A stretch of DNA of 40,055 nt from Cyanobacteria bacterium QS_8_64_29. GTDB taxonomy: Bacteria > Cyanobacteriota > Cyanobacteriia > Cyanobacteriales > Rubidibacteraceae. The stretch is from assembly GCA_003022125.1 (NCBI GenBank), contig PXQH01000061.1:1-40055 (forward strand). The letters are read 5' to 3'. A model generated the notes under the pieces. The model saw nothing but the letters and a program-made list of their open reading frames with translations. It was not told the origin of the DNA and did not search any database. This document shows, piece after piece, positions 1 to 40,055 of the stretch; positions within the stretch are counted from its first letter, which is position 1, and the number at the start of each line of letters is the position of its first letter. The position numbers were made by a program, and so were the translations under genes.

Positions 1-193
1 TCGCGTCTAGTGCATAAGCTACGAGGATTGGTATGAGCCTGAGGTGCGACGCCTACTGCTGGCGATAGTGCTGCCCAGCTTGCAGAGTGCCGAGCAGGCA
101 TTGCTTTGGTCGCACTGGCGTCGCCACCACCAGGCTGTCGCGCGGCGCTGTCACTACCGAGCTAGACCGCCCGATTCCAAACCACGGCTGTAG
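1..193 (+). pseudogene. C-terminal remnant of a DDE-type transposase
   Basis: From position 11 to the TAG at 191-193 the frame reads as the tail of a cyanobacterial IS701/IS4-like transposase. The recognisable parts are WYEPEVRRLLLAIVLP followed by WSHWRRHHQAVARRCHY, a basic, aromatic C-terminus typical of these enzymes. The same frame has a TAG at 8-10, so the copy is interrupted as well as cut by the window edge. The neighbouring frame is open upstream of this point, so a frameshift is also possible. The family assignment rests on recalled similarity of the tail only. The catalytic domain is not in view. Confidence 0.45.
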
Positions 194-225
194 TACTAGG
201 CTGGGAGACTGCCAGCTGGCGCGGC

Positions 226-804
226 TCAGACCAAATTTTTGACCCGCTGCCGGGCGCTGGCTTGGGACCCAACCAGCACGACGGGGCAGTTGACGCGCTT
301 GATGGCGGCGGCACTGACGCTGCGCGGGTAGAGAGCTTCCCAACCGCGCGGCTCGCGGCCGGTCATGACGATGGCATCAACAGCTGCTTCTTGGGCGACC
401 CGCACGATGCTATCGACGGGTCGGCCGTAGCGCAGCTCAATCGCCACGCTCAGGCCCTGCCACTGCAATTGGGTCTGGCGCTCGAGCAGGTACTGCCGGG
501 CTGCCCGAAGGCGCTGGCATTCGTGGTTGCGCTCGAGCTGCTCGAACAAGTGCTCGCCCCGAGGGCGGGATCCGAGAACTTGCTCGGGCCTAGCGTCAAC
601 GGCCTCGGCGGCAATCCCGCGGTACTGCGCCCGTACGACCCGCAGCAGGCGGATCTGGGCGTTGCGCTCGCGTGCCAGTGCTGCCCCCTGCTCGAGGGCG
701 GCTTCGTCGCTCGGCAAGCCATCCAGCGGAATCAGCAGCGTGGGTTGCTTGTCCCCCTCGCCTAGGCGATCGAGTTGCTCGGGTGCGATTGCGGTTGCGG
801 TCAT
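226..804 (-). CDS. Universal stress protein (UspA-like) domain protein
   Basis: A 192-residue protein with one Usp fold. A first beta strand (TLLIPLDGLPSDEAALEQ) is followed by a long helical, charged insert around residues 60-110 and a C-terminal half with IVMTGREPRGW and CPVVLVG. Usp proteins are cytoplasmic stress-response proteins, some of which bind ATP through G-x2-G-x9-G(S/T). Here the corresponding stretch reads GREPRGW..PRSVS, with proline where the second glycine is expected, so ATP binding is doubtful. The ATG at 804 is preceded by a purine-rich GGGGAGAGGG, a good ribosome binding site. It stands alone, with the response regulator gene upstream on the same strand. Confidence 0.75.
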   Translation of the reverse strand: MTATAIAPEQLDRLGEGDKQPTLLIPLDGLPSDEAALEQGAALARERNAQIRLLRVVRAQYRGIAAEAVDARPEQVLGSRPRGEHLFEQLERNHECQRLRAARQYLLERQTQLQWQGLSVAIELRYGRPVDSIVRVAQEAAVDAIVMTGREPRGWEALYPRSVSAAAIKRVNCPVVLVGSQASARQRVKNLV

Positions 805-875
805 GGTTCCCTCTCCCCTTAATGGCCATCCAGCTACTTCACAATGTGGCCTTTACAGGGGAGATTTACCCTCCG

Positions 876-900
876 CCGGGTGGGTCACCCACCTGGGTGA
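876..900 (-). terminator. GC-rich hairpin downstream of the response regulator gene
   Basis: A 6-bp stem GGTGGG/CCCACC (879-884 with 888-893, loop TCA) lies ten bases past the 3' end of the minus-strand response regulator gene. An overlapping alternative, ACCCA/TGGGT, is also possible. There is no T-tract, so this is only a weak candidate terminator or attenuator. Confidence 0.25.
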
Positions 901-909
901 TTGCAAGCC

Positions 910-1566
910 CTACTGCACCAGCCCCGCGCGCAGGGCTTTCACGGCCGCCCGCACCCGATCGTCCACCGCAAGCTTGTTCATGATGCTGCGCACGTGGGTT
1001 TTGACGGTGTTGCGGCTCAGATAGAGTTGGGCGGCAATTTCGGGGTTGGTGTAGCCCTCCACCATCCAGTTGAGGATCTCGAGCTCGCGCTGCGAGAAAG
1101 CAGTCTGCTGGTAGCTGGCCTCGCCGGTTCCCGGCTGGAGGCGATCGATGATCGCGCGCGCGATTTGCGGGTGGAGGTAAGTCGCGCCTTCCCGGGCCGA
1201 TTGGATGGCTGTGGCCAGTTGCGCCACGCTGGTGCCTTTGAGGCAGTAAGCATCCGCGCCGCTGGCCAGGGCAGCTACCACTTCGGTGCGATCAGTGTGC
1301 GAGGTCAGTACGACAACATGCACCCCTGGCAAACTTTGCTTGACTTGCTGCGTGGCAGCAATGCCATCCAGGCGCGGCAAGCCAATGTCCATCACGACAA
1401 TATCGGGCTGGTGGGTGCGAGCGGCCTCGACGCCCTGAATGCCGTCTTGGGCTTGCGCGACTATCTCAAACTGCGGGTAGTCCGCCAGCGACTGCTCCAG
1501 CCCCAGCTGCATCATGGGATCGTCTTCCACAATAACGATGCGAAGCTTGTCGGCGCTGGCAGCCAT
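910..1566 (-). CDS. NarL/FixJ-family response regulator
   Basis: A 218-residue two-component transcriptional regulator. The receiver domain (about residues 8-125) has the acidic pocket D15/D16, the phospho-acceptor D60 in VVMDIGLP, T88 and K110. A LuxR-type helix-turn-helix follows (about 150-215), with FSQRELEILNWMVEGYTNPEIA and LSRNTVKTHVRSIMNKL. Phosphorylation by an unidentified histidine kinase is expected to drive dimerisation and DNA binding. The start at 1566 is chosen because GGGAGA sits at the right spacing and the receiver fold begins directly after it; a longer in-frame extension to 1704 has no support. It is divergent from hemB with about 130 bp between them. No kinase gene is nearby, so the signal is unknown. 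Confidence 0.9.
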   Translation of the reverse strand: MAASADKLRIVIVEDDPMMQLGLEQSLADYPQFEIVAQAQDGIQGVEAARTHQPDIVVMDIGLPRLDGIAATQQVKQSLPGVHVVVLTSHTDRTEVVAALASGADAYCLKGTSVAQLATAIQSAREGATYLHPQIARAIIDRLQPGTGEASYQQTAFSQRELEILNWMVEGYTNPEIAAQLYLSRNTVKTHVRSIMNKLAVDDRVRAAVKALRAGLVQ

Positions 1567-1667
1567 AGCGCGTTCTCCCGCTGGCTGGCTATTGTAGTTA
1601 GCTCGCTGAGACGGACCGCCGCCCTTGCCGGCCTGCATTGCGCCAGCCGGGCATCGGATACGATTGA

Positions 1668-2714
<1,047 letters not shown>

Positions 2715-2718
2715 CCGC

Positions 2719-2950
2719 CTAAGCGCTGGCTCCCTCACCCACCAGCGTCTGCAGCTGGCGGGCGTCATGCAGCGCGCCGCCGCCAGCGTCGTTATTGAAA
2801 TAGCAATAGGCCGGTTGCGCCCAGCGCTGCATCGAAGTGCTGGGGGTCGTGGGCCAACCAGTCCTTTTGCGGTAGCTCGGGCGGATAAAACCAGCCCCGC
2901 CAGTGCTTGTAGTTCCAGCCTGAGGTCCCGATGCGCGCGATCGCGCTCAT
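2719..2950 (-). pseudogene. DUF72 (YecE-like) gene collapsed by an internal deletion
   Basis: Both ends of a DUF72 gene survive but the middle is gone. The N-terminus starts at the ATG at 2950 behind a GGAGG site and reads [20 protein letters not shown] through QHFDA, a diagnostic DUF72 beginning. The C-terminus, in another frame, reads [20 protein letters not shown] to a TAG at 2719-2721, the diagnostic YFNNDAGG ending. The junction lies near 2825-2835. About 75 codons remain of roughly 240 expected for the family, so some 160-170 codons were lost and the frame changed. The function of DUF72 is not established. The remnant is wedged between hemB and acs and probably contributes only promoter-region DNA to acs. 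Confidence 0.8.
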
Positions 2951-3054
2951 GGCGCCCTCCAGCCCAACCGCTTGCCTACCAGTATGCCGCCTCCCAGACC
3001 CCCTGCACTCGCGATAGCATCGGCCCCAAAGCGAGCTCAAGGGGCCGCAACGCT

Positions 3055-5025
<1,971 letters not shown>

Positions 5026-5048
5026 ACCGGCTCGCCGCTTGCCAGTCA

Positions 5049-5074
5049 GGCCCCGCCCGCTACCGGGCGGGGCC
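5049..5074 (+). terminator. Perfect 11-bp stem-loop after acs
   Basis: An inverted repeat GGCCCCGCCCG (5049-5059), loop CTAC, and CGGGCGGGGCC (5064-5074) lies 24 bases past the acs stop. The stem is perfect and very GC-rich. No U-tract follows, so termination efficiency is uncertain, but the position suits a transcript end. Confidence 0.6.
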
Positions 5075-5177
5075 CAATAGTGGTCTGCGCTAGCCTGAGC
5101 GCGCTTGCAGCCCTACGCGGGCGCTCGCCTCCAGGTGGGAAGCCGTTTTAAACCGTTTTTAACTAACATGAGCTTGG

Positions 5178-6122
5178 ATGCAGCAATATAGCAAAGCTAA
5201 CGCTCAAATCATGCCCCAATCGTTTCGCCTCACCGCGCGCCTGCTAGCGGGCGCCGCCAGCCTGGGCGTTTTGGCAGCGCCCGCAGCGACTACAGTGCCG
5301 AGCGCCAACGCGGCTGAGCCTCGCTCACCCCAGGCCGGCCAGCTGGCGCAAGCTACCCAGTCAACGATTGCTGACCTTGTCTCCGAGCAAGCGCAATTTT
5401 CTACCCTGGCTCGGGCCCTAGAAGCGGCCGATTTGGCCCAGACCCTGTCGGGTGAGGGGCCCTACACGGTATTTGCCCCCACCAACCAGGCGTTCGAGCA
5501 ATTGCCCGACGGCGCCCTGGAGCAGCTGCTCAAGCCCGAGAACCGAGCGATGCTGCAGCAGCTGCTCGAGCACCACGTTGTCTCGGGCGAGCTGCCCGCT
5601 AGCGAGCTAGAACCCGGTCGCGTTGAGGCCCTCTTGGGCGAGCTAGCAGTTGAGGTGGCTGATGATGGCAGCGTGACAGTGGGCCGCGCCAATGTGGTTC
5701 AACCGGACGTGCAAGCCAGCAACGGTATCGTCCACACTGTGGATCGCCTGCTGCTGCCGGCAGGAGCCGAGCAGGCCCTTTCTCAGACATCCAAGTCAGG
5801 GGATGGCGAGACAGAAACCGCCCAGGTCCCCTCCCAAACGACCGACTCAATGGAAGGCGAGATGGCAGACCAGGGCAAGATGGCTGCCGATCGCCCCACC
5901 CCATTTGCGCTAGTCCAGCTGGCGCAACAGGGCTTTTTCCGCGAGCAGGGCGTTCCTGCCCACGGGAACCTGCGCACCCAGGTGCGCAGCGGCCGCTTCG
6001 GCACGCGCGGGCTCATCCGCGCTGCCATCGAAGCCGGGCGGCTGACCCCGGATGTGGCCTCGGATCGCAGCTATCTCAAAAGCGTCCGGGATCTGCTGCA
6101 ATCGGCAGGCGGCTACGACTGA
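5178..6122 (+). CDS. Secreted fasciclin (FAS1) domain protein
   Basis: A 314-residue exported protein. An N-terminal signal sequence (LTARLLAGAASLGVLAAPAA, likely cleaved after SANA) is followed by one FAS1 domain, about residues 60-195. It shows the family hallmarks: GPYTVFAPTNQAFEQLP, LLEHHVVSGELPASEL, and a C-terminal NGIVHTVDRLLLP box. FAS1 domains mediate cell-surface or matrix adhesion. An acidic, low-complexity linker (about 200-235) leads to a C-terminal segment of about 80 residues (ALVQLAQQGFFREQGVP onward) that I do not recognise. The methionine at 5211 is an equally possible start and gives a more typical signal-peptide n-region; neither start has a clear Shine-Dalgarno. Confidence 0.88.
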   Translation: MQQYSKANAQIMPQSFRLTARLLAGAASLGVLAAPAATTVPSANAAEPRSPQAGQLAQATQSTIADLVSEQAQFSTLARALEAADLAQTLSGEGPYTVFAPTNQAFEQLPDGALEQLLKPENRAMLQQLLEHHVVSGELPASELEPGRVEALLGELAVEVADDGSVTVGRANVVQPDVQASNGIVHTVDRLLLPAGAEQALSQTSKSGDGETETAQVPSQTTDSMEGEMADQGKMAADRPTPFALVQLAQQGFFREQGVPAHGNLRTQVRSGRFGTRGLIRAAIEAGRLTPDVASDRSYLKSVRDLLQSAGGYD

Positions 6123-6163
6123 GCCCCGTCTGGGCACTTGAACTGGAGCGGTGGCGCCAGCCG

Positions 6164-6808
6164 CTAGCGCCGCCGCGCCTGCAACTGGCGGTAAACCTCG
6201 CGCAGATCCACCTCGTGGTGCGCTAGCGCCACCAGGGTGTGGTAGAGCAAGTCAGCGGCCTCGGCGGCGATATGGTCGCGGTCATCGTCCTTGCAGGCCA
6301 TGACCACTTCTGCCGACTCCTCGCCAATTTTCTGCAAGATCTTGTTGTCGCCGCGCGCGAGCAGCTTGCTGGTATGCGATCCCTCAACCGGATTGCGCTG
6401 GCGCTCGCGAATGGTGGCAAACACGGCCGAGAGGGTATCGGCCGGCGGCTCGGCCTTACCGCCTTCCACCTGGTGGAAGCAGCTCCGCTGGCCGGTATGG
6501 CAAGCAATGTCGCCCGCTTGCTCCACGCCCACCAGCAGGGTGTCACTATCGCAGTCGTAGCGCAGTGATCGCACCCGCTGTACGTGCCCCGAGGTAGCGC
6601 CTTTATGCCATGGGGCCTGGCGGGAGCGGCTCCAGAACCAGGTCTCGCCGGTCTCTTGCGTTTTGCGCAGCGACTCGCGGCTCATCCAGGCCACCATTAG
6701 GACGGTGCCATCGAGATAATCTTGGACCACGGCGGGGACCAAGCCGCGCTCGTCGTAGCGGATGCCATCGAGCGGGATGCGATCGCTTGGGGAATGGGTT
6801 GCGCTCAT
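6164..6808 (-). CDS. hisIE: Bifunctional phosphoribosyl-AMP cyclohydrolase / phosphoribosyl-ATP pyrophosphatase
   Basis: Catalyses steps 2 and 3 of histidine biosynthesis in one polypeptide. The N-terminal HisI half shows [28 protein letters not shown], the metal-binding [10 protein letters not shown] and CHTGQRSCF. The C-terminal HisE half shows [22 protein letters not shown] and [11 protein letters not shown]. The length of 214 residues is usual for the fusion. I chose the ATG at 6808 because the only upstream in-frame start is a GTG at 6826 that adds six non-conserved residues. No other his gene is nearby, as is usual for dispersed cyanobacterial his genes. It is divergent from hemL. Confidence 0.95.
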
Positions 6809-6994
6809 AGCGGCAGCGATGGGCACGCCAGCCCAATCCTACCGGATGGCGGATGCCATCGGTCGCGCCGCGTTGCCGCCTGTGCTCGGTAGGATCGAGG
6901 ATGGGTGAGGCAGCGGGCGCTGCGCTCGACCCCGCGATCGCGACTGGCGAGTGCCTGTCCGTACAAACCCCAAGCGAGCGATAAGGAGGGAGGG

Positions 6995-8296
6995 GTGACG
7001 ACTGCGACTTCGTTCCAAACTAACCAATCGAGTGCGATTTTTAACCGAGCGCAGCAGCTCATGCCGGGTGGGGTCAACTCCCCGGTCCGCGCGTTCAAAT
7101 CGGTTGGCGGTACCCCCATCGTTTTCGATCGCGTCAAAGGCGCGCGCGCCTGGGACGTAGACGGCAACGAGTACATCGATTACGTCGGCACTTGGGGACC
7201 GGCCATTTGCGGCCACGCCCATCCCGAGGTGATCTCGGCTCTGCACGACACCCTAGACAAGGGCACCAGCTTCGGGACGCCCTCAGCTCAGGAAAACCAG
7301 CTGGCCGAGATGGTCATTGAGGCTGTGCCCAGCATCGAGATGGTGCGCTTTGTCAACTCCGGCACCGAAGCCTGCATGTCGGCGCTGCGGGTCATGCGGG
7401 CCTACACCGGGCGCGACAAGATCGTCAAGTTCCAGGGCAACTACCACGGCCACGCCGACATGCTGCTGGTCCAGGCCGGTTCGGGCATTGCCACCTTGGG
7501 CCTGCCCGACTCGCCCGGCGTGCCGCAATCGTCAACCAGCAGCACCCTGACTGCGCCCTACAACGACCTGGAAGCAGTCAAGTCGCTGTTCGAGCAGTAT
7601 CCCGATGACATCGCCGGGGTTATGCTCGAGCCCGTGGTGGGCAACTCGGGCTTTGTAGCGCCCGATGCCGGCTTTTTGGAGGGGCTGCGCGAGCTGACGC
7701 GCGAGTACGGCGCGCTGCTGGCCTTTGACGAAGTTATGACCGGCTTTCGCATTGCCTACGGCGGTGCGCAGGCGCGATTCGGCGTCACCCCTGATGTGAC
7801 CGCCCTAGGCAAAATCATTGGGGGCGGCTTGCCCGTGGGGGCATTCGGCGCCAGCCGCGAAATCATGGAGCTGGTGGCTCCGGCGGGCCCCATGTACCAA
7901 TCGGGCACGCTCTCGGGCAATCCGCTGGCCATGACCGCCGGCATCAAGACCCTCGAGATCCTGCAGCGCTCGGGCACCTACGACTACCTAGAGCGCATCA
8001 CCCAAAAGCTCATCGACGGCATCCAGCAGATCGGGCGCGAAACGGGGCAGCCCATCAACGCCAGCCACATCAGCGCCATGTTCGGCGTGTTCTTTACCGA
8101 TCGCGCCATTCGCAACTTCGACGACGCCAAAACCTCCGATTTAGACAAGTTCGCCCGCTTCCAGCAGGGCATGTTGGCTCGGGGGATTTACTGGGCACCG
8201 GCCCAGTTCGAGGCGGGCTTTACCTCGCTGGCCCACACCGACGAAGATATCGATAAGACGCTCGAGGCAGCGCGCGAGGTCATCGGCAGTCTCTAG
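6995..8296 (+). CDS. hemL: Glutamate-1-semialdehyde 2,1-aminomutase
   Basis: A PLP enzyme that converts glutamate-1-semialdehyde to ALA, the last step of the C5 route feeding hemB. The 433-residue protein contains the PLP lysine K273 in [13 protein letters not shown], the same number as in the well-studied Synechococcus enzyme. It also has [31 protein letters not shown] and FDEVMTGFR. Translation most likely begins at the GTG at 6995, directly behind the strong AAGGAGGG at 6983-6990. The reading frame continues open to 6905, but that stretch has no family similarity. Confidence 0.97.
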
Positions 8297-8328
8297 CCGG
8301 CCCTAGCGCAGCCCAACGCCAACGACTC

Positions 8329-8349
8329 TGAGGGGCCTAGGGCCCCTCA
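8329..8349. terminator. Bidirectional stem-loop between hemL and the DUF3727 gene
   Basis: A perfect 9-bp inverted repeat TGAGGGGCC (8329-8337), loop TAG, GGCCCCTCA (8341-8349). It sits between the converging ends of hemL and the minus-strand DUF3727 gene, so it may terminate both transcripts. It lacks a strong T-tract. Confidence 0.55.
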
Positions 8350-8367
8350 CGTTAATGGCGCGTCCCC

Positions 8368-8964
8368 TCACTCAAGCTCGTCAAAGAGTTGGTCCTCAAT
8401 GTAGGGTCGAACGCGCTCGAAGGCCTCGGGCGAGAGCACGTGCCAGCCGCCCTCGGGCGTGCGTTGGGCAAACAGCAGCAGTGGGTCGAGCGGGACGCAG
8501 ACGGCGTACTCGGTGCCTTGGTGGTAGAAACTAGTCAGCACCTGGAACTCTTCGGATTCCTCCGATTCCTCGGTTTCGCCTTCCTCGGCATCCGCCTCGG
8601 CGTCGAACTCCACCACCAGGATGTCGCGTTCTTCGGCTTCGGGGAGCTCGCCGGCCACGGTGAGCGTGTACGCCGTGCGCTTTAGGGTTAAATCCTGCTC
8701 GGCCAGGACGGCTTGGGCATCGGCAAAGACCGCATCGATGGCTTCGTCCGCTTCCAGCAGGATTGCCTCGGCTGCCTCATCGCTGCCTTCCCACATGACC
8801 AGCGAGACGGGAGTGTCCTCGGGCAGCAACAGGCTATAGGTTTCTCCATCGAGCTCGAAGGTGCGTTCGATGCGGCAAGGGAGCGAGCGGCCGGCCTCAT
8901 CCAGCAAAACAGTTGCTGCCGTGTCCGATTGCCCGTTAGCACTGCTGGGGGTGGCGTCCGTCAT
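8368..8964 (-). CDS. DUF3727 (and DUF1292-like) protein
   Basis: A 198-residue acidic cytoplasmic protein of a family found in cyanobacteria and plastid-bearing eukaryotes, function unknown. The N-terminal half is DUF1292-like (VLLDEAGRSLPCRIERTFEL, YSLLLPEDTPVSLV). A run of Glu/Asp/Ser around residues 125-145 (DAEADAEEGETEESEESEEF) divides it from the C-terminal half (VLTSFYHQGTEYAVCVPLDP, PYIEDQLFDELE). The start at 8964 is where family similarity begins. The frame stays open far upstream, but only antisense to sbcC. It is divergent from sbcC with a 186-bp gap likely holding both promoters. Confidence 0.85.
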   Translation of the reverse strand: MTDATPSSANGQSDTAATVLLDEAGRSLPCRIERTFELDGETYSLLLPEDTPVSLVMWEGSDEAAEAILLEADEAIDAVFADAQAVLAEQDLTLKRTAYTLTVAGELPEAEERDILVVEFDAEADAEEGETEESEESEEFQVLTSFYHQGTEYAVCVPLDPLLLFAQRTPEGGWHVLSPEAFERVRPYIEDQLFDELE

Positions 8965-9150
8965 GAATGTCAGAGGGAATCGCTGGACGAATGGGGCGAT
9001 CGCGGCGGCCTCCAGGGGACGCTCGGCAACCGCCAGGCAAGGTATTAGGCTCAGTGTAAGCGATCGCTGCCGGCCATCGCGAGTGCGGCAGCCACTGCCC
9101 GGCTGGTAACGCCAAACTGGAGGGATGGCACGCGTGCGGCACGCAACGGC

Positions 9151-12100
9151 ATGATCCCACTGCAGCTGACCCTCCGCAACTTTCTCAGCTACCGCGAAGC
9201 CTCGCTGGATTTTCGCGGCTTCAAAACGGCCTGCATCTGCGGTCCCAACGGCGCCGGGAAGTCCTCGCTGCTCGAGGCCATCACCTGGGTGCTGTGGGGC
9301 CAGACGCGCGCCACTGCCGAAGATGACGTTATCCACGCTGGCGCCACTGAAGCGCGGGTTGATTTCACCTTTGCCACCGACGGCCAAACCTATCGCGCCA
9401 TCCGCAGCCGCCGGCGCGGCCAAAGCAGCGCCCTGGAGCTGCAAGTCCAGACCGAGAGCGGCGAGTTCCGTTCCATCTCGGAGCGGGGCGTGCGCGCGAC
9501 CCAGCGCCAGATCGTGTCGCTGCTCAAGCTGGACTACGATACGTTCATCAACTCGGCCTACCTGCGCCAAGGGCGGGCGGACGAGTTCATGCTGCGGCGC
9601 CCCAGCGAGCGCAAGCAGATCCTGGCCGAGTTGCTCAAGCTCGATCGCTACGAAACCCTTGCCGAGCAGGCTAACGATCGCGCCAAGCAGTACAAGGGCC
9701 AAGCCGAGCAGCTGGCGCAGCAGTTGAGCGCCCTGGAGCAGCAGCTGCAGCAAGCCGAGAGCCTCGCCCAAGAGCGCGAACAGCTCGAATCGCAAATCGA
9801 AGCGCTGCGCGCGGCTCAAGCCAGCGATCGCCAGGAGCGGGAGCGGTTGCAAGCGCTCGACAACCAGCGCCAGACCCTGCAGCAGCAGCTCGCCTGGCAG
9901 CAGCAGCAGTACCAGACCCTGGCGCAGGACTGCGACCGGCTCGTCCAAGACCGCGATGCCGTGCAAGCCCAGCTCGATGAGCTGCAGCAGCTGCTCGAGC
10001 GCGAGACCGAGATCGCGGCAGGTTACGAAACCTACCAGCGCCTGCAGCGCGAGGAGCAGGCGCTGGCAAGCCAGTTCCAGCAGTACCAGGAGGCCCAGCA
10101 GCAGCGGCAGGCGCTCCAGCAGCAGCAAACCGAGCAAATCAACGCCCAAACCCAGCAGCTGCAGCAGATTCAGGCACAACTCGATTCGCTCGAGCAGCAG
10201 GAGAGCGAGCTGCAGCGGATTTTGGGGCGCGCCGACAAAATCGCCCGCGGACTGGAGCAGCTCCAGCACCACCGCCAGCGCTTGCAGCAGCTCGACGAGC
10301 GCCAGCAGCAGGCCTCACCGCTGCTGGAGCGGCGCGATACCCTCAGCCCCGAAATCGAGCGCGAGCGGGCCCAACTCGAGGCGCGCTGCAACCAGCTCAA
10401 ATCGCAACAAGCGCAGCTGGACGAGCAACTCGCCCAGGCCCCACAACTGCGCTCGCGCCTGCAGGCGATCGAGGCCGAGATTGCATTGCTACAGAGCAAG
10501 CAAACCTACCGCCAGCGCGTCCAGGAAAAGGGCCAAGAGCGCAAAACGTTTCAGGAACGCTTGCAAGAAACCCAGCGCCGCTACCAGGAGCAGCTGTCGG
10601 CGCTCAGCCAGCAGCTAGAGCAGTTGCAGGCCAACAACGCGGTTTGCCCGCTGTGCGAGCGTCCGCTCGATGAGGCACACAAGCAGCATGTCGTCCAAAA
10701 AACCGAGACCGAGCAACAGCAACTGCAAGAGCAGTTCTGGGTGCTGCGCGAGCAGCTAGCCGCTTGCGAGCGCGAGCTGCAAGTGCTGCGCTCGGAGTAC
10801 CATCAGCTGAGCGAGGCGCTGGATCCTTACGAATCGCGACTCCAGCAGCGCGGGGAACTGTCAGCGCAGCTGGCCCATGCTGGCGATCACGAGCAGCAGC
10901 GGCAGGCGATCGCGGACGAGATCGCCCAACTCGAGCGCTCGCTGGCTCAGGGGGACTATGCTCCCGAGCTGCAGGCCGAGTACCAGCAAGTGGAGGCTCA
11001 GCGGCAGGAGCTGGGCTACGACGAACAGACCCACGCCCTGGCGCGCGAGGAGGTGGAGCGCTGGCGTTGGGCCGAGATCGAACAGGCCAAACTGGAAGAT
11101 GCCCGACAGCGCCAGGCCCATCTCGCGTCGCAAAAACCCCAGCTGCAGCAGCAGCACCAGCAGTGCCAACAGCAGATCGAGCACCTGCGCGCGGACTCGG
11201 AACTGCAGCAGCAAATTGAAGCGCTCGACCGGCAGCTGGCCGAGTTGGGGTACGAGCACTCGCATCACAACCAAGTCCTGACCCAACTGCAGCAGGCCCG
11301 CGCCTGGGAAACCCGCTACCAAGAGCTGCAGCGCGCCCGGCAGCAGGCCCCCGAGCTGGCCCAGCGCCAGCAGGAGCTCGAGCAGCGCCGCCAGGCGCGC
11401 GCGGCCGAGCGCGAGCGGGCCCAACAGCAGCTCGAGACCCTACAAACGCAGCTAGCCCAAACCCAAGACTGCCGCGCCGACATCGAGCACTGCGAGGAGC
11501 AGATCCAGCAGCGCCAGCAGCAGCTAGACGACCTGCTCGCCCAGCAGGGGCGCCTGGAGCAGCGCAGCGCCCAACTCGAACAAGTGCGCGCCCAGTACGA
11601 GCAGGCCCAGCAGCAGCAGCAGACGGCGCAGCGGCAGCAGCGGATCTATCGCGAACTCGCCCAAGCCTTTGGCAAAAACGGCATCCAGACGTTGATGATT
11701 GAGAATGTCCTGCCGCAGCTCGAGACCCAGACCAACCAAATCCTGTCCCAGCTGACCGGCAACCAGCTGCACGTTCAGTTTGTGACTCAAAAGGCCAGCA
11801 AGGGTCGCTCGAAAAAGCAGAGCAAGTCCATCGACACCCTCGAGATCCGGATTGCAGACCCGCAAGGGACCCGCGCTTACGAAACCTACTCCGGTGGCGA
11901 GGGCTTTCGCATCAACTTTGCCATCCGCTTGGCGCTGGCCCGAATTCTGGCGCAGCGGGCGGGAACGTCGCTGCAGATGCTGATCGTGGACGAAGGCTTT
12001 GGCACCCAGGACGATCAAGGCTGCGAGCGCCTGATTGCCGCCATTGGCGCGATCGCGCCCGAGTTCTCCTGCATTTTGGCGGTCACGCACATGCCGCAGT

Positions 12101-12174
12101 TTAAAGAGGCGTTTGCCCACCGCATTGAGGTGCGCAAGACCCAGCAGGGCTCGGCGCTGAGCGTGGCGGCCTAA
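9151..12174 (+). CDS. sbcC: SbcC-like SMC-family exonuclease subunit
   Basis: The ATPase subunit of the SbcCD (Rad50/Mre11-like) nuclease that processes DNA ends and hairpins. It is 1007 residues long. The Walker A GPNGAGKSS is at residues 31-39. Two long Gln/Glu-rich coiled coils flank the zinc hook CPLC at C499/C502. The C-terminal lobe has the ABC signature YSGGEGFRINFAIRLALA and Walker B MLIVDEGFGTQDDQG. The coiled coil is extraordinarily rich in CAG codons, which leaves long spurious frames open on the other strand. The nuclease partner sbcD is not in the window. The last four bases overlap the convergent cobW gene. Confidence 0.95.
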   Translation: MIPLQLTLRNFLSYREASLDFRGFKTACICGPNGAGKSSLLEAITWVLWGQTRATAEDDVIHAGATEARVDFTFATDGQTYRAIRSRRRGQSSALELQVQTESGEFRSISERGVRATQRQIVSLLKLDYDTFINSAYLRQGRADEFMLRRPSERKQILAELLKLDRYETLAEQANDRAKQYKGQAEQLAQQLSALEQQLQQAESLAQEREQLESQIEALRAAQASDRQERERLQALDNQRQTLQQQLAWQQQQYQTLAQDCDRLVQDRDAVQAQLDELQQLLERETEIAAGYETYQRLQREEQALASQFQQYQEAQQQRQALQQQQTEQINAQTQQLQQIQAQLDSLEQQESELQRILGRADKIARGLEQLQHHRQRLQQLDERQQQASPLLERRDTLSPEIERERAQLEARCNQLKSQQAQLDEQLAQAPQLRSRLQAIEAEIALLQSKQTYRQRVQEKGQERKTFQERLQETQRRYQEQLSALSQQLEQLQANNAVCPLCERPLDEAHKQHVVQKTETEQQQLQEQFWVLREQLAACERELQVLRSEYHQLSEALDPYESRLQQRGELSAQLAHAGDHEQQRQAIADEIAQLERSLAQGDYAPELQAEYQQVEAQRQELGYDEQTHALAREEVERWRWAEIEQAKLEDARQRQAHLASQKPQLQQQHQQCQQQIEHLRADSELQQQIEALDRQLAELGYEHSHHNQVLTQLQQARAWETRYQELQRARQQAPELAQRQQELEQRRQARAAERERAQQQLETLQTQLAQTQDCRADIEHCEEQIQQRQQQLDDLLAQQGRLEQRSAQLEQVRAQYEQAQQQQQTAQRQQRIYRELAQAFGKNGIQTLMIENVLPQLETQTNQILSQLTGNQLHVQFVTQKASKGRSKKQSKSIDTLEIRIADPQGTRAYETYSGGEGFRINFAIRLALARILAQRAGTSLQMLIVDEGFGTQDDQGCERLIAAIGAIAPEFSCILAVTHMPQFKEAFAHRIEVRKTQQGSALSVAA

Positions 12175-13223
12175 ACTGGGGCCGGTTCGCCGCTTAGGGC
12201 AGCCGCAATCCGCTCGCGATCCAGATCGCGACCGATCAGCACCAGGCGCGTCTGGCGCGCTTCCGCCGGATCCCAGTGCCGGTCGTAGAACGACTCCAGC
12301 CGATCACCGGCACCCTGCAGCACCAAGCGCATGGGCTTGCCGGGGACGTTGACCAAGCCCTTGATGCGATAAATCTCGTGCTGCCGCACTAGCTGGCGCA
12401 GCGTTCGGATCAGCGCCTGCGGCTCAAAGCCTCGGTCGAAGCAGAACTGCACGGCGCCGATGCGGTCGTCGTGTTCGTGGTCGTCCTCGGTGTCGTGGTG
12501 GCTGGGCCGGGCTGCCAAATCCCCTTCCACGCCAGCGTTGACCCCCAGCAGGATCTCGGGATCCACCCGGCCCTGGTGGCAGGGCAGGATCTTGACCCGC
12601 TCGAGCGCCTGCTGGTGCAGCACCTCGAGCGCGCGCTGGCGGGCCTCGCCATCCACCAAGTCCGCCTTGGTCAGCAGCACCAAGTCGGCGCAGGCCAGCT
12701 GGTCGGCAAACAGTTCTTCGAGGGGCGTCTCGTGCTCCAGGTTGGGATCGGCCTGGCGCTGGCGCTCGAGCGCGCTGCGATCGCCGGCGACCGCCCCGCT
12801 CGCCACGGCCTGGCAGTCGACCACGGTAGCGACGCCATCGACAGTGGCGCCATTACGGATCTCGGGCCAGCGGAACGCTTGCACCAGCGGCTTGGGTAGC
12901 GCTAGCCCCGAGGTCTCGACAACGATGCAGTCGAGGCGATCGCGGCGCTGCAGCAGCTCGCGCATGGTGGGGAAAAACTCTTCTTGCACGGTGCAGCAGA
13001 GGCAGCCGTTGGCCAGCTCGACCACGTTCTCAGAGGCCGCTTCCGGCTCCTCGCAAATTTGGCAGTCGCGCAGCAGCTCGCCGTCGATGCCAACCTCGCC
13101 AAACTCGTTGACCAGCACCGCAATGCGCCGCCCCCCATTGTTCTGCAACAGGTGGCGGATGAGCGTGGTCTTGCCGGCGCCGAGAAAGCCGGTAATGACC
13201 GTAACCGGGATTTTGGCAGCCAT
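12171..13223 (-). CDS. cobW: CobW-type G3E-family GTPase metallochaperone
   Basis: A 350-residue P-loop GTPase thought to deliver metal, cobalt in the CobW branch, to a client enzyme such as cobaltochelatase. The P-loop is GFLGAGKTT. The metal-binding CxCC motif is present in ANGCLCCTV, a TKAD guanine-specificity motif is present, and a His/Asp-rich metal patch (SHHDTEDDHEHDD) precedes the CobW C-terminal domain (FDRGFEPQALI through RLVLIGRDLD). The ATG at 13223 follows GAGGAG. It is the last gene of a tight minus-strand series: hupE, 8 bp gap, DUF2808, 13 bp gap, cobW, all downstream of a B12 riboswitch. That context supports a cobalt or B12 role over other G3E metals. Confidence 0.9.
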   Translation of the reverse strand: MAAKIPVTVITGFLGAGKTTLIRHLLQNNGGRRIAVLVNEFGEVGIDGELLRDCQICEEPEAASENVVELANGCLCCTVQEEFFPTMRELLQRRDRLDCIVVETSGLALPKPLVQAFRWPEIRNGATVDGVATVVDCQAVASGAVAGDRSALERQRQADPNLEHETPLEELFADQLACADLVLLTKADLVDGEARQRALEVLHQQALERVKILPCHQGRVDPEILLGVNAGVEGDLAARPSHHDTEDDHEHDDRIGAVQFCFDRGFEPQALIRTLRQLVRQHEIYRIKGLVNVPGKPMRLVLQGAGDRLESFYDRHWDPAEARQTRLVLIGRDLDRERIAAALSGEPAPV

Positions 13224-13236
13224 CAGTGCGTTCTCC

Positions 13237-13779
13237 TCAAAACAGCGAACCATCCGGGCGATCGAACTGCAGCCGCCCGATGCCCAAGTACAGCCCCTGC
13301 GCGCGCTCTCCTGCCGGATAAGCCGTTACCCCAAACAGATAAATGCCGCCGCTAGTGGGGTTTTGCCGCGACCGGATGCCGACGGTGAGCGTCGTGCCGG
13401 GCGGCGCCGGTTCGTCCAGGACCAGCGACACTGCCGATCCTTCGCGCTCGACAGCCTGTAGCGGGAAGGCGCGGCCGCGATTGTTGGGAACGCCGGCAAA
13501 GGCCACTGCCTCGTCGCGGAACCGCAGGGGTTCGAGGCCCTCGCGCTGGCGGATGCGCACGCGCTGGAGCGGCTCGCCAGCATTCTCAGGCAGCCGCAGC
13601 GTGAAGTAGTAATCAACCAGCGGCGCGCCCGGTTCGTCATGGAGGGCCCGGGCCTGGCGCAGGCGCGGCGCCGCCTCAAAGGCAACCGTCCCGTCAGGCG
13701 CCTGCAGGGCGCGCACTGCTGCCGGGACAGTTCCCAGCGCGCTCAGCGAGAGCACCAGCAGCCACCCGGCACGCAGCAT
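13237..13779 (-). CDS. Exported DUF2808 protein in the B12-riboswitch operon
   Basis: A 180-residue protein of the cyanobacterial DUF2808 family, function unknown. A signal peptide (MLRAGWLLVLSLSALGTVPA) predicts export to the periplasm. The family core is visible as LVDYYFTLRLPENAGEPLQR, a TTLTVGIRSRQNP turn, and the conserved end GIYLFGVTAYPAGE and LYLGIGRLQF. It lies 8 bp after hupE and 13 bp before cobW on the same strand. It is therefore almost certainly co-transcribed with a cobalt permease and a metallochaperone under a cobalamin riboswitch. A role in periplasmic cobalt handling is an inference from that context alone. The protein shows no obvious His/Cys metal-binding cluster. Confidence 0.85.
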   Translation of the reverse strand: MLRAGWLLVLSLSALGTVPAAVRALQAPDGTVAFEAAPRLRQARALHDEPGAPLVDYYFTLRLPENAGEPLQRVRIRQREGLEPLRFRDEAVAFAGVPNNRGRAFPLQAVEREGSAVSLVLDEPAPPGTTLTVGIRSRQNPTSGGIYLFGVTAYPAGERAQGLYLGIGRLQFDRPDGSLF

Positions 13780-13787
13780 CCCGCCTT

Positions 13788-14477
13788 CTAGAGCGCGGCG
13801 CTCAAAAAGACTAGGCCAGCGGCACTGGCAGCAGCGCCCGCGTAGCGCAGCAGGGATACCCCGGCCGCGCGTTCGATGAGGCGATTGCCCACCGCCAGCG
13901 CTGCCAACGCAATCGCTAACTGCGTCAGGCTAAACCCAATCAGGTAGGCCAGCAGCGGCGCCATCTGGGCGCCGATGATGGCTTCCCCGTAGGCGTAGCC
14001 GTGGAACAAGCCAGCCAAGGCAGCCAGGCCGGCAATGACTAGGCCGTACGGCCGCCGGGGCTGGCCCGCCCGCGCCCGCACGGCCAGCAGGCCGCCAAAG
14101 ACGACTGTCGAGAGGGCAACGCCCGCTTGGGTTGCCGGCAGGGCGCCGCCGCCCAGGTGAAAGCTCGTTCCGGCGAGTGCGGCGGCCACAAACGCCAGCG
14201 GCACCACCCAGCCGCGCGTCCAACCCGTCGCAATCAGGCCGCTAAGTAGAACGAAAGCCAGGCGCTCGGGCTCGATAACGGGGTGGACCAGCCCCGAGAG
14301 CAAGCCGGGCCAAAAGCTATCGGGGGTCGTGCCGCCATAGGGGTGGTGGGCCGTTGCTTGCTGCGCAAAGCCCAACGATAGGGTCGCGGTTGCGGCCGCA
14401 ACCCCCACATCGCGCCACGTTGTACCGCGGGCACGGTTGCGATTGCGGGGCTCGAACCAAGGGGAAAGCATAGGCAT
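13788..14477 (-). CDS. hupE: HupE/UreJ-family cobalt (or nickel) permease
   Basis: An integral membrane protein of about 229 residues with roughly six to seven hydrophobic segments. The N-terminus, including ATATLSLGFAQQATA before AHHPYGGTTP, could be a cleavable signal. HupE/UreJ proteins import Ni or Co. Here the upstream cobalamin riboswitch points to cobalt. The conserved HPV is present in GLVHPVIEPERLAF, but the usual following Gly-x-Asp-His is replaced by EPER. A later histidine-containing segment, AGLFHGYAYGEA, is intact. Start codons at 14477 and 14471 are both possible. The transcript leader between riboswitch and start is about 240 nt. First gene of the hupE-DUF2808-cobW operon. Confidence 0.85.
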   Translation of the reverse strand: MPMLSPWFEPRNRNRARGTTWRDVGVAAATATLSLGFAQQATAHHPYGGTTPDSFWPGLLSGLVHPVIEPERLAFVLLSGLIATGWTRGWVVPLAFVAAALAGTSFHLGGGALPATQAGVALSTVVFGGLLAVRARAGQPRRPYGLVIAGLAALAGLFHGYAYGEAIIGAQMAPLLAYLIGFSLTQLAIALAALAVGNRLIERAAGVSLLRYAGAAASAAGLVFLSAAL

Positions 14478-14627
14478 GTTGGGGCGTATCGCGCTGGGCG
14501 CGTTGTTGCGACAATTAAGCTGTCGATCGAGCGTCGGCCTCCCGCCCGCCAAGCGGTTGCTGGGCCAGCGTTGCCTCACGCCGTTGCGGGGCAGCGATCG
14601 CGGCGCAACAGGCAGCTCGGCAGGCGC

Positions 14628-14693
14628 TCAGGCAGCGGTTGCGGCGGGCCAGCTCGCGCGCGCTAGGGGATTCAAAAAGCGTTCGAACGCCAT
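14628..14693 (-). CDS. Possible 21-codon leader ORF between riboswitch and hupE
   Basis: A short frame (MAFERFLNPLARASWPAATAA) starts at an ATG preceded by GAGG with normal spacing. It lies about 30 nt past the last conserved riboswitch element and 150 nt before hupE. It could be a leader peptide through which the riboswitch controls translation. Chance occurrence is quite possible, and there is no homology evidence. Confidence 0.2.
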   Translation of the reverse strand: MAFERFLNPLARASWPAATAA

Positions 14694-14719
14694 CCGTACC
14701 TCGCAGATGCAGCTTGCGT

Positions 14720-14865
14720 TGTTCTGCCGGCGGGCATTCTGGCTTAGCGGCCCTTGGGCCCCATCACAGCTGCGGGACAGCGCCGGCCTCGCACCGGCCT
14801 TTCCCCGTTACTTCCGATGGCTGCTCCCCATCGGAACCGGCAAGGTAGCCTCTAACCCTATCACA
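14720..14865 (-). promoter_or_regulatory. Cobalamin (AdoCbl) riboswitch
   Basis: Read on the minus strand, this region contains the consensus order of a B12 aptamer. A 5' GGTTCCGATGGGGAGC hairpin pairs with GCCATCGGAAG. Next come ACGGGGAAAGGCCGGTGCGA, then GCCGGCGCTGTCCCGCAGCT and GTGATGGGGC, and finally AAGCCAGAATGCCCGCC. These correspond to the invariant GGGAA, CGGTGCGA, the B12 box GCCGGCGCTG(T)CCCGCA, CTGTGA and AAGCCAG elements. High cobalamin would be expected to repress the downstream hupE-DUF2808-cobW operon. The expression platform was not resolved; no clear intrinsic terminator follows within the leader. Confidence 0.92.
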
Positions 14866-15127
14866 CGCGATCGCCACCGGGCGCACTGCAGCGAGCGACC
14901 CCCATGCCAGTCGGCATGGGGCAAGGACAGCGATTGCGCGGCAGTTAGCGCGTCAGGAGGGCTGCGATTCGGGCGGGGCGATCACGCGGTCGATGCCCTG
15001 CTGGCTTCAACAACACTGCAGCAGGAATCCCCGATTCAAATCTCTGATTGAATTGCGGGAGGAATGTTGCAAGACACAGCGACAGTCTTCACGCTACGCC
15101 AGAAAACGATCGCCTATTGAAAACTGG
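14866..15127. other. Intergenic region with one strong hairpin
   Basis: The region upstream of the riboswitch carries its presumed promoter. It also has a perfect 9-bp hairpin, CCCCATGCC (14900-14908), loop AGTC, GGCATGGGG (14913-14921). Because a tnpB remnant follows on the plus strand, the hairpin could be a surviving subterminal palindrome of an IS200/IS605-type element, but it could equally be unrelated. I see no gene here. Confidence 0.4.
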
Positions 15128-15433
15128 ATGGCTGAACCCCAGACTATAACGGTCGCCTGCAAGTTGAAGGCCAGCAAGGAAGCTGCATGGGAGATTGACG
15201 ATACCCTCTCGACCTTTAATACCAATTCTCGTGGCTTGTGCACTAGATTCCGATCTCCGGAACTACCTCAATATGGGAGTCATGTTGTTTAGCAAGCGTG
15301 CATCCGCTGCTCAAATTGGTATAACTCGGCTTGCGAGTGGGCAAACCAGAATGTGCCGCCCAAGCTGGCTAACAAGACCGCGATGCAGTCGTTTGTCTAT
15401 CAGCAAGTGCGGGCAATGCAGCTTTTGCTATAA
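15128..15433 (+). pseudogene. N-terminal remnant of an IS200/IS605 tnpB (OrfB) gene
   Basis: The ATG at 15128 opens a typical cyanobacterial TnpB beginning: TITVACKLKASKEAAWEIDD, then TLSTF. A 102-bp element interrupts it after codon 30. On the other side the frame resumes at 15325 as SACEWANQNVPPKLANKTAM, then QSFVYQQVRAM, ending in a TAA at 15431-15433. TnpB is an RNA-guided endonuclease associated with IS605-type transposons. Only about 70 of roughly 400 codons survive, with none of the RuvC catalytic residues. No tnpA is visible. Confidence 0.8.
15220..15321. mobile_element. 102-bp MITE-like element inserted in the tnpB remnant
   Basis: The element begins TACCAATT and ends AATTGGTA, perfect 8-bp terminal inverted repeats. 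It is flanked by TAA on both sides (15217-15219 and 15322-15324), a likely 3-bp target duplication; a TA duplication is an alternative reading of the same edges. Excising the element plus one TAA restores the TnpB frame exactly. It is too short to encode a transposase, so it must have been mobilised in trans by an unidentified element with the same ends. Confidence 0.75.
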
Positions 15434-15475
15434 AGCAATGTCAAGCCTGGCTGGCCGCGATCGGCTAGCAGGCAA

Positions 15476-16471
<996 letters not shown>

Positions 16472-16494
16472 CTATCTAGGATCGCATTTGTCGC

Positions 16495-17604
16495 TCAAGC
16501 GGCGGCTGTCGCGGTGCCGATCACCTCGCGAATGGCCTGCGCCGTTGCCGGTGCGAGCAGCACGCCGTTGCGGTAGTGCCCGGCAGCCACCCAAACGTTG
16601 CGATAGCCGGGGAGCGCTTCAATGATGGGGGCCGCGCGCCCTTCCGGGCGGGGCCGCCGACCCCACCAGTGCTGCCGGATCTCGGCCTCTGCCAGGGCCG
16701 GACAGAAGCCGAGCGCCGCCTGCCAGAGCTGCTCGAGTTGGGCCGGATTGGGGCTAACCTCGCCGGCAGCATCGGGAAACTCCACCGTGGCCCCCACCCA
16801 ATACTCGCGCCCGCCCAGCGGGATCAGGTGCACGTCGCCGCCGGTAATGGCGGGTTGAAAGGCCGGATCGCCGAGCGTTTGGGGCAGCCGAACGCGCAGG
16901 GCTTGCCCCAGCACGGGGCGCAAATCTGGTGGCGGTGCCAGCGAGGCGGCCAGGGAAGCGGTTCCCAACCCGGCCGCCAGCACCAGCCAGTCGAAGCGCC
17001 AGCGGCCGGCGGTGGTGTGAAGGTATTGGCCGGCGCGCTGGTTGCCCCGCTCGCTAGCCTCAATAGACTCGACCGCCATTCCCCATTGGCAAGCGGCACC
17101 GTTGACTTGCGCGCCGGCCACCAGTGCCTGGGTGAGCGCGCTCGGATCCAGCTGCCGGTCGCAGGGCGAGTGAACTGCACCGGTAACGTCAGGACCGGCG
17201 GCATGCGGGCAGCGCGCCTGCAACTGCTGGCGGTCCCACAGCTCGAGCGGCCAGCCCTGGCGGCTTCGCGTGGCAGCCAGCTGCTGCCAAGGCTCGGGGT
17301 CGTCGCCGCTCAAGCGCAGTTGGAGCAGACCTTGGCGGTTGTAGGGAATGGTGCGGCCCGTGAGGGTCTCCAGTTCCGGAATGAGGGTCTCATAGCGCCG
17401 CAGGCTGGCCTCGCGCAAGCGCCACGCCCGACCGCGCGTCTTGCCGCTAATGGCCCCCAATAACAGCCCCAGGGCCGCTCCCGTAGCGCCTGTTGCCGGT
17501 TGCTGCGCGTCGAACAGGGTGACGTTGAGGTGCGGTTCCCGGCTCAGCTCGTAGGCGATCACGGCGCCAACGGCACCAGCTCCGACAACCGCGACCTCAC
17601 TCAT
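16495..17604 (-). CDS. thiO: Glycine oxidase ThiO (FAD-dependent)
   Basis: Oxidises glycine to the imine used in assembling the thiazole ring of thiamine. The 369-residue protein has an N-terminal dinucleotide-binding motif VAVVGAGAVGAVIAYELSRE, a TGATGAALG segment, LVLAAGLGT, and the C-terminal FAD-site signature VWVAAGHYRNGVLLAPATA typical of ThiO/DadA-type oxidases. In several cyanobacteria ThiO is fused to ThiG; here it is a stand-alone protein and thiG is not in the window. Its ATG overlaps the psbQ stop by four bases (17601-17604), so translation of the two is probably coupled. Confidence 0.88.
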   Translation of the reverse strand: MSEVAVVGAGAVGAVIAYELSREPHLNVTLFDAQQPATGATGAALGLLLGAISGKTRGRAWRLREASLRRYETLIPELETLTGRTIPYNRQGLLQLRLSGDDPEPWQQLAATRSRQGWPLELWDRQQLQARCPHAAGPDVTGAVHSPCDRQLDPSALTQALVAGAQVNGAACQWGMAVESIEASERGNQRAGQYLHTTAGRWRFDWLVLAAGLGTASLAASLAPPPDLRPVLGQALRVRLPQTLGDPAFQPAITGGDVHLIPLGGREYWVGATVEFPDAAGEVSPNPAQLEQLWQAALGFCPALAEAEIRQHWWGRRPRPEGRAAPIIEALPGYRNVWVAAGHYRNGVLLAPATAQAIREVIGTATAAA

Positions 17605-18059
17605 GCCGCTTCGTCCGGTTGCGGAACCAGATCGAGAAAGCCCTCAAGGGCTTGCTCGGCTCGCCCGTAGTTGGTGACGGCGCTGCCGCGATCGGCTGAC
17701 TTGGCAGCAGCATCGATGCGCTCGAGATCGTCAAAGACCCGATCAGCGAGCTCTTCAGCCTGCTCGCGATCGCGCGGGAGCAGCTGGCGCGTTATGTAGG
17801 TCATGTCACGGCGCAGCTTGCCCAAGGGCCCGTGAATGAGCGACTCCACATCCGACCAGCGCCGCGCTTCAATGGCCTCCTCCAGCTCGGGCAGCCGCTC
17901 CCGCGCCTGCTGCACGGGCTGCAAACGGGTCTGGATTTGGGCGATTTGCTCGTTGCTGTAGGTCGCCGTTTCCTTCTCGCTGGGCGCGCCGCAACCAACC
18001 AGGCCGAGGGTGACGGCAGCGGCCAGCAGCAATGAAACAAGCGGACGCAAGCGTCTCAT
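17601..18059 (-). CDS. psbQ: CyanoQ, PsbQ-like lipoprotein of photosystem II
   Basis: A 152-residue lumenal lipoprotein that stabilises the oxygen-evolving side of photosystem II. The signal sequence ends in the lipobox LVGC (VSLLLAAAVTLGLVGC), so the mature protein starts at a lipidated cysteine. The rest is a four-helix bundle with the conserved CyanoQ segments YSNEQIAQIQ, LPELEEAIEARRWSDVESLI followed by HGPLGKLR, and ERIDAAAKSADRGSAVTNY. The start at 18059 gives the correct signal peptide and follows GAGGTGAGGG. It overlaps thiO by four bases and is preceded 77 bp upstream by a hydrolase-fold gene. Confidence 0.92.
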   Translation of the reverse strand: MRRLRPLVSLLLAAAVTLGLVGCGAPSEKETATYSNEQIAQIQTRLQPVQQARERLPELEEAIEARRWSDVESLIHGPLGKLRRDMTYITRQLLPRDREQAEELADRVFDDLERIDAAAKSADRGSAVTNYGRAEQALEGFLDLVPQPDEAA

Positions 18060-18136
18060 AACCCAAGCCCTCACCTCTGACGAGCTCTTCCATCGTTCCA
18101 CCATCAGGATACTGATTTGCCGGCACCCCGCAGATG

Positions 18137-18982
18137 CTAGAGCGACTTGCGCCGCAAAAAAGTGCCCAGATGCGGATCGATTTCGGGCGACCAGTGCTCT
18201 TGCGGGTAGTGTTGGGCGCGCTCGAGCTCGACCAGATCGATATTGGGCGCAGCTGCCAGTTGCTGGGCCCGCTGAGGGCTCAACCAGGGATCGGCACTGC
18301 CCCAAACCAGCAGCGTCTGCTTTTTCCAGTTCGGCCAGCCGGCCTCAAGTTCAGCCATGGCCTGACCCAAGTTGAGGTTTTTGATGGCTGCCCCCAGCGC
18401 GCGTCCGGCATCGGAGCTTTGCAGGAACGGTTGGCGGTAGGCAGCCAAGTTGGCTTCGGCAATGCGGTAGCCGCTGCCGCCCTCCAAGGTCCGATCAACC
18501 AGCAGCGGATCCTGGGTCAACATCTCGCCCACCAAGGGCCAGCCCCAACGCCGCATCTTCCAGGGCAGCTTTGAGCCGGCGGCAAGCGGCGCATTGAGCA
18601 CCACCAAGCGCTCGATGCGCTCAGGGTGCCGAAACGCGTACTGCACCCCCACTGACCCCAAAAACCCCTGAACCACTAGCGAGAACCGCTCCAGGCCCAA
18701 GGCGTCCCGAAAGCCCTCCAGTGCCTCCACGTACGCGTCGGGCGTGTAGGCAAAGCTCCGCCGGTCCGGCTTGCTAGAGAAGCCAAAGCCAATCCAGTCG
18801 GGGGCAATGGCGCGGAAGCCGCGCTTGGCCAAGCGGGGCAGCAGATCGCCCCAAATCAGGCTCTGGGCGGGCAACCCGTGCAGCAGCAGGATGGGCGACC
18901 GCTCGCCGGCGCCGCGCGGGTTGACCTCCCGATAGAACCAAACCAGCGCCCCCAGTTGGAGCGTTCCTTCGCGCTCGGCCAC
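18137..18982 (-). CDS. Alpha/beta-hydrolase-fold protein without the usual nucleophile
   Basis: A 281-residue alpha/beta-hydrolase fold resembling haloalkane dehalogenases and related cyanobacterial proteins. The oxyanion segment LLLHGLPAQSLIW and the loop DWIGFGFSSKPD are present. At the nucleophile elbow, where dehalogenases have VVQDWGG, the sequence is VVQGFLG (residues 103-109) with glycine at the nucleophile position. An acid candidate (WGSADPWLSP) and histidine candidate (ERAQHYPQEHWSPEI) remain. It may therefore be a binding protein or use another residue, S110 being adjacent. Its substrate is unknown. It lies just upstream of psbQ on the same strand. Confidence 0.82.
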   Translation of the reverse strand: MAEREGTLQLGALVWFYREVNPRGAGERSPILLLHGLPAQSLIWGDLLPRLAKRGFRAIAPDWIGFGFSSKPDRRSFAYTPDAYVEALEGFRDALGLERFSLVVQGFLGSVGVQYAFRHPERIERLVVLNAPLAAGSKLPWKMRRWGWPLVGEMLTQDPLLVDRTLEGGSGYRIAEANLAAYRQPFLQSSDAGRALGAAIKNLNLGQAMAELEAGWPNWKKQTLLVWGSADPWLSPQRAQQLAAAPNIDLVELERAQHYPQEHWSPEIDPHLGTFLRRKSL

Positions 18983-19061
18983 AGCTTCTGCTCGCGTTCG
19001 GCGTTACTAACTAGCGAGCCTAGCGAGCGATGGGCTGCGGTACAAGGCCCCTAGAGGGCCG

Positions 19062-19484
19062 TCACTGGCGCGGCGAGCAGTGCTCCCGGGCCTGGCATCC
19101 CACTGGATAGGCCGAGCGGTAGGTTCGCTCTCGCTGCCCGAACCAGGCGTAGCGGCGATCGCGGATTTGGGCGTAAGCGCGATCGCCCCAGCGTTTGAGG
19201 CCCGGTACGGCCAGATAGGCCGCGACGGCCTCGCGCGCCAGCGGCAGCTGTTGGGCGATGAGCTCGGCAGCCTCGCTGCCCTGCCAGCGGCGCTCGGGGG
19301 CCTGGGCATCAATGGCAACCATGCCCAGGGCGCACGCCTGCGGCGAGACGTCCCAAGCTTGCAACGCCCGCTCATCCTGCATGGGCGTATAGTCGAACTG
19401 CCGGCCGCGATCAAGCGCCTCCAGCAGGCAAACCAAGCTAACGCACAGGTTGCAATCGCCGTCGTAGATCAGGTGGTAGGGCAT
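19062..19484 (-). CDS. DCC-family (DUF393) putative thiol-disulfide protein
   Basis: A 140-residue protein with the family's name-giving N-terminal motif YDGDCNLC, a redox-type CxxC-like pair preceded by Asp. It also carries the typical later segments ALGMVAIDA and ARDRRYAWFG-like (RDRRYAWFGQR). DCC proteins are predicted thioredoxin-like oxidoreductases, but their partners are not known. The ATG at 19484 lies at the start of the first beta strand. It is divergent from pyrB. A small GGCCC/GGGCC hairpin at 19046-19060 follows its stop codon. Confidence 0.85.
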   Translation of the reverse strand: MPYHLIYDGDCNLCVSLVCLLEALDRGRQFDYTPMQDERALQAWDVSPQACALGMVAIDAQAPERRWQGSEAAELIAQQLPLAREAVAAYLAVPGLKRWGDRAYAQIRDRRYAWFGQRERTYRSAYPVGCQAREHCSPRQ

Positions 19485-19592
19485 GGGGCACGGCCGCGCT
19501 GGTTGCCTCTATCGTAGCGGCGGCTGCTGGCGCGGCGGCGCGGCATCTAGTAAGGTGCAGGCGATGCGCGCAGCCGCCCTTATCCGTCCGCC

Positions 19593-20567
19593 ATGCGGCG
19601 CCACCTTCTATCGCTAGCCGATTGCGAGCCGGCCGAGTACGAGACTCTGCTGCAAACCGCGGATCGGTTCCGCGATGTCCTCGCCGGCCGGACCAAAAAA
19701 GTGCCGGCCCTACAGGGCCAAATGGTGGCCAATCTGTTTTTTGAGCCCTCAACGCGCACGCGCAGCAGCTTCGAGCTGGCCGCCAAGCGCCTCTCGGCCG
19801 AGGTCCTCAACCTGGCAGCCGGCAGTTCCTCGCTCAGCAAAGGCGAAACCATTTTGGACACGGCCCAGACGTATCAGGCCATGGGAACCGACATTATGGC
19901 GGTCCGGCACCAACAGGCTGGGGTGCCCGCCGCGATCGCCGCCGAGATGGATCGCCTCGATTGGGAGGTGGGCATTATCAATGCCGGTGACGGCCAGCAC
20001 GAGCACCCGTCTCAGGCCCTGCTGGATCTGTTCGCGCTCTACTGCCATTTGGCCCCACCCTCACCGCGACAGTTTTTGGCCGGCAAAAAAATCGCCATTG
20101 TGGGCGACATTCTGCACTCGCGCGTGGCGCGCTCGAACGTTTACAGCGCGCTCGCCATGGGGGCTGAGGTTAGCTTGGCCGGACCGCCCACACTCCTACC
20201 GAGCTACCTGGAGCGCTTGGTCGATAGCGAACGGCTCTCGCTGCACTGGTCGCTGGCGCCAGCCCTGGAAGGGGCCAACTTTGTCATGGCGCTGCGCTTG
20301 CAGCAGGAACGGATGGCGCAGCAGCTCGTGCCCAGCTTGCAGGCCTACCACCGCGACTACGGCCTCACGCGCGAGCGCTTGCAACGCTGCCACCCCGAGC
20401 TCCGACTGCTGCATCCGGGGCCGGTCAATCGGGGCGTCGAGCTCGAATCAGCGCTGGTTGACGACCCGCAACTGAGCCTAATTGCGCAACAAGTCAGCGC
20501 CGGCCTGGCAACGCGCATGGCGCTGCTGTACTTGATTGGCGATCACGGCGGGGGCGCGGCAGAATGA
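19593..20567 (+). CDS. pyrB: Aspartate carbamoyltransferase catalytic subunit
   Basis: Makes N-carbamoyl-aspartate, the first committed step of pyrimidine synthesis. The 324-residue protein has the carbamoyl-phosphate motif [19 protein letters not shown], the [11 protein letters not shown] loop, [28 protein letters not shown], and the aspartate-site HPGPVNRG. The ATG at 19593 has no clear Shine-Dalgarno. moaE starts 26 bp downstream, so the two may be co-transcribed. Confidence 0.96.
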
Positions 20568-20593
20568 GCGGCTGATCGGCTCGGGAGTGCCCT

Positions 20594-21091
20594 ATGCCAG
20601 CCCCAACCAGCGATCCGCCAGTGGCGGCGCGCTTGGCCATCTCGGCCCAGCCCCTATCATTGGATCGGGTCTATGCCCTGGCGAGCGCCCCCAGCAACGG
20701 CGCGATCGCCCTCATGAGCGGGACCGTGCGCAACCAGACCGAGGGGGCCGCCGTCACGGCCCTGGAGTACCAAGCCCACAAGCCCATGGCCGTCTCAGTC
20801 TTTGGCCAAATTGAGGCCGAGGCTCGCCGGCAGTGGCCCGCCCTCAGCCAGCTCGTCATCCACCATCGCGTGGGGTATCTCACAGTGGGCGAGACGAGCG
20901 TTCTGGTTGCAGCCGGCGCCCCCCACCGCGGCGATGCCTTTGCAGCCTGCCGCTACGCCATCGATGCGCTCAAGCACCGGGCGCCCATCTGGAAAAAAGA
21001 ATACTGGGCTGATGGCTCGAGCGACTGGGTGGGCATGGGCGCGTGCGAGCGCTCGGACAGCCATGGTGGCGATGCAGTTGGCCGCAGCTAG
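20594..21091 (+). CDS. moaE: Molybdopterin synthase catalytic (large) subunit
   Basis: MoaE, with MoaD, inserts the dithiolene sulfurs into precursor Z to make molybdopterin. The 165-residue protein shows GAIALMSGTVRNQTEG, ALEYQAHKPMA, the IHHRVGYLTVGETSVLVAA strand, and the active-site lysine segment KHRAPIWKKE. A GGAG lies just ahead of the ATG at 20594. It follows pyrB by 26 bp. The extra C-terminal tail (about 15 residues, MGACERSDSHGGDAVGRS) looks unconserved. Confidence 0.93.
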   Translation: MPAPTSDPPVAARLAISAQPLSLDRVYALASAPSNGAIALMSGTVRNQTEGAAVTALEYQAHKPMAVSVFGQIEAEARRQWPALSQLVIHHRVGYLTVGETSVLVAAGAPHRGDAFAACRYAIDALKHRAPIWKKEYWADGSSDWVGMGACERSDSHGGDAVGRS

Positions 21092-21166
21092 GTTAAAATT
21101 GATCTATCGTGTTTGAGCTGGCCCCTCCCAGCTCGATGGCGCTGCTTTTGACGCAACGGAACCGCC

Positions 21167-21667
21167 ATGGCACGCAGGCGCAATTCGGGGAACGCGAAGC
21201 AATCGACGCTGTTTAAGCTGGGCTACGCGGCCTGGGGCGTAGTCTCGGGGGCCTTCATCCTGGGCATTGGCCTGGGGATTTTGCTCACCTCAACCGTGAC
21301 CTTTAACAGCGAAAACGTGGCCTCGCGCGAATCGATTCAGGCCAGCGTCCCCAACGCCGAGTTCTGCGTTCAGTACGGTTCTAGCGCTGTGGTGACCGAC
21401 ATGCGGGTCTTTATGACCATGAACCCGTTCAATGTCTTCGTAACGCAGCCGGCCATGCAGCCCGGCTGCGTCATGCAGCAGAGCAATTGGTCGGTGCTGG
21501 AGCAACAAGATCTGGTCAGCAGCGAGCAGGCGCGCGAGTGCCGCAAGCGCATGAATACCTTCGGCTTCACTGGCAGCTTGGAGGAATCGCCCCAAATCGA
21601 TTGCATTTACCGCAACGATTCCGAGAAAAACCTGTTCCCGCAGGGCAAAGGCTTGGCGAAGCGGTAG
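21167..21667 (+). CDS. DUF3172 membrane-anchored protein
   Basis: A 166-residue member of a cyanobacterial family of unknown function. The basic N-terminus (MARRRNSGNAK) is followed by one transmembrane helix (about residues 20-42, WGVVSGAFILGIGLGILL). A soluble domain with conserved cysteines in AEFCVQYGSSAVV, PAMQPGCVMQQSNW and QIDCIYRN is likely outside the cytoplasm. It follows moaE by 75 bp and may have its own promoter. No function can be proposed from the sequence. Confidence 0.85.
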   Translation: MARRRNSGNAKQSTLFKLGYAAWGVVSGAFILGIGLGILLTSTVTFNSENVASRESIQASVPNAEFCVQYGSSAVVTDMRVFMTMNPFNVFVTQPAMQPGCVMQQSNWSVLEQQDLVSSEQARECRKRMNTFGFTGSLEESPQIDCIYRNDSEKNLFPQGKGLAKR

Positions 21668-21671
21668 TCGC

Positions 21672-21860
21672 CTAGGCTGCAAAATCCCACATGATGGGGG
21701 TACCCTCGAGGTGATCGCTCACCTGCCGGCCGATGGCATCGATTTCGTCCAGCTCGGCCGGTGAGAGCTGCACCTGAGCAGCCTGGGCATTGGCCTGGGC
21801 CTGTTCGGCATTGCGCGCGCCGGCGAGCGCGTGCACGTTGGGTTGCGCGATCGACGTTTG
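21672..21860 (-). pseudogene. C-terminal remnant of an aldo/keto reductase
   Basis: On the minus strand the frame reads IAQPNVHALAGARNAEQAQ, then LSPAELDEIDAIGRQVSDHL to a stop at 21672. This is the typical C-terminal end of an aldo/keto reductase (the NADP-binding GARN box and last helix). Upstream of about 21860 the similarity stops and DNA turns into the leader of the next gene. About 60 of roughly 320 codons remain, and no catalytic tetrad residues are present. Confidence 0.65.
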
Positions 21861-21955
21861 TTCATCGCTACCGTCTTGGCCCCAGCAGAGCGCGTTTGAG
21901 ATCCCTATTGGTGTCACCGCCCAATGGCACCAACCCTAGCGATTGCAATCGGGAT

Positions 21956-22543
21956 ATGACGGCTGCCATCCCGCATGCCCTTAAGGAGTGGGCGGTCACC
22001 GTTGAAGCCCTGGAGTCCGGCGAGGCGATCGCGCTGTTGCGCAAAGGCGGCCTCCGCGATGCCGGCAAGCGCTTTCAGCTGCCCTACCGGCGCGTCCTAC
22101 TCTATCCCACCTACGAACACCAGCAGCCCCACCTGTTGCAGTCCCCTTACGCCGAGCGCGTTACGCCCGTGCCCTCAGGCTGGCGCCCCGAGACCGTGCG
22201 CATTGGCAGTTGGGCCAACATTACCGATGCCTTCTGCGTGTGCGACGCCGAGGCCCTCCAAGCGCTACTGCCGTATCAAGTAGGCAATGCCCGATTCGCG
22301 CAGGAGCGCCTGCGCTGGAAGCCGCAACAACCGCTCTCGGTTTTACTGCTGCGCACCTACCGACTGCCCCAACCGCAAGCGCTGCCCTATCGCCCGGCCT
22401 ACGGTGGGTGCCGCTCTTGGATCGAGCTGGAGACCTCTGTATCGCTTGCTGGGGCAACCCCAGCTCTAGATGAGAACAGCTACCGCGAACGGGTAGCGGC
22501 GGTCCGCACCGCCCTCGGGAGTGCTGCTTCGGGAACGGTCTAG
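21956..22543 (+). CDS. DUF1802 protein
   Basis: A 195-residue protein of the DUF1802 family, function unknown, common in cyanobacteria. Recognisable segments are ALKEWAVTVEALESGEAIAL, LLRKGGLRD, RVLLYPTYEHQQPHLLQ, and the C-terminal PAYGGCRSWIELE. The start at 21956 is the first ATG ahead of conserved sequence; the open frame further upstream overlaps the aldo/keto reductase remnant antisense. The 3' end overlaps the convergent gene by four bases (22540-22543). Confidence 0.85.
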   Translation: MTAAIPHALKEWAVTVEALESGEAIALLRKGGLRDAGKRFQLPYRRVLLYPTYEHQQPHLLQSPYAERVTPVPSGWRPETVRIGSWANITDAFCVCDAEALQALLPYQVGNARFAQERLRWKPQQPLSVLLLRTYRLPQPQALPYRPAYGGCRSWIELETSVSLAGATPALDENSYRERVAAVRTALGSAASGTV

Positions 22544-22830
22544 TCCGCGCAGCCGCGCAGGAACCAGCCCAGCACGACCCCCAATCCACCGAAGCGAACG
22601 GCCTGCCAGAAGGCATCGTGCAGGTAGGCGTCGCTGCCGGCGCGGCGCTCGAGCGCCGCTGCCAGGCTTGCCAACTGCGATTGCAGCTGCTGCAGCTCGG
22701 CGTGCTGCTGTCCGCGGTCAAGCTGCGCGTAGCGCTGCTTGAGGTCTTGTAGCGAGCGCTCGAGCTGTTGCAAGCGCTGCTTCCACTGAGCGCCGCCATC
22801 GGTTTGCTCGCGCGGTGGTTGGGGCGCCAT
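22540..22830 (-). CDS. Small coiled-coil protein with a C-terminal membrane anchor
   Basis: A 96-residue protein. A Gln/Leu-rich coiled coil (about residues 14-62, with LQQLERSLQDLKQRY and LQQLQSQLASLAAAL) is followed by DAFWQAVRFGGLGVVLGWFL, a short hydrophobic segment ending in RGCAD, probably a tail anchor. Similar small proteins with this C-terminal box occur in other cyanobacteria. No function is known. It is divergent from the DUF6439 gene, with about 50 bp between starts. Confidence 0.7.
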   Translation of the reverse strand: MAPQPPREQTDGGAQWKQRLQQLERSLQDLKQRYAQLDRGQQHAELQQLQSQLASLAAALERRAGSDAYLHDAFWQAVRFGGLGVVLGWFLRGCAD

Positions 22831-22881
22831 GATAGAAAGCTAGGAGGGCGCGTACGCCATTTTGCCCCCCAGGAGGCATTC

Positions 22882-23169
22882 ATGTCCGAGTCTAGCCAGC
22901 TTACCCGCAACGAGGCGCTCTCGCAGTTCAGCACGCTGGAGTTGGCGCAGGCGCTGGCCGAACGTTTGGCCATCGGGCCCAAAGACTGGCACCGCCTCAA
23001 GGCCGACCGCCCAGCGCAGGCCGGCCAGCAGGCTGTCTCAGGACTGGTTTATCTGCTCAAAGGCACACCCCAGCAAGCCCTACCGCACCTACGCCAGGCC
23101 GTTGGCTGGCTGGATCGCTCCGTCTCAGCCCCGCCCTGTCCCAGCCACGGCCGCCATCAGCGCCAGTAG
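22882..23169 (+). CDS. DUF6439-type small cyanobacterial protein
   Basis: A 95-residue soluble protein. Conserved segments are FSTLELAQALAERLAI, KDWHRLKADR, GLVYLLKG, and the C-terminal AVGWLDRSVSAPPCPSHGR. The start at 22882 follows a near-perfect AGGAGG at 22871-22876, which decides it over longer in-frame alternatives. Its last 13 bases overlap the convergent ATPase-domain gene. The function is unknown. Confidence 0.8.
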   Translation: MSESSQLTRNEALSQFSTLELAQALAERLAIGPKDWHRLKADRPAQAGQQAVSGLVYLLKGTPQQALPHLRQAVGWLDRSVSAPPCPSHGRHQRQ

Positions 23170-23675
23170 CGCCGCAAGCGGTGGGGACGCTTGCCCCCAT
23201 CGAAGCGCTTGTACAGCCGCAATGTCCCGGGCGCTTCCCAATCAACGCTGTCGAAAATCTGGTACAGAATGCAAGCGCCGCGACCGTTCTCGGCGGCTTC
23301 GGGGGGCAGCAAGCTCTCGGGTCGGTCGGGACAGTCGTAGTGAGGGGCAAGGCCCGAACTGGCATCCGAGACCAACCAGATGCAGCGTTCGCGGGCAGCG
23401 CCAAAGCGGACGACGATGGTCTTGCAGGGATCGAGCTGGTTGCCGTGCTTAGCGGCATTGACCAACGCTTCCTGCAATCCCAAGCGCAGCTCCGGCTCCC
23501 AGGGGTCGGGGACGTGAGCTAGCAGCAGATCGAGGATGGGATGCAGATAGAGCGTGGAAGCAAAGCTGACGGTCGTCCACTCGGCTCGGTTGGGGCGGAG
23601 CCAGCTTGCAATCGCGCTCGATCGCTTACCCGGCAGTACGGGCATCCCCGAAGCACGCGCTGCATTCAGTCGCAT
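23157..23675 (-). CDS. Histidine-kinase-like ATPase domain protein (RsbW/anti-sigma type)
   Basis: A 172-residue stand-alone GHKL ATPase domain. The N-box is LGLQEALVNAAKHGN and the G-box region is PEAAENGRGACILYQIFDSV. There is no phospho-acceptor histidine domain. Such proteins usually act as serine kinases or anti-sigma factors in partner-switching, binding an anti-sigma antagonist. No partner gene is visible here. The start may be 23675 or the methionine at 23645; family similarity begins further in at WTTVSFASTLYL. Confidence 0.8.
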   Translation of the reverse strand: MRLNAARASGMPVLPGKRSSAIASWLRPNRAEWTTVSFASTLYLHPILDLLLAHVPDPWEPELRLGLQEALVNAAKHGNQLDPCKTIVVRFGAARERCIWLVSDASSGLAPHYDCPDRPESLLPPEAAENGRGACILYQIFDSVDWEAPGTLRLYKRFDGGKRPHRLRRYWR

Positions 23676-23803
23676 TGGAATGCTTGCAAGCGGCAGCTTG
23701 ATAGTGGGCCTGCCCTCGAGTGCAGGCTCGGCACCTGAAAGGCTTAAGCAGCAATTAAGGACTTTTTTATCCTAGCAAACGCCCGCTCGAGCAGCGGCGA
23801 CTG

Positions 23804-25200
23804 CTAGCAACGCTGCAGCAGGGCCACGCACTCGACGTGCGCGGTTTGGGGGAAGAAATCGGCCGGCTTCACGCCGGTCAGTCGGTAGCGGTTGTCGCGG
23901 CACAACTGGGCTAAGTAGCGCGCTAGCGTTGCCGGGTTGCAGCTGATGTAGGCAATTTGGCGCGGCCCGAGCCGCTGCAAGCCGGCAATGGCGTCGCGCT
24001 CGCAGCCCTTGCGGGGCGGATCCAGCACGGCAATATCGGCATGGGAGACGCGCCTCAGCCCGCGCTCCACTGGCTCCGCGCGAAACGAGGCATTGGCGAT
24101 CCCGTTGAGGTGGGCGTTGCGTCGGGCTTGCGCGATCGCGCTCGGTTGCGCTTCCAGGCCGATGTCGCGCTGCACCTTCGCCGCCAGCGGCAGGGTGAAG
24201 GTGCCAACGCCGCAGTAGGCATCCAGCAGCGTTTCGCGGGCTTGCGGCTGCAACTTCGCCATCGTGGCGTTGAGTAGCTGCTCGGCGACCTCGGTATTGA
24301 TTTGAAAGAACGTCTCGGGGGTCAGGCGAAATTCCAGCCCCGCCAGGCGCTCGCGCGCAAACGGCTGGCCGGCCACGCACCGAGTCTCGGGGCCAAAGAT
24401 GGCGTTGGAACGGCGCGGGTTGCGATTGAGGCAGACGCCGACCAACTGAGGGTAGCGCTGCAACCAGGCCTTGGCCTGGCCTTTGAGGCCTTTCAGGTGC
24501 CGGCTGGTGCTGACCAGCGTCAGCAGCACCTCGCCCGTCCGGCGGCCTACCCGCAGCGACAAGTAGCGCAGTTGCCCGCGATCGCGATCCTCATCGTAAG
24601 GACGCCATCCCTGACACTGGATGTCCTGCTTGAGCTCGGCTAGCAGCGGATCCAGGCGCTCGTCCTGAACGGGGCACTGGTTGAGATTGACCAGCTTGTG
24701 GCTGCCCGGGCGGTAGTAACCGGCCCGAATGCGGCCCGAGCGAGAGGCCTCGAGCGGGTAGGTAACCTTATTGCGATAGTGCAGCGGCGACTCCCCGGCC
24801 AGGATGGGCTCAACTGGCGGGTGGCGAAACCCGCCAATGCGCTCGAGCGTGCGAGCGACCCGCTCGCGTTTGGCGCTGCGCTGGTAGGCATCGTCGATGT
24901 GCTGCCACTGGCAGCCGCCGCAGGTATCGGCCACAATGCAGCGGGGCCGGATGCGGTGGGGCGATGGCTGGCGCAGCTCTTGCAGCTTGTCGCGGGCGTA
25001 TTGCGATTTGATTTGGGTCAGTCGCACCAGGGCGTGATCGCCGGTTACCGTGTTGGGCACAAAGACCACGCGGCCCTGGGCGCGCCCGACGCCATCGCCG
25101 CTCGCGCTAAGGTCGACAATTTCGACCTCAACGGCCTGACCTTAACGGCCTGACCTTGCTGCCAGGGATTTTGACTAAGCTGGGAGATAGGCGCAGTCAT
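23804..25200 (-). pseudogene. rlmD: 23S rRNA (uracil-5-)-methyltransferase, frameshifted near its start
   Basis: The body (from 25069 down, 421 codons) is a complete RlmD/RumA-type methyltransferase. It has a 4Fe-4S motif C-x5-C-x2-C (CIVADTCGGCQWQH) with the fourth Cys in NQCPVQDE. It also has the SAM motif LLDAYCGVGTFTLPLA, DPPRKGCE, and the catalytic SCNPATLARYL. The N-terminal TRAM domain is split. The ATG at 25200 begins TAPISQLSQNPWQQGQAV, but a 14-bp tandem duplication (25130-25157) shifts the frame and places a TAA at 25142-25144 in the body frame. Removing one copy joins QQGQAV directly to EVEIVDLSASGDGVGRAQG and gives an intact 460-residue protein. A GTG at 25069 could start a TRAM-less form. 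A sequencing error cannot be excluded. Confidence 0.85.
25130..25157. repeat. Perfect 14-bp tandem duplication inside rlmD
   Basis: AACGGCCTGACCTT occurs twice head to tail at 25130-25143 and 25144-25157. Because 14 is not a multiple of three it shifts the rlmD frame. The pattern is typical of replication slippage. Confidence 0.95.
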
Positions 25201-25265
25201 GGCTCCGTTCTGGCTAGTCCCAGGCGCGCTCGGCAAGCAGTCCGATGACGAATGAAGGCAATCGT

Positions 25266-25751
25266 ATGAGCGTAGTCAGCCAACTCATCCGCAAAGCCGA
25301 CGATGAGCTGCGCTATCCCAGCAGCGGCGAACTCCGAAGCATTGAGAACTTTCTCAAGACCGGCGAGCAGCGGATGCGAATTGCTCAAACCCTGGCCGAG
25401 AACGAAAAAAAGATTGTCGATGAGGCCAGCACGCAACTCTGGCAGCAGCATCCCGAGTATATCTCACCCGGGGGCAACGCCTACGGGCAGCGCGAGCGCT
25501 CGCTTTGCCTGCGCGACTACGGCTGGTACCTGCGCTTGATCGCCTACGGTGTCCTGGCCGGCGATAAGGATCCCATCGAGCGCATTGGCATCATCGGCGT
25601 GCGCGAGATGTACAATTCGCTCGGCGTTCCCGTGCCCGGCATGGTGGATGCCATCGCGTGCCTCAAGGATGCCGCCCTGGGGGTGCTCGGCACTGAAGAT
25701 GCCCGGGAAACGGCGCCCTATTTTGACTACATCATCCGGGCCATGTCGTGA
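25266..25751 (+). CDS. apcD: Allophycocyanin alpha-B subunit (phycobilisome core terminal emitter)
   Basis: ApcD is a terminal emitter in the phycobilisome core that passes energy to photosystems, notably photosystem I. The 161-residue protein begins [20 protein letters not shown], matching known ApcD starts, and has the bilin-binding C81 in [13 protein letters not shown]. Further conserved stretches are [32 protein letters not shown], and the end [12 protein letters not shown]. An upstream in-frame ATG at 25245 adds seven residues not found in the family, and AAGG precedes the 25266 start. It stands alone as is usual for apcD, divergent from rlmD. Confidence 0.96.
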
Positions 25752-25836
25752 TCCAAGGCCGCGATCGCCGCCGGCCTACCTGGGGGACCCATTGCATGCG
25801 CGTTACTATCGAGTTCCAAGCTGAGGAATGCTGACC

Positions 25837-26310
25837 ATGAGCAGTGCTGCCAGCGATGGACCGTTAGAAGCCCGCGAGGAGCTGGCTGCGGACGTCGAGC
25901 GGTTCGTCCAGCAAAGCCTCCCCGAATTTTCCCAGATTCCTCGCATTGGCGAGATTCTGGTCCGTCAGGGGGCAATCTCGCGGCCCGAGCTCGAGCGGGT
26001 GCTGCTGGAGCAACAAGCCGCCGATGCCCAGTCTCCCAAGTTGGGCGACCTGCTGGTTGACAAGGGGCTCGTGTCGGCCAGCCAACTGGAAGATGCCATC
26101 AGCAGGCAGCACCTGCGCTTTGGCGAGATCCTGGTCGAGAAAGGCGTCCTATCGCAGCCCCAGTTGGATCGGGCCCTGGCCCAGCAGCAAAGGGATGGGA
26201 CCAAGTTAGGCGAAACGCTGCTCCGGATGGGCTGGATATCGCCGCAGGATTTGGTCAACAACTTGGCCGAGCTCTATTGGCGCAAGGCCGGATACTGGTT
26301 GTTGGAGTAG
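25837..26310 (+). CDS. Four-repeat protein resembling the PilB/GspE N-terminal (T2SSE_N/MshEN) motif
   Basis: A 157-residue soluble protein. After a helical N-terminus it consists of four copies of a roughly 24-residue motif: RIGEILVRQGAISRPELERV (from R36), KLGDLLVDKGLVSASQLEDA (from K68), RFGEILVEKGVLSQPQLDRA (from R94) and KLGETLLRMGWISPQDLVNN (from K123). This R/K-L-G-x2-L-x3-G-x-(I/L)-S-x3-L pattern is that of the N-terminal domain of secretion/pilus ATPases, a variant of which (MshEN) binds cyclic di-GMP. There is no ATPase domain here. The ATG at 25837 has GAGGA nine bases upstream; an ATG at 25828 is too close to it. A homologous orphan fragment lies at 28371-28571. The function is unknown. 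Confidence 0.75.
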   Translation: MSSAASDGPLEAREELAADVERFVQQSLPEFSQIPRIGEILVRQGAISRPELERVLLEQQAADAQSPKLGDLLVDKGLVSASQLEDAISRQHLRFGEILVEKGVLSQPQLDRALAQQQRDGTKLGETLLRMGWISPQDLVNNLAELYWRKAGYWLLE

Positions 26311-26353
26311 TGGGGACAGCTGCCCCATAGATCGCCAGCAAGCCCAGGCGGCT

Positions 26354-26977
26354 TTGAGCTCAGCATTGGTGATCGCGGCGCGGCTGCAGCGCTCGCTAGA
26401 GTCAGCCCAAGATAGCGAGATGCACGGCGAGGCCAGGGCGCTGCGCCAGCAGTTGCTCGCCTTGCAGCGCTCGCTGGCCAACCCGGAGGGCGACGCGGCC
26501 CGTAGCAGCGGCTCGCCGGCATCGCTGCAGCAGCAGAATGAGGCGCTCAAGCAGGACATTCGCCAGCTGAGCCGCGATTTGCAAAGCTGGGAGCAGCAAT
26601 ATCAAGCCCTAAAAACCGAGAACGCGCAGCTGCAGCAGCAACTTTAGGCCCGCGACTCAAGTGACCCAAACGCTCGAGCGACCGAAACCGAACGCAACCG
26701 GCTCATCCAGGTCATTCGGCACCTGCAGCAAGAAAACGAGCGCCTCCAAGCCCAGTCCCAACCGCGCCAAGCCGGTGTTGCCTCCGCCGGCAGCGATCGC
26801 GGCGCGCTGAGCCAGGGTCGCGACGGGCTCTATTACACTGCCGCCAGTCAAAGCCCGTTTTGCCCCAATTGCTGGCTTGCCGAAAATCGCAAAACGGTGC
26901 TGAGCGAGTCGGGAACCGCGGCGATCCGGGTTTATTCTTGCGCCCAGTGCCAGTGGCAGCGGCGCGCCTTTGGGTGA
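26354..26977 (+). pseudogene. Coiled-coil / zinc-ribbon gene interrupted by an in-frame TAG
   Basis: One continuous frame encodes two clearly related halves with a TAG at 26645-26647 between them. The first half (about 97 codons, possible TTG or GTG starts at 26354-26369) is coiled coil: LRQQLLALQRSLAN, LQQQNEALKQDIRQLSRDLQ. After the stop the same frame continues coiled coil (ATETERNRLIQVIRHLQQEN). It ends in a zinc ribbon with two Cys pairs, FCPNCW and SCAQCQW, before a TGA at 26975-26977. A single C-to-T change at a CAG Gln codon would explain the TAG. Either the gene is broken or only a truncated coiled-coil protein is made. It follows the four-repeat gene by about 40 bp. The family is not recognised. 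Confidence 0.6.
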
Positions 26978-27018
26978 GCTGATGGCATGCGGACAGCGGG
27001 GCTCGAAGCATGGGAGCG

Positions 27019-27738
27019 CTATGTGCTTTCCTTGGCAACGCTGTCAACTGCACTCAGCCACTCGTTCCAGAGGGCGTGCGCTTGCCGCTCGAGCGTCGGG
27101 CTGTAGTGCGCTGTCTCCTGACGCAACTGGACAACGCTAGTGCCGGCAGTGGCGCCAATTTCGTGGGCGTGACCGACAAACCAGCGCTCCAGTCCTGGAG
27201 CCGTAACCTCAGGATGGAATTGCAGCGCCAAGCCCCACTCACCCCAGGCAAAGGCTTGGTTGGCATACAGCGCGTTGCTGGCCAAGCGGGTTGCGCCTGC
27301 CGGCAAGTCGTAGGTGTCGCCGTGCCAATGCAGGACGGCTGTCTGGGCCAGATGGCGTAGCGGCGATTGCCATCCCGCTGCGCTGAGCTCGATGGGCGAC
27401 CAGCCCATTTCCTTGCAGTGGCCGGGATAGGTCCGGGCTTCCAAGGCGCGTGCCATGAGCTGCGCGCCCAGACAAATGCCCAGGGTTGGCAGTCCGGCCG
27501 AGAGCCGGCGGGCAATCCAATCGGCTTCGTTGCGCAGGAACGGATAGGCGGCATCGTCGTAGGCACCGATGGGTCCCCCTAGGATGACCGCCAACGTTGG
27601 GGTATGCGGATCGAGTTGCTGGAGGCGATCGGAGGTGGCTGATACGCACTCGATGGCGTAGCCGCGATCGCGCAGGTGCGGTTCCAAGCTGCCCAGGTCT
27701 TCAAAGGCAAGATGTTGGATTGTGATCGCGGTTTTCAT
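27019..27738 (-). CDS. Class I glutamine amidotransferase-like protein
   Basis: A 239-residue stand-alone class I GATase domain, similar to the YfeJ/GMP-synthase amidotransferase-like group. The nucleophile cysteine is in LGICLGAQLMA and the catalytic histidine in LALQFHPEVTAPGLE. LAVILGGPIGAYDD forms the oxyanion strand. The domain would hydrolyse glutamine and pass ammonia to a partner or act on a gamma-glutamyl substrate. No synthetase domain is present and no partner gene is adjacent. The ATG at 27738 begins the first conserved strand. Confidence 0.85.
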   Translation of the reverse strand: MKTAITIQHLAFEDLGSLEPHLRDRGYAIECVSATSDRLQQLDPHTPTLAVILGGPIGAYDDAAYPFLRNEADWIARRLSAGLPTLGICLGAQLMARALEARTYPGHCKEMGWSPIELSAAGWQSPLRHLAQTAVLHWHGDTYDLPAGATRLASNALYANQAFAWGEWGLALQFHPEVTAPGLERWFVGHAHEIGATAGTSVVQLRQETAHYSPTLERQAHALWNEWLSAVDSVAKEST

Positions 27739-27983
27739 GGCACCGAGCCTATTAGGGATCCCATCAGCGTATGGGATGAAAAGCCTATGGGCTATACCCT
27801 ATCGGACACTGCAAGAGCGCTGCTAGCGGAGGCGCGGTTCCTCATGTTCCATCCGAACCAGCACGGAACGCAGCGAGCACACTAGCGATTGCAACAAGCT
27901 AACAGTCGCCGTTTGTTACGCAGCGATCGCATCGCGATCGCTTGGCCTAAACTTGAAAGTAGCAGCCCAGCCACGCGAACCGG
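27739..27983. other. Intergenic region with a hairpin and paired HIP1 sites
   Basis: A 245-bp stretch with no convincing gene. It has a 7-bp stem ATCCCAT/ATGGGAT (27758-27764 and 27771-27777, loop CAGCGT) in the leader region of the minus-strand amidotransferase gene. It also has two GCGATCGC octamers only 11 bp apart (27923-27930 and 27934-27941) just ahead of the next plus-strand gene. Confidence 0.5.
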
Positions 27984-28370
27984 ATGGCGTCCCTCGAGGA
28001 ACTGGCCCCCGCGCGAAACGACGAGACTGTCGTCTACGCCCCTTACTATCAAGGGACCAAGCGCAAGTTTTTGCCCTACGCCGTCAGCCTCTACCATCAA
28101 GGCGGGGTGGCAGGCGAGCACCCCATCGAGGGCGACTCCAGCATTCCGTTTGAGGCCAGCTGGTCGGTTTCGCAGCTGCCGACCGAGCGCACGCGCTGCC
28201 GCGTTCGGTTCGCTCGCGATCCGGATTTGAGCTACGAAACGACGCTCTCCAACGCCGAGCTGATCGACTGCTTGATCGAGCTGATTGAGGGCTATCGTAC
28301 TAAGGCCGTCGCGGATTTCCCCCAAACCTTTTACCAAAGGCTTTTTGATGTTGCGCCAGCTGAGGTCTAA
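27984..28370 (+). CDS. Conserved hypothetical protein
   Basis: A 128-residue soluble protein. Distinctive segments are YYQGTKRKFLPYAVSLYHQG, FEASWSVSQLPTERTRCRVR, and LIDCLIELIEGYRTKAVADF followed by PQTFYQRL. I recall similar small proteins ending in FPQTFYRKLL-type sequences in cyanobacteria, but I know no function. No Shine-Dalgarno is obvious ahead of the ATG. The TAA at 28368-28370 is followed, in the same frame, by 66 sense codons of secretion-ATPase-type repeats, described separately. Confidence 0.65.
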   Translation: MASLEELAPARNDETVVYAPYYQGTKRKFLPYAVSLYHQGGVAGEHPIEGDSSIPFEASWSVSQLPTERTRCRVRFARDPDLSYETTLSNAELIDCLIELIEGYRTKAVADFPQTFYQRLFDVAPAEV

Positions 28371-28571
28371 AAAAATCCGCAGGAGAGCGTCAAGCTAGGC
28401 ACCGTTCTAGTCGAGCAAAACTGGCTCTCGCAGCAACAGCTCGATTGGGCCCTCCAAAAGCAGCGCGGTACGGGCGAGCGCTTGGGCGAGATCCTGACCC
28501 GACAGGGCTTGATCTCGCCGCAGTCGCTCTCTCAAGTTCTGAGCGAGCAGAAACAGCTCAACAACTTATAG
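28371..28571 (+). pseudogene. Orphan fragment with two PilB/GspE-N-like repeats
   Basis: Sixty-six codons after an in-frame TAA encode two motif copies, KLGTVLVEQNWLSQQQLDWA and RLGEILTRQGLISPQSLSQV, spaced 29 residues apart, ending at a TAG (28569-28571). No ATG, GTG or TTG precedes the first motif within the frame, so it lacks a start. It is closest to repeats 3-4 of the protein at 25837-26310, which have the same 29-residue spacing. The likeliest reading is the tail of a decayed paralogue whose front was replaced by the upstream gene. Readthrough of the TAA is a less likely alternative. Confidence 0.6.
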
Positions 28572-28593
28572 GAAGCCGGGCCACCCCTAGGCG

Positions 28594-30156
28594 CTACTTG
28601 CCTGCCAGCTGCTCGACTGAGGCGGGAGCGGCATCGGGCGGTTGGGCTTGCGCTGTCTGGAAGATGGCCGTTCGCGCGATGGCGCCATCGGTAACGCTCA
28701 GGATGGGATTGGCCAGAATGCCAACAGCGATCGTCCCTGCTGTCGATAGCACCAGGCCCACCTGCAGCGGCCGCATGCCTAGAGGATGCCATTGCACCTG
28801 CGGATAAGCGCGCACCGAAGCCGACATTTCGTGGGTCTCTTTGACCACCATCATCTTGATGACGCGAACGTAGTAGTAAATCGAGATGACGCTGGTCACC
28901 AGGGCCACGATCACCAGCCCGTAGAGGCCAGCTTGCCAGCCCGCCCAGAACAGATACAGCTTGCCAAAGAACCCGGCCAGCGGCGGGATGCCGCCCAGCG
29001 ACAGCAGGCAGATGGTCAGGGTCAGCGTTAGCAGCGGGTCTTTTTGGTAGAGCCCCGCGTACTCGGCAATTCGATCACTGCCGGTGCGCAGCGAAAACAG
29101 GGTGACTCCGGTAAAGGCCCCCAAATTCATGAACAGATAGACCAACAGGTAGAAAATAACGCCGGCGTAACCGGCTTCGGTGGCTGCAACCAAGCCCAGC
29201 ATGACAAAGCCCGCCTGGCCAATGGAGGAATAAGCCAGCATGCGCTTCATGCTGGTCTGGGCGATCGCCACGGCATTGCCCACGACCATGCTCAGCAGCG
29301 CCAGAATGGCAAAGACCAAGCGCCAGTCCGAATCGAGTGGAAAGACCGCTACCAGCAAGCGGATGGCGAGCGCAAACCCGGCAGCTTTGGATCCCACGGA
29401 CAAAAACGCCACCAGCGGCGTGGGGGAGCCTTCATAAACATCCGGCGTCCACTGGTGGAACGGCACTGCCGAGATCTTGAAGGCAATGCCGGTGATGAGA
29501 AACACCAGCGCAACGGCACTCCCCAGCGCCTGCGCCTCGCCTGCCTGGGCCAGCGCAGCCGAGATGTCGCTGAGGTAGGTCTTGCCGCCCGAGAGGCCGT
29601 ACAGCAACGATGCCCCGTACAAAAAGATTGCCGAGCTCGCCGCCCCAAACAGCAGGTACTTTAAGGCGGCCTCGTTCGAGCGGGCATCGCGCTTCATGTA
29701 GCCCGCCATGAGGTAGGAGGCAATGCTGAGCGTCTCCAGCGAGACAAACACCATCACCAGCTCGTTGGCCCCAGCCAGCAGCATGCCGCCTAGGGTCCCG
29801 GTCAGCAGCATGGCGATGAACTCCGCCAGCGAACTCCCCGACTGCTCGACGTAGCGCACCGACATCAAAATCGTAATGGCCGTCGAGAGGGCAATGAGGC
29901 CGCGAAAGACGATGCTGAAGTTGTCGCCGCTAAAGCTACCCAACAGGGCCAGCGGGGCTTGGGCATCCCACTGCCAGGCCAGGGCTGCCATGGCAGCCAG
30001 CAGCCCGCCAATAGCTGCGTAAGGGGTCCAGCGGCCGGAGCTGCGGCCGGCGATCAAATCGCCGAGCAGCACGACCAAAAGCGAGAGCACGACAATGCCC
30101 TCGGGCAAAATAATGCCGACGTTGAGCTGACTGGCGATGCCGTTGGAAAACTCCAT
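28594..30156 (-). CDS. ndhB: NAD(P)H-quinone oxidoreductase subunit 2 (NDH-1 subunit N)
   Basis: An antiporter-like membrane subunit of cyanobacterial NDH-1, which takes electrons from ferredoxin to plastoquinone and supports respiration, cyclic electron flow and CO2 uptake. The protein has 520 residues and about 14 transmembrane helices. Conserved stretches are [58 protein letters not shown], and [17 protein letters not shown]. The ATG at 30156 begins [20 protein letters not shown], matching NdhB starts; an upstream TTG at 30177 is less likely. It is divergent from topA across 180 bp. Confidence 0.96.
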
Positions 30157-30337
30157 GACTTTGGGGATGGACCGCAACCGTACCTAGCGTACCAGCCGCT
30201 CGCGGCTGAGCCCTGCAGCCCGTTGCTGGTTACGTTGGGGACAGCGCTCGCTTGCCTCGCCGCCCGAGCCGCTAGAGTGGATCGCTACCACCATCGCTAG
30301 CGACGCAGCACTAGGGCCGCTCCAAGGCGCAACTGCC

Positions 30338-33046
30338 ATGTCCAAGCTCGTCATCGTCGAATCCCCGACCAAAGCCCGCACCGTGCGCAACTACCTCCCC
30401 CAGGGGTATCGGGTCGAGGCTTCCATGGGGCACGTTCGCGATTTGCCGGCCTCGGCCGAGGAGGTCCCCAAAGCCTACAAGGGGACGCAGTGGGCGCAGC
30501 TGGGCGTCAATGTCGATCGGGGCTTCGAGCCGCTCTACGTTGTCCCCAACAGCAAACAAAAGGTCATCCAGGAGCTGCAATCGGCGCTAGAAGAGGCTGA
30601 CGAGCTGCTGCTGGCAACGGACGAGGACCGCGAGGGCGAAAGCATCTCCTGGCACTTGCAGGAGGTGTTGCAGCCTCAGGTCCCCACCAGGCGCATGGTG
30701 TTTCACGAGATCACCCAGCCCGCGATCACCCGCGCCCTGGAGCAGTGTCGCGAGCTCGATAGCAACCTGATCCAGGCCCAGGAGACGCGCCGCATTCTGG
30801 ACCGCCTGGTGGGCTACACACTGTCGCCGCTGCTGTGGAAAAAAATCGCGCGGGGCCTCTCGGCCGGACGCGTGCAGTCGGTGGCAGTGCGGCTGTTGGT
30901 CCAGCGGGAGCGGGCGCGCCGCGCGTTTCGCTCGGCCCAATATTGGGATCTCAAAGCCACCCTGTCCCAAAACGAGCAACCCTTTGAAGCCCGCTTGGTG
31001 GCGCTAGGGGACCAGCGCATCGCCACTGGGAGTGACTTTGACCCCAACACCGGCGAGCTGGCCCAAGGGCGCAATGCCCTGTTGCTCGATGGCGAGGGCG
31101 CTCGCGAGCTACAGCAGCGGCTCAGCCAAGCTTCGTGGACCGTCCGCGATGTCGACGAGCGCGCCACCACCCGCAAGCCGTATCCGCCCTTTATCACCTC
31201 GACGCTGCAGCAAGAAGCCAACCGCAAGCTCAAGATCTCGGCGCGCGAGACCATGCGCGTTGCCCAGAGCCTGTACGAGCAGGGCTACATCACCTACATG
31301 CGGACGGACTCGACCCACCTCTCCGACCAGGCGATCGCCGCCGCCCGCAGTTGCGTCGAGCAAAAGTACGGCAGCGACTACCTCAGCCCGAAAGCGCGCC
31401 AGTACAGCACCAGCACCAAAGGGGCTCAGGAAGCGCACGAAGCCATCCGGCCCGCTGGGACCGAGTTCCGCACGCCGCAAGAAACGGGGCTAGAAGGCCG
31501 CGAGCGCTCGCTGTACGAGCTGATTTGGAAGCGCACGGTCGCCTGCCAGATGGCCAACGCCCGGCTGACCCAAATTGGGGTGCGACTGATGGCGGACGAT
31601 GCCGAGTTCAAAGCCTCGGGCAAGCGCATCAATTTTGCCGGTTTCTTCCGGGCTTACGTTGAAGGCTCCGATGACCCTGAAGCCGCCCTAGAGGACCAAG
31701 AAATCGTCCTGCCGCCGCTGCAAGTGGGGGATACTCCCAGCTGCACCTCGCTCGAGGCCATCGAACACGCCACGCAACCGCCCGGGCGCTATACCGAGGC
31801 GTCGCTGGTCAAAACGCTGGAACAAGAAGGCATTGGGCGGCCCAGCACCTACGCTACCATCATCGGCACGATCGCTGATCGCGGCTACACCCAGATGCGC
31901 GGCAGCACGCTGGTGCCCACCTTTACCGCGTTTGCCGTGACCAGCCTGCTGGAGACCTACTTCCCGGATCTGGTCGATGTAGGCTTTACGGCCAGCATGG
32001 AGCAAACGCTCGATGAGATCGCCGCCGGCCAAACCAGCTCGCTGCCCTATCTGGAGGCATTCTACGCCAGTGAAGGCGGGCTGAGCGAGCAGGTCCAGCA
32101 GCGCGAGCACCAAATCGACGCGCAGGCGGCCAAGGCCATCAATCTGGGCGATCTGGACGTCCAAGTGCGCGTCGGCCGCTTCGGCCCCTACCTCGAGGCC
32201 GAGCGCGACGGCCAAACGGTGACCGCTTCCATCCCGGATGGCCTCACTCCAGCCGATCTCGATGCCGAGCGCGTCGAGAGCCTGGTCCGCCAAAAAACTG
32301 AAGGCCCGGACAAGGTGGGCCTCCACCCCGAAACGGGCGAGCCCATCTACCTCAAAATCGGCCGCTACGGGCTCTACTTGCAATTGGGCGATGCCACCGA
32401 AGATAATCCCAATCCCAAGCGCTCCTCGCTCCCCAAAGGCGTCCAACCCGAGCAGATCGATCTGGAGCAGGCAGTGGGCTTGCTGTCGCTGCCGCGCACC
32501 CTGGGCTTCCACCCCGAGACGGGCGCCCCGGTCAAAGCCGGCTTGGGCCGCTTTGGGCCTTACGTCGTCCACGAGCGCGGCAAAAACGACCGGGACTTCC
32601 GCTCGCTCAAAGCCGATGACAACGTGCTAACGGTGGAGCTGGATCGGGCGTTGGCGCTGCTGGCCCAGCCCAAGCGCGGGCAAGGCGGCGGCCGCCGCAA
32701 AGCCAAAACGCCGCTGCGCGAGCTGGGAACCCATCCCGAGGACGGCGAAGCGGTCAACGTTTACGACGGCCCCTACGGCCCCTACGTCAAGCATGGCAAA
32801 ACCAACGCCGGCATCCCCAGCGGCGAAACGGTCGAGAGCATGACCCTCGATCAGGCGCTGGAGCTGCTGGCCGATAAAAAATCGAACCAAGGCGGGCGTA
32901 AAAGCGGCAAGGCCCAGTCGGGTTCCAAGGCTTCTAAGTCCAACAGCAGCAAGGCCAAATCCGGCTCGTCGCGCAAGCGCAGCGCCGGTAGCAAATCCTC
33001 GCGCCGCAAGACCAGCTCCAGCTCAAAACAAACCCAGGGAAGCTAG
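30338..33046 (+). CDS. topA: DNA topoisomerase I
   Basis: A type IA topoisomerase that relaxes negative supercoils. It is 902 residues long. The Toprim domain is at the N-terminus ([10 protein letters not shown], then ATDEDREGE). The catalytic tyrosine is Y320 in [28 protein letters not shown] and [15 protein letters not shown] are further core motifs. The C-terminal region has three to four topoisomerase-I C-terminal repeats with GRFGPY/GRYGLY/GPYGPY cores. It ends in a Ser/Lys-rich basic tail from about residue 848, which probably contacts DNA. The stop overlaps the convergent epimerase gene by four bases. Confidence 0.96.
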
Positions 33047-34008
33047 CGGCCCGGGGCCTGGGTGGGAACGCCGCTCAGGCGCAGGGCTTCAAATAGGGTA
33101 GGGCAATAGGGGCGCAGGCCAAAGTGACTGGGATCGGTGGGGTTGCGGTGGCTGAAGTGCCGGCGGCGCAGGCAGAACCGATCCCAGGGCGATAGCTGCA
33201 CGGGCAGCACGGCCACCAGCAGGCGGATCAACCAGCCCGGCAGCGGCAGGCGCAGGTAGATGCGCTTGCCCAGGTAGCGGCAGAAAGTGGCGATCGCTTC
33301 GTTGGCGGTCACGGCCGGGGCGCCCAACACCAGCTCCCGCGGTCCGGGGGCAGCGGGGGGCTGCGCCAGCAGCTGGCACACGATCTGGGCGATGTCGCGC
33401 GCGTGGATGAAGTGGAAGCTGCCCTCAACCCGCAACCACCGCGCCAGCGCGACCCAGGGGGCTGCGTCGGCAACGCCGGTGGTGAGGTAGGAGCGCGGCT
33501 TGCGGGCGTCGCCGCCAAAGACCAGCGTCGGGAACAGTACCGTGATGTGATCGGCCCAAGGCGACTCGCTCAAGCGCTGGTGGCAGGCGTATTTGGAGCG
33601 GATGTACTCGGTCCCCCAACGGGCGGCCGCCGGCAGCAAGCGGTGGTGGTAGTCCAAAAGGCTGGCCGTGGAGAAATAAAACACTTGCTGGCACACGGCG
33701 GGATCCAGTAGGGCCAGCAGTCGCAGGGTTTGCGTGACGTTGATCTCGAAGGCGGCCTCGCCACCCCACGCGGTCGCAGCCAGGATAGCAACCTCCACGG
33801 TTGCCAGCGTTGGGCCCCAGCGCTCGATCTCGCGCAGGTCGCCCTGCAGCACGCGAATGCCCGGCCGCGCCTGGCAATCCAGCTGCAGCTTGGCCGGATC
33901 GCGCACCAGCAGCAGCAGCTCGCAGTTGGTCTGTGCGATCAGGGCCTCGGCGAGGTAGTGGCCGATGCAGCCACTGGCGCCGGTCAGCAGGATGCGGGAC
34001 GGGGCCAT
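33043..34008 (-). CDS. NAD(P)-dependent epimerase/dehydratase (extended SDR)
   Basis: A 321-residue atypical or extended short-chain dehydrogenase. The N-terminal Rossmann motif is [19 protein letters not shown]. The active-site region includes [10 protein letters not shown] and the Tyr-x3-Lys in [11 protein letters not shown] or nearby. [12 protein letters not shown] and the C-terminal [10 protein letters not shown] resemble nucleotide-sugar epimerases and cyanobacterial NAD(P)H-binding proteins. The substrate is unknown. It follows hemE by 21 bp on the same strand and is likely co-transcribed, which does not by itself imply a heme role. Confidence 0.82.
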
Positions 34009-34029
34009 AGTGATCGCGCGCTGCCGGGC

Positions 34030-35088
34030 TCAGGCGCGCAGGGCCGAGCGGTGGGCCTGCTTGGCCGTCTCGAACAGGCAGGCCACGTTCTCCTCGGGCG
34101 TTCCGGGCAGGACGCCGTGCCCCAGGTTGAAGATGTGGCCCTGCGTGCCTGCCTTGCGGATGGTCTCGAGCGCGCGATCGCGCACGGTTGCCTGCGAGCC
34201 AAACAGGACGCCGGGATCGAGGTTGCCTTGGACTGGCACCTCCCCCAAGCGGGCCCGCGCCTCGGCCATGTCCACGTGCCAATCGAGGCTGACAACATCC
34301 ACCCCCGAGCGCGGCAGCCGATCCAGGACACCAGCACTGCCGCTGACGTAGAGGATCAGCGGCGTCTGGGGATGCGTGGCCTTAACCTGGCGCACGACGC
34401 GCTGCTGGTAGGGCAGGGCAAACGCTTCGTAGTCTGCCGGGCTGAGCGTCCCCGCCCAGGAGTCGAATAGCTGGACGAGCTGGGCGCCCGACTCGATTTG
34501 GTAGCGCACGTAAACCGCGATCGCATCGGCCAGTTGGGCCAAAAACGCATGCAGCAGCTCGGGTTGCGAGAAGGCCATCCCCTTGATGTGGGTGTAGTGT
34601 TTGGAGGTTTGGCCCTCAATGGCATAGGCCGCCAGCGTCCAAGGGGCACCCACAAAGCCCAGCACGGCGGCCCGGTTGCCCACCTCCTGGCGCAACGCCT
34701 GCAGGATTTGGCGGATGAAGGGCAGCGAGGTCTCGGGATCGAGCGCGTGCAGGCGCTGGATTTGCTCGCGGGTGCGAATGGGGGGATCCACTACCGGTCC
34801 TTGCCCTTCGGCGATGGTGAAGGGGATGCCGATCCCCGGCAGCGGCGTCAGAATATCGGAGAACAAAATCACCCCATCTGGGGCGAACACGCGCCAGGGT
34901 TGCAGCGAGATCTCGGTGGCGATGGCAGGGTCTTCGGAGCGCTGGCGGAAGTCGGGATAGCGATCGCGCAGCTCCCGATAGGCGCGCATGTAGCGGCCGG
35001 CTTGCCGCATGAGCCAAACCGGCGGCCGCTCCAGCGGTTCGGCGCGCGCAGCGCGCAACAACAGCGGCTCCCCATCCGGCTCGGCCAT
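34030..35088 (-). CDS. hemE: Uroporphyrinogen decarboxylase
   Basis: Decarboxylates four acetate side chains of uroporphyrinogen III to give coproporphyrinogen III, on the heme/chlorophyll branch. The 352-residue protein has [53 protein letters not shown], the substrate-side FDSWAG, and the C-terminal [16 protein letters not shown]. The ATG at 35088 follows GAGG; an in-frame extension to 35172 has no family similarity. It is the third gene of a minus-strand group (VOC, S66 peptidase, hemE, SDR) with gaps of 12, 43 and 21 bp. Confidence 0.97.
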
Positions 35089-35131
35089 CGCTATCGCCTC
35101 GCACCTGCGGCATTGCTGGGCCTCGGCCACC

Positions 35132-36040
35132 CTACCACGGTTCCCAGTGCAGCACGCCCGCCTCGCCATCAAGGCAGACGGTCGGGCCTACAGGGAGGGT
35201 GGCATTGGGACCGTGGTGCCCAAAGGGCAAATCGGCAACCACAGGCACGCCCAGATCGCCTAGGCGATCGCGCAGTACGGCTCGGGCATCGCCGCTGGGC
35301 CGGTCGGGGGGCGGCTCGCAGCGACTGAACCGGCCCAAGGCAATGCCGCTAACGGCTTGCAAGGCGCCGCTGAGCCGCCACTGGGTCAGCAGGCGATCAA
35401 GGCGGTAAGGGGCCTCGCCCACATCCTCCCAGGCCAGAATGGCCCCTTGCAGCGCTGGCAGCAGCGGCGTTCCCAGCAGGTGCGTTGCCACGCTCAAATT
35501 GGCGGGCAGCAGCGGGCCGCGCGCGCGGCCGCCGCCCCAACCATCTCCCTGCAGCGATTGGGGCGTGCGACCGGCGGCACAGTCGAACAGCCGTTGGATC
35601 GACCAAGCCGGTTCGCTCGCCAGGGTAGTAATTAGTGGTCCGTGGAGGCTTACCACCCCCAGCCGCGCCCACTGCCACAGCAAGCTCGTGGCATCGGAGA
35701 AGCCAATCGACCACTTGCGCGGCGGTGGCGGTAGCGGGGGTTCGAGCAAGCGAGCGCTGCCGTAGCCGCCGCGGGCGTAGAGAATGCCCCGACATGTTGG
35801 GTCGCGGCACGCCCCCAGCAGGGCCTCGCGCCGCTGCGCGTCGCTCCCGGCTAGATAGCCCTGTTGGGCCTCCACGCTGCCATCCAGCCGGATGGCAAAA
35901 CCGCGCTCTTGCCAAATCGCCACCCCTGCCTGCAGCGACTCGGGGTCGCGCAGGGCACCGCTGGGCGCAACGACGCGCAGCGTATCGCCCGGCTGCAAGG
36001 GATGGGGAAACCGGTAGCCCATGCTCGCTGAGGATGGCAT
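35132..36040 (-). CDS. S66-family LD-carboxypeptidase (LdcA/MccF-like)
   Basis: A 302-residue serine peptidase of the S66 family. LdcA members trim the D-Ala from tetrapeptides during murein recycling, and MccF members cleave microcin-like acyl-adenylates. The nucleophile is the Ser in [12 protein letters not shown]. The acidic residue is in [19 protein letters not shown], and the catalytic His in [31 protein letters not shown] and [11 protein letters not shown] are further family marks. The start at 36040 or 36022 (MGYRF) is unresolved. It is in the hemE group. Confidence 0.88.
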
Positions 36041-36052
36041 GCGGGCCCAATT

Positions 36053-36415
36053 TCAGGCTTGGCTCAGCTCCAGGATGTTGCCATCCGGATCTTGGGCGAA
36101 TAGAGCCGCCCGACCCGAAGCGCTGGCTTGCACGGGTGCGCCGGCTTGCTGCAAGCGGGCCTTGGCCGCCTCGAGATCGGCAACGCTCAAGGCAACGTGC
36201 GCGTTGCGGCCCCATTTTTCGGCGTTAGGGTGCTGCACGCTCGTGTTGGGATCTTCGATTAGGTGGAGCTGGAACTCCCCAATTTGATACCAGCGGCCGG
36301 GGAAGTTAAAGGGACGCTCGACTTGCGGCAAGCCCAAAACGTTGCTATAAAACTGCTCCGCTCGCTCGATGTCGGCGACGGTAAAGGCGGCATGGAGGCA
36401 ACGGACGACCTGCAT
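36053..36415 (-). CDS. Glyoxalase/VOC-superfamily protein
   Basis: A 120-residue single-domain vicinal-oxygen-chelate protein. Two beta-alpha-beta-beta-beta modules are visible: LHAAFTVADIERAEQFYSNV and VALSVADLEAAKARLQQA, ending DPDGNILELSQA. Likely metal ligands include His8 in the first strand, the His in QLHLIED, His in AHVAL and Glu in ILELS. Substrate unknown. First gene of the minus-strand hemE group, ending 12 bp before the peptidase start. Confidence 0.88.
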   Translation of the reverse strand: MQVVRCLHAAFTVADIERAEQFYSNVLGLPQVERPFNFPGRWYQIGEFQLHLIEDPNTSVQHPNAEKWGRNAHVALSVADLEAAKARLQQAGAPVQASASGRAALFAQDPDGNILELSQA

Positions 36416-36622
36416 CGCTTGCTCCTTGCAGCGGGCTCGCTCGTGTCATTCTAGCCAGCCGCATTTTGCCCTGCCGCGCTGCCGGCCGGCGTCCGAGCTC
36501 AGCCCATCGCTGACGGCTGCATCCCCTCTGGGGCGGATAAGCTAGATTGTAGCGCTAGGGATGGCGCAGCGCCGAGCGCGCGCGCCGGCTCGCTAGCCCC
36601 CCGAGACAATACTGACGCGATT

Positions 36623-37195
36623 ATGCTGGTTGCTCCCCCCGCAACGCCCTGGCTGCTGGCACTGGCCCTGCCGGATACGCTCTTTTCCACCCAGGGCATC
36701 ATGGTAATGCTGCTGGTCGCCTACGCCGGGGCCATGTGGCTGTTTTTGACCAGCGCGCCCAAGGTTTACACCGTCATGGTCTCTGACCTGGAAGTCGCGC
36801 GCCAATTCTACGAAGGCATCCTCAACTTGAGCGCTGCTGAGGTGCCGCTGCACTACTACTACAACTACGAGCAAACGCTAGGGGCAGCCAGTATGGATCC
36901 CATGTACCTGTCGGCCAATCCCAGCGCGGCCGGCACCTCGGCCAGTCTGAGCGGTTCGGATGGCCTTTGGTACCAGCTTAGAAAGAACGTGCAACTGCAC
37001 GTCATCTCAGGGGCCAACTTTGGCAACAAGAACCAGCACCGCCACGTTTGCTTTGATCGCGACTGCTTGGACCAAATCTTGATGCGGGTGCAAGCGCGCC
37101 GGCTCAAGTTCAAGGTCCGACAGGAAAAGCCGCTCAACTTTTTGGTCAAAGACCTCGACGAGCGCGTCATCGAGATGGCCGAGGTAGCCAACTAG
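36623..37195 (+). CDS. Membrane-anchored VOC/glyoxalase-like protein
   Basis: A 190-residue protein. One or two hydrophobic segments at the N-terminus (ATPWLLALALPDTLF and VMLLVAYAGAMWLFLTSA) precede a glyoxalase-like domain. This begins KVYTVMVSDLEVARQFYEGI and ends NFLVKDLDERVIEMAEVAN. A Tyr-rich stretch (LHYYYNYEQ) and a QHRHVCFDRDCLDQI segment lie between. VOC proteins are normally soluble, so a membrane-bound form is notable. It stands alone between two divergent promoters. Confidence 0.78.
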   Translation: MLVAPPATPWLLALALPDTLFSTQGIMVMLLVAYAGAMWLFLTSAPKVYTVMVSDLEVARQFYEGILNLSAAEVPLHYYYNYEQTLGAASMDPMYLSANPSAAGTSASLSGSDGLWYQLRKNVQLHVISGANFGNKNQHRHVCFDRDCLDQILMRVQARRLKFKVRQEKPLNFLVKDLDERVIEMAEVAN

Positions 37196-37234
37196 CGCAG
37201 GGGCCGCGCACCGAAGCGACCCCCAGTACGCGGT

Positions 37235-37761
37235 TCAGTCCGATTGCGCGGGGTACTCAAAGGTCCAAGACACGCTAAAGGGGTTCCACCACGGCTCGAC
37301 GCCCGTTTCATCATCGGTGTGGCGGAAAAAGCCCTGGCCTTGGTGCGGTACCAGGTGGTAAGTCAGGCAGTACTGGCCTGGCCCGTCCATGGCAACGTTG
37401 TTGGCGTAATGCGGCCCGTCTTGGGCTGTCATAGGCAGCATTCGGCCGGCGCGCGACCAGTCGCTGCCGACTTTTTCGATGGTGTAGAGGCAGCCCAGGT
37501 AGGGAATCCAAGCGCCTTGGGAAAAGCCTTGGGCATTATCGGCGGTGGCAGAGACATCGCACTCCAGGTGGATAGTGTCATCCCCACTCGGCGTGGAGGC
37601 TGAGGCGCCATCTCGGCGCCGGTCAGATAGGCCGCTTTGACGGTGATGCCGTTGCGGGTCACGGGCTCGCCAATGTCGGCTTCCGAGGCTCGGACGCTTC
37701 CGGGGGTCACCAGCAACGAGGCCAGTCCCAGGGTCCAAGCCAGCGTTCGAGCGACTTGCAT
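37235..37761 (-). pseudogene. P19/Tp34-type periplasmic iron-transport protein, frameshifted
   Basis: Two frames together give one P19-like protein. The start at 37761, behind GAGGAGG, encodes a signal peptide (ARTLAWTLGLASLLVTPGSV) and ADIGEPVTRNGITVKAAYLT, then GAEMA. Near 37602-37610 the frame changes, and the next frame continues GDDTIHLECDVSATADNAQG, FSQGAWIPYLGCLYTIEKVG, DGPHYANNVAMDGPGQYCLT and RHTDDETGVEPWWNPFSVSW. P19 proteins bind Cu/Fe in the periplasm and feed an FTR1-type iron permease. A single-base deletion in a GC run (GATGGCGCCTC on the minus strand) would explain it. No permease gene is nearby. Confidence 0.8.
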
Positions 37762-37861
37762 GGGATTCCTCCTCACGACGCGATTGGCAACAGCACCAGA
37801 CTAACTGAAACTGGATTGCAGTAACAGTGGGCGGTACCGCTGCTGGCATAATGAAATCTGG

Positions 37862-39748
37862 TTGCTGCCGGAAGCTGCTTTGCCGCCCTCCCCGTTCGCC
37901 GAATTCCAGCCGCTTGCCGCGATCGCCACCACGCCAGCTGCGCTCAGGCAGCTGCAACCACTGTGCCGCGCGAGCGGGGCGACGCTCTGGGTGCCGCCTG
38001 CGCTGGGCGATTGGGAGGGCACCTGCTGCTACTCGGGCCCGCTTAAAGAACACCTCGCCGCGCTCTGGCCCCAGCACCGCGGATTTGTCTTTGGCTTAGC
38101 CACCGGTGCCGTCGTTCGGCTGATCGCGCCGCTGCTGGCGGATAAGTCTCACGACCCGGCAGTTGCGGTCGTCGACGAGCGCGCTCAGTTTGCCATCAGC
38201 CTGTGTGGCGGGCATCGCGGCGGCGCCGACCGCCTGACGCGCCTGATTGCAAGGCACTTGGATGCCACACCGGTGCTGACCGGCGGCGCCGAAGGTGCGG
38301 ACCTGCCCGGGGCAGACACGCTGGGCCTACCCTTTGGCTGGCGGCGAGGCGAAGGGGATTGGACGGCAGTAAGCGCCGCGATCGCGCGCGGCGAGCGCGT
38401 CCGCGTCGTGCAAACGGCGGGCTCTCGGCTCTGGCAGTCGCACCTGCCAGCCGGGCATCCGCTGGTTTTTGAGCCTCAGGCCGAGCCCGTCGCCGCCCAA
38501 ATCCGCATTGAGGCTGACGCTTCGGCCCCAGCCCAGGTGCCCACAGTCGCGTGGCACCCGCGAGTGCTGTGGTTGGGCATTGGCTGCGAACGCGGCACGC
38601 CCCAGTCCCAGATTGAGGCCGCGATCGCCCAGGCCTGCCAGCAGTACGGGCTGGTCCAGGCAGCCATTGCCGGCATCGCCACGATCGAGCGCAAGACGGA
38701 TGAAGCTGGCTTGCTAGGGCTGTGCCGCGATCGCGGCTGGCCGCTGAAGGCGTTTCCGGCCGCATCGCTGCGCTCGGTTGCTGCTCCCACCCCCTCAGCC
38801 ACAGTGGAGGCGGCCATGGGCACGCCCAGTGTGGCCGAGAGCGCGGCGCTGCTCGCGGTGGGGGCAGTGGATGGCACGGCCCCGGACGCCGGTGCCCTGC
38901 GCGTTCCCAAGCAGATCTCCAAAACGCCGGCGCAGCCAGGCGCCGTGACGCTTGCCATTGCCCAAGCGAGCGTGGAGTGGACCGGCCGCACGGGCCAGCT
39001 GCTGTTGGTGGGCATGGGGCCGGGCGCGCTCGAGCACATGACCCCTGCCGCGCAAGCGGCCGTGACGGGGGCAGACGCTGTGGTGGGCTACGCGCGCTAC
39101 GTCGAGGCGATCGCCGCGCTGCTAGCACCGGGCCAAATCGTGGAGCCGTTTGCTATTACCCAGGAGCAGCAGCGCGCCCAACGCGCGATCGCGCTGGCTC
39201 GCTGGGGATTGACCGTTGCGGTGGTCTCCTCAGGGGATGCCGGCATCTACGGCATGGCCGGTCTGGTCCTGGAGGAGCTGCAAGGCAGTGGCTGGGACGG
39301 CCGCACGCCGCAGCTTGAGGTCATCCCCGGCATCACGGCCATGCAAGCTGCAGCCGCCCGCGTTGGCGCCCCGCTCATGCACGATTTTTGCGCCGTCAGC
39401 CTGAGCGATTTGCTGGCTCCCTGGTCGCTGATCCGGCAGCGATTGGAAGCGGCCGCCCGCGCCGACTTTAGCGTGGCGCTCTACAATCCGCGCTCGCAGA
39501 ACCGACCGGACCACATTCGGGCAGCACGCGACATCCTGCTGGCGCACCGCGACCCGGCAACGCCGGTGGCGCTGGTACGCTCGGCCTACCGCGACGGCGA
39601 GCAAACCGTGCTGACCACCCTGGAGCGCATGCTGGAGGTTCCCATCGACATGCTCACTGTGGTGCTAGTGGGCAACCGCAGCAGCCGCTGCGACGGCCGC
39701 TGGATGCTGGCGCCGCGCGGCTACCGAGGCTTTGAGCGCGATGCTTAA
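37862..39748 (+). CDS. cbiG-cobJ: CbiG-CobJ fusion: cobalt-precorrin-5A hydrolase / precorrin-3B C17-methyltransferase
   Basis: Two corrin-ring enzymes in one 628-residue chain, a known arrangement in cyanobacteria. The CbiG part (about residues 1-300) has FVFGLATGAVVRLIAPLLAD, AISLCGGHRGGADRLTRLIA and the C-terminal WLGIGCERGTPQSQIEAAIA. A variable Ala/Pro-rich linker (about 305-370) follows. The CobJ/CbiH part (from about 377) has LLLVGMGPGALEHMTPAA, VVSSGDAGIYGMAGLVLEEL, VIPGITAMQAAAARVGAPL and ALYNPRSQNRPDH. No ATG is available at the N-terminus; TTG at 37862 or 37880 is the likely start, the second having GGAAG just upstream. It is divergent from the P19 remnant. Confidence 0.92.
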   Translation: MLPEAALPPSPFAEFQPLAAIATTPAALRQLQPLCRASGATLWVPPALGDWEGTCCYSGPLKEHLAALWPQHRGFVFGLATGAVVRLIAPLLADKSHDPAVAVVDERAQFAISLCGGHRGGADRLTRLIARHLDATPVLTGGAEGADLPGADTLGLPFGWRRGEGDWTAVSAAIARGERVRVVQTAGSRLWQSHLPAGHPLVFEPQAEPVAAQIRIEADASAPAQVPTVAWHPRVLWLGIGCERGTPQSQIEAAIAQACQQYGLVQAAIAGIATIERKTDEAGLLGLCRDRGWPLKAFPAASLRSVAAPTPSATVEAAMGTPSVAESAALLAVGAVDGTAPDAGALRVPKQISKTPAQPGAVTLAIAQASVEWTGRTGQLLLVGMGPGALEHMTPAAQAAVTGADAVVGYARYVEAIAALLAPGQIVEPFAITQEQQRAQRAIALARWGLTVAVVSSGDAGIYGMAGLVLEELQGSGWDGRTPQLEVIPGITAMQAAAARVGAPLMHDFCAVSLSDLLAPWSLIRQRLEAAARADFSVALYNPRSQNRPDHIRAARDILLAHRDPATPVALVRSAYRDGEQTVLTTLERMLEVPIDMLTVVLVGNRSSRCDGRWMLAPRGYRGFERDA

Positions 39749-40055
39749 TCGCCCTCGCGGTTGAAGAGTTTATCGAGCACCCCCGAAACGATTGACAGAA
39801 CGATCGAGCCCAAAACGGCGGGGAAAAAACCCCCAACATCAAAGCCGGGCGTTAGGTAGCCCACCAACCCAAACGCGATCGCGTTGACCACGAACAAAAA
39901 CAGCCCGAACGTCAGGATCGTCAGCGGCAGCGTCAGAATTGTCAGGATGGGCTTGACCACCGCGTTGACCAGGCCCAAAACGGCGGCGCCAATGAGGGCA
40001 GCGGCAATGCCGCTGATGGCCAAACCGGGCACGAGCTGTGCCGCGATTAGCAGCG
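39745..40055 (-). CDS. Phage-holin-family-4-like / YvlD-type membrane protein (5' end outside window)
   Basis: At least 103 codons are visible, running off the right edge in an open frame (LLIAAQLVPGLAISGIAAAL). The protein has three to four hydrophobic helices with the family pattern LGLVNAVVKPILTILTLPLT, FGLFLFVVNAIAFGLVGYLT and FFPAVLGSIVLSIVSGVLD. It ends in a short charged tail, KLFNREGD. Small proteins of this family are widespread in bacteria and are not true phage holins in most cases. The stop overlaps the cbiG-cobJ stop by three bases, convergently. Confidence 0.82.
   Translation of the reverse strand, partial: LLIAAQLVPGLAISGIAAALIGAAVLGLVNAVVKPILTILTLPLTILTFGLFLFVVNAIAFGLVGYLTPGFDVGGFFPAVLGSIVLSIVSGVLDKLFNREGD

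Follow-up and report, generated by a model that had tools for sequence, protein, structure and literature searches.

A DUF2808 gene between hupE and cobW in a B12-riboswitch operon of one cyanobacterial family

Our analyses support a gene of the DUF2808 family, which has no assigned function, as a conserved member of a cobalamin (B12) riboswitch cobalt operon, within one cyanobacterial family only. The window, that is, the whole stretch of 40,055 nucleotides analyzed here from Cyanobacteria bacterium QS_8_64_29, carries a riboswitch aptamer followed by a hairpin with a ribosome-binding site, and the gene order behind them is conserved in relatives. The reading that we prefer, to which we give about an even chance of being right, is that of a B12-repressed cobalt-supply operon of this family (leader ORF, hupE, DUF2808, cobW), in which DUF2808 would be co-expressed and would assist at the envelope with no cobalt carriage via His, Cys, or Met. 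One lineage of DUF2808 is thereby placed in a regulon whose signal, B12, is known, making a first functional test straightforward.

Results

The riboswitch aptamer (RF00174) lies on the minus strand at 14712..14856 and scores 63.2 bits against a gathering cut-off of 31.5 (E 1.7e-13, model 1-189), in agreement with a preliminary description of this DNA except that the latter had placed it 8-9 bases off, at 14720-14865. It is the only RF00174 match of the window's genome in a covariance-model search. On the same strand follow hupE, encoding a HupE/UreJ permease (13788..14477, the start being taken as ATG 14477, with the longest frame from GTG 14579), the DUF2808 gene (13237..13779, 180 aa), and cobW (12171..13223, 350 aa). 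Their products match HupE_UreJ PF04955 (108.5 bits versus a cut-off of 23), PF10989 (133.2 versus 25.3), and the equivalog model TIGR02475 (489 versus 332.1), the last confirming CobW, a G3E metallochaperone. This CobW carries NGCLCCTVQ, with the CxCC metal motif of CobW (PMC7689651). A gap of 8 bp separates the hupE end (13788) from the DUF2808 start (13779), and 13 bp separate the DUF2808 end (13237) from the cobW ATG (13223). Order, gaps, and gene identities thus stand as first described, with a putative leader ORF, discussed below, to be inserted before hupE. A promoter scan of 12000-15500 found 0 sites where 0.4 are expected by chance and so says nothing on a separate promoter for DUF2808; we infer B12 control of the DUF2808 transcript.

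The first membrane helix of HupE proteins bears the signature HPxxGxDH (PMC7689651), which is exact in 23 of 26 HupE frames from 92 riboswitch loci. The window's HupE has no intact signature and reads the degenerate HPVIEPER; the other non-exact frames are HPVIALDH in G150 and a fragment in G014. Because the window copy has lost the motif, its cobalt import is doubtful, and the protein may be called HupE-like, with a putative transport function. CbiM is encoded elsewhere in the same genome. Published work already describes HupE as a cobalt importer linked to B12 riboswitches in cyanobacteria (PMC7689651, PMC4284471).

Nine genomes of the window's cyanobacterial family, the window's included, were compared. 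DUF2808 stands directly before cobW in all eight genomes whose contig continues and behind riboswitch and hupE in seven of nine, and riboswitch plus DUF2808 (plus cobW where the contig continues) occur in eight of nine; the ninth, G146, keeps the DUF2808-cobW pair with the riboswitch absent. In all seven genomes that have both, hupE and DUF2808 either overlap or are separated by no more than 18 nt. DUF2808 is kept in two genomes without hupE (G146 and G151), in the latter still behind the riboswitch, and its frame is split in two in G150. The operon riboswitch is the sole RF00174 match in six of the nine. The flanks are mostly reshuffled, with 15 of 71 flanking ORFs having a homologue at another locus, compared to every listed operon gene; nine family genomes with mostly different flanks rule out chance adjacency. 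DUF2808 is under purifying selection in the relatives, with dN/dS of 0.16-0.29 in the nine pairs, of ten, that were computable (five relatives, the window not among them), close to the 0.10-0.22 of hupE. A DUF2808 tree of 103 rows, with pieces shorter than 100 aa such as that of G149 left out, has several long branches; the operon-type proteins may have a single origin, with which the tree is compatible but which it does not prove.

Sixty other genomes gave 130 DUF2808 matches, each with its start more than 4.9 kb from cobW, hupE, and, among the matches listed, any riboswitch. Start to start, the closest approaches are 5.0 kb for a riboswitch (G085, among the riboswitch matches listed), 7.8 kb for cobW (G008), and 8.3 kb for hupE (G119), while riboswitch matches below the cut-off lie at least 54 kb away among those listed; all riboswitch distances rest on the ~150 RF00174 matches listed. 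Likewise, a search of mechanically chosen ORFs with the window's HupE and CobW found neither at any of 71 named DUF2808 loci (flanks up to 6 kb, some ending earlier at contig ends). The proposed co-occurrence of DUF2808 with hupE, cobW, and the riboswitch therefore holds within the family and is not found outside it in these searches, and the random neighborhood that the preliminary description had named as evidence against a link is what we see outside the family for cobW, hupE, and the listed RF00174 matches, not within it.

The pattern outside the family favors a different explanation, which we regard as quite possible though on the doubtful side: that a general cyanobacterial envelope protein landed once between hupE and cobW in the family's ancestor and was kept for its own function at a tolerable site, with no role in cobalt or B12. 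Cyanobacteria often carry several DUF2808 copies, in other settings as well, including a second copy in the window's genome (C28) that by eye is divergent from a pntA-like gene, and one fused with a caspase domain (L054); its retention without hupE in two family genomes agrees with such an independent function. This explanation sits less well with the unbroken adjacency to cobW amid mostly reshuffled flanks, the tight spacing behind hupE in seven of seven genomes, and a DUF2808 gene that remains behind the riboswitch in G151 after hupE was lost.

The DUF2808 protein has a signal-peptide-like stretch at its N terminus (by eye), and its structure model is a beta-sandwich (pLDDT 85.9). The highest VIA-align scores go to YcnI (Z 12.2) and TTHA1873 (Z 11.7), the YcnI alignment covering 115 residues at rmsd 2.5 and 10% identity and beginning at model residue 39, within the chain; Ig-like adhesin domains reach Z of about 9-10. 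Foldseek places TTHA1873 first and YcnI 11th, the latter with a TM-score of 0.46 over the DUF2808 model and the best ten rows with 0.45-0.49, and these modest scores mean that the fold match is not close. The folds of DUF2808 and the DUF1775 domain thus appear similar in the model, though not demonstrably of one fold family. By sequence, the window protein meets nothing in Pfam besides DUF2808 up to E 1, the DUF1775 profile included, and matches no PDB chain up to E 10.

A role for DUF2808 in getting cobalt across the periplasm or in sensing it had been suggested in the preliminary description. A periplasmic DUF2808 would then bind cobalt and hand it to HupE, or sense it, much as proposed for YcnI with copper and YcnJ, and the idea is tempting, since the top VIA-align match is exported, binds copper, and has its gene alongside that of the importer YcnJ, and since hupE and DUF2808 are so tightly spaced. 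Our results argue against it, and we consider it improbable. The copper site of YcnI consists of the N-terminal His27 and Glu50, with Trp137 nearby (PMC8424229), and this His has no counterpart in operon-type DUF2808. The seven intact operon-type proteins have 0-2 His each and no Cys past residue 25, and outside the start region no His, Cys, or Met is conserved among them; a His present in 70% of the wider DUF2808 set is kept in only one of the seven. Moreover, DUF2808 has no sequence-level tie to any solved structure and persists in the hupE-less genomes. Judged from these sequences, DUF2808 is unlikely to be a cobalt carrier, although it may ligate metal through carboxylates, and its place in the operon is better explained by recruitment of an envelope protein or by hitchhiking.

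Behind the aptamer lies an expression-platform hairpin (CATCTG-CGAGGTA-CGGATG, 14691..14709, minus strand) with a ribosome-binding-site-like loop (GAGG, 14699-14702) and an ATG (14691-14693) on its 3' arm, a position by which hairpin pairing partly accounts for the ATG. With this hairpin and the putative leader ORF that the sequence suggests (14628..14693, minus strand, 21 codons plus stop), the first start codon after the riboswitch is not that of hupE. Of 92 cyanobacterial riboswitch loci, 81 have the hairpin motif (at most 5 mismatches), and 45 of the 48 occurrences of the exact 15-mer 14692-14706 in 146 genomes adjoin an RF00174 match (reversed control, 0). At 39 of the 81 hairpin loci, the window's among them, no long gene starts at the hairpin, and at 33 of these 39 the ATG after it opens a short leader ORF. 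Two of the 39 are doubtful: L240, where the contig end is reached and a frame resembles, by eye, a broken DUF1636, and L247, where the motif is already inside a long btuB-like frame.

In 22 of 30 loci (34 listed, 4 near copies removed) the leader stays open longer in frame 0 than in frame +2, the medians being 31 and 10.5 codons (P 0.016, two-sided sign test); in the window's family alone this holds for only five of nine loci, leaving an open leader ORF unsupported there. Selection on the amino acids of the leader peptide has no clear support: in a set of six related leader-ORF pairs, with sequences shared among three of the pairs, substitutions total 37, 35, and 43 by codon position, and one pair has a third-position excess. 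Attenuation by intrinsic terminators in the leader has no support either: terminator-like hairpins occur in 18 of 30 leaders versus 13.6 expected (8 shuffles each); the window region has 3 versus 3.0 expected. Rho is absent above the cut-off from all 11 genomes searched, a set outside which G149 falls and for whose control, Synechococcus elongatus, the score relative to the cut-off is not given; the best weak match has 43 bits versus 509, and such matches are presumably related ATPases. By eye, the hairpin loop has no complementarity to aptamer L5.

Discussion

In the B12-repressed cobalt-supply operon that we prefer, plentiful B12 would fold the aptamer and put the ribosome-binding site of the hairpin out of reach, lowering expression across the unit. 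When B12 is scarce, HupE (in the relatives) would import cobalt, and CobW would pass it on for corrin synthesis. DUF2808 would have been recruited into this unit in the family's ancestor. Its product, most likely a beta-sandwich protein exported to the periplasm or lumen and expressed together with the cobalt genes, might help at the envelope, e.g., through protein-protein contacts, and would itself carry no cobalt through His, Cys, or Met ligands. In weighing this reading, we counted against it the missing DUF2808 link outside the family, the genome without the riboswitch (G146), and the broken frame in G150. Also counted against it were the HupE signature loss, the CbiM elsewhere in the genome, the tree, and the modest TM-scores.

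For cyanobacterial B12 riboswitches in general, we tentatively propose, with more doubt than confidence, a single, nearly invariant hairpin for ribosome loading (TCTG-CGAGGTA-CAGA, followed by ATG), which at up to half of the hairpin loci (39/81), the window operon included, would gate a short leader ORF and not the first gene directly, the gene lying ~130-650 nt behind the aptamer, with no Rho. If true, leader ORF gating would be a second control layer, and the common hairpin with its leader ORFs offers a general testable model that includes metE, btuB-like genes, and cobalt transporters. Titles and abstract openings revealed no report of a cyanobacterial cobalamin riboswitch with a uORF, leader peptide, or small ORF; subscription journals are outside this scope, so the absence of such reports is no proof of novelty.

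Other cyanobacterial hupE/cobW operons share with the window's the grouping of a B12 riboswitch with a HupE-type permease and CobW. Of 146 genomes, counting that of the window and those of two relatives, 22 have a hupE start no farther than 1.5 kb from an RF00174 match and 20 a cobW start no farther than 3 kb from one, and three (G033, G045, and G135) have the order riboswitch, DUF1636-like frame (by eye), hupE, cobW. In contrast, the window operon has DUF2808 between hupE and cobW, has a putative leader ORF between riboswitch and hupE, and is without DUF1636, seen within the family only in G151. An expression platform acting on a short upstream ORF, predicted here, is shared with the B12 riboswitches of Mycobacterium tuberculosis, where the ppe2 uORF overlaps its gene (AUGA), termination-reinitiation is the main mechanism, and Rho was considered (PMC11260477). 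Unlike that arrangement, 87-253 nt separate the end of the leader ORF from hupE in the family (seven hupE loci), and no Rho was found above the cut-off in the 11 genomes searched here. With YcnI/DUF1775, DUF2808 has in common, by prediction, an exported beta-sandwich domain of ~130 residues, but neither the N-terminal His brace nor a sequence match. Finally, Sll0470 belongs to the same Pfam family, has a hydrophobic N terminus, and represents a DUF2808 type encoded beside pntA, divergently (PMC6560206); compared to the operon protein it is another paralogue in another setting, and it is the copy at C28 of the window's genome that has the Sll0470-like setting.

The DUF2808 operon within Rubidibacteraceae

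The preliminary description grouped a B12 riboswitch with hupE, a DUF2808 gene and cobW, and this grouping is borne out by a full cobalamin aptamer on the minus strand (14712-14856; Rfam, 63.2 bits) followed 3' by hupE, DUF2808 and cobW, each identified by profile match, with gaps of 8 bp between hupE and DUF2808 and 13 bp between DUF2808 and cobW. The window is an entire contig of 40,055 bases from a cyanobacterial genome of 2.22 Mb. Judged by eye, an SbcC/SMC-like gene (9151-12174, plus strand) is convergent with the operon and abuts the end of cobW, and a protochlorophyllide reductase-like gene lies upstream of the riboswitch.

Across nine family genomes from four genera, the window's genome included, DUF2808 directly precedes cobW on the same strand in all eight whose contig extends that far; that of the ninth genome, G149, stops within DUF2808. 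The order riboswitch-hupE-DUF2808 is found in seven of the nine. The order in G151 is riboswitch-DUF1636-DUF2808-cobW, and G146 has DUF2808-cobW alone, its single riboswitch preceding a cbiM; genome-wide searches found no HupE match in either genome. The G150 DUF2808 (L060:2091-2662) is split into two overlapping frames, which may reflect gene decay or a sequencing error. The flanks of the operon are mostly unshared. Of 71 mechanically called ORFs (90 aa or longer), homologues at another locus turned up for 15: eight between G146 and G148, four transposase-like by eye in G121 and G147, and three belonging to one family in G146, G147 and G149. Among five relatives without the window, dN/dS (NG86; nine of ten pairs per gene, the tenth being saturated) is 0.16-0.29 for DUF2808, 0.10-0.22 for hupE and 0.04-0.07 for cobW, values that are rough because dS is mostly above 1. 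A HEARO RNA (RF02033, 111.3 bits) lies at L055:673-892 in G121, about 3.7 kb past the end of cobW.

DUF2808 outside the family

DUF2808 occurs in 63 of 146 sampled genomes of the phylum (136 matches), and the outside-family set comprises 60 genomes with 130 matches. Of these 60 genomes, 57 carry cobW (E up to 1e-60), 39 carry hupE and 50 have a riboswitch over the cut-off among the matches listed. None of the 130 matches starts less than 4.9 kb from cobW, hupE or a listed over-cut-off riboswitch. The riboswitch search of the phylum sample used strict filters and a listing limited to about 150 matches, from which the proximity count took those over cut-off; this count left out eight genomes, all without DUF2808 (G013, G016, G017, G021, G035, G053, G138 and G140), two of which, G035 and G053, have hupE on another contig. 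Listed riboswitches under the cut-off are at least 54 kb from any DUF2808 on the same contig. Likewise, relatives of the window's DUF2808 are encoded at 71 named loci, and the flanks examined there contain neither hupE nor cobW. Thus, on the sample examined, the link between DUF2808 and the operon is a property of the window's family.

Other settings of DUF2808 were also seen. It forms the C-terminal part of long proteins at L054:4965-6422, with an N-terminal caspase (Peptidase_C14) domain, and at L057:6024-7886, similar by eye. A second DUF2808 of the window's genome (L065:5963-6571) adjoins rnpA- and yidC-like genes and is divergent from a pntA-like gene (both by eye), a setting like that of Sll0470 and pntA in passages of PMC6560206. 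In 23 of the 71 named loci (L071-L137), the second gene before DUF2808 belongs to one cluster of small membrane proteins, and in most an opposite-strand gene separates the two; the member at L117:4824-5132 is a GDT1-type cation antiporter, as confirmed for L117 only.

HupE and DUF2808 proteins

The motif HPxxGxDH, a HupE family signature according to parts of a review (PMC7689651), is present in 23 of 26 HupE frames from 92 riboswitch loci. The window HupE (13788-14579) reads HPVIEPER instead, and since the signature is lost, labelling it a cobalt permease is unsafe; judging from its sequence, it may be a changed or inactive transporter. The G150 HupE reads HPVIALDH, and the other operon relatives keep the signature. 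The window's genome has one HupE and one CbiM.

An AlphaFold2 model of DUF2808 (66-sequence alignment; mean pLDDT 85.9) is all beta. Its top VIA-align match is YcnI, with Z 12.2 and 10% identity over 115 residues (rmsd 2.5). Next come the uncharacterised TTHA1873 (Z 11.7) and a protein from Nocardia (Z 11.4), then many Ig-like adhesin domains at Z 9-10. In Foldseek the top match is TTHA1873 (TM-score over the model 0.47), and YcnI (0.46) comes 11th. Such matches point to a similar arrangement and do not show what DUF2808 does. In YcnI, as described in sections of PMC8424229, Cu(II) is bound by the N-terminal His27 and by Glu50, and Trp137 is nearby. Operon-type DUF2808 proteins contain zero to two His and no Cys after residue 25, and across their seven rows conservation of His, Cys or Met is limited to Met in the start region; the one His column, at 70% in the 66-row alignment, is occupied among them in G054 only. 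Direct handling of cobalt by DUF2808, raised earlier as a periplasmic carrier or sensor role, is unlikely, and carboxylate metal ligands are possible. DUF2808 may assist cobalt supply or may be a hitchhiker, its sequence being compatible with either.

A hairpin shared by cyanobacterial riboswitches

Directly 3' of the window aptamer lies a hairpin, CATCTG-CGAGGTA-CGGATG. We collected 92 riboswitch loci, 12 from the family and 80 from the phylum sample, the latter being the highest-scoring listed matches after removal of three (the window, G054 and G121) that belong to the family set. The motif occurs at up to five mismatches in 81 of the 92, with stem variants TCTG/CAGA, TCCG/CGGA and TCTA/TAGA. 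Mean top frequency is 0.92 in motif columns vs 0.34 in the downstream stretch, a figure biased upward because loci were placed by likeness to the motif. As an independent test, an exact 15-mer search of the 146 genomes gave 48 matches (reversed control, 0); 45 adjoin a match to RF00174, the Rfam cobalamin riboswitch model, one of them (G030) under cut-off, and the remaining three have no such match beside them. Three family riboswitches with a diverged hairpin, two in G148 and one in G147 followed by metE, were not counted.

The hairpin marks the start of a coding frame at 42 of the 81 motif loci: a cbtB-like frame at three, and at the rest an ORF of 90 codons or more, with cbiM, hupE, DUF1636-like and btuB-like genes among those so placed. 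A frame of 63 aa at L172:180-368 matches CbtB weakly, at 23.4 bits (cut-off 27), and frames in G014 and G129 resemble it by eye; all three look like small cobalt-transporter-like genes placed directly under a riboswitch. No long gene starts at the hairpin in the other 39 loci, some of them near copies of each other and two (L240, L247) doubtful. In 33 of these 39, an ATG 6-15 nt after GAGG opens a short ORF, against a background of 17 of 195 windows, and the first gene follows 134-650 nt from the aptamer (30 tabulated leader-type loci), as with metE in L192. All nine motif-bearing family riboswitches, eight of the operon and the G146 cbiM locus, lack a long gene at the hairpin. Related leader ORFs before DUF1636-like genes in L221, L232 and L241 are each exactly 31 codons. 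The sequence diverges over the 60 nt beyond them, with 24-40 differences in ungapped comparison, and these three ORFs show no sign of amino-acid-level selection.

Proposed mechanism and known systems

We propose that the aptamer, once bound to B12, would close the hairpin, blocking ribosome loading. At loci with a gene directly at the hairpin, this would be ordinary translational repression, and at leader-ORF loci the signal would have to be relayed to the downstream gene. The spacing between leader ORF and hupE, 87-253 nt at the family's seven hupE loci, speaks against simple reinitiation. Rho was found over the model cut-off in none of 11 genomes, and terminators are not enriched in the leaders. 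At a guess, translating ribosomes might relay the signal by protecting the mRNA.

This operon is a variant, specific to its lineage, of a known cyanobacterial B12/cobalt operon. For leader-ORF control at the cyanobacterial loci, there is a precedent in M. tuberculosis, where B12 riboswitches can act via uORFs, as portions of PMC11260477 describe.
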